Shown here piece after piece: positions 1-64,000 of a stretch of 64,000 nt of DNA. The notes below the pieces were generated by a model. That model saw nothing but the letters and a program-made list of their open reading frames with translations. It was not told the DNA's origin and did no database searches. Origin of the DNA: Aradus depressus. Taxonomy: Eukaryota > Arthropoda > Insecta > Hemiptera > Aradidae. The stretch's first letter is position 1. Each line of letters begins with the position of its first letter. Both the position numbers and the translations under genes were made by a program. Location: assembly GCA_963662175.1 (NCBI GenBank), contig OY759225.1, positions 16,051,601 to 16,115,600 on the forward strand. The letters run 5' to 3'.

Positions 1-47
1 ATATAAGATAGTCTGACCTCTCACAGATTTTTATTGGTAGTAATAGC

Positions 48-80
48 TAGCCGGCTTTCGAGGTTTCCCTCATCATCAGG
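48..80 (-). ncRNA. Hammerhead-type ribozyme motif (copy A, left arm)
   Basis: Read on the minus strand: CUGAUGA (79-73), an extra U (72), stem II GAGG/CCUC (71-68 with 63-60) closed by a GAAA loop, GAA (59-57), palindromic stem III AGCCGGCU (56-49), then A48 as the cleavage-site nucleotide. Only two stem I pairs can be formed. All invariant hammerhead core bases are present except for the additional U. Activity is untested. Confidence 0.5.
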
Positions 81-340
81 CAGTCTGATAAAAAATTAAA
101 AATGTTTGAAAGAACTAAATAATATAATAAAAATAAATAAATAACAATCTAAAACATTAACAATTTAAAATATCATGGATGGGGACAGACGAGTTAACCC
201 TGTCCACCATCTGAGTCACAACAGGGAGAACGGTGTACGTGAGTCTGATATTTTAAATTGTTAATGTTTTAGATTGTCATTTATTTATTTTTATTATATT
301 ATTTAGTTCTTTCAAAAATTTTTAATTTTTTATCAGACTG

Positions 341-373
341 CCTGATGATAAGGGAAACCTCGAAAGCCGGCTA
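341..373 (+). ncRNA. Hammerhead-type ribozyme motif (copy A, right arm)
   Basis: Mirror copy of the motif in the left arm. CUGAUGA is at 342-348, GAA at 362-364 and stem III AGCCGGCU at 365-372, followed by A373. Stem II has decayed by one G to A change at 350 (AAGG opposite CCUC), leaving three pairs. It is probably a weaker version of the left-arm motif. Confidence 0.4.
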
Positions 374-494
374 GCTATTACTACCAATAAAAATCTGTGA
401 GAGGTCAGACTATCTTATATTTGACATCCTGTGAAATAATCACTTCTCACTACATCAGCCATCTTCATATTAAAAATGTATAGACTAATTTTAT

Positions 495-680
495 AAGTAA
501 ATTTAAAGTCCTATAAGGACGACATCTATTAATATTAAGTGTAAACAGCCAAAGGAGAGGGCGGGATCAGAGGGGGCTTAACTCAAGAATCGCAGTAACT
601 GCCGATGTTTTGAATGTTCCAGGAGGATTTAGAAGCCACTATGTAAATCAAATAATGAGTACATATTTGGAGGGCGCCGC
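495..680 (+). repeat. R-unit fragment
   Basis: Part of the most abundant unclassified repeat in the window. This piece carries the segments recognisable elsewhere as ATAAGGACGACA, GATCAGAGGGGGCTTAACTC, TGCCGATG and AGAAGCCACTATGTAAATCA. No terminal repeats or coding potential are visible. Confidence 0.6.
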
Positions 681-1159
681 ACAGTGTGAAATTTATGAGT
701 TTTGATTTTCAAAATTTGAGCCCCCGCTCAATTTTTGATCAATTTGGATGAAACTAGGTGCAAAATATTTGTGAAGGCTGGCTTTTTATCAAATAACTGT
801 GGGTTTCACAATGAAGAATTTTAATTTAAATTTTTTTTTTTAATTTGGACCACTTTAGGCCAAAATGACAACATTAGGACCACTCTTGGCTAAAAAAAAA
901 TATTGAATTCGTAATCAGCGACCCGAAAAACATTCATTTAAGTTGTAAAAATCCGTTAACAAAAACATAGACAAAAAAAATTAAATTTTTTAAAATTTTT
1001 TCGGGTTTTGCCAGCTGTCAATTGGCATATAATACCTTGATTGTGAAACCCGCAGTTACCTGCTAAAAAGCCAGTTTTCTCAAATATTTTTCGTCCAAAT
1101 TGATCAAAAATTGAGTGGGGGCTCGAATTTTGAAAATCAAAACTCATAAATTTCACACT
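681..1159. other. AT-rich stretch with a loose inverted repeat
   Basis: No gene is visible. The segment near 690-800 (AATTTATGAGTTTTGATTTT and following) recurs inverted near 1015-1155, with a spacer of about 215 bp that includes TTAGGACCACT direct repeats. This may be an old MITE or foldback element; its class is unknown. Confidence 0.4.
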
Positions 1160-1390
1160 GTGCGCCGGTAGCTTAGTGGTATGCGTCTTCGGACCGGACT
1201 TTAACGATTGTGCTGAGTCTGTACGATGTCAGGTACTCGTTAATGACCCCTAAATGTATGAACATTTAGGATAGATGAAATTTAGGGATAACATAATTCC
1301 GCAAAATCGGTCGAAGAGAAAGGGGGCTCGACTCAAATAAGTAAGGGTATAAAGTTATATCGTGAACTGAAAATAAGATATTTTTAATAT
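1160..1390 (+). repeat. Duplicated segment, copy 1 (contains a truncated SINE-A head)
   Basis: Begins with a SINE-A A-box region and jumps to the SINE middle (GTACGATGTCAGGTACTCGT). It continues into ACATTTAGGATAGA and R-unit-like sequence (AATCGGTCGAAGAGA). The same composite recurs at 15001-15225, so the two loci derive from one duplicated block rather than from independent insertions. Confidence 0.65.
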
Positions 1391-1551
1391 AAACTCTATG
1401 TGAAACCCAGAATCATCATAATAAAAATTATAAGTATCTAGTATTTTTTGATTTTATATTAAATAGTAACGAAATCTAAGATAAAATAATTTTTATGTCA
1501 TATTCTAGTCTAGGAACAAAAATCACAAGTAGATATTTTTTTATAGAAGGT

Positions 1552-1845
1552 GCCGGTAGCTTAGTGGTATGTGTGCTTGCTTACTGAGCTCAAGAGCCGA
1601 AGCCCTTAGTTTATTTTATCTGGGAGGTAAAATAAACTTAAGCACGCCGTCCTTCGGATGATTCGTTAAGCGATGGTTCCAAGCATGTACAATGTAGGTA
1701 CTCATTGAAGACTTACACTAGGTAAAAAAAAAATTTAGGGTAGGACTCCCATAGTAGAGTCGGGCTCAGGTCCACCAGAGTGACGAACAGCTCTCTGGTA
1801 GTAGGCGATTTGACCTCGTAGTTAAAGCCTGGGCATGAGTCATAA
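1552..1845 (+). mobile_element. SINE-A copy (older, diverged)
   Basis: tRNA-like head with A box TAGCTTAGTGG. The B-box region is damaged. The conserved body (CACGCCGTCCTTCGGATG, GGTAGTAGGCGA) follows, and the copy ends at CATGAGTCATAACTAACTAA. It corresponds to the SINE at 15651 in the duplicated block. Confidence 0.8.
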
Positions 1846-2034
1846 CTAACTAAATATTATGTTCAAATTTCCTTCATCGGCCCCCACTCTTCCCCCGCTT
1901 CCCATAAATTGAAATTTCTGATGTCTCACGGTTTACAAAAGACCTTTAGAATAATATTCGACTCAATTCACAATGCAAAACCCGTATTAACAGCGTCTTC
2001 CCCCTTAAATGTGGTTTAAGAAGTCCCAATCAAC

Positions 2035-2634
2035 TATTATTTTTAACCATAACAAACGATTGGAGTTTTAGCGAAAACTTAGATGATTTATACTTTCTGG
2101 GGAAGTGCATTGCCATGGATTCACCGTCAACATCCTCATCATTAAGATCTCAGCGTTTTTTTTTTTTTTTTTTTTTTTACAATTGTACAAATAAAATACA
2201 ATTTAAACAGATGAGTTCGAAAATTTTATTTGGCATTAAATTATTTTATTATTTGTTCCTGGATGAACTGCACCTGGAGTGGTCATCCTTGAAAATACTG
2301 CTATCGAAAAAAAAGCTGTTGTCCACTTTTTGTTTTTTTGAATTAAAAAAAAAAAAAAAAACTTTTTTTACAACTGAATTTATTGCCTTTTTTGTTTTTG
2401 ATATGAAAATAAATGTAAAAAATTGACTATTTATGGTTTTTATGTTTTATTTATTTATTCTATTTTGTACAATACACATGCTTCTTTACTTTATTCAATC
2501 TTGAATACTTACATAAAATTACTAGAAGAAGAAAAAAAAAAGGGTAAAAAATTGTATCTATATTTTTCAGGAAGCATCAGATATGAGAAAAAACTCCATT
2601 TGTTTCGCTATCAAACGTTTCAGGGGGTTGGGGG
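2035..2634. repeat. R-unit end followed by AT-rich DNA with poly-T runs
   Basis: At 2035-2130 there is an R-unit 3' part (GGGGAAGTGCATTGCC, GATTCACCG). A run of about 20 T at 2155 and further A/T runs to 2634 follow. Short open frames here are low-complexity and are not considered genes. Confidence 0.5.
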
Positions 2635-2647
2635 AGGGAGCACATAG

Positions 2648-2975
2648 GTTAGATTTTATAACTCATGCCCGGGCTTTAACTACGAGGTCATATCGCCTAC
2701 TACCAGAGATCTGGTGGACATGAGCCCGACTCTACTCTGGGAGTCCTAAATTTTTCCTACCCTAAATTTTTATTTCACCTAGGGCAGGGGTCTTTAACGA
2801 GTATCAGACATCGTACAGGCTCGGGACCATCGCTTAACGTCCCATACGAAGGACGGTGTGCTTAAGTTTATTTAACCTCCCATATAAAATAAACTAAGGG
2901 CCTTGGTCGCGTTTCGAACCCACGATCTTGAGCTCAGAAGACAAGCACGCATACCACTGAGCTACCGGCGCCCTC
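2648..2975 (-). mobile_element. SINE-A, full-length copy with exact TSD
   Basis: Minus-strand copy from GCGCC (2975) to a TTAGATT-type tail (2648). It is flanked by perfect 13-bp duplications AGGGAGCACATAG at 2635-2647 and 2976-2988, which proves retroposition. The B box GGTTCGAAAC and A box TAGCTCAGTGG are readable on the minus strand. Confidence 0.93.
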
Positions 2976-3009
2976 AGGGAGCACATAGAACAAATTACTT
3001 ATAAATAAT

Positions 3010-3270
3010 TGTTTTCCTGTCAATGTACTTCCCCAGGATAAATATTCAAGTAAGTTTTCGCTCTCCCCCGAACAACAATAGACCGTTTTAATTAAATACA
3101 TAGGGACTTCTGAATAATACTATATTTTTTATTGATACTTTCGAGATTTATTCATGAATTGCGCCCCCCTTTATGCTCATTCATTTTTCTTTGGCCGATT
3201 ACGGGGGAAAATATGTATAGTCTTTGTGAGGTTATGAATTTACATAAGAAATTGTGTGTCAATATATTCA
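3010..3270 (-). repeat. R-unit fragment
   Basis: Reverse orientation: CAATGTACTTCCCC, then the TTTTCGCTCTCCC segment, the TTGGCCGATT segment and a 'TATATTCATTACG' stretch. Diverged, not coding. Confidence 0.55.
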
Positions 3271-3596
3271 TTACGTTTTAAGTCGTATTAATTTTTATTA
3301 TCATTTTGTAACATTTATTATAACTAGGCTCAAATTCTATGATTCACAATTTCATTTCTCGATTCGAAATTTCATTTCTCAAGTTAATTTTTTATTTATT
3401 TGTAAATTATGACGACTACACTCTGACTGTCATCTTACCTAGAGGTCGTCTTTGGTATAAGATTTTTTATTTTCAAATTATTTGTATATATGTAGTATAT
3501 TTATAAATAAATAAAGACATAATAATATATTCATTACATCGGCAGTTATAATAGTATTTGTGTTAAGCTCATTATTATTACACAAAATTCATATTT
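3271..3596. other. AT-rich DNA, nothing recognised
   Basis: Low-complexity TTTATTA-rich sequence. It may include decayed R-unit sequence near 3530 (TTCATTACATCGGCAGTTAT). Confidence 0.4.
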
Positions 3597-3785
3597 ATTA
3601 GGCTCATGCCCGGGCTATATCGCCTACTACCATAGCGCTGTTTCGTCACTCAAGCGGACATGAGCCCGAATTTACTGTGGAAGTTTTAAATTTTGCCTAC
3701 CTAAGTTTATTCACCTAGGGTCGGGGTCTGTAACAAGCATCTGACCTCGCCTGAAATACGGCTCTTAGCTACCAGCGCCCTCATT
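3597..3785 (-). mobile_element. SINE-A copy, internally deleted
   Basis: The 3' half of SINE-A (CATGCCCGGGCTATATCGCC, CATGAGCCCGA) is joined directly to the head (TAGCTACCAGCGCCCTC). The B box and central segment are missing. Confidence 0.8.
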
Positions 3786-4518
3786 TGCACTCCTTTCGGC
3801 GGTACATAACAAAATTCATATTTATTATTAATAATTATTTTTTTTAATTTAAATAATATAGCGCAGCTTATTTGTTAATGCCGCTAATTTTTGTCCATTA
3901 ATATTGAATAGTTGACATTTAGTAAATTTTGGATTCAAGGAGACCAGAAACCATAAAAGTTTTGTGAAAATTCAATTTTTTAACTCAATTTCTGGCTTAC
4001 CTATATGTTCAGCTAGAAAAGTCATATCAATTTTTTTTTTTTTTTTTTGAGACTATTTCCTTTTGGGCCATTTTATTTGATGAACCAAATTTAAATCCAT
4101 TAAAAAATATGTAAAAATGTTGCCGATTTTTTTTTTTCCTCCCCCCGATGCAGTTATCCTTCGTCAAACCTGTATACATGGCATTATACCTGAGAAATGC
4201 ATTTGACTCATGATAACTGCAGTTGGTTGGAACTAGATATCGAAACGTGAAAGGCAAGCTGAACACCCGCCGGATTCGACCCCGCCAAAAGGTCACCGGA
4301 AGTGGCAGGATGTGTGTATATTGAGGAAGCGCGGGAACTGAAGGCCAAACTAGAATAGTTTTTGACGACGTAGTATGGGCGTAGCTAGAATGAGGTACTC
4401 CACTCCCTTCTAAAATATGGGAAAATCCTAAATTATAGGAATAAAAAAAATAACGTAAAAATTATGATATATAATATATTCTACAAACAAGCTTCGTATA
4501 CTATATTTCATATCACAG
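3786..4518. other. No gene recognised; poly-T and C-rich patches
   Basis: Contains an 18-T run at 4032 and a GC-richer patch at 4150-4350 with no identifiable protein or RNA. It runs up to the LINE fragment at 4519. Confidence 0.35.
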
Positions 4519-5361
4519 GTAGGCATAGAAGGAAATGAACAAGCAGACCTTGCTACAAAAGAAGCCTCAACTTCAGCTTCTGAATGTAATGAAATATTTA
4601 CAAAATCGGATCTCAAACTACATAGTATGGTTAAACTGGGTTGGACCAACATGTGGAACGAAGTTGACGAATAGAACAAATTAAAATACATCAAAAAAGG
4701 GGTGGAACCATGGAAAACGTCCATCAGGGATAACTGACGAGAAGAGATGGCAGTCATGAGGCTACGAGTGGGTCACAGTCGGTTGAGCCACGGCCACCTG
4801 ATAAGAAGAGAGGAAGCCAGGAAGTGTGAGGAGGATCTGTCGGTGCGGCACATCCTGGGGGAGTGTCCACTCTATCAGGAGGAGCTGGCCAGGAGAGGCA
4901 TCACCAGAGCACTACCAGCAGCCCTGGGCAACCAGGAAGTGTGAGGAGGAGCTGTCGGTGCGGCACATCCTGGAGGAGTGTCCACTCTATCAGGAGGAGC
5001 TGGCCAGGAGAGGATCACCAGAGCACTACCAGCAGCCCTGGGCAACCACCAAAAGGCACTCCAGAGGACTATAGACTTCTTTAGTGATACAAAACTAATG
5101 GCCGAACGATAATGCAAACAAAATTGTAAAAATGGAAAAGTATACAAATAATACATATAAAAAAAAAATATGTGTATATATGTATATGGATGTATGTCTG
5201 TATATGTGTATATATGTATATATGTGTGTCTGGGTATGTGTATATATATATGTATATATGTGTGTGTGTGTGTATGTGCATACGTATGGATATGCATCTG
5301 CAAAAGTATTTAGATGCTTATGACCTAGATGTTGAGCATCTGTAACCCTAATCCTAATCCT
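4519..5361 (+). pseudogene. I/R1-like LINE 3' end: RNase H tail, Cys-rich knuckle, 3' UTR
   Basis: Translated from 4519 in one frame, the sequence begins with the end of an RNase H domain (VGIEGNEQAD, containing the last catalytic Asp). After two in-frame stops it reads MAVMRLRVGHSRLSHGHL and a Cys/His knuckle (C..RHILGEC). This order (RNase H, then 'LRxGHxRLxHxxL' plus knuckle) is typical of I-clade and related RNase H-bearing non-LTR retrotransposons. The 3' UTR is rich in TATATG/TGTGTG and ends in TAATCC hexamers at about 5347-5361. A second copy lies inverted at 32650-33119. The 5' truncation is normal for LINEs. It is dead because of the stops and an internal duplication. Confidence 0.75.
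4821..5050 (+). repeat. 115-bp tandem duplication inside the LINE knuckle region
   Basis: The segment starting GAAGTGTGAGGAGGA at 4821 is repeated starting at 4936 (shift 115 bp). It covers the knuckle-coding stretch and the CTACCAGCAGCCCTGGGCAA segment. A 115-bp shift is not a multiple of three, so the second knuckle is out of frame. The related copy at 32650-33119 has only one unit. Confidence 0.85.
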
Positions 5362-5379
5362 ACTATATTTCATAAAGAC

Positions 5380-5690
5380 ATCGGTGTATCACCGGAAATT
5401 AATCTATTTACGAATTAATCTTTCAAGTTTACGCTCTTCCTCCGACTGTTTGGGCTAAAACACTCCTTTCCTTCAGCCGATTCCTGAAAAATATTACATG
5501 TCGTTTTGAATTTAGATATGAAATTTCCTGTCGATATATTCATAACAGTTAAAGCTTTTCTGTTAAGCATCCCCCTAATCTTTATGATCTTCTAAGTGCA
5601 CATATAAAATTTCATGTTGATACATTTGTTTTATCGGGTGTAATCGAATTCACCCACTTTTTTTCATTTTTGAATGTGATTGTATGTTTG
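5380..5690 (-). repeat. R-unit fragment
   Basis: Reverse-orientation R-unit with the ATCGGTGTATCACCGG, ACGCTCTTCCTCC and TTTCATGTTGATAC segments in the expected order. Confidence 0.6.
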
Positions 5691-6089
5691 ATTTTTGGGC
5701 TGATCCCCATATCTCAATGCCATAAGTCCAGACCGGTTATATAGTGTTGTATATGTGAAGATTGTTCTTCAGCGATAATGGATGTTTGATGATTGATTCT
5801 AGTCGAAATATTCTTTTGAGGTCTGTGCATTTTAATCTGATGTGGGATAAGTAATACTTAACTATAATACATTTTATACTATGTAAGAAGTTGTCTCTCT
5901 CTCGCCATAGTACATGTTACTAGAAGCCTGCGGACAAAAGGTTTATTATATTCAGTAACTATTCTATTCAATAACTATTATGAACGATTAGATTCGGGTT
6001 ATCCGCAGATAACCATTCAATAGAGAACATGCAATGAAGAACGTTCTTGCCTATCTTTCACAAGGTCAAGAGTTCGAATCCCCTCGACA
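5691..6089. other. No gene recognised
   Basis: Single-copy-looking AT-rich sequence. At 6050-6085 there is a B-box-like GAGTTCGAATCCC without a matching A box or cloverleaf, so no tRNA is called. Confidence 0.35.
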
Positions 6090-6545
6090 AGTCGGTGAAT
6101 CACATTTCAAAATCAATCACATTTTCGCTCTCTTCACAAAGCCATCGACCGAGTTTAAACTAAATATTTGATTTACATAGTGGCTTCTGAATCCTCATAC
6201 TAAATTTTGTGTCGATATATTCATTACATTGGCAGTTATTAGAATTTTTGTGATAAACCTCTCCCCTTAACCCCCTTTCCCTTTGGTCGATTTGGCTGAA
6301 AATGAATAGATGTCCTTCTTGAAGGGTTCTTGATACACATATACAAGTTAGTGTCGATTACATTTATTCAATTGGGAGTTATCGAGTTTACAGACATACA
6401 GACAGATATATTTTTTTTTTTTGTCATTTTTGATATCAGGAGGTCGGAAAACAAGAAATTTCGTCGAAAGCTCCGAATCGAAATTCTGGCCGATTAAATG
6501 ACTTCCCTTATACTTCATATTGCGGGATACGTAACAAAATAATTG
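6090..6545 (-). repeat. R-unit, long fragment
   Basis: Nearly the complete order of R-unit blocks in reverse: AAGTCGGTGAATCAC, ATAGTGGCTTCTGAATCC, TTCATTACATTGGCAG, CCTTTGGTCGATTTGGCTG, TGGGAGTTATCGAG, GGTCGGAAAACA, then TGACTTCCCTTATACTTC. It is useful for building the family consensus. Confidence 0.7.
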
Positions 6546-7192
6546 AAAATTACTTTAAAAAGCTACAAAAAATAAGTAGCGATTTAATTTTAAAATAGTA
6601 CAGAAAATTATTTTTATTTTAAAATCTTAACTTGAAATGTTATGCAGAACAAAACCACAGAGGTCTAACCACAAGGACTTTATACTTACAATTAGAGAAA
6701 CTGCAGTTTTGATTAGATAATGCATAATTACCTAATTCAGCTTACCTGATTAAGCAAGTTAAATTATATAAATAAAATGAAAATAAGTGCATAACTTCCC
6801 CTATGCTTATCCATATATCTGGGGAAATAAAATGTATAAGCTTACCTTGAGATTCTTTTGGATCATCCAGTTAACGTAGTTGTTAGCAAATAAGCATCTT
6901 GCAGAAGGCAATTAACAAGAGACTGTGAACATTCTTCTTAGATCTAATTGGCAAAGTTAATAGAGCAAAAAAATTGTTATTTTTAGATCATTTTTTGCAC
7001 TATGAGGAGAGACTTTAATGCTGCATTGAGATTTCTAACTTCTTCATTTTTGTCTATCATGGTCAGAATACAGTTTTAATTTTCTTTTAAAATGTTACAA
7101 TAGATAGTTGTATCTGTCGAATTGTGTAGGAGTAGGAACATTGATATTAAAATGGCAAGGGAGAAGTATTGTCGACAATTCATTGACCACAA
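6546..7192. other. No gene recognised
   Basis: AT-rich. Short R-unit remnants occur at 6780-6840 (GCATAACTTCCCC, ATCTGGGGAA). Otherwise nothing is identifiable. Confidence 0.35.
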
Positions 7193-7432
7193 CTAAAGGA
7201 CAAAGTCATTGTGGGCGTCAAGGACAGTCCTACCTGCGATAGATGTGGGGAAGAAGACGAAACGGCGGCACATTTCCTGGGCATCTGCTCGGGATATGCG
7301 CGAATGAGATTCCGCATCTCTGGTGGAGATGTAATCGCAGAGGAGGATTTTAGAAGGTTGGACTCTGAGAGCATTCTCAGGTTCATTAAGGAAACTGGGA
7401 GACTGAGCACTTCATGAAGGGCTTGGTTTAGG
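7193..7432 (+). pseudogene. LINE C-terminal Cys/His-knuckle fragment (R1/I-like type)
   Basis: An open frame at about 7211-7417 encodes VKDSPTCDRCGEEDETAAHF followed by LGIC, a C-x2-C-x8-H-x4-C knuckle, and then the acidic tail and SILRFIKETGRL that close many insect RNase H-bearing LINE ORF2 proteins. The rest of the protein is missing (5' truncation). The 3' end runs into the pogo-like MITE at 7438. Confidence 0.72.
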
Positions 7433-7437
7433 TACTA

Positions 7438-7660
7438 CAGTAGAACCTCTATAAGTCGAACATCAAGGGAGACGCCAAAAAATTCGAGTTATAGAGTTTT
7501 CGACTTATGGAGGATTTCGACAGGCGGATTTTGATTCGACTTGTAGAGGTTAAGATTCATTCTAACTAATTTTGAGTTAGAGAGGTGAAATAAATAAAAA
7601 TTCAAGTTACAGAGGTAACAAACATATTTGTATTTATTATAAATTAACATGAAATTCAAT
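7438..7660 (+). mobile_element. Pogo-like MITE, copy 1 (right half lost)
   Basis: Starts CAGTAGAACCTCTATAAGTC just after a TA dinucleotide. It follows the intact copies for about 220 bp and then diverges into unrelated DNA without a right terminal repeat. It inserted at the end of the preceding LINE fragment. Confidence 0.8.
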
Positions 7661-8114
7661 TGAAAATTCTGCATCAAATGTTGGCGATTACATAACTTCC
7701 TCCATACATCGTATAGCTGGGGAAGTAGAAAGTAATAAAAAAGTAAATCTTGGTGCAGTAACAAAGCATTTCTGTGTTGAAAAGAAATGTTCACTTCTTA
7801 GTAACAAAACGTTTGTGTTTTGTCTTTCCAGATCTTTAATTATGTTAATATAGATGTTTTCATAGCTGGAAGACTGTTTGAAAGGAAGGAGAAAGGAAAG
7901 GCTGAGATGACCTTGATCCTGAGAACAGCTTCATTGTGTCATCATCAGGCCAGTCTTGAGTAGAATGGCAACAGTCTCATCAAGTCTCAGCCAGTTCACA
8001 ACACTCCAGAGTCGTGGTTGTGGGTAGCCATATTACCAATCGAATAACTCGAGTTAGCCGACTGGAGTTATCACCGACAATGTACTTCCCCAGCAGGGAA
8101 TTAATCTATTAAGT
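7661..8114. other. No gene recognised
   Basis: R-unit scraps occur at 7685-7735 (CATAACTTCCTCC, AGCTGGGGAAGTA) and 8075-8100. The rest is unassigned. Confidence 0.35.
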
Positions 8115-8240
8115 AGGAATGGGCGATAGTCGATAGTTGGTCACTATCGATATTCCGGTACTATCGGTGGAAAACTATCGATAGTATCGATAATTCTGTT
8201 AGTGCGCCCTTTTCATGCAAAATACTTTCCGATTCCAATA

Positions 8241-8906
8241 CAGTAGAACATCTATAAGTCGAACATCAAGGGAAATGCCAAAAAATTCGAGTTATAGAGA
8301 TTTCGACTTATGGAGGATTTCGACAGGCGGATTTTGATTCGACTTGTAGAGGTTAAGATTCATTCTAACTAATTTTGAGTTAGAGAGGTGAAATAATTAA
8401 AAATTCAAGTTACAGAGGTAACAAACATATTTATACATATTTATTATAAATCAACATTATTTCAAAACATCCTTAATATAAAAAATACGTAGTATATGTA
8501 GGTATTAAAAAAAGTCAGTATTTTTTTTTTTGCTTTAGATAATTGGTAATCCTATTTATTGTATACTCCTAAATTATTTTTTAAGAAACAATGGTGTACA
8601 TTGTTGGGAAATTCTTAAAGCCGGTAACTTATTTTTCTTCGAGCTATAGAGGTAAGTAGTTTCAAATAATCGAGTTGTAAAGTTTGTAAAATAAAACATT
8701 GCTATGTTCGAGATACAGAGGTCCAATATATTTTTACGAGTTATAGAGGGAAAATGACTTGTAGGGACTCACTGATTATTTCGACTAATAGAGGGTTGAG
8801 ATTTCGAGTAATGGAGGTTCTGGGGCTTGAAGGGAAAGGAACAAAACTTTTTTCGAGTTTTGGAGGTTTTCGACTTATCGAGGTTCGACTTAAAGAGGTT
8901 CTACTG
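8241..8906 (+). mobile_element. Pogo-like MITE, copy 2 (complete, 666 bp)
   Basis: The terminal inverted repeats CAGTAGAACATCTATAAGTC and the complement of CAGTAGAACCTCTTTAAGTC are bounded by TA on both sides (8239-8240 and 8907-8908), the target-site pattern of Tc1/mariner/pogo elements. The interior is built from a repeatedly occurring motif close to CGAGTTATAGAGGT. It has no transposase and is non-autonomous. Confidence 0.85.
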
Positions 8907-9159
8907 TATTTAAATTATTCTCTGTTATGGAGGATGAAAGGGGAATAATAATATCAATCGAATAAGTAATTGTTCTTTCAAATCGAACTTTTATTTTATG
9001 GAAATAACATTTTGTGTCGAAAATAATCGCATTAAGTATAACACTTGGCAAGAATATCAACACATTGTAGATAATCAAAAAAACAATCAAGTATACCAAA
9101 ACAATATCAAAAAATTAATTACCAATTGACGAAAAATACTTTTGTAAAACTTTATGGAA

Positions 9160-9335
9160 CAGTAGGCAGTGATAAGGCTTCTGCAGTGGGTTGTTTGGTC
9201 TTGGGTGCCGGTTTATAAGTTTCTTGGTGGCGTCTCAATAGGTGATCCCTTAAATTGGAACTGTTGGAACTAGTTTTGAATAGATTTTTGCACAAAGTAC
9301 ATTTAGCACTTTGAAACGCATCCCGTGTAATGAAG
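9160..9335 (-). pseudogene. BED zinc-finger fragment of a hAT transposase
   Basis: The minus-strand frame reads AKCTLCKNLFK, then TSSNSSNLRDHLLRRH, giving C-x2-C and H-x4-H ligands with the 'SNLrdHL' signature of BED fingers. It is followed by a Pro/Thr-rich linker and a stop. In hAT transposases this N-terminal finger is the usual DNA-binding module. The catalytic RNase H-like domain is absent. Confidence 0.7.
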
Positions 9336-9479
9336 GATAATTAATATCGATAGTTACTTAGACTATAGATGGTTATGAAATATCGATATATCGATAGTGA
9401 ACCATCCCTCCACCCTTTTACCTTGAAAATTATTATTTATCATTCTTATGGGGTCTTTAAGAAGAGGAGGGGGAGATAC

Positions 9480-9650
9480 AGTGATCTGTAAGCGTTGTTG
9501 GTATATGAAAATTCTGTAATGGCCATGTCACATATATTTTTCTTTATTTTTATATTTTTTCAAAAAAAATATGTGATTTTTTTATTTGGCCATCACTGGA
9601 CTTTCTTAAACCAACCACGCTTACAGATCACTCTTTCCCCCTTGTGAAAA
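9480..9650. mobile_element. Two partial copies of the TGTGATGTGGCCATTAC MITE, ends facing each other
   Basis: At 9490-9540 is a right end (GATCTGTAAGCGTTG to GTAATGGCCATGTCACA). At 9590-9640 is a left end (GGCCATCACTGGACTTTCTT to CGCTTACAGATCACTC). Both match the terminal repeats of the complete element at 10122-10344. Confidence 0.65.
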
Positions 9651-9654
9651 TGTT

Positions 9655-10121
9655 GACCATTTTCACGATGATGTTTGTCTATGGGTGTGTGTCTATGTGA
9701 TTGAGAAGTTGTGAGCTCTCTACCGCAAAAACGATTGCATCTATAAACTTAAAATTTGGCATGAAGTGATCACATGCGCAAACTTAGGTCTCATTAAATT
9801 TTGGGTGAAATAAGACGAAAAATAGGACCACATTCCCCGGGACCTAACTACATTTTACAAGATACAGCTTATGTTTATGACCTAATGAAAAATGTTTCGA
9901 GTAATAGTTGTAGAGAATACTAAAATACATAATTTATATGAAATACGATTTTTTACAGGTCGTACGGTTTTCGAGACACATACCGATAACGTCTTGAAAT
10001 GTAGTTTTGAATCACATATTTTTAGATGTTTCCTTGATTTATCCAAAAACTGTTAGTCCTATCAAAAAATTGATTCTTGCCAAAATTGTTCCTTATAGAA
10101 TTTCCAATCGCTGTAAATATG
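9655..10121 (+). repeat. Second unclassified interspersed repeat
   Basis: The same sequence recurs inverted at 36235-36680 (for example the GCGGTAGAGCGCTCACAA region matching GAGCTCTCTACCGCAAAA) and in part at 44990-45125. It contains GATCACATGCGCAAACTTAG and a TTTTACAGGTCGTACG-type stretch. No ORF or terminal repeats are seen. Confidence 0.5.
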
Positions 10122-10344
10122 TGTGATGTGGCCATTACGGGACTTTCTTATACTAACAAGGCTTACAGATCATTCTCTCTTCCCTTACTCTTCTCAAAAT
10201 CATTTCATTTGGTCCCTTTGAATAGCGTAATCTTGAGAGTAGACTTTCTTATACCAAGTAATGCCAATATGAAGTAATTTTGAAAAGGGGGATGGTCTGT
10301 AAGCGTTGTTGGTATAAGAAGGACTTTGTAATGGCCACATCACA
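10122..10344. mobile_element. MITE with about 50-bp terminal inverted repeats (223 bp)
   Basis: Left end TGTGATGTGGCCATTAC (10122-10138) and its exact complement at 10328-10344. Both sides continue inward through TTCTTATAC and CGCTTACAGA-like segments. Further copies are at 9480-9650, 11532-11690 and 45461-45731. No TSD is clear, so the superfamily is not assigned. Confidence 0.72.
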
Positions 10345-10423
10345 TTATTTTATTATTATTATTTTTTGATCAACACAGATCGCTAAAATATAATGGGAAA
10401 AATTACTTCAAATATGAAGAAAA

Positions 10424-10705
10424 TTAAGTAATGATAAGAAAATATTTGACAGTTATTTGGAGGTTCGTCTGTTGTCGAGGTAAGTCAGAAGGTAGACATT
10501 GTAATAGTTTTGAGATCTTTGTCTGGTATTGAATCAATGGGAGCATCTCAAGATTGTCATCAAGACATGTCATCATTCTTAAATAATGAGCCAATACTCC
10601 GAAGAGATCCGAAACAGAAGATGAGGTGGGGGGCCTCCGTTTCCAAGGACATTCCGTAAACCAGAAGTCATCATCCGTATTTGTCAACCTACGCAAAATA
10701 TACAA
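10424..10705 (-). other. Unrecognised 93-codon open frame
   Basis: The predicted peptide has a mixed composition (FWFTECPWKRRPP, then SVSDLFGVLAHYL and CLPSDLPRQQ). It is less AT-driven than its surroundings, and an AG lies just upstream on the minus strand where a splice acceptor could be. It could be a single exon or an unrecognised transposon piece; no family is recognised. The strand is uncertain because the plus strand carries a consensus-like GAG|GTAAGT at about 10478. Confidence 0.2.
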
Positions 10706-11137
10706 TGGAGACTCTACGTTGATTATTAGGTATGAAGTAAGTCTCTTGTAAACTAACCTTACTCAATCTTTGGAATGTTTTCGTGAATTAAAATCATCAA
10801 TAAAATATGTGTTCAAAGCGCAGTATAACGAGGTATATCACTAATTACTTCTCAATTTGTTGACAACATGGGTAACACAGAGAAACAGCAGATAACAATG
10901 GGAAAAAATGCCTTCTGAATAGCACTTCTTAGTTACAATAATTGCCACACCAAGCGCTAGTTACGTTAAATACAAACTATATCAGAATTGCATTTAATGA
11001 GAAAACGGTATGTGATACAGCAATGTCGGTGTCATTTTCGAATTCAGCAGGCCAAAATACATAGAGGATAGGTAAAATAATCAAAAAAGATCATAGCTGG
11101 CCTCTGTAATTAGTTAATTATATACATTAATGCATAT
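10706..11137. other. No gene recognised
   Basis: AT-rich, apparently single copy within this window. Confidence 0.3.
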
Positions 11138-11148
11138 GGTACTTAACA

Positions 11149-11495
11149 GGTTAGGTTAGGTTTTATGACTCATGCCCGGGCTTTAACTACGAGGTCATAT
11201 CGCCTACTACCAGAGCGCTCTTCCGTCACTCTGGTGGACATGAGCCCGACTCTACTCTGGGAGTCCTAAATTTTGCCTACCCTAAATTTTTATTCATCTA
11301 GGGTAGGGGTCTTCAACGAGTACCTGACATCGTACAGGCTCGGGACCATCGCTTAACGTCCCATCCGAAGAACGGCGTGCTAAAGTTTAATTTACCTCCC
11401 AGATAAAATAAACTAAGGGCCTCGGTCGGGCTACGAACCCACGACCTTGAGCTCAGAAGTCAAGCACGCATACCACTGAGCTACCGGCGCCCTCA
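11149..11495 (-). mobile_element. SINE-A, full-length copy with TTAGG-like tail and TSD
   Basis: Flanked by identical GGTACTTAACA (11138-11148 and 11496-11506). On the plus strand the copy starts with GGTTAGGTTAGGTT, so its 3' tail is made of AACCT units, the complement of the insect telomere repeat. The complete tRNA-like head is at 11425-11495. Confidence 0.94.
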
Positions 11496-11531
11496 GGTAC
11501 TTAACATTTTCTGCAGAGATATTGTGGAATA

Positions 11532-11690
11532 TGATGTGACCATTATAGGACATTCTTATACCAACCAATCATTTTAGCTTATACGAAAGTAGTGAGTTGG
11601 CGTCAGTGGTATATTTTTAGTTCCATTGTACAGGGTAATTCTGATAGTGACTTTCTTGTACCCAGTAATGTCAGTATTTATTGTGACAAA
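11532..11690 (+). mobile_element. Partial TGTGATGTGGCCATTAC MITE
   Basis: Left end (GATGTGACCATTATAGGACA, TTCTTATACCAACC) and an internal CCCAGTAATGTCAGTA stretch are present. The right terminal repeat is missing. Confidence 0.55.
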
Positions 11691-11930
11691 TGCTTGGACT
11701 TATAACTACGAGGTCACATCGCCTACTACCATGCGTTCTTTTGTCGATTTGGTGAAAATGAGCCCGACTCAACTATGTGAGTCCTAAATGTTGTCTACCC
11801 TAAATTTTCATTCATCTAGGGTAGGGGTCTTTAATGAGTACCTGACATCTAAGTGTCTCGGCTGGGTTTCGAACCCACGATCTTAAGTTCTGTAAGTATC
11901 ACGCATACCACTGAGCTACCGGCGCTCTCT
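11690..11930 (-). mobile_element. SINE-A copy, diverged
   Basis: Readable blocks in minus orientation: TAACTACGAGGTCACATCGC, GTACCTGACAT, B box region GGGTTTCGAACCC, and GAGCTACCGGCGC. A central deletion removes the GGACGTTAAGCGATGG block. Confidence 0.85.
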
Positions 11931-12074
11931 ATAATGTCTGTATGAATTTTTGATTTTCAGAAGAGGAAGGGGTATAGTGAGTGAAAATGTAAAATGTAAA
12001 AATAACAATAAAAAAATCTATAATTCGTTGCTGTGCGATACAATTAAACACTTCTTTACAAAATGTGCACAGAC

Positions 12075-12373
12075 GGCGCCGGTAGTTCAGTGGTATGCGT
12101 GCTTGTCTTCTGAGCTTAAGATCGTGGGTTCGAAACCCGACCGAGACCCTTAGCTTATTTTATCTGGAAGGTAAAATAAACCTAAGCACGCCGTCCTTCG
12201 GATGGGACGTTAAGCGATGGTCCCGAGCATGTACCATGTCAGGTACTCGTTAAAGACCCCTACCCTAGGTGAATAAAAAATTTAGGGTAGGCAAAATTTA
12301 GGACTCCCACAGTTGAGTCGGGCTCATGTCCACCAGAGTGACGAATGAGCGCTCTGGTAGTAGGCGATATGAC
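12075..12373 (+). mobile_element. SINE-A copy ending at GATATGACC with TSD
   Basis: Intact head (TAGTTCAGTGG, GGGTTCGAAACC) and body, but it stops at CGATATGACC and lacks the last ~35-45 bp and the AACCT tail. TTACAAAATGT occurs just before (12056-12066) and just after it, as a target duplication would. See findings for what this may mean. Confidence 0.88.
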
Positions 12374-12744
12374 CTTACAAAATGTCCGTCTCATTGAATA
12401 ACATGTTTACTCTTCCTCCAAAACCAACCAGGATGATTTTTTGTCATTTCAAGTTTCATTTAAATCCCTCGATTCATTGTCTGCGATACACCGGTCAAGA
12501 AACACTGATCTGGTGTATAAAAGACTGCGCGAACAATGACCTACACAGGCACTCTAATACGCAACTAATGTTTGACCTTCCCTGTTCATCATCCTTAAAT
12601 GGACGCATATCTTCGTTTTGACTTTTACATTTTTTTTCATTCTTAATTCCTTTTTTTTTTTTTCGTTTTGGACACAGAAACATGAAGAACGATTCAGATA
12701 GGCTGTAATTATGAAGAACTTAGTAGCGAAGAATGATAACTCCT

Positions 12745-13096
12745 TTGACTTGGTATGCCAGAAGATTGATAAAAGAAAATAAATAAACTGGTAAGCCAGA
12801 CACAATGGCGGATCCAACCCCCCCCCCCCCTCCTGAGAGATTTTGTTTTTTAAAATTTTAAGATATCATTTCTTGTCAAATTACAGATGAATAAATATAA
12901 ATTTAATATTTCGTTTTATCGTATAATTATATAAATTATAAAATATATAAAAAATAACCGTAATCATGACGAATGTAAATATAACCACGAATAAAAATAA
13001 CTTATCAACGTTACTGCCGTTTTTGTTGTTTTTATAATAATCATCCGCTAATTCTTATTGAATTCATCTTAATCATAAGTTTCAGTAGGTAACTTG

Positions 13097-13128
<32 letters not shown>

Positions 13129-14582
13129 GCCCCCCCTGAGAGGTTTTTTGGATCCGCCACTGGCCAGACAGTGATAAAAGAAAATAAATAAACTGGTGAG
13201 CCAGAGATTGATAAACTAAAATAAATACAACTGGTAAGCCCGAGAGTGATAAAAGAAAATAAATAAACTGGTAAGCCAGAGAGTGATAAAAGAAAATAAA
13301 TAAACTGGTAAGCCAGAGATTGATAAACTAAAATAAATACAACTGGTAAGCCAGAGAGTGATAAAAGAAAATAAATAAACTGGTAAGCCAAATAGTGATA
13401 AAAGAAAATAAATAAACTGGTAAGCCAGAGAGTGATAAAAGAAAATAAATAAACTGGTAAGCCAGAGATTGATAAACTAAAATAAATACAACTGGTAAGC
13501 CAGAGAGTGATAAAAGAAAATAAATAAACTGGTAAGCCAGAGAGTGATAAAAGAAAATAAATAAACTAGTAAGCCAGAGAGTGATAAAAGAAAATAAATA
13601 AACTGGTAAGCCAGAGATTGATAAACTAAAATAAATACAACTGGTAAGCCAGAGAGTGATAAAAGAAAATAAATAAACTGGTAAGCCAAATAGTGATAAA
13701 AGAAAATAAATAAACTGGTAAGCCAAATAGTGATAAAAGAAAATAAATAAACTGGTAAGCCAAATAGTGATAAAAGAAAATAAATAAACTGGTAAGCCAA
13801 ATAGTGATAAAAGAAAATAAATAAACTGGTAAGCCAAATAGTGATAAAAGAAATTAAATAAACTGGTAAGCCAGAGAGTGATAAAAGAAAATAAATAAAC
13901 TGGTAAGCCAGAGATTGATAAACTAAAATAAATACAACTGGTAAGCCAGAGAGTGATAAAAGAAAATAAATAAACTGGTAAGCCAGAGAGTGATAAAAGA
14001 AAATAAATAAACTAGTAAGCCAGAGAGTGATAAAAGAAAATAAATAAACTGGTAAGCCAAATAGTGATAAAAGAAAATAAATAAACTGGTAAGCCAAATA
14101 GTGATAAAAGAAAATAAATAAACTGGTAAGCCAAATAGTGATAAAAGAAAATAAATAAACTGGTAAGCCAAATAGTGATAAAAGAAAATAAATAAACTGG
14201 TAAGCCAAATAGTGATAAAAGAAAATAAATAAACTGGTAAGCCAAATAGTGATAAAAGAAAATAAATAAACTGGTAAGCCAGAGATTGATAAACTAAAAT
14301 AAATACAACTGGTAAGCCAGAGAGTGATAAAAGAAAATAAATAAACTGGTAAGCCAAATAGTGATAAAAGAAAATAAATAAACTGGTAAGCCAGAGAGTG
14401 ATAAAAGAAAATAAATAAACTGGTAAGCCAGAGATTGATAAACTAAAATAAATACAACTGGTAAGCCAGAGAGTGATAAAAGAAAATAAATAAACTGGTA
14501 AGCCAGAGAGTGATAAAAGAAAATAAATAAACTAGTAAGCCAGAGAGTGATAAAAGAAAATAAATAAACTGGTAAGCCAGAA
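12745..14582. repeat. 37/38-bp minisatellite, about 37 units, with higher-order pattern
   Basis: The basic unit is GAGTGATAAAAGAAAATAAA plus TAAACTGGTAAGCCAGA (37 bp). There are three variants: G (agagagtg), A (aaatagtg) and T (agattgataaac, 38 bp). T units are almost always followed by G. The block T-G-G'-G, with G' marked by ACTAGT, recurs three times, and runs of five and six A units are interspersed. This suggests stepwise amplification of multi-unit blocks. The antisense strand is stop-free for up to 243 codons purely because of the repeat. A hAT sits at 12803-13162. Confidence 0.95.
12803..13162. mobile_element. Non-autonomous hAT (360 bp) inside the minisatellite
   Basis: Ends CAATGGCGGATCCA and the complement of CAGTGGCGGATCCA are flanked by perfect 8-bp duplications GCCAGACA (12795-12802 and 13163-13170), the hAT hallmark. 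It contains C and A homopolymer runs and no transposase. The TSD is minisatellite sequence, so it inserted after the array existed. Confidence 0.88.
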
Positions 14583-15000
14583 CAGTGCGGTGTGGTTTTG
14601 TTAGTCCAACTATCGGACAAGGACGCGTGAATACCAACCCTGTTAAGCCTACCAAGAAAGCTTGAGAGACAGGATAATAACCAGTTACCTAATAATAATT
14701 CATAGTAAATATCGAAACAGGATCTTATGTAAAAATAGAGATACAGGATTTTTATGTTTAATTGGAGATTTACGTGCTTGAAGAAGATATGAATAAAATA
14801 TGTGTAAATAGACTTGTTTGGAGACTGAATCCTGGAGTCTTGTAGGGGAAACATGCGAGAACAAATGTTTCGGATGTCATCAGAACAATAGTTTTTAGGA
14901 GGAGGAATTGTTTTAGCGGATTCTTATAGACTCATCGCTCACTAAGATCTACTGAACTACCATCATTCGTATTTACATCAGTCCCTGAACACGAACCTTA
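14583..15000. other. No gene recognised
   Basis: Single-copy-looking sequence between the minisatellite and the duplicated block. No RNA or protein is identified. Confidence 0.3.
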
Positions 15001-15225
15001 AGGACGCCGTCTTTGGACCGGACTTTAACGATGGTGCCGAGTCTGTACGATGTCAGGTACTCGTTAAGGACCCCCTAAATGTATAAACATTTAGGATAGA
15101 CAACATTTAGGGACACATAATTCCGCAAAATCGGTCGAAGAGAGGGGGGGCTCGATTCAAATAAGTGAGAATATAAAGTTATATCGTAAACTGCAAATAA
15201 AACGTTTTTAATCTGAACTATTTGA
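15001..15225 (+). repeat. Duplicated segment, copy 2
   Basis: Matches 1175-1400 closely (TTTGGACCGGACTTTAACGA, ACATTTAGGATAGA, AATTCCGCAAAATCGGTCGA). The match resumes after the SINE at 15226-15515, so the duplicated block spans 15001-15950 minus that insertion. Confidence 0.7.
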
Positions 15226-15515
15226 GAGGGCGCCGGGAGCTCAGTGGTATGCGTGCTTGTCTTCTGAGCTCAAGATCATAGGTTCGAAAACCGACCGGAT
15301 GGGACGTTAAGCGATGGTCCCGAGCCTGTACGATGTCAGCTACTCGCTAAAGATCCCTGTCCCAGATAAATTAAAATTTAGGGTAGGCAAAATTTAGGAC
15401 TCCCACAGTAGAGTCGGGCTCATGTCCACCAGAGTGACGAAAGAGCGCTCTGGTAGTAGGCGATATGACCTCGTAGTTAAAGCCCGGGCATGAGTCATAA
15501 AAACCTAACCTAACC
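15226..15515 (+). mobile_element. SINE-A copy inserted into the duplicated segment
   Basis: Complete ends, from GGGCGCCGGGAGCTCAGTGG to an AACCTAACCTAACC tail. A central deletion removes the TTATTTTATCTGGGAGG block. The flanks TCTGAACTATTTG and TCTAAACTGTGTG are an imperfect TSD. The empty site is preserved in copy 1 near 1390. Confidence 0.88.
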
Positions 15516-15650
15516 TCTAAACTGTGTGTGAAACACAAAATCATGATTTTATATTAAGTAGTAACGAAATCTAAGATAAAATAATTTTTATTAAAAATAT
15601 TTTGCACTGTCATACTCTAGTTAATAATGTCACAAATATCATAAGTAAGA

Positions 15651-15945
15651 GGGTGCCAGTAGCTTAGTGATATGCGTCTTCTGAGCTCAAGATCGTGGGT
15701 TCGAAACCCGACCGAGGCCCTTAGTTTATTTTATCTGGGAAGGTAAAATAAACTTAAGCACGCCGTCGGATGGGACGTTAAAGATGGTCCCGAGCCTGTA
15801 CGATGTCAGGTACTCGTTAATAAAAAATTAGACCAGGCAAAATTTAGGAATCCCATAGTAGAGTCGGACTCATGTCCACCACGAAGGAGCCCTCTGGTAG
15901 TAGGCAATACGACCTCCTAGTTAAACCCCGGACATGAGTCATAAT
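15651..15945 (+). mobile_element. SINE-A copy (orthologous position to the one at 1552)
   Basis: Head with good B box (GTGGGTTCGAAACCC), body shortened in several places, and tail ATAATAACTAACTA. Its upstream flank equals that of the 1552 copy, so both descend from one insertion that was duplicated with its surroundings. Confidence 0.85.
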
Positions 15946-16536
15946 AACTAACTAGAAATTTATTACTTTGACCAATACATACTAGCTATTATGAATAATG
16001 GACAAAGTAAGTAATTTATTAAATTAACTAGACAATTTGGTCATTATACATAATGTCAAACAATTATGTATAATCGCTATTTAATCACTTTGTCCGTAAT
16101 AAATCCGTATATTCTTAAACCGGAACCTGTTCTACTGTTCCAGACCGTTCTTCTCGGTTTTTGACAGCCCTAACTGACATCGGGAATATGGTCAGAGGAC
16201 CTAAAAACATATAATTTCATTGAAAACTCGATCTCGATTATTTTTCACGATTTAAAACATTATCGCTGTTTCAGCGTGTAGGGACCGGCGCGACAGGTAC
16301 GACATCCAGACGAGAACAACGCCTGAACACAATATAACTTTCCCTTGATTTTCACATGATTGACATGCAGGTCTCGAACTCCCGATATGCACTGTGTTCA
16401 ACAGCACGAATGTAGAAGTAACATTGTTCCTGTCCGAATGCCTCTGGCTGGACATCAGACGAAACACGTTTGACAGAACAACAGCAACTATTGTGTCTAG
16501 GTACTAAATATGTGAATTATGTTCTTATTTGGTTTT
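15946..16536. other. No gene recognised; short inverted repeat at 15960-16020
   Basis: ATTACTTTG and CAAAGTAAGTAAT form a small inverted pair around 15964-16015, possibly a tiny MITE. The rest is unassigned. Confidence 0.3.
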
Positions 16537-16724
16537 GTGTTTTATTAGTTTGCATTAGCAATTGTCAGCAAGTTATTTCAAGAATTAAATTTGGCGTCTG
16601 TATGCGGAAGAGTTTATCAAAATTAGGTATTTTGTGTTTCTTAAGTTCTCTTATACTTATGAGGGAGAGAGACTGATGTTTACAGGCGCACAACATCTGA
16701 CATTATTAACGCCTGTTTTCTAAA
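16537..16724 (+). repeat. Direct repeat, upstream member
   Basis: About 188 bp (GTGTTTTATTAGTTTGCATT to ACGCCTGTTTTCTA). It recurs at 17291-17473 with about 90 percent identity by eye, on either side of a LINE fragment. Confidence 0.8.
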
Positions 16725-16739
16725 ATATATTATTATTAA

Positions 16740-17313
16740 TTAATAATAATAATAATAATAATAATAATGTTTTTATTGTTTAAAGGGATCACCCTTATAC
16801 AATCGAGTCAGTGATTACATTTACAATATTAACGTAATAATGTCACATATAAAATAATACTCATATAAAACAATAATTACATATATAAAGGAACCTTTAA
16901 TAAACTAAATAAATAACATAAATAAATATATATAAATAAAATAAGTAATTACAAATTAATAATAATAATATAACATAGTCAGTAAATATGGAGTGGAGAT
17001 TTAGTTAACAATGAATGCTCTAAGTTTCAGAGCGCTGAACGAATAATAGAAAATGTTTGAGATATCATTGTTATTATGGGCCAGGAGTAATGTATGAAAG
17101 TTGGATCTGTCTATACTTCTCTGAGGCAGGAAGTGGCTTCTAATGGGGGAGTATATCGCACAGGATATTAACAGGTGGTATACGTCTTCCAATTCATTTT
17201 TATTGCAGATTGTACAAAGTTCTTGGGGATTAAGGGTGTTTACATTATTTTTGTAACTGATTTTGAGATAGTACTTGCCAGATAGACGGAGTGTTTTATT
17301 AGTTCGCATTAGC
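16740..17313 (-). pseudogene. LINE C-terminal fragment with (ATT)n tail
   Basis: The minus-strand frame encodes TLRLSGKYYLKIS and then a knuckle LCTICNKNELEDVYHLLISC (C-x2-C-x9-H-x4-C), as at the C terminus of jockey/CR1-like ORF2. Downstream sequence leads to an ATT trinucleotide run at 16738-16770, the 3' tail. The rest of ORF2 is absent. Confidence 0.72.
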
Positions 17314-17473
17314 AATTGTCAGCAAGTTATTTCAAAAATGAAATTTGGTTTATGTATGCGGAAGAGTTTGTCGAAATATTTCGTGTTTCTTAAGTCCTCT
17401 TATACATATGAGGGAGAGAGACTGATGTTTATAGGCGCACAACATCTCAGGTTATTAGCGTCTGTTTCCTAGA
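17291..17473 (+). repeat. Direct repeat, downstream member
   Basis: Second member of the pair at 16537. Its first bases overlap the end of the LINE-encoded peptide, so the exact junction is ambiguous. Confidence 0.8.
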
Positions 17474-18059
17474 GTATAACAGTATTAATTATAAAGAGGC
17501 CCAAGGATATTAAGATAAGGGAAACCACGGGATGGCCTAAGGGGGAGAGCAGGACAGGAGCCCAGTCCAGGACCTCGGGGCACCCAGTGGGCGTCCCAAC
17601 CAGACCAAGGTAGAAGGCACGGCACAACCGGGCATCTCTCTAAAGAAAAGAGACAAAAGCCCCGAAGTGACAAACAAGCCCAGAGATCCCGGTGGCGCCG
17701 GGTCTCAAACCGAACAACGAAATTGTTGACTGCTGTTGTGTGATACAACAACTTACATCTGGATACATGTTGTCAGCAGTGCTGCGCATCTAGTTCAGAT
17801 GTAATGGGTCTACCGACTGCCGCTAGAATTAGTGTCCCATTCATAATAGCTACCCAAAAATGAAAATGGCGACGGTGGAAGAGAACATTTTCAAATTGGC
17901 ACATACTATGTCGACGAACCAATGTCGGAATTCCTTTTGAATGACCATGTCAGACTTCAAAAAGTTTCTTCGTTCGATAACGTTTAAAATAACAAATAAA
18001 CAGAATACGAACTTTCGTTACGGCATTCCACTGCCTATAAGATTTGCAGTCACAGGCAA
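17474..18059. other. GC-rich patch, no gene recognised
   Basis: 17490-17720 is clearly richer in GC than the neighbourhood (CAGGAGCCCAGTCC, CACCCAGTGGGCGTCCC). Its frames give no recognisable protein. A shorter patch of similar composition is at 43515-43605. Confidence 0.3.
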
Positions 18060-18300
18060 TTCGTTTACGAGTCAGGATAACAGGAAGTTTGTGACGATGT
18101 ACATATAACCTCTATGGCTTCGCGCTTTAAAACAAATATGGATGAAATATACAGGAAAATGAAGTCCCTAAAAACTCAATTTAGCCGAGAACGGAAGACA
18201 ATTAGGGAGATGAAAGCCGCAGTACTTCGTTCCATTTTTACATCAAAATTGACTTTGGAAAGGACACGCAGCTGGTTTTGTTTAGACGCGCAACACTGTT
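18060..18300 (+). pseudogene. Possible MADF-domain fragment
   Basis: The open frame from 18114 reads FKTNMDEIYRKMKSLKTQF, then SRERKTIREMK, resembling the last helix of a MADF (Myb/SANT-like) domain ('V..K..SLRTQ..RE.KK'). MADF proteins are host transcription factors and also occur as the second gene of PIF/Harbinger transposons. The helices before it are not readable, so this is a fragment. Confidence 0.35.
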
Positions 18301-19035
18301 GAAAACATGTATCCAGAGGCATGTTGCTGTGCCCAACAAATATGTGGCCAACATTCGTCAACGCGTCTTTACTTACCTAAAGAGCAAAAAAGGAGAGATG
18401 GAAAGCCGAGAAATGACATTACTCCTTATTCGAAGAAGTCCAAAAGTTCCCGTTGACTAAAAGTTATATCCCCCCTCCTGGACGCCACTGGTAAGGTATG
18501 TCAATAGACGTCCCTGAAGTCTGTTTAATCAGGACGAACCGTGAACAATTACATATATGCAGGGTCCTCGGAGTATACAATGGACGAGGAATTTTTGGAA
18601 GATCAGCTGGTAGATTAGATAGACGAGCATATCCTTCGGGTTCGTAACCAATATTTTTAATCACTGAACCACCAACGCTCTCTTCACAGCTCCATCTCAG
18701 AATCGTAAATAAAATTCTGCATCAGCACCCCCACAACCCTTCCTCCCATTCATAATTTTGAGATAAGATGTAAAGAAAACTGGTAAGAGACAAACGTTAC
18801 TTTCAGAAGAGTTTTCCTTCGAGTGCGATACGCCTGTCGCGAAATAAGAACGACAAACGGGCATGCGCCTGTTTCTCAGGATTTTTTTATATTCAAACAC
18901 TTCTTTCACTCGTTTTAATACTGAGTAAGATGATATAATCCCAAATGCTAACAGGTCGCATTTAACGTAACCAGAGGCTGTTTAAGTGTTGCAGATTGTT
19001 GCTGAGATTACTCGTTCTTGTTGTTGTCGCTACTA
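18301..19035. other. No gene recognised
   Basis: Contains a 60-codon frame at 18278-18460 (HVAVPNKYVANIRQRVF) that continues directly from the MADF-like piece in another frame. It could be part of the same decayed gene. Nothing else is identified. Confidence 0.25.
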
Positions 19036-19600
19036 TATTCCTCCCTAGGCCCCTCTACCATCCCGCGGCATGGGGTGTTGTTCATTTCTTCGTACCGGTC
19101 TCTGGTAGGGAATTGTTAGTGAAGCCTAATACTGCCAAGTTTATGTTGCACTCTACCATCTTGCCTTCGTTGTTCTTCCCACAACAGACTTAAGATGAGA
19201 CATGTTGTTTGAGCCTGTGTTGCTTTCATTTCTGCACCTTGTTGCAAACTATCTCCACTATGTTCCTTCCTCCCTTGTTGCACTCTACCATCTCGCCTCT
19301 GGCGTTCCTTCATGGTAGCAGACGTATGCTGAGACTTGCTGTTTAATTTTGTTTTTGCAGCATTTTGCTGTAATTTCCGTCCCTCTCTCCCCCCCCCCCC
19401 CTCCCCCCCCTTCTCACTCTCCTAGTTGCACTCTACCGTTGCGCTACCTGGGATGTTGTTCTTTCCATAGTAGTAGACACATGCTGTTTAAGACTGTGTA
19501 GCCTTTTGCTGTGTTTTTCGTCCCCCCCCCCCCCCCCCCTGGTTGCACTTTACCGTTCCGCTACCTAGGATGTTGTTGTTCCGAAGATCCCCCCGACTCC
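19036..19600 (+). repeat. Degenerate long-unit tandem repeat with C runs
   Basis: The motif TTGCACTCTACC followed by CGCTACCTGGGATGTTGTT and a TTC-rich stretch recurs at about 19049, 19145, 19277, 19427 and 19542. Spacing is roughly 95-150 bp, partly filled by poly-C runs at 19390 and 19521. Confidence 0.7.
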
Positions 19601-20434
19601 AGATTCGCTCGGGTCCCTCCCCCTCCGACCGGCCAAGGTAACTGCCGCGCCGTCCTCTATACTGCCAAGCCAGTCTTCCTACATCTGCGGTCATGACAAC
19701 ACACACGGCCGGTGTCTCCTCTTTTCTTGCTAGCGTGCCTCCTATCGTGTTGTTCAGTGTGGTTCTTAGTGTCCTCAGGATCTTCTGAGTCTTCCCTTCA
19801 TCTCTTCCACCAAACATCTCAACAACCCAATCAATGAGTTCAGCTCCGCCACGGACTCACTAAGTTGAAAGTTAGTAGTTTAACATTTTTGTTATTAAAT
19901 TTTGATATCTTTTACAAATATTCATCAGCTTCTTGTAGGTAAGTGAACTTATCTTTTTTTTTTTTAATTCCATGCACTTTTTTGGTATGTTTTTTTTCCA
20001 ATAGATTCAGGAACGCATCCAAATCCCCGCCAAGATATGTAACATTATTCATGTTTTTCGCCGGGATTTAGGACTAAAACGCTGTTTTTCTCATTAAACT
20101 GCATACTCCATAATCTCCAAATGTAGCCCTTAGTTCAACAACCCTCTACCCTATAAACTGCAGGCAAAAAAAATTAAACAATTGTTTAGTTGAAGGGTTT
20201 TAATTGGTTCAAAAAATATACATTTTCCGCTTGAAATACCAGTTTACTCCCCTACAACTTAAGATGAGATTTATTCAGGAGCGAAGGGAAGGTTTATATG
20301 TATATATTTAAAAAGAAAATAATAAACTTTTCAAAAATAATATAAAATAATATTATACTCTTTTTTAAAGGGTAATTGTGTGTTTTGTAGTGTAGGTACA
20401 TTATTTACACAGTTCTCCCAACCTCCCTTCAAAG
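19601..20434. other. No gene recognised
   Basis: The first 250 bp are GC-richer (TCGGGTCCCTCCCCC, CGACCGGCCAAGG). The remainder is AT-rich. No conserved protein is seen in any frame. Confidence 0.3.
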
Positions 20435-21010
20435 CCGTGGAGCACCGACAGTGTACTTCTCCAGTGCGAATTAATTAATTAAGTTTCCTCTCTCCCTCTG
20501 AAAATTTCGTGTTGATACATTCATTACGACATTTATTATGTTATTTTTGAGTTATGCCTTCTCCTCTGATCCCCACTCTTTTGTTTAATTTGGCTGAAAA
20601 TTGATAGTTGTTTTCTTTACGGGGTTATCTCTATCTCTACCTAACTAAGGCGCTCCAACATAGTTATCTCATTACTGATATTTTATTTTATTTGTATTTG
20701 TTGCTCTGTTCAGTGACTTTCATGTATTTATTCCTAGGGGACCTCGGTCCCAGAATACAATTTATTTTTATTTTCATTTCATTTTTTCACCTCTGATCCC
20801 TTTCTCTTCGTCCGATTTGACAGAAAATCAATAGGTGTCGTTCTAAAGGTGGTCTGGATACACAAAGAAAAGTTTGTGTTGACACTTTCATTCTATCAGG
20901 AGTTATTAGAGTTTCTGTGTTGTCATAGACAACATTTTTTAAAAATCATATTTGGAATCTGCGTGTCGAAAAACATGGAATTCTGTTGAAAACTCAACTT
21001 CGAACCCGCG
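20435..21010 (-). repeat. R-unit, long fragment
   Basis: Reverse order of R-unit blocks from ACCGACAGTGTACTTCTCC through CCTCTGATCCC and TATCAGGAGTTATTAGAG to GTCGAAAAACATGGAATTC. A 150-bp insertion-like stretch near 20610-20780 (CTCGGTCCCAGAATAC) is not part of the unit. Confidence 0.6.
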
Positions 21011-21589
21011 ATCATGTTGAAACACTATGTGTTTCTCGGTTTGAGTGTTTTCTTCCTGGTTCTTCAAGTATTGGAAACACACGAACCTGTACAGACATAA
21101 TATGTGCGAACGTGCACTTTATACGCAGAATCCGTCACGAAGAAGGTTAATTCGATTTCGACAGAGGTCATTTCATGAATCTTCTTCAATTTCATTTTCT
21201 TAAATCATTCATCATCCTTATAATAATCTCCTGTACCTGATTAATTTGTCAGGTTTTTCTACTTCTACGATGTATTGGGGAAGTTATGTATTCGATCAGA
21301 AATTTAATGTTGAATTTTCATCGGAATTTCATGTTTTCCGATCCCCTGATTCCAAAAATTGAAAAAAAATGTCGTCGTTAATCACTAACTATTTATTTCC
21401 CCAGCACGAATTATAAATTAAATTCATTATTTACAATATCATTGTTAATTTCTTCCTTTAAAGCTAATTTGGCTCGTTTTGGCTGAAAATCAATAGTTAT
21501 AATAGTTTTTGAAATCAGGGGTTCGGAAAACATGCAATTCCATATATAATACAGTGAGTATTCAACATCGATTTTCTGACCGGCATTAA
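21011..21589. repeat. R-unit pieces and unassigned DNA
   Basis: Plus-orientation R-unit at 21265-21365 (GGGGAAGTTATGTATTCGAT, TTTCCGATCCCCTGATTCC). A short inverted piece follows to 21560. 21011-21240 shows nothing recognisable. Confidence 0.5.
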
Positions 21590-22684
21590 TAATAATAATA
21601 ATAATAAATTTATTTCCGTTAAACCAATACATGGTAATAGGATACGTCAAAAGAATTTATACATTAAGATAGCTTATAAATTAGATTTATAACTACTTTA
21701 GACTAACACACATATGATTAGTAGTAATAACAAAACTATGAGAACAAATTAATAAAACCTTAACAAATAAAAACTTAGAAATATATGAGTAAATAAAAAA
21801 AATTAATACAAGATACGTTTATAGTAAGTAGACACATTTTTCAATTTAATAAAATTAAGATAACTATTTTTCAAAAAAAACTCTTCCGAAGTGTCTTTAT
21901 CCCAACGATGTTTCGGGACGTTCTTACGCCCCATCTCAGATCCCAATGTGCGAGATATAGAAAAGAAAGAAAACAATGTAACTATAACAATATATGAAAA
22001 ATAATATATATATATTAGTCAATTATAAATGAATAAATAAAACAATAAGGTACATTGGACTGACCTTTAAGGTGTGGAGGAACTTTGCCCAAAATATAAA
22101 AATGAAAGCTTTTTATCAAATAATGTTTTTGGATATGAAACATGATTCTTTATTGTGATTATATTATTCTTTTTGAACAGTGAGAATAAAATTCCGTTTC
22201 CGTGTAACGGGTTTCCTCTAACATGAACATTTTTAGGTGAAATTAAAATTTTTTTATTGTATCGATTGACTTCAAGAAGTGGGGAAGGGCATTAAATAAA
22301 TTAATTCCTTTATGAGTTATACTTTTTTCAAAAAGAGAAGAGCAATGTTTAGTTAAAGTCATCTTTCTTACTGGTATCGTAATCGTGACTAGTATTGTTG
22401 AGAGGGAAAATATTTTTATTTTTCCTAATAACCATTAATGTTTTAAATATAAACAGCGATGGCAAAGGCAGGATTTTAAGTTGTTTAAATATTTCTCCGC
22501 AGCTTGTTCTTTGAGTAATATGGTTTATAATTCTTAATGCTTTTTTCTGAAGTCTGAAAATATTAATACTCGAGCTATATGAGCCCCATTGTAATAAACC
22601 GTAACTGATTATGGAATGGATTATAACTTCGTAGTGATGGGGAAGCAAACAATTGTCAGTGAATCTGATTAGGTAGAAAATCAA
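21590..22684 (-). pseudogene. Jockey-like LINE 3' region: RT thumb remnant and (TTA)n tail
   Basis: The minus-strand frame 22684-22349 encodes HHYEVIIHSIISYGLLQWGS, then FRLQKKALRIINHI and LKILPLPSLFIFKTL, the thumb/connection region shared by many non-LTR reverse transcriptases. After a stop the same frame still reads GINLFNALPHFLKSID, which normally follows. The element ends in a TTA run at 21588-21605. There are several stops; 5' truncated. Confidence 0.75.
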
Positions 22685-22754
22685 AAGATGTCTTATCCAG
22701 GGACTTCTAACTTCTCTTTTGACTTCCCTTTGGCGACTTTTTATTTATTTTTTT

Positions 22755-22852
22755 TCCCGACTATATGAGGTATAGAGGAAGTTATGTAATATGCCAAAAA
22801 AAATTGTTATTGAATATTCACTGGAATGTATTCATTCCGAACCCTGATCCAA

Positions 22853-22899
<47 letters not shown>

Positions 22900-23200
22900 T
22901 CTGTGTGTCTGTTAACCGATAACTTCCAACAGAATGAATGTATCAACACGAAATATTGTATGTATATCCGAAAACCTACATGAATGACACGTATACATTT
23001 TCAGAAATATCAGCCGAAGAGAGTTGGGGATCAGGGGGGCTAGCTCAACTCAAAAATCTCTATAACTCCTGATAGCACCTATTAAATTTCCGCGAAATGT
23101 GACGAGGGGGTGACCAGAGAATAGGGACTCGACTCAAATACCTTAATAACTACCGATGTAATGAATGTATCGTCACAAAATATAGTTTGAGGTGTCACGA
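22755..23200 (+). repeat. R-unit, near full-length
   Basis: Starts GAGGTATAGAGGAAGTTATG and passes CGAACCCTGATCC, a 37-A run at 22861-22898 replacing the usual 'AAAAATGAAAAAAA' stretch, CTGTGTGTCTGTTAACCGAT and GATCAGGGGGGCTAGCTC. It ends near AGTTTGAGGTGTCACGAG. The poly-A expansion is unique to this copy. Confidence 0.7.
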
Positions 23201-23244
23201 GCTACTATACTAAATATAAGGAAAATGTATATATATATATTTTT

Positions 23245-23545
23245 TTAATGTTGATTAAACCTTCGAATTCTTATAGAATCCAAACCCTACAATGTCGTAT
23301 CCTTCATAAAATTACAAACACTTCCATTCTGCGTCTCAAATGCTATTCCTTCACAATGACCTACAAATTCCTCTACAGAAAATTTCTTTCTACCCTTTCC
23401 TTTCACCCTAATCCTTTAGTCCGCAAACTTGCCAAAAGTACCCGTGCTAATGTTCATGTTTGGAGACTGAGGCGGCAATGGCCTCGAGACCTACTACCAT
23501 TGAAGACTAATCATCTCAACGTTTTATGTTTTTTTATCATTTAAC
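23245..23545 (+). pseudogene. Jockey-clade RT C-terminal tail
   Basis: An open frame of 98 codons encodes IQTLQCRILHKITNTSI, a decayed middle, then FHPNPLVRKLAKST and RLRRQWPRDLLP. The 'HPNPLV(R)xL ... LKRxWPRDLL' ending is characteristic of insect jockey-clade ORF2 C termini. Only the last ~90 residues remain. Confidence 0.78.
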
Positions 23546-23692
23546 TATTTTTATATATATATTTTAATTCCTCTTTCTCATCTGTAATAACAAAATAATG
23601 GAGTGTCATTGATGAATGATTTATCTTACAACATCCAAGACATTTATTTATTTATTATATATCACATTTGCTTATTATATATTGCATATATA
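23546..23692. other. AT-rich DNA
   Basis: Possibly the 3' UTR of the preceding LINE fragment. TTATATAT runs are present. Confidence 0.3.
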
Positions 23693-24077
23693 TGAGGAGT
23701 TTGGAGCCAGAGCGGACCAACTGGTTTAAACTGAACAGGAAGAAAATGGCAATTGAAAATTGAGTACATTTTGTTTATCTCCATAAATGGGCCCCAAATA
23801 TTTATTTATATTTGACATTTTAGAATAGTATTGGATGAGTGATCCCTTTTTGTGTTCTATAAAGTTTTTGAAGGCCGTATGATCCATTGTGACTTTGAAA
23901 ATATATGCACAAAATATTTGTGAACTAAACTTAAAGTGCTGCTATCTATCACTGAAGTGAAGAAACTAAGTGATCCACACTGGTTTTGAAAAAAGGGAAC
24001 CTATGCCAACATCAGGATGGTAATAACTCATTTTCCGAAAAATTGTGGGTTGGTCCGCTCTGGCTCCAAACTCCTCA
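23693..24077. mobile_element. MITE with 29-bp perfect terminal inverted repeats (385 bp)
   Basis: The left end TGAGGAGTTTGGAGCCAGAG (continuing CGGACCAAC) is exactly complementary to the right end at 24049-24077. TA is found immediately outside both ends (23691-23692 and 24078-24079), suggesting a Tc1/mariner-superfamily element. The interior has no transposase. Confidence 0.82.
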
Positions 24078-24738
24078 TATAGTTGCAAATATAAAACAAA
24101 ATAATGTTGATTAATTGACAAAATATAATATATATGAAAGTATCGCTACTATGTAAGTTTTGGGGACTATAGCTTTGGAGAGAGAGCAAAAACCCCTGGG
24201 GAAGTACATAACCTATGATTCACCGACCTTTTCTTAATGAACCCTATTTTTTTAAGTACCTAGGTACCCTAATTTTTTATTAACTTTGAACCCCTTATCT
24301 TTAGCTCGTTCTAGACACCCTCGCCATCATTTTTATTTTACGGTCTTTGGCTTATAAAAGCTGAAACAAAAGAATAGATCTCAATGTCAAAAGTTAGCCA
24401 AATCGTGATGGAACTGATATAGAAGCTAGAGTAACTCGTGATTGGAGCAGTAACAGGTACCAAGGTGAATAATGTGATACTAGGTTGTAAAAGAAAACGA
24501 AAGTACTCGTGAAGCTACAATTTCCTATCTTGATTCATTCAATGATTCACTCACCTACTTAAGTTTATATTTTTATTTTTAAATTAACATAAAAACTATT
24601 TTTATTATAGTTTTTTATTATGTGTAAACATCTTAGCTCTAAGTAGGTGCAAACCGTCACAATACACACTTCTTTATCTGTGATGTCAGCTGTTTTAGAG
24701 CATTTCTAGGTTCATGGAATAAGAAAATGTGTAATAGG
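24078..24738. other. No gene recognised; R-unit end at 24160-24240
   Basis: R-unit 3' segment (GGGGAAGTACATAACC, GATTCACCGAC) near 24199-24230. The rest is unassigned. Confidence 0.35.
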
Positions 24739-25055
24739 AGGTTAAGTTTTATGTACGAGGTCATATCGCCTACTACCAGAGCGCTCTTTCGTCACTCTGG
24801 TGGACATGAGCCCGACTCTACTGGGAGTCCTAAATTTTGCCTACCCTAAATTTTTATTCACCTAGGGCAGGGGTCTTTAACGAGTACCTGACATCGTACA
24901 GGCTCGGAACCATCGCTTAACGTCCCATCCGAAGGACGGTGTGCTTAAGTTAATTTTACCTAGATAAAATAAACTAAGGAACTTGGTCGGGTTTCGAACC
25001 CACGTTCTTGAGCTCAGAAGACAAGCACGCATACCACTGAGCTATCTGCGCCCTA
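24739..25055 (-). mobile_element. SINE-A, nearly full-length
   Basis: Minus-strand copy with B box (GGGTTTCGAACCC on the plus strand) and head (TGAGCTATCTGCGCCC). Imperfect flanking repeats AAATGTGTAAT and AAGATGTGTGTT may be the decayed TSD. The tail is reduced to GGTTAAG. Confidence 0.88.
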
Positions 25056-25194
25056 AGATGTGTGTTGTGCTGTGGAATGTGTGATGTTTACAGAGAGAAG
25101 AGTAGGGGACTGAGGGAGCTATCTTGAGGAACACCAGCTTTGATCTCCAAAATTATATTAATAATTATATTAATTAATTATTATTTTATATTTA

Positions 25195-25640
25195 AATTCA
25201 AAACCTTATAAGGATGATATATATTAGTTTTCCATGAAATCGGTCTAAGAAAAGGATGAGAACCTGAGAAAGGTGCTCGACTAAATTACCCTAATAACGA
25301 ATATATGGCCAAAAATGTATGAGGATTCAGAAGCTATTATGTTAGTCAAATATTGAGTTTTAGCCCAAACGGTCGAGGGAGAGCGAAAACGTAATTGATT
25401 AATTCATACTGGGGAAGTATGGAGTTTTAAATTTATTATCGTCAAATTCCCCCCATTCCCCTCTTTCCTTTAGTCGATGTCGCTGAAAATTAGTAGGTGT
25501 CGTTCTTGGGATTCAGTATACATATATAAAATTTCGTGACACATACACAAAGTATAGGGGAAGTTATGTAAATTTATACATCAAATTTCTGACGGAGACT
25601 TCGTATATCTGGGGAAGATTTGATCTCTTACTCAAAAGTT
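25195..25640. repeat. R-unit pieces in both orientations
   Basis: Plus orientation to about 25430 (GATGATATATATTAG, GGAGAGCGAAAAC, CTGGGGAAGTATGG). Then reverse orientation (CCTTTAGTCGATGTCGCTG) to 25540, and again plus (AGTATAGGGGAAGTTATG). This shows rearranged or nested insertions. Confidence 0.5.
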
Positions 25641-25949
25641 GTTCTTGTAGGTAAACAATACTAGTTACGGCTCAATGGTACTATGAGGTTTCTATCCGCA
25701 TATGGGAAGACAACATAAGAATGCGGAAAATTCAATGTCAAATAGTTTCCCATCTTCTCGTCATGCAACATGAAACATAAAGCAATAGATAGAAGTTTCA
25801 TGTATGCTGAAGTAATTATAGCAGGTGGCTTCAGAAAAATGAAAAAGTTGTCGGTGAATCACCGGCTATAGACTTCCCCTCATCGAATTAATCAATCAAT
25901 TTATAAATTTTTCGTTTCCCCTCCAAAACCAGTCGACGATTTGCTCTAA
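25641..25949. other. Unassigned DNA ending in an R-unit piece
   Basis: 25845-25945 carries reverse R-unit sequence (GTCGGTGAATCACCGGC, AACCAGTCGACGATTTG). The Harbinger-like MITE begins just after it. Confidence 0.4.
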
Positions 25950-25952
25950 TAA

Positions 25953-26380
25953 GGGATTGTCCTTAAATTACTTGTTGTCCATACAATTGTCCAAATTTGA
26001 ATACCCACCCCTCTGCCTGTAACGGAAGCTCATCCCCCCCCCTCCCGCCCCCCTATACCCTATTCAAAACATCCGCGAAATTTGATTGGTTTTATAAATC
26101 ACCATAAGTTTGAGTATTTTATGATCAAGTGACATGTTTGTGTAGTTTCATTTTTTTTATATAACTAAAATGTGGCAAAATATCAAAAAGTTATAGGTAT
26201 TATTTCTCGAAAAATTATCTGAAAATGAAACATTTATTTGACCAAAATTTGAATCGAACTAGCGTTACGTAACGTCAAAATTGCCCCACTCGACTCCCTT
26301 GTAACGCTTCATAACGCTGCGATGAACCCTCACCCCCCCCCCCCCCCCCTTCCAGCGTTACATAATTTAAGGACAGCCCC
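25953..26380. mobile_element. PIF/Harbinger-like MITE (428 bp)
   Basis: Terminal repeats GGGATTGTCCTTAAATTA and the complement of GGGGCTGTCCTTAAATTA are flanked by TAA on both sides (25950-25952, 26381-26383), the 3-bp TWA-type target duplication of PIF/Harbinger. Inside are GTAACG/CGTTAC motifs and C runs. No transposase. Confidence 0.72.
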
Positions 26381-26678
26381 TAACACTGTCCAACAAAAAA
26401 AATTAAATTAATTTTTCAGAAGGTATCATTCTTGATTCTTATGGGAAATTGTCTCCTGGATTCAAATCTGAAATTAGTTTTTCTGTGTCAGACATAGTTT
26501 TCAAGTTATACACAATTTCAGTTTTTTTTCAAAATTGTTACACTTCTTATTTCCACGCTATGTATTTATAAAGGCAAAACATGCAACTATCAATATTTTA
26601 GTCACTTATAAAATTAATAAAACAAACTATTTTTTGAAATATTGTCTATTCCACTAAAGATATTTATAAAAATACAAC

Positions 26679-26709
26679 TACCGGTTTCGGCCTTACACCA
26701 TCGTCAGGT
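26679..26709 (-). ncRNA. Hammerhead-type motif (element D, left arm)
   Basis: Exact mirror of the right-arm motif: CUGACGA at 26707-26701, then U, a three-pair stem II, GAA, palindromic stem III ACCGGU, and A26679. Confidence 0.5.
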
Positions 26710-26755
26710 CTAGTTATGAACTAAGTAAATGTACTGCCACTTTAGTTCATAACTA

Positions 26756-26790
26756 GACCTGACGATGGTGTAAGGCCGAAACCGGTAGTT
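26756..26790 (+). ncRNA. Hammerhead-type motif (element D, right arm)
   Basis: CUGACGA at 26759-26765, extra U at 26766, stem II GGU/GCC (26767-26769 with 26775-26777) with a five-base loop. GAA is at 26778-26780, stem III ACCGGU at 26781-26786 and cleavage-site A at 26787. Stem I has C58-G88, A57-U89 and G56-U90 (last two digits of positions). Position 7 of the core is C, which hammerheads tolerate. Confidence 0.5.
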
Positions 26791-27193
26791 GTATTTTTAT
26801 AAATATCTTTAGTGGAATAGACAATATTTCAAAAAATAGTTTGTTTTATTTATTTGTTACAAACTCCACAATATGTCCGCGTTCCTCAACTTTGAAGTCA
26901 CTTATAAAATTATATAGAAACATTTTAGACAGTATAAAACAAAAACATGAAGGCGCCCATAAATTATCATCATATATTGTATAAAAAATGCCAGGTTAAA
27001 TTTAAGATTTCACTCTCTCTCTCTCTCTATGTTAGAATCTGACTTCTAGTTTACGTCTATGGTTGAAGAGATTTCAGTAAAAGAGAAATATAGAAAGTTG
27101 TACATATTTTATATACTACAGTTGTCAGAATAATATACTGTAGTTAAAACATAAATATGTATAAATATAGTATGAATATTTACTGACATGATA

Positions 27194-27524
27194 GGGCGCC
27201 GGTAGCTCAGTGATATGCGTGCTTGACTTCTGAGCTCAAGGTCGTGGGTTCGTAGCCCGACCGAGGCCCTTAGTTTATTTTATCTGGGAGGTAATAATAA
27301 ACTTAAGCACGCCGTCCTTCGGATGGGACGTTAAGCGATGGTCCCGAGCCTGTACGATGTCAGGTACTCGTTGAAGTCCTGAAAATTTAGGGTAGGCAAA
27401 ATTTAGGACTCCCACACTAGAGTAGGGCTCATGTCCACCAGAGTGACGAAAGAGCGCTCTGGTAGTAGGCGATATGACCTCGTAGTTAAAGCCCGGGCAT
27501 GAGTCATAATAACCTAACCTAACC
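27194..27524 (+). mobile_element. SINE-A, representative young copy
   Basis: A 331-bp copy flanked by TACTGACATGATA (27181-27193) and TACTCACATGATA (27525-27537), 12 of 13 identical. A box TAGCTCAGTGA at 27203-27213 and B box GGTTCGTAGCC at 27247-27257 form a Pol III type 2 promoter inherited from a tRNA. The unrelated body follows, and the 3' end is AACCTAACCTAACC. SINEs have no protein and depend on a LINE partner, not identified here. Confidence 0.95.
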
Positions 27525-27537
27525 TACTCACATGATA

Positions 27538-28116
27538 TCTACATTTGCTAGTTTAACACGCTATAAAAACCAATTTTAAATAGTTTAACAATAACTTGCT
27601 TATTAACTAACATAAATCTATTTGCAACGGGATGTCAACTCTTGAATATGAAAACAAATGAAAGCCAAAATTCCAACTGTTGTTATCTTTATCCCAGACT
27701 TAAAAATTTCAGTTAAATTAGATAAATCTTGCCACACAATCCTCCCAGGAGATTGAAGAGGAGGTGGAACCGTGACTTACTATAATCCCAAATTTCAACC
27801 TTCCACTTCTTGAAACTAAATATTCATTGATAATAATGATAATATTCATTGTTTTTAAATTCCGCTGGGTAGCCTTCCTCTCTCACGCCAATCAGGACAT
27901 CAACTATCAATCAAGTCCTCTTGGTAGCTGGTTGTTGCGTCATGGCAAAGTTGCGACCAAAATTATAGGACAAAAAAAAAAAAAATTAGACAAATATTCT
28001 CGTATAAATAAAAGACTGTGCCTGATAGCGAATTTCTGATTTCAGATTTGAATTTCCCACATGAAAGTCCTTCAAAAAAACGTATTTTCATATAAGAAAA
28101 TTTACCCTTGTCGAAC
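27538..28116. other. No gene recognised
   Basis: AT-rich, with a short frame at 27827-28039 of no recognisable family. Confidence 0.3.
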
Positions 28117-28124
28117 AGTGTAAT

Positions 28125-28862
28125 CAGGGCCGGCCTTAGGTGAGATAGCGGCCGGTGCCTTCATAGATTTTTCTGATTGGAAGGAAGATTTTTACCTGCC
28201 AATGACAAACAATAGTTGATTTTTCATGATTTAAAAATTTTAAGTTTTAATTTAACATTAAATACGAAAAATTCAGTTTCTGTTTTTATTACATATCGCC
28301 TATTGCTAAACAAGTTGAAGAGTAAGCTCAATTGTTGGTCAATGAAAACTTGACATGTTCACGATTGATCACAATTATTCTAACCTGTTTTCAGTTTGAG
28401 ACACGAAAAGATTCCAGTATGGTGGTTATTATCACACACAACGTAATTCAATACATTTTTCAATTATTGATAAAAAAACTTCTACAGTTTTTTTTCACCA
28501 ATAAGTTTGTGCTGTACTTCGAATTGCTTGGAATAATGAAATGTCATTCATTGAGATTTGTACGCGAAAGAACAGCAGCGCTTGTGGTGGAAAATACGCG
28601 AACCGACGTTATAGACAGCAAAGTTTGAATTTGATATTTTATTGATAAAGTCAAATCAAATTTATTCAATCATTATATTGACTAACTTAAATGATTGTTA
28701 CAGTTTTAAACTTTATGATACTAATTGCAGAAGATAGAAAACAAAAAAAAAAATTTTTTTTATTTATTTTTTATTTATTTATTTATTTTTTTTTTTTTAT
28801 GCTACCCAGAAAGTGGCGCCCTGTGCGACTGCACTGCTCGCACCGCACTAAGGCCGGCCCTG
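28125..28862. mobile_element. hAT element (738 bp) with perfect TSD
   Basis: Ends CAGGGCCGGCCTTAG and CTAAGGCCGGCCCTG are perfect inverted repeats, flanked by 8-bp duplications AGTGTAAT at 28117-28124 and 28863-28870. The interior is AT-rich. A 98-codon frame at 28332-28628 has no clear transposase motif, so it is probably a deletion derivative. Confidence 0.92.
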
Positions 28863-28870
28863 AGTGTAAT

Positions 28871-29140
28871 CAATAGTTGACTTATATACTCATACTAAAT
28901 TTTGTGTCGATAAATTCATTACATCGGTAGTTATTTAGGTTTTTGGAGTTGATCCCTCTCCCCTGAACCCACCCCCCTTCCCTTCGGCCGATTTCACTTG
29001 AATTTAACAAGTATTGTCCTTATGGGGTTCTGACTTTAATTATGAAATTTCATGTTGATACATTCACTACATCGGCAATTAGGGTTTTTGATTTGTAGCG
29101 CCCATCTGATCCCCCCTTCCTTTAGGGCCGATTTTGCTTA
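28871..29140 (-). repeat. R-unit fragment (target of the hAT at 28125)
   Basis: Reverse R-unit (ATAGTTGACTTATATACTC, TTCATTACATCGGTAG, CCTTCGGCCGATTTCAC). Its 5' neighbour continues on the other side of the hAT. Confidence 0.6.
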
Positions 29141-29187
29141 TTTATACTTTTCAATCTTTTTATATTTTATTATTCTATCATGGATGT

Positions 29188-29229
29188 ACCACTGATGATG
29201 ACGCTGTTGCGTCGAAAACCGGTTCTGGT
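29188..29229 (+). ncRNA. Hammerhead-type ribozyme motif (element E, plus copy), most complete
   Basis: Stem I ACCA/UGGU (29188-29191 with 29226-29229); core CUGAUGA 29192-29198; extra U 29199. Stem II GACGC/GCGUC (29200-29204 with 29209-29213) is closed by UGUU. GAA is at 29214-29216, palindromic stem III AACCGGUU at 29217-29224, and C29225 is the cleavage-site nucleotide. All invariant hammerhead bases are present. The single unusual feature is the added U between A9 and stem II. Confidence 0.6.
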
Positions 29230-29357
29230 CTAAAATAAAACAGCGGGAAGACGTATTTTATTTATATGAAAAATATCGTAGAGAAAAATGTAGATCGCTT
29301 CTGCGCGTCACCCCAAAATCTAATCAATTCTTTGCATGTCTATTAGAAATTAATATA

Positions 29358-29618
29358 CAGTAGACTCTCCCTTATCCGGCGTGACTCCGGATAACGGAAA
29401 TCAGCAATTAATGAGAAATAATATATGAATTAAAGCATTAAAAAAAGTGTTTTTAGGTAAGCTAAGGAATAAAACACGTATGTATTTTATTGATAACATT
29501 TATTAAATTGACAAATATCTACATACCTACTGAAAATTATTGATTTATTATATGTAAATTTGATATTATTTTGCGAGCACCGGATAAGGGAGCGCGCCGG
29601 ATAAGGGAGAGTTCACTG
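29358..29618. mobile_element. Pogo/Tigger-like MITE (261 bp)
   Basis: Ends CAGTAGACTCTCCCTTATCC and the complement of CAGTGAACTCTCCCTTATCC are flanked by TA on each side. The CTTATCCGG-type ends are typical of Tigger-like elements. No coding sequence. Confidence 0.85.
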
Positions 29619-29805
29619 TATATATGTGTGGAAGATTTTTTAAAATCGGTCAAGGCGTTCTGTAATTATCGCATGCAAATCGGTACGTTCAGACTGACAG
29701 GAACAAACATTACTTCTTTCTTTATCTTGTTCCGAAATGTCTAAAACAGTAAATAAAGTAAAGAAGGGATGAAGTCTCATAGAATTAAAGATGTTTTATT
29801 TTAGA

Positions 29806-29845
29806 CCAGAACCGGTTTTCGACACAACAGCGTCATCATCAGTGG
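29806..29845 (-). ncRNA. Hammerhead-type ribozyme motif (element E, minus copy)
   Basis: Minus strand: CUGAUGA 29842-29836, extra U, stem II GACGC/GUGUC (one G-U pair replaces G-C relative to the plus copy), GAA, stem III AACCGGUU, then C29809. Three stem I pairs. The wobble substitution keeps the helix. Confidence 0.55.
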
Positions 29846-29880
29846 GTTCATCCCACCCACATAGCACCGCGGTTAGAGGA

Positions 29881-30214
29881 CAACTGGCCTGAGTATTTAA
29901 ATACTCATTTTTTAAACAATTATTTATTACTATACATTTTGTAAATTAATATTTAAAAAAAAATAAAAGGCATTAGCAGACATGGCAGAGGGACCTGCTT
30001 CAGGACGTATCCACTCAATCGACTTTCCTCAAGTCATCGCTGTTGCTAATGACGAATATATCGTCGTTGCAAATATATAAATGTGTAAATACATAAATAA
30101 TAATAGAATTGTTACAAAAATTATGTATTCACAAATATCTATATTTCTATAGAAATTTCTGCAACAGATCATACTAATGAACATTTGAACACCTTCTCCG
30201 TGACTTTAGTTAGT
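29881..30214. other. No gene recognised
   Basis: AT-rich. Possibly includes more of element E's internal sequence near 29890-29990. Confidence 0.3.
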
Positions 30215-30520
30215 TATTGTGATTCATGCCCGGGCTCTTATCTTCGCCGATTACCAAAGCGCTCTTTTGTAGCTCAGGTGGGCTTGAGCCTGACTCTAAT
30301 ATGGGAGTCCTAAATTTTGCATAATCTAAATTTTTATTCAACTAGGATAGGGTCTTCAACGAGTATCTGGCATCGTAAAGGCTCGGGGCCATCGCTCAAC
30401 GTCCCATCCGAAGAGCGGTGTGAGTTTTTTGACCTCCCAGATGAAAAACCCAAGTGACTCGTCCGGGTTTCGAACCCGCGATCTTGAGGTCAGTAGGCAA
30501 GCATGCTTATCATCTCCATG
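30215..30520 (-). mobile_element. SINE-A copy, old
   Basis: Recognisable blocks: CATGCCCGGGCTCTTATC, TCCTAAATTTTGC, CATCGCTCAACGTCCCATCC and the B box GGGTTTCGAACCC. The head end is decayed (GAGGTCAGTAGGCAAGC). Confidence 0.8.
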
Positions 30521-30869
30521 AGTTTGTAGGCAAGGCCGCTACCTAACACTTCGAGGTTCCGTCATTGCCGCTAGAATGATCAATTTTTTTTCGACTATAT
30601 ATTTTTTAATAGGCAAAAAATTATTCAATTAGTTAATTGCTCATTAATTAGTTATTTACATTAGATTAAAAGAATAATTATTATATTAAAAAACCTTCAA
30701 TTAACCTTAAAGATAATTTTAGCCTCCATGTCATCTCGTAATTACTTCGTCAACGAACTCGTTGCTTCAATTTACTCTATACGTCATCATTGGGCAAATT
30801 TAAAATTATTTTTAAAACTATTTTTTAAATTATACTAAAGGACAAGTATCTCTAAACTTTTAATTATAT
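30521..30869. other. No gene recognised
   Basis: AT-rich sequence between two SINE copies. Confidence 0.3.
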
Positions 30870-31112
30870 AGGGCTACCGTGTTCAGAAGCGCGGGTTCGA
30901 AACCCGGCCGTCCCTTAGTTTTTTTTATCTGGGTGGTAGAGCTTTAGGTATATTGTCCTTCGAATGGGACATTAAGCGATGGCCCCGAGTTGATGTCAGG
31001 TACTGCCAAAGACCCTACGTAACTAAACATGGTTAGGCAACAATCAGGACTCTCGCAGTAGACGAACTATGGTAGTAGGCGATACGACCAGGTAGTTAAA
31101 GACAGGGAGATT
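30870..31112 (+). mobile_element. SINE-A copy, diverged and deleted
   Basis: B box CGGGTTCGAAACCCGG, TATCTGGGTGGTAGA, GGGACATTAAGCGATGG and GGTAGTAGGCGATACGACC. The 5' head is shortened. Confidence 0.75.
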
Positions 31113-31124
31113 CGGGTACATACG

Positions 31125-31560
31125 TACGGGGGGGAATTGAAGTGTTCTGTGTACATAGGAACATATTGCAGGGTTCAGTAGGTGCCAGGACACATTGAAG
31201 GGCTCCATAAGTACGGTGACATATATAAAGGGTTCCATAGTTCCATAGGTTGGGGGGGGGGGGGGGGGGGGGTAGGGGGGGGGGGGGGAATTAAAATGTT
31301 CTGTGTACATAGGAACATATTGCAGGGTTCAGTAGGTGCGTTTACACATTGAAGGGCTCCATAGGTACGGTGACATATATAAAGGGTTCCATAGGTAGGT
31401 AGGGGGTGAGGGGGGGGGGGGGGGGGGGAATTGAAGTGTTCTATGTACACAGGATGTACACAGGAACATATTGCAGGGTTCATTAGGTGCCAGGACACAT
31501 TGAAGGGCTCCATAGGTATATATATAAGGGGTTCCGTAGGTAGGAGAAATTAAAGGGGGA
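31125..31560 (+). repeat. Tandem repeat (about 150 bp units) with long G runs
   Basis: Three units starting near 31133, 31286 and 31427, each reading AATT(G/A)AA, GTACATAGGAACATATTGCA, GGGTTCAGTAGGTG and CACATTGAAGGGCTCCATA. They are separated by G runs of up to about 20. Degenerate units continue to about 31770. The G runs could form G-quadruplexes. Confidence 0.8.
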
Positions 31561-32649
31561 GAAACACACTTTCAAATAAATCGATATCAAATTTTATATA
31601 TAAATTCAAAACCCCATATGAACGACAAAAAGGTGAGGGTGTTAACATAATAACTCTAGTAACTGCATATATAAAGGGTTCCATAGGTACGGAGAAAAAT
31701 TGAACTTTTCCATAGATACAGGAACATATTCCAGGGTTTCGTAGGTGTGGGGTCACATTGAAGGGTTCCGTCAGTCTGAGGAGCACCCAACTCTAATTTA
31801 TAGTTTCAGTAAATGTACTATATATCCAATTATCGATAATTATAAAAATTATCAACGTAGTGAAAATATTTTTTTTTTCTAATTTCTCACAATGATCGGC
31901 CCAATTTCACTCGCCAATTAATATTCCTTTTTTTTTTTCAAACTAAAATAAGCTCGCATCAAAACCAAATCGAAACAACCGGTTTTTTTTATGATACATA
32001 TTTGAATAAATATTATATTTTATACTAATTTCTGTCTTCACAGACACACACACTCTAAAACCATTCGACCATTTGATATTCAAAACATATTCTAAATCAA
32101 CCCAACTATTTGGTTTGAAGTCAATAGGTGTGTTATTCTGGGACTTCTGAAACCTCACCCTACATCTTGACTAAAAAATCCCTTCTCAGAACGAAGTCCA
32201 TATTTTCTTAAAGATCTCCTTCTATGGACGACCATGAGGTTTTTCCTCCTTCTGACGTTTATGCATCTAGTTCAGGAATGCTGAAAACCTACTTTCCCCC
32301 TGCATAATTCTTTGCATAATGCATAATTCGTTGCTAGTATGCTACAAGTATTAATTATTAGATTATGGAATTTAACCTTCAATTCCGAAATGAACAGTTA
32401 AATTTGATTGAAATTGAAATTACAACGGAAGAATAATTCTTGTTGTTCACAATAGTAATTTTATATTTATTACCGAACAAACAATTTTACAACTCAACGT
32501 CACAATGTGATTTTATGAATTAATATTAAATCAATCCGAAACATTGAAGAATAAAATTCATTTAATAAAACAACAGAGTTGTCACTGTTAATACCTGCTG
32601 CAAATACACAATATAAATGATAGAAAGTAAATTAAAAACAAAATAAGTG
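31561..32649. other. Decayed continuation of the array, R-unit scraps, unassigned DNA
   Basis: 31660-31770 repeats CATATATAAAGGGTTCCATA-type sequence. 31580-31650 and 32090-32160 show R-unit words. 32160-32649 holds nothing recognisable. Confidence 0.35.
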
Positions 32650-33119
32650 GACTGTAGGATTAGGATTAGGATTAGGATTAGGATTAGGATTATAGATGCT
32701 CAACATCTAGGTCATAAGCATCTAAATACTTTGAGATGGAGACAGATGCATATCCATACATATGCACATACACACACATATATACATATATACACACATA
32801 TACAGACATACATCCATATACATATACATACACATATATATATATATATATATTTTAAAGTATTATTGTTTACTTTTACATTTTTGCTTGAATTATAGCT
32901 CGTCCCTTAGTTTTGTATCTCTAAAGAAGTCTATAGTCCTCTGGAGTGCCTCTCGGTGGTCGCCCAGGGCTGCTGGTAGTGCTCTCTCCTGGCCAGCTCC
33001 TCCTGATAGAGTAGACACTCCCCCAGGATGTGCCGCACCGACAGATCCTCCTCACACAGTTAACACTTCCTGGCTTCCTCTCATCTTATCAGGTGGCCGT
33101 GGCTCAGCCGACTGTGACT
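32650..33119 (-). pseudogene. I/R1-like LINE 3' end, second copy, with (TAATCC)n tail
   Basis: The minus strand begins at 33119 with GTCACAGTCGG and encodes the same knuckle region as 4747-4940 (a CGGTGCGGCACATCCTGGG stretch). The TATATG/TGTGTG 3' UTR and GATGTTGAGCATCT follow, ending in about six TAATCC units (32655-32691). Unlike the first copy it has a single knuckle unit. Severely 5' truncated. Confidence 0.78.
32653..32691 (+). repeat. (GGATTA)n run at the LINE 3' end
   Basis: Six GGATTA hexamers on the plus strand. It sits exactly where the LINE copy at 5347-5361 has only two or three units, so it is the retroposon tail rather than an interstitial telomere. Confidence 0.9.
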
Positions 33120-33639
33120 GGTTATTTAAAAAATTATAATAATGGAAAAAAATACTAAACTAATGGAAACAAAACAAAACAAACAAATTAAATCTAAAGA
33201 AATGGTAAAATAAATGATACTAAAATGTCTGGGGAATGTGGGCGGTCGTGAAGTGAAGAGGCCAAGGTGTTGTCACAGTGCGGCTGGGCTGAGGGTCCGT
33301 CTTATAGGGCTTCTTGACCAATACTTGCAACAAGGGCTGAGGGCAGATACTGGTCGAGGTAGTGATGAGATGTGCAGCAAAGGGCTGAAGGCACTTCTAT
33401 TCAGACAGCCAGACTGGTCAGGTTAACTAAACAACTATATCGCCGCAGTGACCTCTACTGGCCAATATACAAAGTACATGCACGTCACCCCTCCACATAT
33501 ACCCCATTGTCTTTATAGAGTTTATTTCACTTTCGGCCTTAACAGTCACAAATTTCTTTTGTAGAGCCAACTTTCAGTCACGTTCGACAGATAATAAAGT
33601 CGTTGGTGCATCACTTAAAATTAATGCAATTAATTACAT
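33120..33639. other. No gene recognised; GC-richer 33230-33480
   Basis: A 70-codon frame at 33214-33426 has no recognisable family. Composition is unlike the flanks, so it may be part of an unidentified element. Confidence 0.3.
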
Positions 33640-33895
33640 AATTACGCTAATAATTAACGATAATTACATAATTCCGTTTTTACTGACATCCAAGGCTAAT
33701 CGTCCGTTTGGGCTAAAATTCATTATTTGACTTACGTAGTGGCTTCCTCTACATAGTATTAAATTTTGTGTCGATCATTACATTGGCTGTTATTAGAGTA
33801 TTTGAGTTTAGCCGCCATCTCTTCAACTGATTTCGCGGAAAATTAATAGGTGCCATCCTTATGAGGCTTTGAGTTTAAATATAAATCATCATCTC
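33640..33895 (-). repeat. R-unit fragment
   Basis: Reverse R-unit: CGTCCGTTTGGGCTAAAATT, GTAGTGGCTTCC, TTGTGTCGAT, ATTAATAGGTGCCATCC. Confidence 0.6.
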
Positions 33896-33899
33896 CAAA

Positions 33900-34880
33900 T
33901 TTTGAACGGGAGAGGAGTTGTGGGTTACCAAAACATAAAATAGCACTTTAAGTGTTGATTTTTTTAGGTTAATGTATGATAACCGGGAGGAAAGGTAAAA
34001 CTGGTTTCGAGTTTTGAATTGAACATTGTTTTACAGGTCTTACGTAAACAGAAATTTCTTTTTATGGTGACGAGGGGGGTACCGAAACATAAAAATGCTC
34101 TTTAACTGGTGAATTTTTGAGGTTAATGTATACAGGGTGATTCTCTTGAAACTTTGAAAAAAATTTGGATAAAACTAGACTGAAAATGGAGTAGAATGCC
34201 GCCAACCGCACCTTTCTATCTCAATCCGTTGCCGAGATATGATTTTTTAAAGTTTTTTTTCGAGAAAACCACGTTTTTTGCCATCAAGTCCCACATTTCT
34301 CCCCTTTAAATCAACTTTTCTCAAATTTTGAATACATTTTCAAAATTAGCGTTCAATTTCCTATCAGACTAGTGTACTTTCAACTTTGAAAATCTCCAAC
34401 TTAGAACCCAAATAACAGCTAAAACGTTAACATTTTAGAAAAATTAAAATTTCAGGAAATACTTCCACCTCAACTACTTTCCCGCTCAAGGACTGCTTCA
34501 ACTGCTCAGGGGGTTAGAAAACTTGCAAATTTAATCAGCTTTCTATTGGTATGGTCAACTTTGCGATTTCATATAGATTTCATGGAGAAATTTAAGGTTT
34601 AATGCGAAAAACGTGATGTAAATCGAATCTAAGGAGGTCACAAATGCAAATTTTTTTTTTTTAATCTAGAGATCATAAGTGCGGCCAGTTCAGGTCTCAC
34701 AATAACAAGAGTAGACAGTGAATTTGACCTTTCGGCAGACACTTAGTGTATCTTGTTTATAACCAGGGGGAAATGTAAAAATGGTTTAGAGTTTTGAATT
34801 GAACATTGGGTAGTACATTGTTTTACAGGTCTTACGTAGGCAGAATATTCTATTTATGGTGAAATAATAACTAAAGTTAC
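33900..34880 (+). repeat. Two-unit direct repeat interrupted by a CAGGGTG-type sequence
   Basis: A unit with ATAACCGGGAGGAAA, GAGTTTTGAATTGAACATT and TTTTACAGGTCTTACGTA occurs at 33975-34080 and again at 34758-34865. Between them, at 34133, begins ACAGGGTGATTCTCTTG. This is a terminal word common in insect repeats, but no matching right end was found. Confidence 0.5.
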
Positions 34881-35240
34881 TCCAGACCTAGCCGGGTAAC
34901 CTGCTACAGTTCTCTAAAATGATACACAGAATTTCCGTTCTATAAGACGATCCCACAGGATGTCCTTAACCTAGAGGCCGGAATTGGATATTGAGAACTA
35001 TGGCTCAGGTCTGGTTCACTTCCTTACTCAGGTCTGACCTCCACACTGAAAGGTTGCCTAGTCTGGGGTGACCTGTGAGCCAATGGGCCTGTCTTAACAG
35101 TCCTGGGAGCACCTCGCATGAAAGTTCAACTCGTTATCAGTTGTAAAGGAAGTGAAAGTTCATCATTGAGGTTGGTCAGTAAAGTGTATACTAACCACAC
35201 TGAAAAAATTCATTACTCAATGTGTGAATCTTCAGTTATA
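34881..35240. other. No gene recognised
   Basis: Moderate GC, apparently single copy. Confidence 0.3.
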
Positions 35241-36129
35241 CAGTAGAACCTCGATAAGTCGAAAACCCCCAAAACTCGAAAAAAAGTTTTGTTCCTTTCC
35301 CTTCAAACCCCAAAACCTCCATTACTCGAAATCTCAACCCTTTATTAGTCGAAATAATCAATGAGTCCCTACAAGCCATTTTGGTACATATTTTCCCTCT
35401 ATAACTCGAAAAAATAAATTGGACCTCTGTATCTCGAACATAGCAATGTTTTATTTTACAACCTTTACAACTCGATTATTTGAAACTAATTACCTCTATA
35501 GCTCGAAGAAAAATAAGTTACCGACTTTAAGAATTTGCCAACAATGTACACCATTGTTTCTTAGAAAACAATTTAGGAGTATACAATAAATGAAGAGCAC
35601 GGGCAAAGAACCAGGTTTGTCACCAGATGTTGAAATTGAGAAAACTGAAATTTAATGTTTGAAAGTCCATATCTATCAATTCCCCGTACGTCATATTTTC
35701 AGCTTCCGTTTTCGTATTGACAAACCGTCTTTTTGAAGCCCGTAACGATGGTGGATCGTGAAATATGTATAATATACTATACTGTAGTGGCCATATCTCA
35801 CATTCTAGAAAAAAATGACAAACCTGGTTCATTCCCCGTGCTCTTCATATACCTAGGATTACCAAATATCTAAAGCAAAAAAAAATTACTGACTTTTAAG
35901 GAAATTTTGAAATAATGTTGATTTATAATAAATATAAATATGTTTGTTACCTCTGTAACTTGAATTTTTATTTATTTCATCTCTCTAACTCAAAATTAGT
36001 TAGAATGAATCTTAACCTCTACAAGTCGAATCAAAATCCGCCCAAGTCGAAATCCTCCATAAGTCGAAAACTCTATAACTCGAATTTTTTTTTTTCTCCC
36101 TTGATGTTCGACTTACAGAGGTTCTACTG
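35241..36129 (-). mobile_element. Pogo-like MITE, copy 3, with a nested MITE
   Basis: Ends CAGTAGAACCTCGATAAGTC and TTCTACTG are bounded by TA. It is opposite in orientation to copy 2. Removing the 255-bp nested insertion at 35592-35846 and its flanking extra bases gives about 630 bp, in line with copies 2 and 4. The iterated TATAACTCGAA-like motif fills the interior. Confidence 0.85.
35592..35846. mobile_element. Unclassified MITE with 31-bp inverted repeats
   Basis: The left end GAAGAGCACGGGCAAAGAAC (to TTTGTCA) pairs with the right end with two mismatches in 31. Comparison with pogo-like copy 4 (no insertion) shows about eight extra bases beside it, so the TSD may be 8 bp but is decayed. 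The interior has no ORF of note. Confidence 0.8.
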
Positions 36130-36234
36130 TAGTATAAAAAAATATAAGAGCACAACATCTGAAATAAGAGAAAAAAAATATGGATACCCCTCCCCCTTCT
36201 CAAAATGTATTCATACAGACATTACTGGGTATAT

Positions 36235-36680
36235 GAACGAAATGAGTTACCAAAAACTACATTTCAGGACAGTTTTCGGCATATATCTCAAAACTCGGAC
36301 TCAACTAAAATATGTATTTCAGTTTTCTTTACAACTATTACTTGAAAACATTTTTGTTTACGTCATAAACATAAGCGGTATCTTGTAAATTGTACTTAGG
36401 CCTTTAAGTAAAGTGGTCTCAATTTTCGTACGATTTCTGCCAAAATCTAATGAGATCTAAGTTAGCACATGTGACGTTTTCATTCCAAATTTCAAGTTCA
36501 TAGCTACAATCGTTTTTGCGGTAGAGCGCTCACAACATTTCAATCATACATGCACACGCACAGACAGACATCATCGCGAAAATACGTCAGAACGTATTCA
36601 GGGGACTTTGAAACGTGAAAATCCGTTGAAACCTCGATCTAGAATTTTCGCACGATTACAATACACTATAGTTACCTATA
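36235..36680 (-). repeat. Second unclassified interspersed repeat, inverted copy
   Basis: Complement of 9655-9990 with moderate divergence. Shared words include CGTTTTTGCGGTAGAG and the GACAGACATCATCGCGAAAA region. Confidence 0.5.
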
Positions 36681-36964
36681 AGGAAGTAAATTTAAAAAAA
36701 ACTGGTAAAAATCTACATTTGGTGAACATATCAACGATATGAGTCACGAAGCAACGGGAATACAGTATATACCTTCATCTCTGTGAAACATGTAGACAGC
36801 TTGACTCTCTGGAACAGCTGAAAATTAATAGAAATATAAAAAATGGGAATTGTTCAACGACCAAACTCACTTCTCGCCGCTGTTAAAGCCACTTTAATAT
36901 ATTGTGTGTATTTATTATGTGAATGTATCAGCATACGGGGTTAGAAAACTTGAAATTCCAGAAA
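36681..36964. other. No gene recognised
   Basis: AT-rich; nothing identified. Confidence 0.3.
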
Positions 36965-37096
36965 ACATCAAATAACGTGAAGATGGCTGCATTTCATGAG
37001 TAGTGATTATTTGACATGATTACAAAACCAAAAAAATAATAAAAAATGACCTCTCACAGATTTTATTATTACATGCTAGGCTTTCGAAGTTGCCAA
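36965..37096 (-). mobile_element. Fragment of Penelope-like element A family
   Basis: Minus strand: AACTTCGAAAGCC, TAATAAAATCTGTGAGAGGTC, TTTGACA/ATGATT and GAAGATGGCTG correspond to 358-466 of copy A. Only the 3' part of the hammerhead (UUCGAAAGCC) remains. Confidence 0.65.
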
Positions 37097-37267
37097 AAAA
37101 AAAAAATTATGTAAAAAAAAAAAAAAATAAAACAGGGATAAAATTTTTGTTACTAAAATACGTAGGTACTTACTTAAAATATTATATATATTCCTTAAAT
37201 ATGTATAATAAATAAAAACAATAAACAAGTAACAAAGACAAATATTTAAATAAATTCCACTGTTTTT

Positions 37268-37440
37268 TTTTTGACCAGAATAGGTTTTCAATGCAAAGCG
37301 TCACCATCAGTGGCATATCCCACCCGTATATTGTAGAGGCTAAAGGACTACTGGCTGGATGTAACACTGATGATGACGCTGTTGCGTTGAAAACCGACTC
37401 TTGTCAAAATAATACACAAAACAGTAGGGAAAACAACGTA
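37268..37440. mobile_element. Penelope-like element F (E family): diverging hammerhead copies
   Basis: Minus-strand core at 37285-37310 (CUGAUGG, GACGC..., GAAAACC) and plus-strand core at 37367-37400 (CUGAUGA, U, GACGC/GCGUU, GAA) are separated by 56 bp of element sequence. Stem III is degenerate in the plus copy (AACCGACU). Probably inactive. Confidence 0.55.
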
Positions 37441-38237
37441 TTTTTATTTCTATGAGGAATCTCATCCCACAACATCTTTCTGTCACTTCAAATTATCTAA
37501 AAAAACATAATTTAAAAAGTAAATTAAATAAGATAAAATTCTTCTATAAATAAAAAATATATAAAACTATTCAAAAAAATTTACAATTTCATTTTTCTTT
37601 TTTTTTCCGCGACATTAACATTGAATGTTTTACCCATTCCATAACTTCCTCTATGCTACATATAGTCGAGGAAGACGTACATCCCTGCACATATGAAATT
37701 TGTGTATTTGGGTACGTGATAGATGTCACGTCTTTGTAGTCATTGTAAGTCAGAACTGCCCAAATATTCTGATATTCTGACGTACTTGCCTTATAATCAG
37801 CAACCAGACGTTATATCTTTGCTGATCCGTGGAGTGTCTTCAAATTGCCTCATTACGACAGTCCAGTAAGCCATTTACCCCTAGTCACTTATAAGGTCAT
37901 CAGCATACGTTCTAATGAATTATTTATTCCTAGAATATCGGTGTCTTTGTTTGTTCCGCTTATAGTTATTAGATTTCCTCAAAACTACTTTGCCCAAAAG
38001 CCCATATATATATATATATATTATTTTAAGTGTATATAAATATACACCTAAAACTTAACGATACAAATACTTATTTTTTTTTTTTTAATTTGTATAATAT
38101 CAACGTCTTTGTTTATTCCGCATAAAGATATTAGATTTCCTCGATTCTACTTTGCCCCCCATACTCATTGTATGTTCCTATTCCATAAAATGAAAATAAA
38201 AATTAAAAATAAATACATTTGAACTTCAATAAAAAAA
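37441..38237. other. No gene recognised
   Basis: A direct repeat of TCTTTGTTTATTCCGC-like sequence (37940-37990 and 38105-38155) is present. Otherwise AT-rich. Confidence 0.35.
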
Positions 38238-38485
38238 CTCATACCCGGGCTTTACCTGTTTTATGGAGTCCTAAATTTTGCCTACAGGTTTATTCACCTG
38301 GGGTAGGGGTCTTTAAAGAGTACCTGACATCGAACAGGCTCGAGACGATCGCTTAACGTCCCTTCTGAAGAACGGCATGCTCAAGGTTTTTTCACCTCTC
38401 AAATAAGAAACCTAAGGGTCTCAGCCGGGTTTCGAACCAGCGATTTTGAGCTTAGTAGGTTAGCAGGCTACATCTTGGCGCCCTC
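38238..38485 (-). mobile_element. SINE-A copy, abutting a mariner
   Basis: Minus-strand SINE with CGGGTTTCGAACC and the GGCGCCCTC head end. The next TA (38486-38487) is the mariner target site. Confidence 0.8.
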
Positions 38486-38487
38486 TA

Positions 38488-39304
38488 TACGAGGTGTATT
38501 AAAAAAGTAAGGGGAATTTTGTAATTTCGCTGGTTGTATTAGACTGAATCGCGCGATTTTTTCGTTGTTGTGTTGGTAATCATGTCTGAAAAGTATCTGT
38601 ACATTGTTAGCCAAACCGGATGTTTAGTCTGCTGTCAGCTGTCAAAGAGGTTAGATGTGTTTTGGTACGATCGGCGATTATTTATTTGTTTACAAAATGG
38701 ATGAGAGAATTTTGATTAAATTTTGCTATAAGAATGGAATAAAGTGCAGCAAAGTTTTAGAAATGTTAAATATTGCTTTTGATGAGTCTGCTATGTGTAA
38801 AACTAGGGATTACGAGTGGTATAAAAGCTCGACAAGTGCGGTCGAGTTCTTGCCAAAAGGTCAAAGTACTACCTACAAGTGAAGCAATCCGAAAAAAACG
38901 CCCGGATTTGTGGCGAAACAATTCATGGCTTTTGCACCACTTTTGCATCTGCTCACACTTCATTGCTTGTGAAGTTTTGGCCAAAAACAACACTGTAATG
39001 ATGCCCCAGCCGCCATATTCCCCAGACATGGCTCTATGTGACTTTTTTCTGTTCCCAACAATATAGAGAACCTTAAAGGGTCATCGTTTCACAAGTATAG
39101 ATGAGATTAAAAGCTCATCGCTGAGAGCTAAATGCTACCCCAAAGATCGAGTTCCAGAAGTGTTTCGGGGATTGGAAGAAGCGCTGGCATAAGTGTATAA
39201 TATCTAAAACGCCTATTTTGAAGGGGATAACATTGATGTAGACGAATAAATAAAATTACTTTCAAAAACTGAAAATTCCCGTTATTTTTTGAACACACCT
39301 CGTA
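38488..39304 (+). mobile_element. Mariner-family transposon, internally deleted (817 bp)
   Basis: Inverted ends TACGAGGTGTATTAAAAAAG and the complement of TACGAGGTGTGTTCAAAAAA are bounded by TA (38486-38487, 39305-39306). A typical full element is about 1.3 kb, so about a third is missing. The transposase remnant inside identifies the family. Confidence 0.92.
38697..39245 (+). pseudogene. Mariner transposase remnant
   Basis: The N terminus MDERILIKFCYKNGIKCSKV (helix-turn-helix region) jumps to VEFLPKGQ, then after a frameshift EAIRKKRPDLWRNNSWLLHH and PQPPYSPDMALCDFFLFP. The third catalytic Asp is present in CDFF. The second, normally in the HDNA motif, is lost (HHFCICSH). DNA-binding and first-Asp segments are deleted. 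Not functional. Confidence 0.9.
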
Positions 39305-39714
39305 TATGCACACTCTGTATATTCACATGTATCCTACTTTGATTTTCATAAACCAATTTCATCAAATTTACATCAAAAAATTGTATACTGAAATTTCAAT
39401 ATAACTATGAGAGCAAAAACTGGTTATTTTAGTTTTAATGAATTTTTAACCAGAAAAATGAGAAAGATACATTCAATACACATCTCATTCTGCTAACAGA
39501 GGCTCATAGTGACAATTGTGGTTATCTGTAGTGAAATTGTCACTTGAAAATAGCCAATATGGGACAGGTTGGTTGGTATAAAGAGACTGAAGAGGTATGA
39601 AAGGTGAGATTTGTGTGATGTAAGCCAACCTTGAACTTGAAGTGACGAACGTTGAGGGCCTCTAACCACTTGCCACAATCCACACAAGCAAAATATATGA
39701 CAATGTCTGACTTC
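39305..39714. other. No gene recognised
   Basis: Single-copy-looking; nothing identified. Confidence 0.3.
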
Positions 39715-39821
39715 CCCAGATATACGAAGTATAGAGTAAGTTATGTAATCGATCAGAAATTCAATGTTGAGTTCTCAACGAAATTTCATGTTCTTCGACC
39801 TTCTAACTCCAAAAAATAAGT
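39715..39821 (+). repeat. R-unit fragment
   Basis: CTTCCCCAGATATACGAAG, GTTATGTAATCGATCAG, TTTCATGTTCTTCGACC, cut by the SINE at 39822. Confidence 0.6.
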
Positions 39822-40381
39822 GGGCGCCGATAGCTGAGTGGTATGCGTGCTTGCCTTCTGAGCTCAAGTGGGTTTATTTTAACTGGGAGGTAAAATAAAC
39901 ATAAGCACGCCGTCCTTCGGATGGGACGTTAAGCGATGATCCCGAGGATGTACGATGTTAGGGGCAGTGCCGGATTAAGTCCATTGGATGCCCTAAGCAT
40001 TCTGAGCTTATGATGTTCCCGCCTCACTATATGATTAACGTCTTACTTATGTTGGCAAGTTCAATACGAAAGCACCATTGAACAAAACGAACACAAAATT
40101 AATTAAGCAAGAAAATAAGAAAATCAATTTTTTTTAAATTAATTTATTAAAACACTAAGTTTCTTTTTCGTTCAAATACGCCATTCGTTCATCATATACG
40201 TGCACTTCTTCGTCAGATACTTCTTCTTCCTCAGTATCGTCATAATCAGGATTTGCGAAATTACGCCAGGGTCATGAAAAAAATTATGCGACCAATAAAT
40301 GTTTTTATATTTAACATATTTCAATTCATTTTTCATTAAAACTGATGGCAGATTTACGAAAAAAATTAAAATTGAGAAATA

Positions 40382-41196
40382 CAGTGAAACTTCTCTTAGA
40401 CGGACACCCATGGGGCCGTGGAAGTTGTCCGTCCAGCAGAGGTGTCCTCCTAACAGAGGGAAAAAGAAAATAGAAGGCAAATTGATAAGGATGAAAGGTA
40501 TCTTTTCTAAATGTATCGTATGTAGAAAATATTGTTTATTGAACAACTGAATACAGTTTTAAAAAATAGGAAATTTGTAATAAAATCAGAAATTTGTACT
40601 AGAATCCGAACATAAACAATGGTACAACGTTCTAAAAAAATCGGACATTTTCTTTTGTTTCAATTTTTTTTCCCCAATCGAGTTTTCAATATTGTCCTGT
40701 ACCTGAGAAATTGAAATTAATTACGAAGCATCGTTTGCTTGGAGGCAATAACGCTTGATTAAGTTCGCGTAGTGCAGAGCATCTGATGAACTGATAGGTA
40801 CGTCGACAGTTTGTGGTTCATTAATGATGGTCTCCTCCTCGTCATTCGTCCTGGCATCCAATAATGTGAAGAAGGTTTAACGAATCGTCTTCAGTACATA
40901 ATTCTGCAACTATTGAAGACTAATCTGCAGCATCTCCCTGATCAAACTGTGAAGTCAGGTGCTCAAATTCTTGTTGAGAAAACTTCTTGGAATTACGAGT
41001 CCCTATGTAAACACAGGTGGACTATGTGAAAAGTTTGGTAGTTGGTAGTACAATGTACAAAGAGAATTCTAAGAACATATTAAACGTCAACCCGAATTAG
41101 AGGCCTGCCTGTCCGTCCAACAGAGGTAGTCTGCTCTGATCGGTACTCGATTTCACTGTCCGCGTCCGTCCAAGAGAGGGTCCGTCTAAGAGAGGG
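40382..41196 (-). mobile_element. Pogo/Tigger-like transposon remnant
   Basis: Left end CAGTGAAACTTCTCTTAGAC after TA. The right side carries GTCCGTCCAAGAGAGG and GTCCGTCTAAGAGAGG blocks but has lost the terminal bases. Subterminal GTCCGTC.AAGAGAGG motifs recur at both ends. A minus-strand transposase C terminus lies inside. Confidence 0.75.
40620..41000 (-). pseudogene. Pogo-type transposase C terminus with PCNA-box-like end
   Basis: The minus-strand frame reads SSSDALHYANLIKRYCLQ, stop, ISQVQDNIENSI and then LKQKKMSDFFRTL. The 'SS(E/D)AL..' acidic tail and the closing QKKMSDFF (Q-x-x-M-x-x-F-F) are features of pogo/Tigger transposases; Drosophila Pogo is known to bind PCNA through such a motif. 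Catalytic and DNA-binding domains are gone. Confidence 0.7.
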
Positions 41197-41495
41197 GCAA
41201 ATGTGTTGAAATCTCTATATATTCTGCCGAGACCGTAAAAATTGTCCAATAGCATTGTGGACTTGGTGCCCCCGAGACGTGGTACCATAAATAATAGCTT
41301 AGTCTGCTTATAGGTTAATCCGGCACTGATTAGGGGCTCGTTAAAGACCCCTGCCCTAGATGAATACAAATTTAGGGTAGACAGAATTTAGGACTCCCAC
41401 AGTAGAGACGGGCTCATGTCCACCAGAGTGACGAAAGAGCGCTCTGGTAGTAGGTGATATGACCTCGTAGTTAAAAGCCCTGGCATGAGTCGTTC

Positions 41496-41859
41496 TTATT
41501 TATTTTGGACACTAATATATATACTGTTATATATAATTGTTATATCTACTTAAAAGATAATGAGGTTAAAAAAAAAACATTTTCAAAATGCATTTTTTTG
41601 TTAATTTGCATAAACACTGATAACCTTGCCATGTAGTATCGTACTTTATTATGCAACTCACAATAATATTTACAATGTTAATTAATCAGGTCTGCGCACC
41701 TCCCGTCCTGAGGTGCCTCTTTTCCATCCAAATTGTTGTCACCCCCTGTCGGAACCTTTGGAAAGGATACACAAATGTAACATGATCTGATGTGGCAACC
41801 CAATATATATTTTGAATAGAAAAATTATAATGGTAAATGTACTGTAAAGTTTTCGCTCT
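41496..41859. other. No gene recognised
   Basis: AT-rich; unassigned. Confidence 0.3.
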
Positions 41860-42080
41860 CCCACTGAAAACCAAATATGGATTTGTTTAAAAATTAACAG
41901 GTATCGTTCAGGGACTTCTGAATCCTCTTACTAAATTTCGTCTCAGTACTTATCATGATTTTTTAGTACAAACCCCTAACCTAATCCCCCCCCCCCTTCT
42001 CTTTGACTGAAAATTAATAGGGGCTTTGGATATACATATAAAATTTCGTGTCGATATATTCATCCTATTGGGTTCACAAT
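41860..42080 (-). repeat. R-unit fragment
   Basis: Reverse R-unit: GTTTTCGCTCTCCC, CAGGGACTTCTGAATCC, CCTTCTCTTTGACTG, ATAAAATTTCGTGTCGATA. Confidence 0.6.
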
Positions 42081-42541
42081 TAAGCACAAAGAGAGGAAAG
42101 AAATTATACTTTTCTCTATAGGAACACTGGTTGTTCTATTGTCTCTCTTTGTGTATCCCCAGGCAAACATTTCTCCACAATCATCTCACCAATAGACCAG
42201 AATATTACTCAGAAACATTTGTGCATATTTTAAATAATTTAGAAGTTAGAAAAATTAACAATTTATTTTTATTTTTTACTGTTGCCTTGAAAATAAAGAA
42301 TAATATAATTTAATTTGTTGCTTGTAAGATGGATGTATATATATATATTTATTTTTATATATATCTTGTTTTATATAATTTTTGAATTGTTTCTTTTATC
42401 AGGTTGCTGCACTATTTATATTAAAAAGCATGTCATTTTTACTATTTCAATATTATTGGTTGGTTGATTATTTGGGGTGAACAACTGCTTTGGTTATTAT
42501 CGTCCTACCTTGTTATATTCCTTGTCCTAACTAAGCCAGCG
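42081..42541. other. No gene recognised
   Basis: AT-rich. The 42490-42541 segment is the SINE-B target region. Confidence 0.3.
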
Positions 42542-42553
42542 AACTCTTTATAT

Positions 42554-42752
42554 GGGGGCCATGGTGGCCGTGCGGGCTAGAGCGTAGGGCTTTGGTCGCA
42601 TGGTCTCACTATGGTTTGTGGGTTCGAATCCCGTCCGGGAGTGAGTTTTATTTCGTAGATAAAACTCCCTCCCGGGGCCATGGATGTCGTAAATAACTAT
42701 TTAAACAACCCATTGACATGGCTAATATGCACCGTACATAAAGCAAAAAAAA
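42554..42752 (+). mobile_element. Second tRNA-derived SINE (SINE-B) with poly-A and TSD
   Basis: About 199 bp, unrelated to SINE-A. The tRNA-like head GTGGCCGTGCGGGCTAGAGC (A-box side) is followed by GTGGGTTCGAATCCC (B box 42620-42630), a CCCTCCCGGGGCCATGGATG body and a short A tail. Flanked by exact AACTCTTTATAT (42542-42553 and 42753-42764). Confidence 0.88.
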
Positions 42753-42764
42753 AACTCTTTATAT

Positions 42765-43384
42765 CATATGTGGGCAACAACCGGCCCGCTGTAAGATTTG
42801 GTCCGGCCCGCGAGACATTTTGAAAAACCCAATTTAAAAAAAAATAATATTACACTACTTACTCACACTCACTCCAAATTAGGAAGATCGAGTAGGATGG
42901 GGTTTGTCGCTTGCTCCTGCGGAATCAAGTGAGCGAGCAAGGCGAGTGAGAAAAAATTCATGTCATCGCGTGTTTGTTTATGTTCAATAAATTTGCGTAT
43001 TTTTTGTGTTTTTAATGTGCGTGTTTGCGGATGCGATCGTATTCATGTGATTGATTGATAGTGTTACGACCGAACAAAATTTCACGATTTAATTATAATA
43101 TTGTACCTATTTTTTTTCATTTCATTTTATTGTGTTACGACCGAACAAAATTTCACGATTTAATTATAATATTGTACCTATTTTTTTTCATTTCATTTTG
43201 TTATTTTAATAAAATGTACTATAATAACATTGTCTTATTATTTCATGTCTGATATCTATCGCTTAAAATTATGAACACTACTTTAATGTCCGACGTTATT
43301 TTATTCTGAACCATCTACGCGGCCCGCGAACGTATTTGCACACTAAAATTTGGCCCGCAACATGTCAAAGGTTGCCCATACATG
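42765..43384. mobile_element. Non-autonomous hAT (620 bp)
   Basis: Ends CATATGTGGGCAAC and the complement of CATGTATGGGCAAC, with subterminal GGCCCGC repeats as in Charlie-like hATs. 8-bp TSD CTTTATAT at 42757-42764 and 43385-43392. No transposase. Confidence 0.88.
43061..43202 (+). repeat. 71-bp tandem duplication within the hAT
   Basis: GTGTTACGACCGAACAAAAT… at 43061-43131 is repeated at 43132-43202 with one or two differences, a recent internal duplication. Confidence 0.93.
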
Positions 43385-43392
43385 CTTTATAT

Positions 43393-43505
43393 TATTCTAT
43401 TATTATATTATAGATTTATTATATTATAGATTTATTATATTATAGATTTATTATATTATAGATTTATTATATTATAGATTATTCTATTATTATATTATAT
43501 CTTAT
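43393..43505 (+). repeat. 16-bp AT minisatellite
   Basis: Unit ATTATATTATAGATTT repeated about five times, flanked by degenerate TTATTATA. Confidence 0.9.
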
Positions 43506-43854
43506 ATTATTATACTAATGACGAGAACAGCCATGATGGGATCCGACAGGCGACCAGGGGGACCGGGGAAGGGCAGAGCACAGGACCCAGGGCGCAACGC
43601 CAAGTTACTCTCTCAAGTATATGGAAGCACAATGTTATTGGTATCTTTTTATTTAGTTGCTATATTACAATTCTTTTAGTACAATTCTTTGTATAGATAT
43701 TTTTTATTTTATTTACTTAACTATAAGAATATTTATTTTGTAAAAAAAAAAAAATTCTGATAACTACCGATATAACTAATGTATCGACGAAAAACGAAAA
43801 CATTTGTAAGAGAATTCACAGGTACATATGTAACTATTATCATTAACTTTTGAA
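43506..43854. other. No gene recognised
   Basis: A GC-rich patch at 43515-43605 (GACCGGGGAAGGGCAGAGCA) resembles 17520-17600 in composition. The rest is AT-rich. Confidence 0.3.
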
Positions 43855-44045
43855 TGGAACATTAAGCGATGGTCCCAAGACTGTACGATGTCAGGTACTC
43901 GTTAAAGACCCCTGCCCTAGGTGAATAAAAATTTAGGGTAAGCAAAATTTAGTACTCCCACAGTAGAGTCGGGCTCATGACAAACCTGAGTGACGAAAGA
44001 GCGCTCTGGTAGCTTGTGGTTAAAGCCCGGGCATGAGTCAAAATA
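43855..44045 (+). mobile_element. SINE-A, 5' truncated
   Basis: Starts at AACATTAAGCGATGGTCCC and continues to CATGAGTCAAAATAACTAAC; the head is absent. Confidence 0.85.
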
Positions 44046-44439
44046 ACTAACATACAACTTACTATACTTCGTTTCTTTGAGGAAGTAAATACATATATAA
44101 CAAATATATTCTCAATATTGTGTGCCAGATATTTCGTACTTGACCTATATTATTGATAAGTGTTTACTTTTCAACTGTGTTACACAAATACATCACTAAA
44201 ACAGAGAAGTAATTATTCAAAAACAAGGTATTAACCAAAATTTTAAAATTCTGAGGACTATTGTTAAAATAGACAACAGTGGTGATTTTTACAATTTTTA
44301 GCTATTGACGCCAAGCGTAAGATTGACATTTCTTTTTCAACTTCTGTGACAGGTTTGTCATTCGATATCATCATCGTCCTGAAGATGCCGCTAGTGTACG
44401 TGTACACTCTCCCATCACGAAATAAGCAATTACATTTTT
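44046..44439. other. No gene recognised
   Basis: A 73-codon minus-strand frame (44485-44264) has no recognised family. Confidence 0.25.
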
Positions 44440-44640
44440 GCTTTCCCTCCAAAACCAAACCACTTTTTGGTCTAAAATAAATCAAACGTTGACTTATATA
44501 GAAACTTCTGAGACATCATATCAAATATTTTGTATTGATAAATTAATTACATCTGCAGTTATTAGGTTTTTCGGGTTGCGGCCCCTTTTTCTGATTTTTC
44601 TTTCGGTGAATTTCACTAAAAATTAATAGTTGAACTTTAA
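44440..44640 (-). repeat. R-unit fragment
   Basis: Reverse R-unit: TTTGCTTTCCCTCCAAAACC, TTGACTTATATAGAAACTTC, TTACATCTGCAGTTATTAGG. Confidence 0.6.
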
Positions 44641-45270
44641 TTTAACCTTTTGAGAGAGACTTTATTGTTTTTTTGAGTTGAAGTATTTAATACAAGGAAA
44701 CTAAACAAAACAAACAATTTTCAATACTTTGATAATAATTAAAATGATGATTAATAAGACAAGAAAAAGATAATAATTTTTATAATGTGTTGTTGTTTTT
44801 CACAGTATCACGATATATTTACAAAAGTACAAAAAAATGTATTTGTCTTGTTTCTTTGAATGAAGGTATAATAATTATATTTATTTATTTTTATTTTTTA
44901 TTTATTTTTTTATATTTTATTCTGTCACTTTTGTGAAAGGCACTAGAATGTCGAGTCAAATATATTACTTTCTTTCTTTCTCTTGTTTTAAAAGGGAAAA
45001 AATCATCGTGAAATGTAGTTTTTAAGCACACATTTTAAACGTTTCCCTAATTTACCTGAAAACTGTTACTCCTGCGAAAAATTGCTTCTTAACATAAATA
45101 TTCCTTATAAAATTTCCAATGGCTTACAAGTCCTTAGATTTGAGATAGGATCAATACGACAAAAGATATAGCTTCTCGAACAATTGAGAATAAATGTTAG
45201 AAAATATTTTAAAATAATATTTAAATTGTATCACGTAGTTAATAATTATAACATATATTTTTTTATTGGT
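44641..45270. other. AT-rich DNA with a piece of the second interspersed repeat
   Basis: 44990-45125 matches 9985-10115 (CGTGAAATGTAGTTTT, TCCTTATAAAATTTCCAATG). The rest is unassigned. Confidence 0.4.
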
Positions 45271-45274
45271 AGCT

Positions 45275-45425
45275 TACAGAGCTCAAGATCGCGGATTCGA
45301 AATCGTTGTACGAGGTCAGGTTCTTTTTAAAGACCCATACCCTAGGTGAATAAAAATTTAGAGTTGGCAAAATTTAGGACTAGAGTAGACTTTTTGAGTA
45401 GTAGAATCGGGCTAGTTTTTAAGAA
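45275..45425 (+). mobile_element. SINE-A copy, highly degraded
   Basis: GAGCTCAAGATCGCGGATTCG, CCTAGGTGAATAAAAATTTA and GGCAAAATTTAGGACT remain, with large deletions. Confidence 0.7.
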
Positions 45426-45460
45426 AAATTATAAAATGAAGAAAATAATAAAATATATAT

Positions 45461-45531
45461 AATGTGACCATTACAGGACTTTCTTATACCATCTACGCAT
45501 ACAGATCTCTCTCGCTCTCTATCTCTCCCTA

Positions 45532-45586
<55 letters not shown>

Positions 45587-45731
45587 CACTCTCTCTCTCT
45601 CCCTCTCTCTCTATCTCTCTCTCACTCTCATATTCCCAGTAATGCCAGTATGAAATGATTTTGAGAAGGGAGACACAGTGATCTGTACGCGTGGCTAATA
45701 TAAGAATGTCCGGTTATGGCTACAACACATA
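45461..45731. mobile_element. TGTGATGTGGCCATTAC-family MITE with a CT microsatellite inside
   Basis: Left end TAATGTGACCATTACAGGAC and right end GTGGCTAATATAAG to GGTTATGGCTACAACACA match 10122-10344. A CT/TC tract of about 90 bp at 45537-45628 has expanded from the CTCTCTTCCC interior seen in that element. Confidence 0.75.
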
Positions 45732-46148
45732 TTTTTTATTGTTAATCTATTTTCTTTTGTAAAACAATTATTTAAATGTTGTGTTTTATATGTTTTTTGA
45801 ATTAGGTTTACTTTTCAATAATATTTTGATTTTTTGGTTCTGATTGCTGTCCATTACTTATCAAAATATTTGTTTGCATCTTTAAACCCGGTCCAACTCG
45901 TTTCGGATCATCTTTTATTTTTATTGACCCATTAACATATTCCGTTTCTATATTATATAATATGTACATATACAAATGTAAATTACATAAATAACTTTTT
46001 TATTTATTAATTTTAATATCTTTATGGTCACAGGGAATAAGTTGTCAGTCGTAAAATGGCCAAAATGAGTTAAGTGTACTGTGATGATCTCCCAAGCCAT
46101 CTGAGCACTGTGAAGAAGTTGGGAGCTCACGACTCTAATACTTTCGGA
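45732..46148. other. No gene recognised
   Basis: AT-rich; unassigned. Confidence 0.3.
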
Positions 46149-46547
46149 ATTATAAAGATATGAGTTTCTTGATATCTCGTAAAATTGTGTATGTTCTCGG
46201 TCAAATCAACATAATCTACTTCTTTGAGGAATCATTCACGAGATAACTGCATTTAACCATTATTATAAGAGAATTATAAAGATATGAGTTTCTTGGTATC
46301 TCGTAAAATTGTGTATGTTCTCGGTTAAATCAACTGCATCTACTTCTTTGAGGAATCATTCACGAGATAACTGCATTTAACCATTATTATAAGAGAATTA
46401 TAAAGATATGAGTTTCTTGGTATCTCGTAAAATTGTGTATGTTCTCGGTTAAATCAACTGCATCTACTTCTTTGAGGAATCATTCACGAGATAACTGCAT
46501 TTAACCATTATTATAAGAGAATTATAAAGATATGAGTTTCTTGGTAT
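46149..46547 (+). repeat. 124-bp tandem repeat, three units plus a partial
   Basis: Units start ATTATAAAGATATGAGTTTC at 46149, 46273, 46397 and 46521 (partial). Near-identical units imply recent amplification. Confidence 0.95.
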
Positions 46548-47097
46548 TTTTCCATAGTCTATCAGATCTTCAGTTCCAACTGAAGGATAAACCATCTTTT
46601 CCGAACGACCTGCCCGCTGTACTGACAGAAAGTCGGTTTCTTTGTTAAACCCGCTGTGTCCAAGTAACCTCATAAGTCTACAATCAGAATTTTTCCATAG
46701 TCTATCAGGACAAACCGTCTTTTCCGAACGACCTGCCCGCTGTACTAACAGAAAGTCGGTTCCTTTGTTGAACCCGCTGTGTCCAAGTAACCTCATAAGT
46801 CTACAATCAGAATTTTTCCATAGTCTATCAGATCTTCAGTTCCAACTGAAGGACAAACCGTCTTTTCCGAACGACCTGCCCGCTGTACTGACAGAAAGTC
46901 GGTTCCTATGTTAAACCCGCTGTGTCCAGCAACCTTGTAAGTCTACAATCAGAATTTTTCCATAGTCTATCAGATCTTCAGTTCCAACTGAAGGACAAAC
47001 CGTCTTTTCCGAACGACCTGCCCGCTGTACTAACAGAAAGCCGGTTTCTTCGTTGAATCCCCTGTGTCCAAGTAACCTGTTAAGGTTGTGGAAAAAT
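46548..47097 (+). repeat. 143-bp tandem repeat, four units
   Basis: Units start TTTTCCATAGTCTATCAG at 46548, 46691, 46814 and 46956. The second unit lacks 20 bp that include the CTTCAGTTCCAACTGAAG hairpin. It directly abuts the 124-bp array. The open frames in it are by-products of the repetition. Confidence 0.95.
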
Positions 47098-47701
47098 CCA
47101 GTCTACGGACAGGTCTGCAGTTCCAGTAACAAACAACATTATTTCTACCTTCCATCTTTGGAATTCATTTCTCTTTGGATACGCTCTTTGCAGTTTTTTC
47201 CATATAAATTGTTTACTTCGTCAATCATTATTGTTTACTGAAATATATATTTAATTAATGACTTATGTATATTTCAGTATATAAACAAAAGTATGAAGGT
47301 AAACACAAAGAAAACAAGAAATAGAAACTTGGCACGTGAAATATTTTACAATATGTTTTTTTTATTTACAAATAGTTATTTACAACTGTATATATAATAT
47401 ATACAAGAAGCAAATTTACTAAAAGAGTAAAATATGTCATCGTCAATAGGTAGGGAGTGCCAGTATTGAGTTGCACTCATTTATAACTCACTGTCACTGC
47501 TGTTACTAAGGAGGTCTCTAGGCCATTGGCGCTTAAGGCGTCGTTGGGTAAGTGTGGCAGAATGGAAGAGAGTCGTGTTCGAAACATAGTAAGGAGCATT
47601 GGCTATTCTTCGAATATATTAGACAATAAAATTTAATTCTTTCAGTCCAAAGTCCTTAGGCGTATCATCAACGCATATGTGCCAAGAACTTTCTAAATGA
47701 G
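47098..47701. other. No gene recognised
   Basis: AT-rich then moderate GC; no family identified. Confidence 0.3.
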
Positions 47702-48000
47702 GGCGCCCGGGAGTCAGTGGTAGCGTGCACGTCTACTGAACTGAAGAATGCAGGTTAAAAACCCGGCCGAGGCCTTTAGATTTTTTATCTGGAATGTAAA
47801 GAAACCTTGAGTATGCCATCCTTCGGATGGGACGTTAGGCGATGGTCCCGAGCCTATACGATGGCAGGTATTTGTTAAAGACCACTACCCTAGGTGAATG
47901 AAAATTTAGGCTAGGCAAAGTTTAGGACTCATACAGTAGAGTTGGGCTGATGTCCATCAGAGCGACGAATGTGCATTAGGTGATATAACCTCCGTTCATA
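47702..48000 (+). mobile_element. SINE-A copy, old
   Basis: GCGCCCGGGAGTCAGTGG head, decayed B box (GGTTAAAAACCC), GGGACGTTAGGCGATGGTCC, CTAGGTGAATG. Tail gone. Confidence 0.8.
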
Positions 48001-48269
48001 CCTAACCGATAACTCACAACACTACTTCAAGGGCCCCAAGGCCACATACATGACATAACTTTGGACAAACGTAGAATTATATTCACTGTGAATGTATCCA
48101 TCTTCCAAAGACGCGTCTTGAAGTCCGTTGAACCCCTAAAAGTCACAACACTACTTCAAGGGCACCAAGATGGAAAAATAAAAGAGCAAAATACAAAAAA
48201 GTTTTTTTTGGCGAAACAAAACTCTCTCAAGCAACTTGCAATTGTTAACGTTTTTACTCCCTTAGCATA
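48001..48269 (+). repeat. Short spaced direct repeat
   Basis: CACAACACTACTTCAAGGGC occurs at about 48015 and 48146. No gene. Confidence 0.6.
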
Positions 48270-48610
48270 ATATAGGGGAAGATTCCCTCCTGATTCCAAA
48301 AATAAAAAAATCCTATCTGTGTGTAAACACAATTACGGCTGATAGAATGAATGTATTGACATGAAATTTGATAAGTGTGTCCAGAACTTTCCAATGAAAA
48401 CATCTATTGATTTTCAGCCAAACCAACCAAAGGGAAAACATTAGTACTTAATACCGAGTTCAATGAACAAACCGGCTTTCTCACAGTAATCGGTCTAAAA
48501 TTCGGTTACCCGAGCTGTAAGATGTATAGGTGAAGTTATGTAATCGTTTAGAAATTCGATGTTGATTTTTTACCAGAATTTTATTGTTTTACGACCCAAA
48601 AATCCCAAAA
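48270..48610 (+). repeat. R-unit split by piggyBac (left part)
   Basis: GGGGAAGATTCCC, CCTATCTGTGTGTAAACAC, ATGAATGTATTGACATGAA, then a second unit start GGTGAAGTTATGTAATCG interrupted at the TTAA. It continues at 49579-49720. Confidence 0.65.
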
Positions 48611-48614
48611 TTAA

Positions 48615-49574
48615 CCCTGGAATGCCCCGGTCTAAAACACATCACATAACTCCCGTGTGGGGTCTGTCAGACCCCAACATTGAATTTCACTAAATTGAGT
48701 GAAAGGATTGAAGGAACCAATGATAAAAATTCCAATAACTAAAATTTTAATCAGTTTTTTATTTATACAGAGGATGGATGAATAGTAATGAAAAACAAAG
48801 TTTAAAGGAAAAAAATGTAGGAAGAATGAATAAACAAAGCTTAAGTAAACAAAGCAAGAAAATTCACAACAGTTCACACAAAATTCTAATGTTTTTCATA
48901 TAAGATAACATGAAACAACATGTGAATACTTAACATGAATGAATTAATGTGTAATGGTAAAATGAAATCGCTCATAAAAATGTCAACATTCAAGCACTTC
49001 GATGATCTATGATCAAAACACATGGCTCTCTGGCACGTTGAGCATAAATATTTAGTTTTCTTGTCTTCTTTTGGTCGCAGAAGCAACACCGAACTTTCTT
49101 TCCCAAAATGGTCACTACTTGTGAGGTAGATGCATCACATATTGAAGAACATGAAGTGGCACTTCAGTATCAGAAGCTTGTCCTCCAAAGTACTCAACAT
49201 TCTCTTCCATCTGAACCAAAAGATCTCTAATAACTTCTTCACTCAATTTACGTCTTTTAGACATTTTGAGCGCAGAAAAAAAAAGCAACAAATAAAAAAC
49301 TGACAAGAAACGACACTTCACGAAACTCAAATAAGGAGAAAAACACTGGTCGATAACTCCCCGGTGGGGTCTGACGGACCCCAACTTACATAGACTACTT
49401 CACTGCACGAAAGCCGAGAACGTAATAAACTGAGAAACGACTGTGACATCAGATGCAGTGATGGGGGGTAATATAGGAGGGAGCATGAGGCGCACGGCCT
49501 GCCGTATTCACAACATGTAAACTAACTTCAAAGTGCGGCGGGGGTCCATCAGACCCCACCGGGGCATTCCAGGG
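48615..49574 (-). mobile_element. piggyBac-like element, internally deleted (960 bp)
   Basis: Ends CCCTGGAATGCCCCGG and the exact complement CCGGGGCATTCCAGGG sit between TTAA duplications (48611-48614, 49575-49578), the piggyBac signature. Palindromic GGGGTC…GACCCC words lie at 48659-48674, 49365-49382 and about 49540-49557. It carries the two ends of a transposase gene without the catalytic middle. Confidence 0.93.
48960..49264 (-). pseudogene. piggyBac transposase remnant: N terminus fused to Cys-rich end
   Basis: The minus strand from about 49264 reads MSKRRKLSEEVIRDLLVQME, then, across frameshifts, VTILGKKVRCCFCDQKK and LCSTCQRAMCFDHRSSKCL. The latter is the C-terminal C/H-rich zinc-binding module that recognises element ends. 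The catalytic Asp residues and about 400 residues between are deleted. Confidence 0.85.
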
Positions 49575-49578
49575 TTAA

Positions 49579-50095
49579 AAAGAAAATCCTATCTGTGGAG
49601 ACGATAATAACGGATAGAATCAATAGATCGACTACGGAATTTTATATGTTTATCCAGAACTCCATAATGGCAACACACATCAATTTTCAGCCGAATTGGC
49701 CAATGGGAAAAATTGTTAATTTGAGATGGGGAAGTACATTGCCGTTATTTTCACTGACAACTTTTACTTCTCCAATTATACAAAGTATAGGAGAAGTTAT
49801 GTAATCGGTCAAAAATTCGATGCAACGTTTTCAACGGAATTTGATGTTTTCTGATTTCTAGATTCCAAATATGAGGAAAAAATACTGCCTGTCTGTGTTT
49901 CTGAGGACACGATAACTCCCGTTAGAATAAATGTATGAATAATAGCCGATGTAATGAATTTATCGATACAAATTTGGTTTCAGGAGCCCCTTATGTAAGT
50001 GAATATTGAATATTAAGTTAATTGATTAATCCGTTCTGGGGAAGTACTTTGCCTTTGATTCACCAGCGACTTTTTAGCCAGTTTTTGGACAGTGA
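49579..50095 (+). repeat. R-unit: right part of the split copy plus a tandem second unit
   Basis: At 49579-49750 the first unit ends (GGGGAAGTACATTGCC). At about 49785 a new unit starts (GTATAGGAGAAGTTATGTAA) and runs to GGGGAAGTACTTTGCC and GATTCACCAGCGAC. This is the clearest case of head-to-tail units. Confidence 0.7.
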
Positions 50096-50499
50096 AGGCG
50101 ATGCTATGTAATTTGTAGTCACGTAGACATGTTATACGTACTTACAGGTAAACATACTGTGAACAAATATTGACATTGATATCCGGAACAAACATTACTA
50201 TGTACGTATGAAATACATGATAATTATATATGTTCTTATTTATTTACTATAAGGTCAAATAAATTATAATTATTTTAAAACATTATTCAAAAATAGAGCT
50301 TATCCAAGATGTTAAATTCTTAGGTTTGGGTTTATCGTTTCCCTAAAGGTTCAGTTGGACTGGGTAATTTTCAGTCTGTTCCAAAAACATTAGCTGTTTT
50401 CTCATAATAACAACTTAACAAACCCGACGGTAGTTCGGTGATCAATGTTTTTTTGAGTGGTTACCTACATTTCGGTCTTTCATTGGCCTGCAATTATAT
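50096..50499. other. No gene recognised
   Basis: AT-rich; unassigned. Confidence 0.3.
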
Positions 50500-50739
50500 A
50501 TTTGTATCCAGACTTCCATAAAGACGAAACCTATTGATGTGTGCTTCCTAGATAAAATATATTATTATATATAATATATAAAACCCCATAAACACTAATA
50601 ACTCGATTTAATGAATATAACAACAAGAATTATATTCAGAAGTCACTGTGTAAATCAACTATTGAATTTCAGCCCAAATATTTGATTGGTGTTGGAGGGA
50701 GAGCGAATATTTACTTGATTAGTTCGTTGTGGGGGAGTC
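50500..50739 (+). repeat. R-unit fragment
   Basis: CATAAAGACGAAACCTATTG, AGAAGTCACTGTGTAAATC, TTGGAGGGAGAGCGAATA. Confidence 0.6.
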
Positions 50740-50855
50740 ATCGCTTAACATCCCATTCGAAGAACAGCGTACTCAAGACCTTCGGCCGAGTTTCGAACCC
50801 GCGATCAAGAGCACAGAAGACAAGCATGCAACCTCTGAACTGCCGACGCTCTGAA
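50740..50855 (-). mobile_element. SINE-A head fragment
   Basis: CATCGCTTAACATCCCATTC, GAGTTTCGAACCC, then a decayed head ending GCCGACGCTCTGAAC. It ends with the same CTGAACAAC flank as the next SINE. Confidence 0.7.
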
Positions 50856-50924
50856 CAACGGATCAGTTACTTTATTACCGATGATTCACAGACGTCTATC
50901 TCCTGGGCAACTAACAGGTTAACT

Positions 50925-51195
50925 AACAGGTCATATCGCCTACTACCAGAACGCTTTTTCGTCACTAGTGGACATGAGCCCGAATCTACTGTGGGAGTCC
51001 TTAATTTTGCCTACCTAGGTTTAGCTAGCTAGGGTTGCATTCTATAACGAGTATCTGACATTGCACAGACTCGGGATCTATGTTGAACGTCCCATCCGAA
51101 GGACAACGTTCTCAAGGACCTTCCTCGGCCGGGTTACAACCCGCGATCTTCAGCTCAGTAGATCAGCATGCAACCTCTAAGTTACCGACGCCCTG
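50925..51195 (-). mobile_element. SINE-A copy
   Basis: AGGTCATATCGCCTACTACC, CATGAGCCCGAATC, AACGTCCCATCCGAAGGAC, GGGTTACAACCC, GTTACCGACGCCCTGAAC. The CTGAACAAC shared with the previous fragment suggests local duplication or a TSD-like relation. Confidence 0.8.
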
Positions 51196-51394
51196 AACAA
51201 CTTATTCATTCACTCCGGTGATCCTGGTTCTTCAGAACAGAGTGCAGATCATGTATGGAATGTTTCTGAGTACAATCTTGAAAAGGGACACCCTTATCGG
51301 ACACTGAACCCACCCGCAACTCTCCATCAGACATGACTCACATTAACCATTCCATTGGTTAACAAATAGTTGGGTCGCGAAATGAGGATTTTTA
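51196..51394. other. No gene recognised
   Basis: Unassigned. Confidence 0.3.
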
Positions 51395-52690
51395 CTTTCT
51401 CAGTATAGAAGAAGTTATGTAATCGGTCAGAAATTCGATGTTGAGTTTTCACCAAAATTTCACGTTTATCCGATCCCTTGATTCCAAAATGCGAAAAAAA
51501 TTCTGCCTGAGTAACTCTCTAAGGACCTATTGATTTTTAGGCAAATAGGCCAAAGAAAATGGGAGATTAGGGGGGCTTATCACAAAAACTATTAACTGTC
51601 GTAATGAATATATTGACATTAAATTTCATTATACAGTAGAACCTCTTTAAGTCGAACCTCGATAAGTCGAAAACCTCCAAAACTCGAAAAAAAAGTTTTG
51701 TTCCTTTCCCTTCAAGCCCCAAAACCTCCATTACTCGAAATCTCAACCCTCTATTAGTCAAAATAATCAGTGAGTCCCTACAAGCCATTTTGGTACATAT
51801 TTTCCCTCTATAACTCGAAAAAATAAATTGGCCTCTGCATCTCGAACATAGCAATGTTTTATTTTACAACCTTTACAACACGATTATTTGATACTTATTA
51901 CCTCTATAGCTCGAAGAAAAATAAGTTACCGACTTTAAGAATTTGCCGACAATGTACACCATTGTTTCTTAGAAAACAATTTATGAGTATACAATAAATA
52001 GGATTACCAATTATCTAAAGCAAAAAAAAATTACTGAATTTTTTTATACCTACATACACTACGCATTTTTTATTTTAAGGATGTTTTGAAATAATGTTGA
52101 TTTATAATAAATATAAATATGTTTGTTACCTCTGTAACTTGAATTTTTATTTATTTCACCTCTCTAACTCAAAATTAGTTAGAATGAATCTTAACCTCTA
52201 CAAGTCGAATCAAAATCCGCCTAAGTCGAAATCCTCCATAAGTCGAAAACTCTATAACTCGAATTTTTTGGCGTCTCCCTTGATGTTCGACTTATAGAGG
52301 TTCTACTGTATATAAATTCAAAGCAAATTTCACGTTTTCCGGCCTCCTGATTCCAAAAGTGAAAAAAAAATTTATCTGTGTCAGTGTGTGTGAACACGGT
52401 AACTCCCAATAAATGAATGTATCAACACGAAATTTTATATATGTATCCAGTACCCCATAAGGACGACACCTATTGATTTTCAGTCATATCAGCTGAAGAG
52501 AAGCCGGATTAAGGGGCCTTAACACAAAAACTTCAATAACTGCCATTGTAAAGGAGAAATTGACACAAAATTTAGTATGAGAATTCAGAAGCCTCTATGT
52601 AACTGAACTATTTGATTTGTAGCCAAACCGATTGGTTTTAGCGGGAGAGTGAAAACTTCATTGATTAATTCGGATTTTTTGAATACATAA
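51395..52690 (+). repeat. R-unit split by a pogo-like MITE
   Basis: Left part 51395-51633 (GAAGAAGTTATGTAATCGG … GACATTAAATTTCATTA) and right part 52309-52690 (TTTCACGTTTTCCGGCC … GGGAGAGTGAAAACTT). The two parts are not strictly contiguous in the consensus, so two units may be involved. Confidence 0.6.
51634..52308 (-). mobile_element. Pogo-like MITE, copy 4 (675 bp)
   Basis: CAGTAGAACCTCTTTAAGTC to TTATAGAGGTTCTACTG, with TA on both sides. It is the closest full-length relative of copies 2 and 3 and serves as the empty-site reference for the nested MITE in copy 3. Confidence 0.87.
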
Positions 52691-52772
52691 TATTCCTATG
52701 AAGTATTAGAAAGTGAGAAGAAGTCTCTGAGAAAGACTCCTATAAATTTCAGCCAAATCTGTCATAGGAAAA

Positions 52773-53503
52773 AAGGGCTGGAAGTTAATGTCGACAAGAG
52801 CGACTACCTTATAGTCAGTAAGAATATCCATCTGGAGCAGGAATTAAATGTGGGGACCTTCTCCTCCCCAAGAATTGAGAACTTCAGATATCTCGGGTCC
52901 ACGGTAACTAGCATCAACTCGATGCTGGAGGAGGTGGACAGAAGACTTCTGCAGGCCCAAAGAGCGTATTTCTCTGTCATCAAGCTACTACGGTTCAGAG
53001 CCTTGTCAAGGAACCTGAAGTATAGGATCTACAGCTCCATGGTAAAGCCCGTTCTGATCTATGGGTGTGAAACCTGGACCCTGACCTCACATTTGGAGAA
53101 ACGTTTCCAGACGTTTGAAAATAAAGTGCTGAGGAAAATAGCAGGTCCGGTCAAGGATAGAGAAACCCAAGAGTGGAGGATCAGAACCAACAGGGAGCTG
53201 AGAGACATCTTCTGGTAACACCCGACCGTAGTTGCAGATATGAAATCACGGCGCTTAAGATGGGCTGGAACCGTGGTGAGAAGCGGACAGCAGACAGCCA
53301 TAGGACGCATCATGGACGCTCAGGTCCAAGGAGCCAGATCACGAGGAAGACCACGGCTGAGGTGGGCTGACCTGGTGAAGAAGGATGCTGTGGAACACCA
53401 CGTGGTCAACTGGCGACCGGTGGCGCACGACAGATCGCGGTGGAGAAGGCTAGTGTGGGCGGCTAAGGATCTTCAGGGTTCGTCGCCAACGGATTGAGTG
53501 TGT
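52773..53503 (+). pseudogene. RTE-like LINE 3' end with 12-bp TSD
   Basis: One frame reads GLEVNVDKSDYLIV, FRYLGSTVTSINSM, KPVLIYGCETWTLTSHLEK and FENKVLRKIAGPV, an in-frame stop at 53216-53218, then SRRLRWAGTVVRSG and RGRPRLRWADLV. This is the thumb and C-terminal tail of RTE-type reverse transcriptases. ORF2 ends at 53497 with almost no 3' UTR (a GTGTGT stub), as usual for RTE. Exact TSD GTCATAGGAAAA at 52761-52772 and 53504-53515. 5' truncated and dead because of the stop. Confidence 0.85.
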
Positions 53504-53515
53504 GTCATAGGAAAA

Positions 53516-53811
53516 GATTATGAGAGGTAAAACATTTGAAATGTATCGAGTTGGGGAAGTGCATTACTGGTGATTCATCGATGACTTTTTTCATTCCGAG
53601 ATGCCACTCCCAACTATGAATTATTTCCTTGATTTCCTCACGATCGGTTCTGGAGGTCAGTCTATTATTATTAATAATAGCCTATCTATTATTATTGTTT
53701 TATATACATGCAGCAAATATGGTTTCAAATAACCATTTATATACTTTCGGAATATTGGTACTATAAATAGTGTAGCTCAAATAATTATTTTTGTCTCGTA
53801 CTGCGCTCGTA
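53516..53811. other. R-unit end and AT-rich DNA
   Basis: 53545-53600 carries TTGGGGAAGTGCATTACTGG and GATTCATCGATGAC; nothing else. Confidence 0.4.
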
Positions 53812-54887
53812 TCTATACTGTGGGCGTCCTAAATTTTGCCCAGATAAAATAAACTAAGGGCCTCGGTTAGGGTTCTATCGATACCACAAACCTGTATCGA
53901 TTGAATCTAGTAGTTCGTTATAATTAATTTTAAAAAATCTATAAATTTAGATAAAAATCGTATTGCATCGAGTACTTCGTTGTAATTAATTTTAAACCAT
54001 GTATAATATATATATATATATACCTATATAATAATAAAAAAAAACACAATACAATTTGAAAGATATAGGTAATTGAGATATTGTAATGGGCATAAGAAAC
54101 AAATAAATCAAATCGAATAAGATAAAATTATATATTAAAAACATACTGAATGTAATAAAAAAAACCTTATAAAATAAACATACAATTTATTTTTACTAAG
54201 GATATAAAACTACTGGAGACTATTCGTATTTCGACAATATTTCACTTTTTTAAAACACTTTTTGCAAGTCGCTCAGATCGAAACGTCCTTATACGTAATA
54301 AATCCACACTTTCGCCGTAGGACGCGGCATTATAATATGTAATTGACAAAATGGAATGTAAAAATAAAATAAAATAATGAAATCGTAATCATGTTCATGG
54401 TTCTCTTCAAAATTAAACAAACGTATACCTTCATAAACGATAAACCATTTAATGTAAATAAGGTAAGAAATAAGGACGCATCATGCAGACTGCGTCATCA
54501 CATCACACATGAGGTTATTACCATCGATACATATCATTTGTCCGTGGACCGCAATTTGAGTTCAGTATTTTACTGCAACAACAAATAAAAGAAAATTGTA
54601 AGAAATTAAACGGTGAACGATTTTGACGAATTGAAAAATTTATATAATTTTTTTTAATTGTTGAAATTTGAAACGAGTACCTTGAATCGATATAGTAATA
54701 TTTTTTCGATACCTACTTGGTATAGAAAAAAGTATCGATACCAAAAGTATTTGGTATCTGATAAAAGTATCGATACTTTACTTGTATTTACTTGTATGGA
54801 TAGATCCCTAGCCTCGGTCGGTTTTCGAACCCACGATCTTGAGCTCAGAAGACAAGCACGCATACACTGAGCTACCGGCGCCCTCTT
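53812..54887 (-). mobile_element. SINE-A copy split by a hAT
   Basis: SINE parts 53820-53867 and 54811-54887 (GTTTTCGAACCCACGATC, CTACCGGCGCCCTC). Much of the 3' half is deleted before the hAT. Confidence 0.85.
53868..54810. mobile_element. hAT-type element (943 bp) inside SINE-A
   Basis: Ends TAGGGTTCTATCGATACC and the complement of TAGGGATCTATCCATAC. Perfect 8-bp TSD GCCTCGGT at 53860-53867 and 54811-54818. Subterminal TATCGATAC repeats are present at both ends. The interior has no recognisable transposase. Confidence 0.87.
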
Positions 54888-54899
54888 CCACTCATTATT

Positions 54900-55205
54900 T
54901 TTCATAATTATAGTGACTACAGAATCCTCTTACTAAATTTCATGTCAATACATTCATTACAAGGGCAGTTTGAGAATTTTTATGTTAATCCTCCCTTTCC
55001 TTAGACCGATTTGACTGAAAAACAGTAGGTGTCATGCTTGGAAGGTTTTGGATACACATATAAATTACTGTGTTATTACATTGATTCTATTCGTAGTTAT
55101 CGTGTTCGAAAATTTTATTTTCATTTTTTGGAATTACCGATTACATAACTTCCCTTATACTTCGTATAGCTGAGGAGCCATCGGTGTATCATCAACAATG
55201 TACTT
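54900..55205 (-). repeat. R-unit fragment
   Basis: Reverse order: CAGAATCCTCTTACTAAATT, TTCCTTAGACCGATTTGACTG, GGATACACATATAAA, TACATAACTTCCCTTATAC. Confidence 0.65.
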
Positions 55206-55467
55206 TAGGCCCTTAGTTTATTTTATCTGGGAGGTAAAATAAACTAAAGCACGCCGTCCTTCGGATGGGACGTTAAGCGATGGTACGATGTCAGGTACTC
55301 GTTAAAGACCCCTGCCCTAGGTGAATTAATATTTAGGGTAGGCAAAATTTAAGACTCCCATAGTACAGTTGGCTCATGTCCATCAGAGTGACGAAAGAGC
55401 GCTCCGGTAGTAGGCGATATGACCTCGTAGTTAAAGTCCGGGCATGAGTCATAAAACCTAACCTAAC
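55206..55467 (+). mobile_element. SINE-A, 5' truncated, AACCT tail
   Basis: Starts within the GGCCCTTAGTTTATTTTATC segment and is complete to CATGAGTCATAAAACCTAAC plus CTAACC. The palindromic element G begins directly after. Confidence 0.9.
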
Positions 55468-56252
55468 CACAATTTCTTTGTCAAACTTCACTATATATTC
55501 TCAAATACTCAACTAGTTTATCGTTATAAGGCATTATCAAGAGTCACTTATAAACTGATAGAAATGGTCTACAGGGTAGAAGGTACAGTTATGGAGGAGG
55601 GTTTTTAGGTAGTGACGGGGAATCCCTTGTTTTTGTTACTCTATACATTCTAATAAACAGATATTTACAAGATAATAATAATTATAAAATAAAAAAGAAA
55701 ATATATAAAATCTAATAAAGTGAAGTTAACAGTAAAGTGTTGGTATTTATATAGGTAGAACTCTCGAATTATATAAATCTAAAATAGAATTTAAAGTGCG
55801 CTGCTTGAAGCGCAAGTAGCTAAGGGTCTGATGATTGTAGGAATGTTTTGCCAACTCACATTTAGAGAATACTATAATTTCATTTGATGTTTCAATTGCC
55901 TTTAAATTATATTTATTTGTTTTTATTCACTTTAAATTCTAATTTACATTTATATAATTCGAGAGTTCTACCTATATAAATACCAAATACCAACACTTTA
56001 CTGTTAACTTCACTTTATTAGATTTTATATATTTTCTTTTTTATTTTATAATTATTATTATCTTGTAAATATCTGTTTATTAGAATGTATAGAGTAACAT
56101 ACAAGGGATTCCCCGTCACTACCTAAAACCCGCCTCCATAACTGTACCATCTACCCTGTCAACCATTTCTGTCAGTTTATAAGTGACTCTTAACAGGGCG
56201 AAACTAGTTTAGTATTTGAGAATATATAGTGAAGTTTAACAAACAAATTGTG
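55468..56252. mobile_element. Large palindromic Penelope-like element G
   Basis: Arms of about 331 bp (55468-55798) and 325 bp (55928-56252) around a 129-bp spacer, with about 95 percent complementarity by eye. Degenerate hammerhead pieces lie in both arms. The minus strand near 55543-55505 has ACTC/GAGT stem I, a mutated TTGATAA core and ACTAGTT stem III. The plus strand at 56198-56209 keeps GGGC, GAA, ACTAGT and T but has lost the CUGAUGA segment. Confidence 0.6.
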
Positions 56253-56621
56253 TATTTTAATTATCTATTCCAATAATGGAGCTTCACAAAGTAAATCTGG
56301 AAACTATAAATTAATTGTAATCAACTAAGTTTCTCTCTCCCTACAAAATCAATGGTTGACTTACATAAAAGGTTCTAAATTGTCATGTTAAAATTGTTAA
56401 TTCATTCCCTTCGGTCGATTTCGCGGAAAACTAATAGGTTAATTTATATTTATATTGAATACGTTTATTATTAATATTCTTTTCCAAGTTCTTTAGAATA
56501 ATAACAAATACTTTTAGAAATAATATTTTGTGTTATATAAATAAAAATATTTGTTATGTTGTTATGTAAGTGAGGTTGTAAAAATGTAAAATAAATTGTT
56601 TTAAAAAAAATTGTTGTTTTC
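56253..56621. other. R-unit piece and AT-rich DNA
   Basis: 56330-56430 shows reverse R-unit words (TCTCTCTCCCTACAAAATC, CCTTCGGTCGATTTCGCGG). Confidence 0.4.
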
Positions 56622-56634
56622 ATTGTATTACGAT

Positions 56635-57597
56635 ACCTTTTTTTCACAGGTTGTCAAATTAGATGTAGTCTGATCTCTCACAGATAGTCATTTGTTTTAG
56701 CTAGCCGACTTTCGAGGTTGCCATCAGGCAGTCTGATAAAATACACTTTTTTTTTTTTTTTTAAATTTAAATGATATGAATAATCATTACTGTTAGTCTC
56801 CCAGTTGTGACTCAGATGAGGGACAGGAATAATTTATCTGTCCACATCCATTTAAATTGTTAAAGTTTTTAGATGGTTTTATTTATTTATTTTTATAATA
56901 AAAAAATTTTAAATTTTATTTACTATAAAAATGTGTGAGAGGTCAGACTACATCTAATTTGACAACCTGTGAAATAATCACTTCTCACTATATCAGCCAT
57001 CTTCGCAGGGAGTAGCCAGGCGGGGAGGCACGTGCCAGAGCAAAACAACAAGACAAAAATGAAACAAAACTAAAAAAATAGTTTTTTTAAAATGGATTGC
57101 TTGCAAGTTACCAATAGGATCTTCAAATTTCCCGTGCGACTGATTCCTAAATTAGCAATCAGCTGTTGCAAGTGCGGGGCAGGCGCGAGAATTTTCAAAT
57201 ATGCATTCAATCATTTCATTTCTTCGCTCAAAATCTTCATTTATGTTTTAATTTATTCTCTTAAAGCTGATTTTACGTGCGCAGTAAAAATGCAAAGCGC
57301 AGCAGCAGCAAATACACGCCATTGGATGTGAGTCATTTAATTCTAAAAACACAGAAACCATAGCTTGCATTTGCTGCTGCTGCCTTTGCATTTTTGCTGT
57401 TCATGTATAATCAACTTAAGTATTACAGTCAGTGGTTATCTCAGGGGGAGCTTCTAGGGGTCCGAGTCTCCCAAATTAATAACAAAAAGTCTACAGCGCT
57501 ATCCACGGAAACTGCGGGCTGTGCCCCCAGGAGTCTATACCCCCCACATTGCCCTCCCATGCTCAAAATCCTGACTACGTCCCTGCATCTTCGTATT
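56635..57597. mobile_element. Palindromic Penelope-like element, copy B, 13-bp TSD, hAT nested
   Basis: Exact ATTGTATTACGAT at 56622-56634 and 57598-57610 brackets a copy-A relative. Inverted arms (about 56645-56690 and 56930-56975) surround a spacer homologous to A's (GTGACTCAGATG, GTCCACATCCAT). The one-sided tail ATATCAGCCATCTTCG is interrupted by a hAT. Without the hAT the element is about 375 bp. The hammerhead is reduced to CUGAUGG…CUCGAAAG (minus strand near 56708-56735). Confidence 0.75.
57006..57585. mobile_element. hAT element (580 bp) nested in copy B
   Basis: Ends CAGGGAGTAGCCAGG and the complement of CAGGGACGTAGTCAGG. Perfect TSD CATCTTCG at 56998-57005 and 57586-57593. Contains a duplicated TTGCATTT-type interior; no transposase domain recognised. 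Confidence 0.88.
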
Positions 57598-57610
57598 ATT
57601 GTATTACGAT

Positions 57611-57850
57611 GAAGTCTATTGCTTGGCAACATTTGTAAATTGTAAACAGGTGAATTCCTGATTACAGCTCACTGGCAATAATGAGCGATACAAGATTAGT
57701 GTTTATCTATTGCTAATGACGATGTTTATGTATTTTAAGAAATAACAATTCATTCAGTTCCATTTATTTGTTGTATAACTTATCTTGTAAAGTAATTAAA
57801 GTGTTTACCCCCGTTTCATACTTTTAATAAATTAAAATATTATTTAAACA
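57611..57850. other. No gene recognised
   Basis: AT-rich; unassigned. Confidence 0.3.
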
Positions 57851-58787
57851 GAGGGCGCCGGTAGCTCAGTGGTATGCGTGTTTGCCTTCTGAGCTCAAGA
57901 TCGTGGGTTCGAAACCCGACCGAGGCTCTTAGATTTAATTATCTGGGAGGTAAAATGAAATTAAGCACGCCGTCCCTCGGATAGGACGTTAAGCAATGGT
58001 CCCGAGCCTGTACTATGTCAGGTACCCCTTGCCCTAGCAAACTCATTAGTCAACAGAGCCAAATATCAACAGTCCAACTCTGCCATCCAGACTCGTCTTG
58101 TAAACTTATTTCGCCTACCTCCTTTCGTTCATCCTCTCTCATCTCAACAAACCTTTTTCAATCCTCGACACTACATCTTCTCCTTACTCCACAACGCTCC
58201 TAACGCCAAACCGAACGGCAGCGAGTGGAGGGGAAAGTTCCGCTGGTAGGGGAACCTTGGAGGAGAGGCAAAGCGCTTCGGACAGAGACAGGTGGAATTG
58301 CCAACCGCAGGGGTGCATTTTTGACTACAATTCTAGTCTTTCCTGCGGGAACACGCTCTTGGAAGTAATACATTGTAGAACACGAGGCAAAGATACGATT
58401 TGAAGATACGCATTGACATTGAATCTTTCTGGAAATGTTTTATCATTAAGTCGCTTCAGAGCACTCGCCTAAAGATAAAGACACAAACACCAACTAATAA
58501 TGAAAAATATAAATAAGAAAACCAGTCGTCACGAATTTTCAATCGCACTGTACGTGCGCGCCCCCGCACCTGGTATTTTGTGGAAGAGCCTCACTCAAAA
58601 AGTCGCATGTGACTCGCGAGCTGCGGTTTGGCCGACTAGGTAAATACAAATTTAGGGTACCTAGGTAAAATTTAGGACTCCCACAGTAGAGTCGGGCTCA
58701 TGTCCACCAGAGTGACGAAAGAGCACTCTGGTAGTAGGCGATATGACCTCGTAGTTAAAGCCCGGGCATGAGTCATAATAACTAACT
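57851..58787 (+). mobile_element. SINE-A copy with TSD, split by an insertion
   Basis: Head with good A box (TAGCTCAGTGG) and B box (GGTTCGAAACC). The body is interrupted after CCCTAG (58037) and resumes at about 58640 to an ATAATAACTAACT tail. Flanks ATTATTTAAACA (57839-57850) and ATAATTTAAACA (58788-58799) differ at one base. Confidence 0.9.
58038..58639. mobile_element. hAT-like remnant inside SINE-A
   Basis: The right end reads GCGAGCTGCGGTTTGGCCGA, the common end of Charlie-type hATs (AAACCGC..CTCGCGAG). The left end is decayed. CTAG on both sides may be all that is left of the TSD. GC-richer interior, no transposase seen. Confidence 0.55.
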
Positions 58788-58814
58788 ATAATTTAAACAC
58801 TTTTTCAATAAACA

Positions 58815-58995
58815 AAAAGTCGGTAAATCACCGGCAATGTACTTCCCTAGAACGAATAAAATACTTAACTGTTTACTCTCCCTCCAAAACCAGTCGACCA
58901 TTTGCGCTAATATTCAATAGCTGACTTGCATAGGGGCTCCTAAATCCTCACACTACATTATGTATCCATAAATTACATTGGCAGATATTAGACTT
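58815..58995 (-). repeat. R-unit fragment
   Basis: AAGTCGGTAAATCACCGGC, TACTCTCCCTCCAAAACC, GCATAGGGGCTCCTAAATCC, ATTACATTGGCAG. Confidence 0.65.
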
Positions 58996-59004
58996 TTTAA
59001 ATTA

Positions 59005-59155
59005 AGGTACAGGCTCAGGACCGTCACTTAACGTCCCATCCGAAGGACGACCTCCCAGATAAGATACCTGAGGGTATCAGACTCTCAGACGAGTTTCGAA
59101 CCCGCGATCTTGAGCTCAGAAGGCAAGTATGCTATCTCTGAGCTACCGGCGTCCT
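59005..59155 (-). mobile_element. SINE-A fragment (head and part of body)
   Basis: AACGTCCCATCCGAAGGACG, GAGTTTCGAACCC, CTGAGCTACCGGCGTCCTC. The 3' half is absent. Confidence 0.82.
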
Positions 59156-59164
59156 CGTTAGTAG

Positions 59165-59695
59165 AAGATATACAGTACCTTAGAACCAAACTATCGTATG
59201 TCCATTTTTGATGAAAAGTAGGTAAGAATTGATTTTTACTAATTTTAGGGTGCTCTTTCTGATGGTGGGAATCATATGTCTCTAAACCAATCTGTCTTTA
59301 TTTTAAAATTAAGAAAATGTAATGTCCCCTTAGATCAAAACTATCTTACAGACAAGAATTGCTCTTACGATCGTTGAAATCAAAATTAAATTAAATTTGG
59401 ATATATCCTATGTCTAGTTAAGATTGTTTGGCTCTCAGAAAAAATGGGTTCACATAGCCTATGTCACATTGTAACCACATTACAACCTCCTCTCATGCAA
59501 TTGTATGTCCATGTGACATGTAGTGTTGAACTTTGATTAATGACCCAACTATCGTATGTCCAGACTTCATCACTAAGTCCAATTGAAAGTAAAACATATG
59601 TCGTGGAGTTTGAATCAAATGGCAGATTCGGTGGCTCGGTATAACTGATAATAAGCTAAGGACCATCAAAAGCTCCACTCGAGTCTGGAACACTT
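59165..59695. other. Unassigned; ACTATCGTATGTCCA recurs
   Basis: AACTATCGTATGTCCA occurs at about 59187 and 59547, with a partial CAATTGTATGTCCATG at 59499. Spacing is irregular; no gene is visible. Confidence 0.4.
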
Positions 59696-59699
59696 CAAT

Positions 59700-60145
59700 A
59701 AGAGAAAAAAGGAAAGAAGAAGTAATTTTAACTGGGTTACGTAGAGGGCAGAGCAGGCTGACCCATGGATATCTGATGGCTCGGGAACCCCCTCCTCTGT
59801 GTCAGTGCTGCGGGGTGGGACTGTCTGTCAGACACATTCTGACTGAATGCATGGCATATAGTCCCCAGTGTGAGAATTTCAACCTTGTGGTGGATATTTC
59901 CGAAATTCTATCTAATAATAGCTCCCAAATTACTCAACTATTTCATTTCTTGCACTTCACAAACCTCTTATCTAAATTATAAAACAAAATTGTCTTCATC
60001 ACGTAGCCTTTCTGTTCGGTATACAGCAATCTCCTTTATTATTATTAATCTGCGCCTATCCAAATTAGCCCGCTAGGATCCCCAGAGACCTGCATCCATC
60101 AGGCATCCATGACCCTCAAAGAAATGCCTTAAAGAATAAAAAAAA
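59700..60145 (+). pseudogene. I-like LINE C-terminal end, third lineage
   Basis: A frame from about 59710 reads TGLRRGQSRLTHGYLM, REPPPLCQCCGVGLSVRHIL and TECMAY: the same 'RLTHGYLM..C..C..RHILTEC' arrangement as the copies at 4747 and 32650 but clearly another family. It ends CATGACCCTCAAAGAAATGC followed by an A run near 60138. 5' truncated. Confidence 0.78.
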
Positions 60146-60609
60146 AAAACATTTTTTTTTTTTTAACGCTCAATAATATCAATTTAGTTATTGATATAGT
60201 AAATACATTACATTAGGCCTTCAGCAAAAATATATTGAGGGTAGGAATATAATAATTCAGTTCAATTCATTTGAAACAATTTAAAAAAAAGTGTATTTTG
60301 CGTTTTTCCAAAACACAAGAGTAAGGTATACATTCAAACCCACCATCTAGGGTACACATATATTCAAAAACAATTCTATGTTGAGAAAAGCGCATGAGAC
60401 TCAGTTACGATGACTAAATTGCAGAAAATTCTTCTTAGCAGTGATAAGGCAGGACCACATTGTCTCAGCTCAAGGTTGTATCTAAATAGAAACTTTACAT
60501 TACATTGTAAGGTAAAAAATACATATCTATTTACATAAGAGAGCACAAAATACATTATGTTATTATGTAAAACTTCTGTAATTAACAGCTAAAGATGAGG
60601 TTACTAACT
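60146..60609. other. No gene recognised
   Basis: AT-rich; unassigned. Confidence 0.3.
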
Positions 60610-60800
60610 TGACAAAAGTCGGTGAATCACCGGCAATGTACTTCTCCAGTACAAATTAATCAACTAAATTTTCGCTCTTTCTCTTAACCCAATTTACCGA
60701 TTTGTGTTTCATCTACAATTTTTGAGTCATGCCCCTTCTTTTGATCTCCCACTTCCCGTTAGACCGATAGGTATCGTCGTATATAAAATGTTGTGTCGAT
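60610..60800 (-). repeat. R-unit fragment
   Basis: AAAGTCGGTGAATCACCGGC, AATGTACTTCTCC, ATTTTCGCTCTTTCTC, TTAGACCGATAGGTATCG. Confidence 0.65.
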
Positions 60801-60826
60801 GCATACTCACTTATTTCTTAGAGAGC

Positions 60827-60895
60827 GCCGATAGCTCAGAGGTAGAGAGCTTAAGATCGAGGGTTCGAAACCCGGAAATTCTGGGAGGTGCAGTA
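60827..60895 (+). mobile_element. SINE-A head fragment
   Basis: GAGCGCCGATAGCTCAGAGG, GGGTTCGAAACCCGG, CTGGGAGGT; truncated after 70 bp. Confidence 0.78.
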
Positions 60896-60921
60896 AAAAT
60901 TTTTTTTAATGTTGAAAATGG

Positions 60922-61565
60922 CAGGGTGGCCCAGATAAGCGGGCCACAAGTAAAATAACTCCTAAACGGTTAGAGATATCAAAATTGTGCATTGGACTAA
61001 AGTTGTAGCACTCGCCGAAAGCTATATTATGAAGTCCTCGAAAATACATAAATGACCCTTTTAATGGCTGAAATAGTCCTTCGAAGGGCGGGGTTCCCTT
61101 TTGACCCTTAAGTTTCATTACATTTTATTAAAGTACTAAAGAAACAAGGAATAACTGTGTAAACAGATTTTTGATACGTCAAGTAGTTCTTGGGAAAAAA
61201 ACGATTAAAGTTGCACATTTTTCTTATTCTGAAGTTAGTTGGAATTTAATAACTTCAGAATAAGAAAAATGTGCAACTTTAATCGTTTTTTTCCCAAGAA
61301 CTACTTGACGTATCAAAAATCTGTTTACACAGTTATTCCTTGTTTCTTTAGTACTTTAATAAAATGTAATGAAACTTAAGGGTCAAAAGGGAACCCCGCC
61401 CTTCGAAGGACTATTTCAGCCATTAAAAGGGTCATTTATGTATTTTCGAGGACTTCATAATATAGCTTTCGGCGAGTGCTACAACTTTAGTCCAATGCAC
61501 AATTTTGATATCTCTAACCGTTTAGGAGTTATTTTACTTGTGGCCCGCTTATCTGGGCCACCCTG
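60922..61565. mobile_element. Perfect 644-bp palindrome (316-bp arms)
   Basis: 60922-61237 and 61250-61565 appear to be exact inverted copies around a 12-bp spacer. The outer ends are CAGGGTGGCCCAGATAAGCG and its complement. The two identical 65-70-codon frames are consequences of the symmetry. No TSD is obvious (…AATGG | TATATAG…). It could be a foldback transposon or a snap-back copy of a CAGGGTG-ended element. Absence of mismatches means very recent origin or active arm homogenisation. Confidence 0.85.
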
Positions 61566-61844
61566 TATATAGATTGGTTTTATTTTAAGAGCATTAACTA
61601 GTTTTTTTCAGCTCCTAAAAATGGCACTTAGGCCCTTCTGCAAATTTCACTCTTCACGTATTTAATTCTGAGAATACCTGTGGCTGTGATTCCCTTTCTA
61701 CAAGGGAAGCCCCACAGAGAAGGGAAGTTCCTGATGTCCTGAGGAAAGATCCAACAGTGAAAATATTTGAGTTTAAATTTAAATTTTATAAAGAACACAA
61801 AGTTGTACTTGAATCACCGGCAATGTTTCAATTTCAATAGTCAC
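61566..61844. other. No gene recognised
   Basis: Unassigned. Confidence 0.3.
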
Positions 61845-62075
61845 CTTAAGCACGTCGTCCTTTGGATGGGACGTTAAGCGATGACTCCGAGCATTTACGA
61901 TGTCATGTGCTCGTTGAAAATCCTACCCTAGATGAAATAAGCCTGGGTAGGCAATCCTTAAGAATCTGACAGTAGATTCGGGCTCATGTCCACCAGAGCA
62001 TAGAAATAGCGCTCTGGTAGTAGGCGATTTGACCCCCCCATAGTGAAAGCCCGGACTGGAGTCACAATAACGTAA
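61845..62075 (+). mobile_element. SINE-A, 5' truncated
   Basis: TTAAGCACGTCGTCCTTTGG, GGGACGTTAAGCGATG, CTGGTAGTAGGCGATTTGAC, AGTCACAATAACGTAAC. Confidence 0.82.
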
Positions 62076-62419
62076 CTATTAACACCGATCGCCTAAGGAA
62101 ATAAAACATTTATTTCCTACATTTCAGGGTACTATAATTATTGTTTTTTATATAATTATTATTATTTTTAATTATCAAAATCAAATAACACAGATACAAT
62201 TTGTTGAAATATGGTTTAAAATAAAAATCTGTGTAAAGACAACGAGATAAGTCAATTATAGTTATCTCAATGAATTCACTTTCACAGAACCACTTAATTT
62301 TTCATTGACCTCTTCTTTCGAAAAAATCAAATGACAACTACGTTTTACGATAGTGCTGAATCGTAATTCATTTTTTGAAGTGAAATTTCTATGTCACAGA
62401 ATTCCTACTAATAAATAAT
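62076..62419. other. No gene recognised
   Basis: AT-rich; unassigned. Confidence 0.3.
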
Positions 62420-62570
62420 CCATGAGCCGAGGCCCTTAGGTTTTTCTACCTTGGGCAGAAAATAGGAAAATAGGGCTCATGTCCATCGGAGTGACGAAAA
62501 AGCACTTTGGTAGTAGGCGATATGACCTTGTAGTTAAAGCCCGGGCATGAGTCATAATAACTAACTATGA
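62420..62570 (+). mobile_element. SINE-A fragment
   Basis: GAGCCGAGGCCCTTAGG joined to ATAGGGCTCATGTCC and the 3' end CATGAGTCATAATAACTAAC; the middle is deleted. Confidence 0.78.
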
Positions 62571-62830
62571 GAGTACTAACTGGACTCATACGTTTTTTGT
62601 TTTATAATATATTACTACACGTGTAAAAATGCCGTTCATTTTATTATTTTTATTTGTATTCAATTATTAATTCATGTTTTTTTTGTTGCACGTAAGTGGT
62701 TCCATGCAATTGGAAAAAAAAGATGATAGGATGCATTCTGAGGTATGTTATATATCATATTCTTATTTTTCTTTTGCTTACATCAGTAGCCATCAGGCTC
62801 GAGTATATTGTTCTGAAAAATAGTTAGTAA
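62571..62830. other. No gene recognised
   Basis: AT-rich; unassigned. Confidence 0.3.
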
Positions 62831-63004
62831 TTGGGCTTTAACTGTGAAGTCATATCACCTGCTACCAAATCGCTCTTTCTTCGCTCTAGTGGACATGAGC
62901 CCGACTCAATTGTGGGAGTCCTAAATTTAGCTTTAACCGAAGGACGGAGTGTTCAAGGTTTTTTTAACTTCCAGATAAAAAACCTGAGGATTCGAACCCG
63001 CGAT

Positions 63005-63010
<6 letters not shown>
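62831..63010 (-). mobile_element. SINE-A fragment, ends in a TA run
   Basis: GGGCTTTAACTGTGAAGTC, CATGAGCCCGACTC, GATTCGAACCCGCGATCTTA. The head is replaced by a (TA)n run at 63007-63034. Confidence 0.78.
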
Positions 63011-63037
<27 letters not shown>

Positions 63038-63189
63038 GGCTCATCTGTATATTATATTGTTCAACAAGATCTTTTTAAAATATTAGTGATAATTGATTTT
63101 TTTATTTTCAGGAGGTACAAAATAAATGTAACAACAGTCATCATTTGTAATAATATAACAATAAAAGTAATTTTAGTAATTAATTAATT

Positions 63190-63715
63190 TTTCGGGATCT
63201 AGGCCGAAGGGAAGGGAGAGATCAGAGAGAGCTCAATTCAAAAACTGCAATAACTGCAAATGTAACAAAAATACTGAGATGAAATTTTTTATTTAAATCC
63301 AAAACCGCATAAGAACGCACCGATTACTGGCCAAAGGGGGTCAGAGGGGTGCGAAATTCAAAAACCGCAATAACTGCCAATGTAACGAATATACTGAGAT
63401 GAAATTTTTTAATTAAATCCAAAACCGCATAAGAACGGCACCGATTACTTATCGCTGAATCGGTCACAGGGGATCTCAGAGGGGAGCGCAATTCAACTGC
63501 CGATTAACGAATGTATCGAGTTGAAATTTTCTATTTATATTCAGAACCCTATAAGACCGGCATCTATTAACTTTCCGCGGAGTCGGCCGAAGGGAAAGGA
63601 GGGATCAGAGGGGGCTTAACTCAAAAGCTATGACAACTGTTGAATCCAAAACAGTTTTGAAGAAAAAATCTAATTGATTAACACGTTCTGGGGAAGTACA
63701 TTTCTGGTGTTTCAC
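63190..63715 (+). repeat. R-unit with an internal tandem duplication
   Basis: The block TGCAAATGTAACAAAAATAC / ATTTAAATCCAAAACCGCAT / AAGAACG..CACCGATTACT is present twice (about 63245-63330 and 63360-63450), with a third, more diverged unit to 63560. It ends GGGGAAGTACATTTCTGG, TTTCACCGAC. Confidence 0.65.
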
Positions 63716-64000
63716 CGACAAATTTTTTTTATTATACATTATAGCGTGCCAATTATTGGAATAAAACACTTATCCACCTTTCATGTGAGAGTTTGGGATG
63801 ACAGGCGCCAAGGGACCTAAGCAACAATTGATCTATCACCACACCTTCCGCCTTAGTGCCCCAACTCTTCAGTCACGATTACATTTCCTTCACATTGTAC
63901 CTAATGGGTTCCTTGACGTCTGCACAGTATGCTCCGATTATACTGAACCACTTAAAGTGACTACTGGAGTACAATGCAGGTTGTACAGAGATAACGCAAA
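63716..64000. other. Unassigned right edge
   Basis: Moderate GC. Reading frames at 63800-63990 give short peptides without a firm match, possibly the edge of another retroelement cut by the window. Confidence 0.3.

Follow-up and report, generated by a model that had tools for sequence, protein, structure and literature searches.

Within the 64,000-nt stretch of Aradus depressus DNA that was analysed, here called the window, lies a small insertion composed of the following parts.

Positions 26600 to 26616, no strand: target-site duplication (TSD), left copy, 17 bp, AGTCACTTATAAAATTA, an exact repeat of 26896-26912.
Positions 26617 to 26724, minus strand: putative cDNA arm from the inner RT start, the leader of a Penelope-like element (PLE) in minus orientation, outer edge at 26617.
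Positions 26679 to 26707, minus strand: second hammerhead-like core, in the left arm, from a motif scan.
Positions 26725 to 26741, no strand: putative junction of two cDNAs (spacer, 17 nt), the length and sequence of which vary among copies.
Positions 26742 to 26849, plus strand: putative cDNA arm from the outer RT start, the PLE leader in plus orientation.
Positions 26759 to 26787, plus strand: minimal hammerhead-like core, CTGACGA-T-stem II-GAA-ACCGGT-A, from motif scans and without a match in Rfam.
Positions 26850 to 26895, plus strand: tail (46 nt) with the leader end, the ATG and the first codons of the PLE ORF.
Positions 26896 to 26912, no strand: TSD, right copy, AGTCACTTATAAAATTA, a repeat of the left copy.

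The original prediction described a 279-bp palindrome with 108-bp arms, and this is correct to the letter, the left arm (26617-26724) being the exact reverse complement of 26742-26849. The 17-bp spacer, the 46-bp one-sided tail and the 17-bp flanks were each exact on recheck. In the motif scan CTGACGA-N12-GAA-ACCGGT-A was found once per strand, at 26759-26787 (+) and 26707-26679 (-), and A26787, named earlier as the A of the cleavage site, is rightly placed in the plus-strand core. Elsewhere the window holds a tandem array of about 38 copies of a 37-bp unit (13163-14581), tandem repeats of 123-142 bp with 2-3 copies each and 92-98% matches (46147-47078), and ORFs which by eye resemble remnants of other reverse-transcriptase elements (52691-53218 and 59614-59982).

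A PLE with matching sequence, from which the palindrome had been thought to derive, is present in the genome, where coding PLEs with RT and GIY-YIG carry both the arm and the tail. A GIY-YIG search of the genome listed 150 matches, all those scored of 1852 candidates. On contig C7 the copies L064-L066 form a tandem array with a period of 2852 bp, and the window's 154-nt arm and tail are contiguous at the ORF start of the array units. The right arm and tail match L064:1312-1466, where the pLTR of a coding PLE meets its ORF start, with 90.3% identity over 155 bp. The tail codons, ATG TCC GCG TTT CTC AAC TTA GAA, read MSAFLNLE, continuing as VVNSASRAVNAVKFSKLS, and in L064-L066 the tail stretch runs on in frame as MSAFLNLEVVNSASRAVNAVKFSKLS. 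Membership among the PLEs is indicated by RT and GIY-YIG in a single ORF (L061, with the Pfam domains RVT_1, E 6.5e-15, and GIY-YIG, E 2.7e-6), by pLTRs read from the 2852-bp tandem on C7, and by the short tail at one end, which is 46 bp in the window, the other copies sharing both boundaries; the anole paper gives PLE tails as 30-40 bp (PMC11167929). No relatives by sequence were found in the PDB at E<=0.01.

The window-type arm was also found at the 3' end of the PLE copies L052, L055, L056, L060 and L061, which terminate at the same boundary as the left arm does on its outer side. Neither the GIY-YIG matches nor the leader queries yielded a coding copy whose leader is exactly that of the window. 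L123 has a window-type leader (95.4% over 87 nt) with the frame running on, and in L162, a decayed copy, and L166 such a leader comes after the ORF and 3'UTR sequence about 80% like L065. All 40 listed leader copies of the PLE family are 99-100% alike. A second PLE family (L058, L059) has an 859-aa frame, a 2819-bp spacing and a different leader; at L058 (C7:1898800-1905400) two long copies of it stand head to head, with 2511-bp arms of 99.96% identity. A related PLE family in L133-L135 has a frame about 49% like the parent and a similar leader end, and by eye its ORF start, MSVFIDNACRANNAVKF, differs from that of the parent.

Judged by its sequence, the window element is a leader-only insertion of a PLE, a real insertion product and not a new class of element. 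Its description as a protein-less piece of a PLE agrees with the match of arm and tail to the leader and ORF start of coding PLEs. The further idea of a minimal non-autonomous PLE derivative is right as to PLE origin, but a separate non-autonomous family is not needed, because both types of palindrome leader also sit on PLE copies.

The genome (698 Mb, 74 contigs) was searched with the window element, which gave at least 40 scored places, the best 40 of 1338 first-look candidates. The further copies with TSDs that had been foreseen are there: 39 other places were retrieved for alignment and have the outer boundaries of the window copy, and for this reason the window palindrome is not a product of chance. 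Sample 1 consists of 37 independent insertions, the window and 36 others, after L013-L015 were dropped as the same insertion as L012. On C13 four places, 45834473, 45803591, 45769577 and 23742501, hold one and the same palindromic insertion in identical flanks, three of them 31-34 kb apart, the explanation being either a segmental duplication or an assembly effect.

In sample 1 the copies have the outer left edge AAATAAATAAAACAA in common, as well as CCGCGTTCCTCAACTTAGA as outer right edge; TSDs follow these edges and are less clear in L019, L020 and L042. Lengths were counted in 23 of the 25 mismatch-free rows of sample 1, leaving out L012, L042 and the 12 rows with mismatches; the exact TSDs were 12 or 13 bp in 16 of the 23 and 14 bp in three, and the 17 bp of the window is at the long end of the family range. 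When all exact TSDs were counted, 25 of 36 were 12 or 13 bp, and A+T was 83% over the 36; such AT-rich targets are again what is expected of a PLE. The centre of the palindrome varies in length and sequence from copy to copy. Arm ends could be placed relative to CATAAC in 35 of the 37 copies (not in L020 and L032); 17 right arms end 8-10 nt upstream of it, with a longest reach of 23 nt, and 26 left arms end 4-10 nt upstream, with a longest reach of 28 nt. Templating of the centre inserts by the arm was considered and set aside: in the 16 inserts of at least 9 nt the mean longest match to the arm was 6.1 nt, as compared to 4.3 nt when shuffled, and seven of the 16 had p<0.05; the window's own spacer has no match to the arm beyond shuffles (p 0.999). 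Long inverted arms and a TSD could also be left by a DNA transposon of the foldback or MITE type, with long terminal inverted repeats, but we see practically no chance of this, as the tail is one-sided and the centre copy-specific, so that the copies do not have symmetric terminal inverted repeats passed on as one unit, and arm and tail together are the ORF start of a retrotransposon.

When placed on L065, the insertion ends point to two start sites of reverse transcription. The inner start lies at about 1422-1435, around 1427 (GTTTTATTTAT), and the outer start at 1463-1480, which corresponds to ORF codons 7-13, the ATG being at 1444. The outer start is about 40-50 nt downstream of the inner one, and the difference between them is the tail. 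Both ends were read in 76 inverted pairs, 73 with the usual inner and an outer site and three with a displaced inner and an outer site. The same site was never found at both ends (0 of 76), a count in which inner with inner was testable only in the 10 GIY-selected copies; sample 1, sample 2 and the window-subfamily sample were drawn with tail-containing queries, by which outer with outer could be caught and inner with inner could not.

In sample 1 the right ends fell at 1466-1479 in all 37 copies, and 36 of them have their left end at the usual inner site, L012 being displaced (1412). By alignment the left ends were at 1419-1436 in 35 of 37 and the window was read as 1445, overrunning into the AT-rich TSD; its exact arm edge, 26617, puts the inverted end at the usual inner site. 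Sample 2 was collected with a leader and tail query, and 35 of 40 places were fetched, the other five being array units or already in the set. The tail side was at 1467-1480 in 35 of 35, and the opposite end, where readable, was formed by an inverted copy with its edge at the inner site (16 of 16); the other 19 were not readable or lacked an inverted partner. The GIY-selected sample of 25 loci, 20 of them chosen by frame length and profile range and not randomly, had both ends readable in ten (L052, L061, L104, L105, L111, L113, L115, L116, L120 and L121), and in all ten an inner end is paired with an outer one, both orientations being represented. L103 and L114 have the appearance of single cDNAs, and the remaining 13 loci were left out of the count. 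L098, which is complex and where no TSD was found, has an inner and an outer end but was kept out of the tally of inverted pairs. The window-subfamily search gave an inverted arm close by in 13 of 40 places (10 of 37 independent), and among 20 fetched of the other 27 an inverted partner was present in 13, the other seven being not readable or lacking one. The inner start of these 13 was the usual one in 11 and displaced in two, to 1408 in L167, which has a TSD of 12 bp, and to near 1409 in L155, which has none. The putative second cDNA is sometimes short, with about 16-20 nt in L052 and L111.

Three loci have a different arrangement. At L162 an inverted copy with an outer start lies about 20 nt past the outer end of the sense copy, tail to tail, and is either a neighbouring second insertion or an exception to the pairing. 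L157 carries two direct leader pieces, 1239-1356 and 1239-1477, of which the upstream one ends at 1356, beside the scissile bond. L161 is a leader insertion without an inverted PLE copy, and by eye its 5' joint has flanking target DNA in inverted copy, much as copying of a folded-back target end would leave it.

The two arms of one copy are alike. Mean divergence between arms was 3.0% within a copy as compared to 9.0% between copies, and 5000 reshufflings of the arms never gave a divergence below 6.6%. Variants present in both arms of 11-17 copies occurred in a single arm in at most three copies each; the exception among the listed variants is a G>A found in three right arms and never in both. 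By subfamily the arms were A/A in 25 copies and B/B in 12, with none mixed among the 37, where 16.2 mixed copies would be expected if arms were independent; the copies are related via their sources, and the probability of this mixing result is not to be taken at face value. Because variants and subfamilies match within copies, the sequences say that the palindrome is made anew at each insertion, presumably from one source.

A palindrome can also be made by self-priming, in which a single cDNA or an antisense RNA pairs with itself, primes its own copying and integrates as the resulting hairpin. The original prediction proposed such a snap-back unit, and self-priming on an antisense template is proposed for rotifer PLE palindromes in the available part of that report (PMC3846280). 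The perfect arms of the window copy agree with it, and so do some of the 15 usable junctions among 18 in sample 2 (L069, L081 and L086 were left out as complex), since the two 5' ends were at most 20 nt apart in seven, as compared to 2.3 expected by shuffling (P=0.002). In the other eight they were more than 20 nt apart, and seven of the 15 had arms cut off more than 100 nt apart (134-551 nt), which is difficult to reconcile with a self-copied hairpin. Such a hairpin should furthermore reach its own start and the flank, and no pair of the 76 repeats its start site. On these grounds snap-back integration is disfavoured; we regard it as very unlikely for the family, and an unlikely origin of the window palindrome.

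Coincident ends in such excess agree with two cDNAs reaching the same RNA 5' end, and the unequal ends fit early stops. The 30 arm 5' ends of sample 2 include nine at 936-956, the ORF end, and seven at 1275-1316, in the leader (L065 coordinates). In the anole, RNA coverage is raised at the ORF C-terminus and at the pLTR-ORF junction (PMC11167929), and the end clusters seem to fit these peaks, though in another species.

It is highly likely that the PLE enzyme extends both cut target strands, and that the cDNAs primed at the inner and the outer site are joined head to head. The PLE protein (RT and GIY-YIG endonuclease) would cut the target strands about 12 bp apart, and each cut 3' end would prime reverse transcription within the PLE RNA, one at the inner and the other at the outer site. 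Both cDNAs, which may share one RNA molecule as template, would extend to the RNA 5' end and would then be joined end to end, often with small insertions. A leader-only palindrome would be the outcome if reverse transcription began at the sites of the 5' leader and not at those of a downstream pLTR. With the leader copy of the start sites as template, both cDNAs would stop at the RNA 5' end just upstream of TTAGTTCATAAC, a position deduced from the cDNA ends, and this shared stop would leave a palindrome that is close to perfect, with a tail on one side only. In vitro, the purified PLE protein of the anole cut and extended each of the two target strands, with internal starts at two sites; the authors explain the tail as the stretch between the two start sites and leave the later steps open (PMC11167929).

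The data fit dual priming and end joining better than antisense self-priming. There are also points against dual priming, namely the displaced inner starts of L012, L155 and L167, the lack of a TSD in L155, and the unequal ends in eight of the 15 junctions. L103 and L114, which look like single cDNAs, and L161, without an inverted PLE copy, speak against its being universal. Contrary to the model, the in-vitro study of the anole protein saw no difference in start site between the strands (PMC11167929).

Both cut strands may be extended on a single RNA, one from each start site, although we hold this only tentatively. The use of two different sites would then follow from pairing of the first cDNA with its stretch of the RNA, which the second primer could not use any more. 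It is also conceivable, if a little less so, that dual priming takes place on two RNAs held by a protein dimer, a variant of the same model that overlaps with it. The unequal 5' ends in eight of 15 junctions would be natural for two RNAs, and the anole protein has been modelled as a dimer (PMC11167929), but two RNAs do not explain the two different start sites. The lack of mixed-subfamily copies (0 of 37, about 16 expected) also speaks against two RNAs, though the same pattern would be left by RNAs from one locus or by a cis-preference. With a single template RNA the unmixed arms and the two different sites would both be accounted for, and as against two RNAs of one source we consider the chances about equal.

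The hammerhead core predicted for each arm is present in its letters, which are intact in 66 of the 74 arms of sample 1, but not as a member of an Rfam family. There was no Rfam hammerhead at the gathering threshold over the window and none at E<=10 over the element or one arm; matches to MIR6136 and MIR4387 were below their gathering scores and reflect the long hairpin. The core has an extra T/U before the 3-bp stem II, which we take to be at the same place as the extra A of a viroid hammerhead. The second PLE family has the same core layout with another stem II/III, CTGATGA-T-GAGG..CCTC-GAA-AGCCGGCT-A, and the extra T is kept. A viroid hammerhead with an extra A has been described, in the part of the source available (PMC3705267), and PLEs are known to contain minimal hammerheads, for which the available parts of two others state cleavage in dimeric form (PMC7761336, PMC6155905). 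Free folding of single arms gave no hammerhead and was no better than shuffles, and the two-arm cofold (-28.3 kcal/mol as compared to -19.4 for two monomers) formed none.

The proposal that RNA processing is coupled to the palindromic form found no support, as the cores are on opposite strands and the arms cross the scissile bond. A transcript of the palindrome would contain one core and its complement, and its hairpin, at -176 kcal/mol in predicted folding, would hide the core. The scissile bond corresponds to L065 1357/1358. The arms of sample 1, which was selected on full arms and gives no rate, run through it, which implies that their templates were uncut there; this agrees with in-vitro work in which cleavage proved dispensable. 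On the tentative reading with two primers and one template, the hammerhead would not be cut before reverse transcription. Ribozyme cleavage was considered as a cause of the arm ends and rejected, only L121 (1360) being near the site among the inverted-arm 5' ends not selected on full arms, with the direct piece of L157 ending at 1356. Retrozyme repeats stand in head-to-tail order. A retrozyme-like non-autonomous element, spreading as ribozyme-cut circular RNA, would account for a hammerhead-like core in each arm and for the L157 piece ending beside the scissile bond, but it is most improbable, since the cores are inverted and in no direct tandem, an Rfam hammerhead match is absent, the arms pass through the scissile bond, and both leader types also sit on PLE copies.

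The integration of PLEs is poorly understood, and these insertions preserve, for each event, the two start sites, the two points of truncation and the joint. With events so fully recorded, self-priming, two-RNA and one-RNA models become testable by counting in a PLE-rich genome. If the reading with one template is true, the tail, the inverted pLTR and the palindromes would all be products of one rule. The leader-only palindromes may offer an explanation for the scattered minimal hammerhead motifs of animal genomes and, if transcribed, could act as dsRNA hairpins against the PLE. We found no paper with the rule of one inner and one outer site or with leader-only palindromes, and an earlier account is possible in Craig 2021, Cervera 2014, Schostak 2008 or Lunse 2017.

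Pen2a of Adineta vaga, in the available part of its report (PMC3846280), and PAc of Anolis (PMC11167929) are like the present family in having an ORF with RT and GIY-YIG, tandem pLTRs, a TSD, a head-to-head inverted pLTR with a short tail on one, and an ORF start within pLTR and tail. PAc also shares the hammerhead motif (PMC11167929). For rotifer PLEs, the same part of the Pen2a report describes inverted pLTRs, one of which bears a tail of 31 bp, and, at head-to-head junctions, palindromes (PMC3846280). In contrast to Pen2a and PAc, leader-only insertions are a large class here, and the ends pair one inner with one outer site, never the same site twice in 76, whereas the two papers, as available, call the tail optional. 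Dual priming is favoured here, and self-priming is what the available text proposes for the rotifer element (PMC3846280). Metazoan retrozymes, as described in the accessible parts of two reports, are likewise small non-coding repeats with hammerhead motifs, and with TSDs when these are present, but they have classical type I ribozymes around the repeat, as compared to the inverted arms and the core without Rfam match seen here (PMC7229834, PMC7761336). The minimal hammerheads of Lunse et al. 2017, as cited in the available part of PMC7761336, are of minimal type I with little helix III, a layout that the present core may share, and are said there to cleave as dimers. The insertions described here would be one way in which such motifs scatter as inverted pairs.
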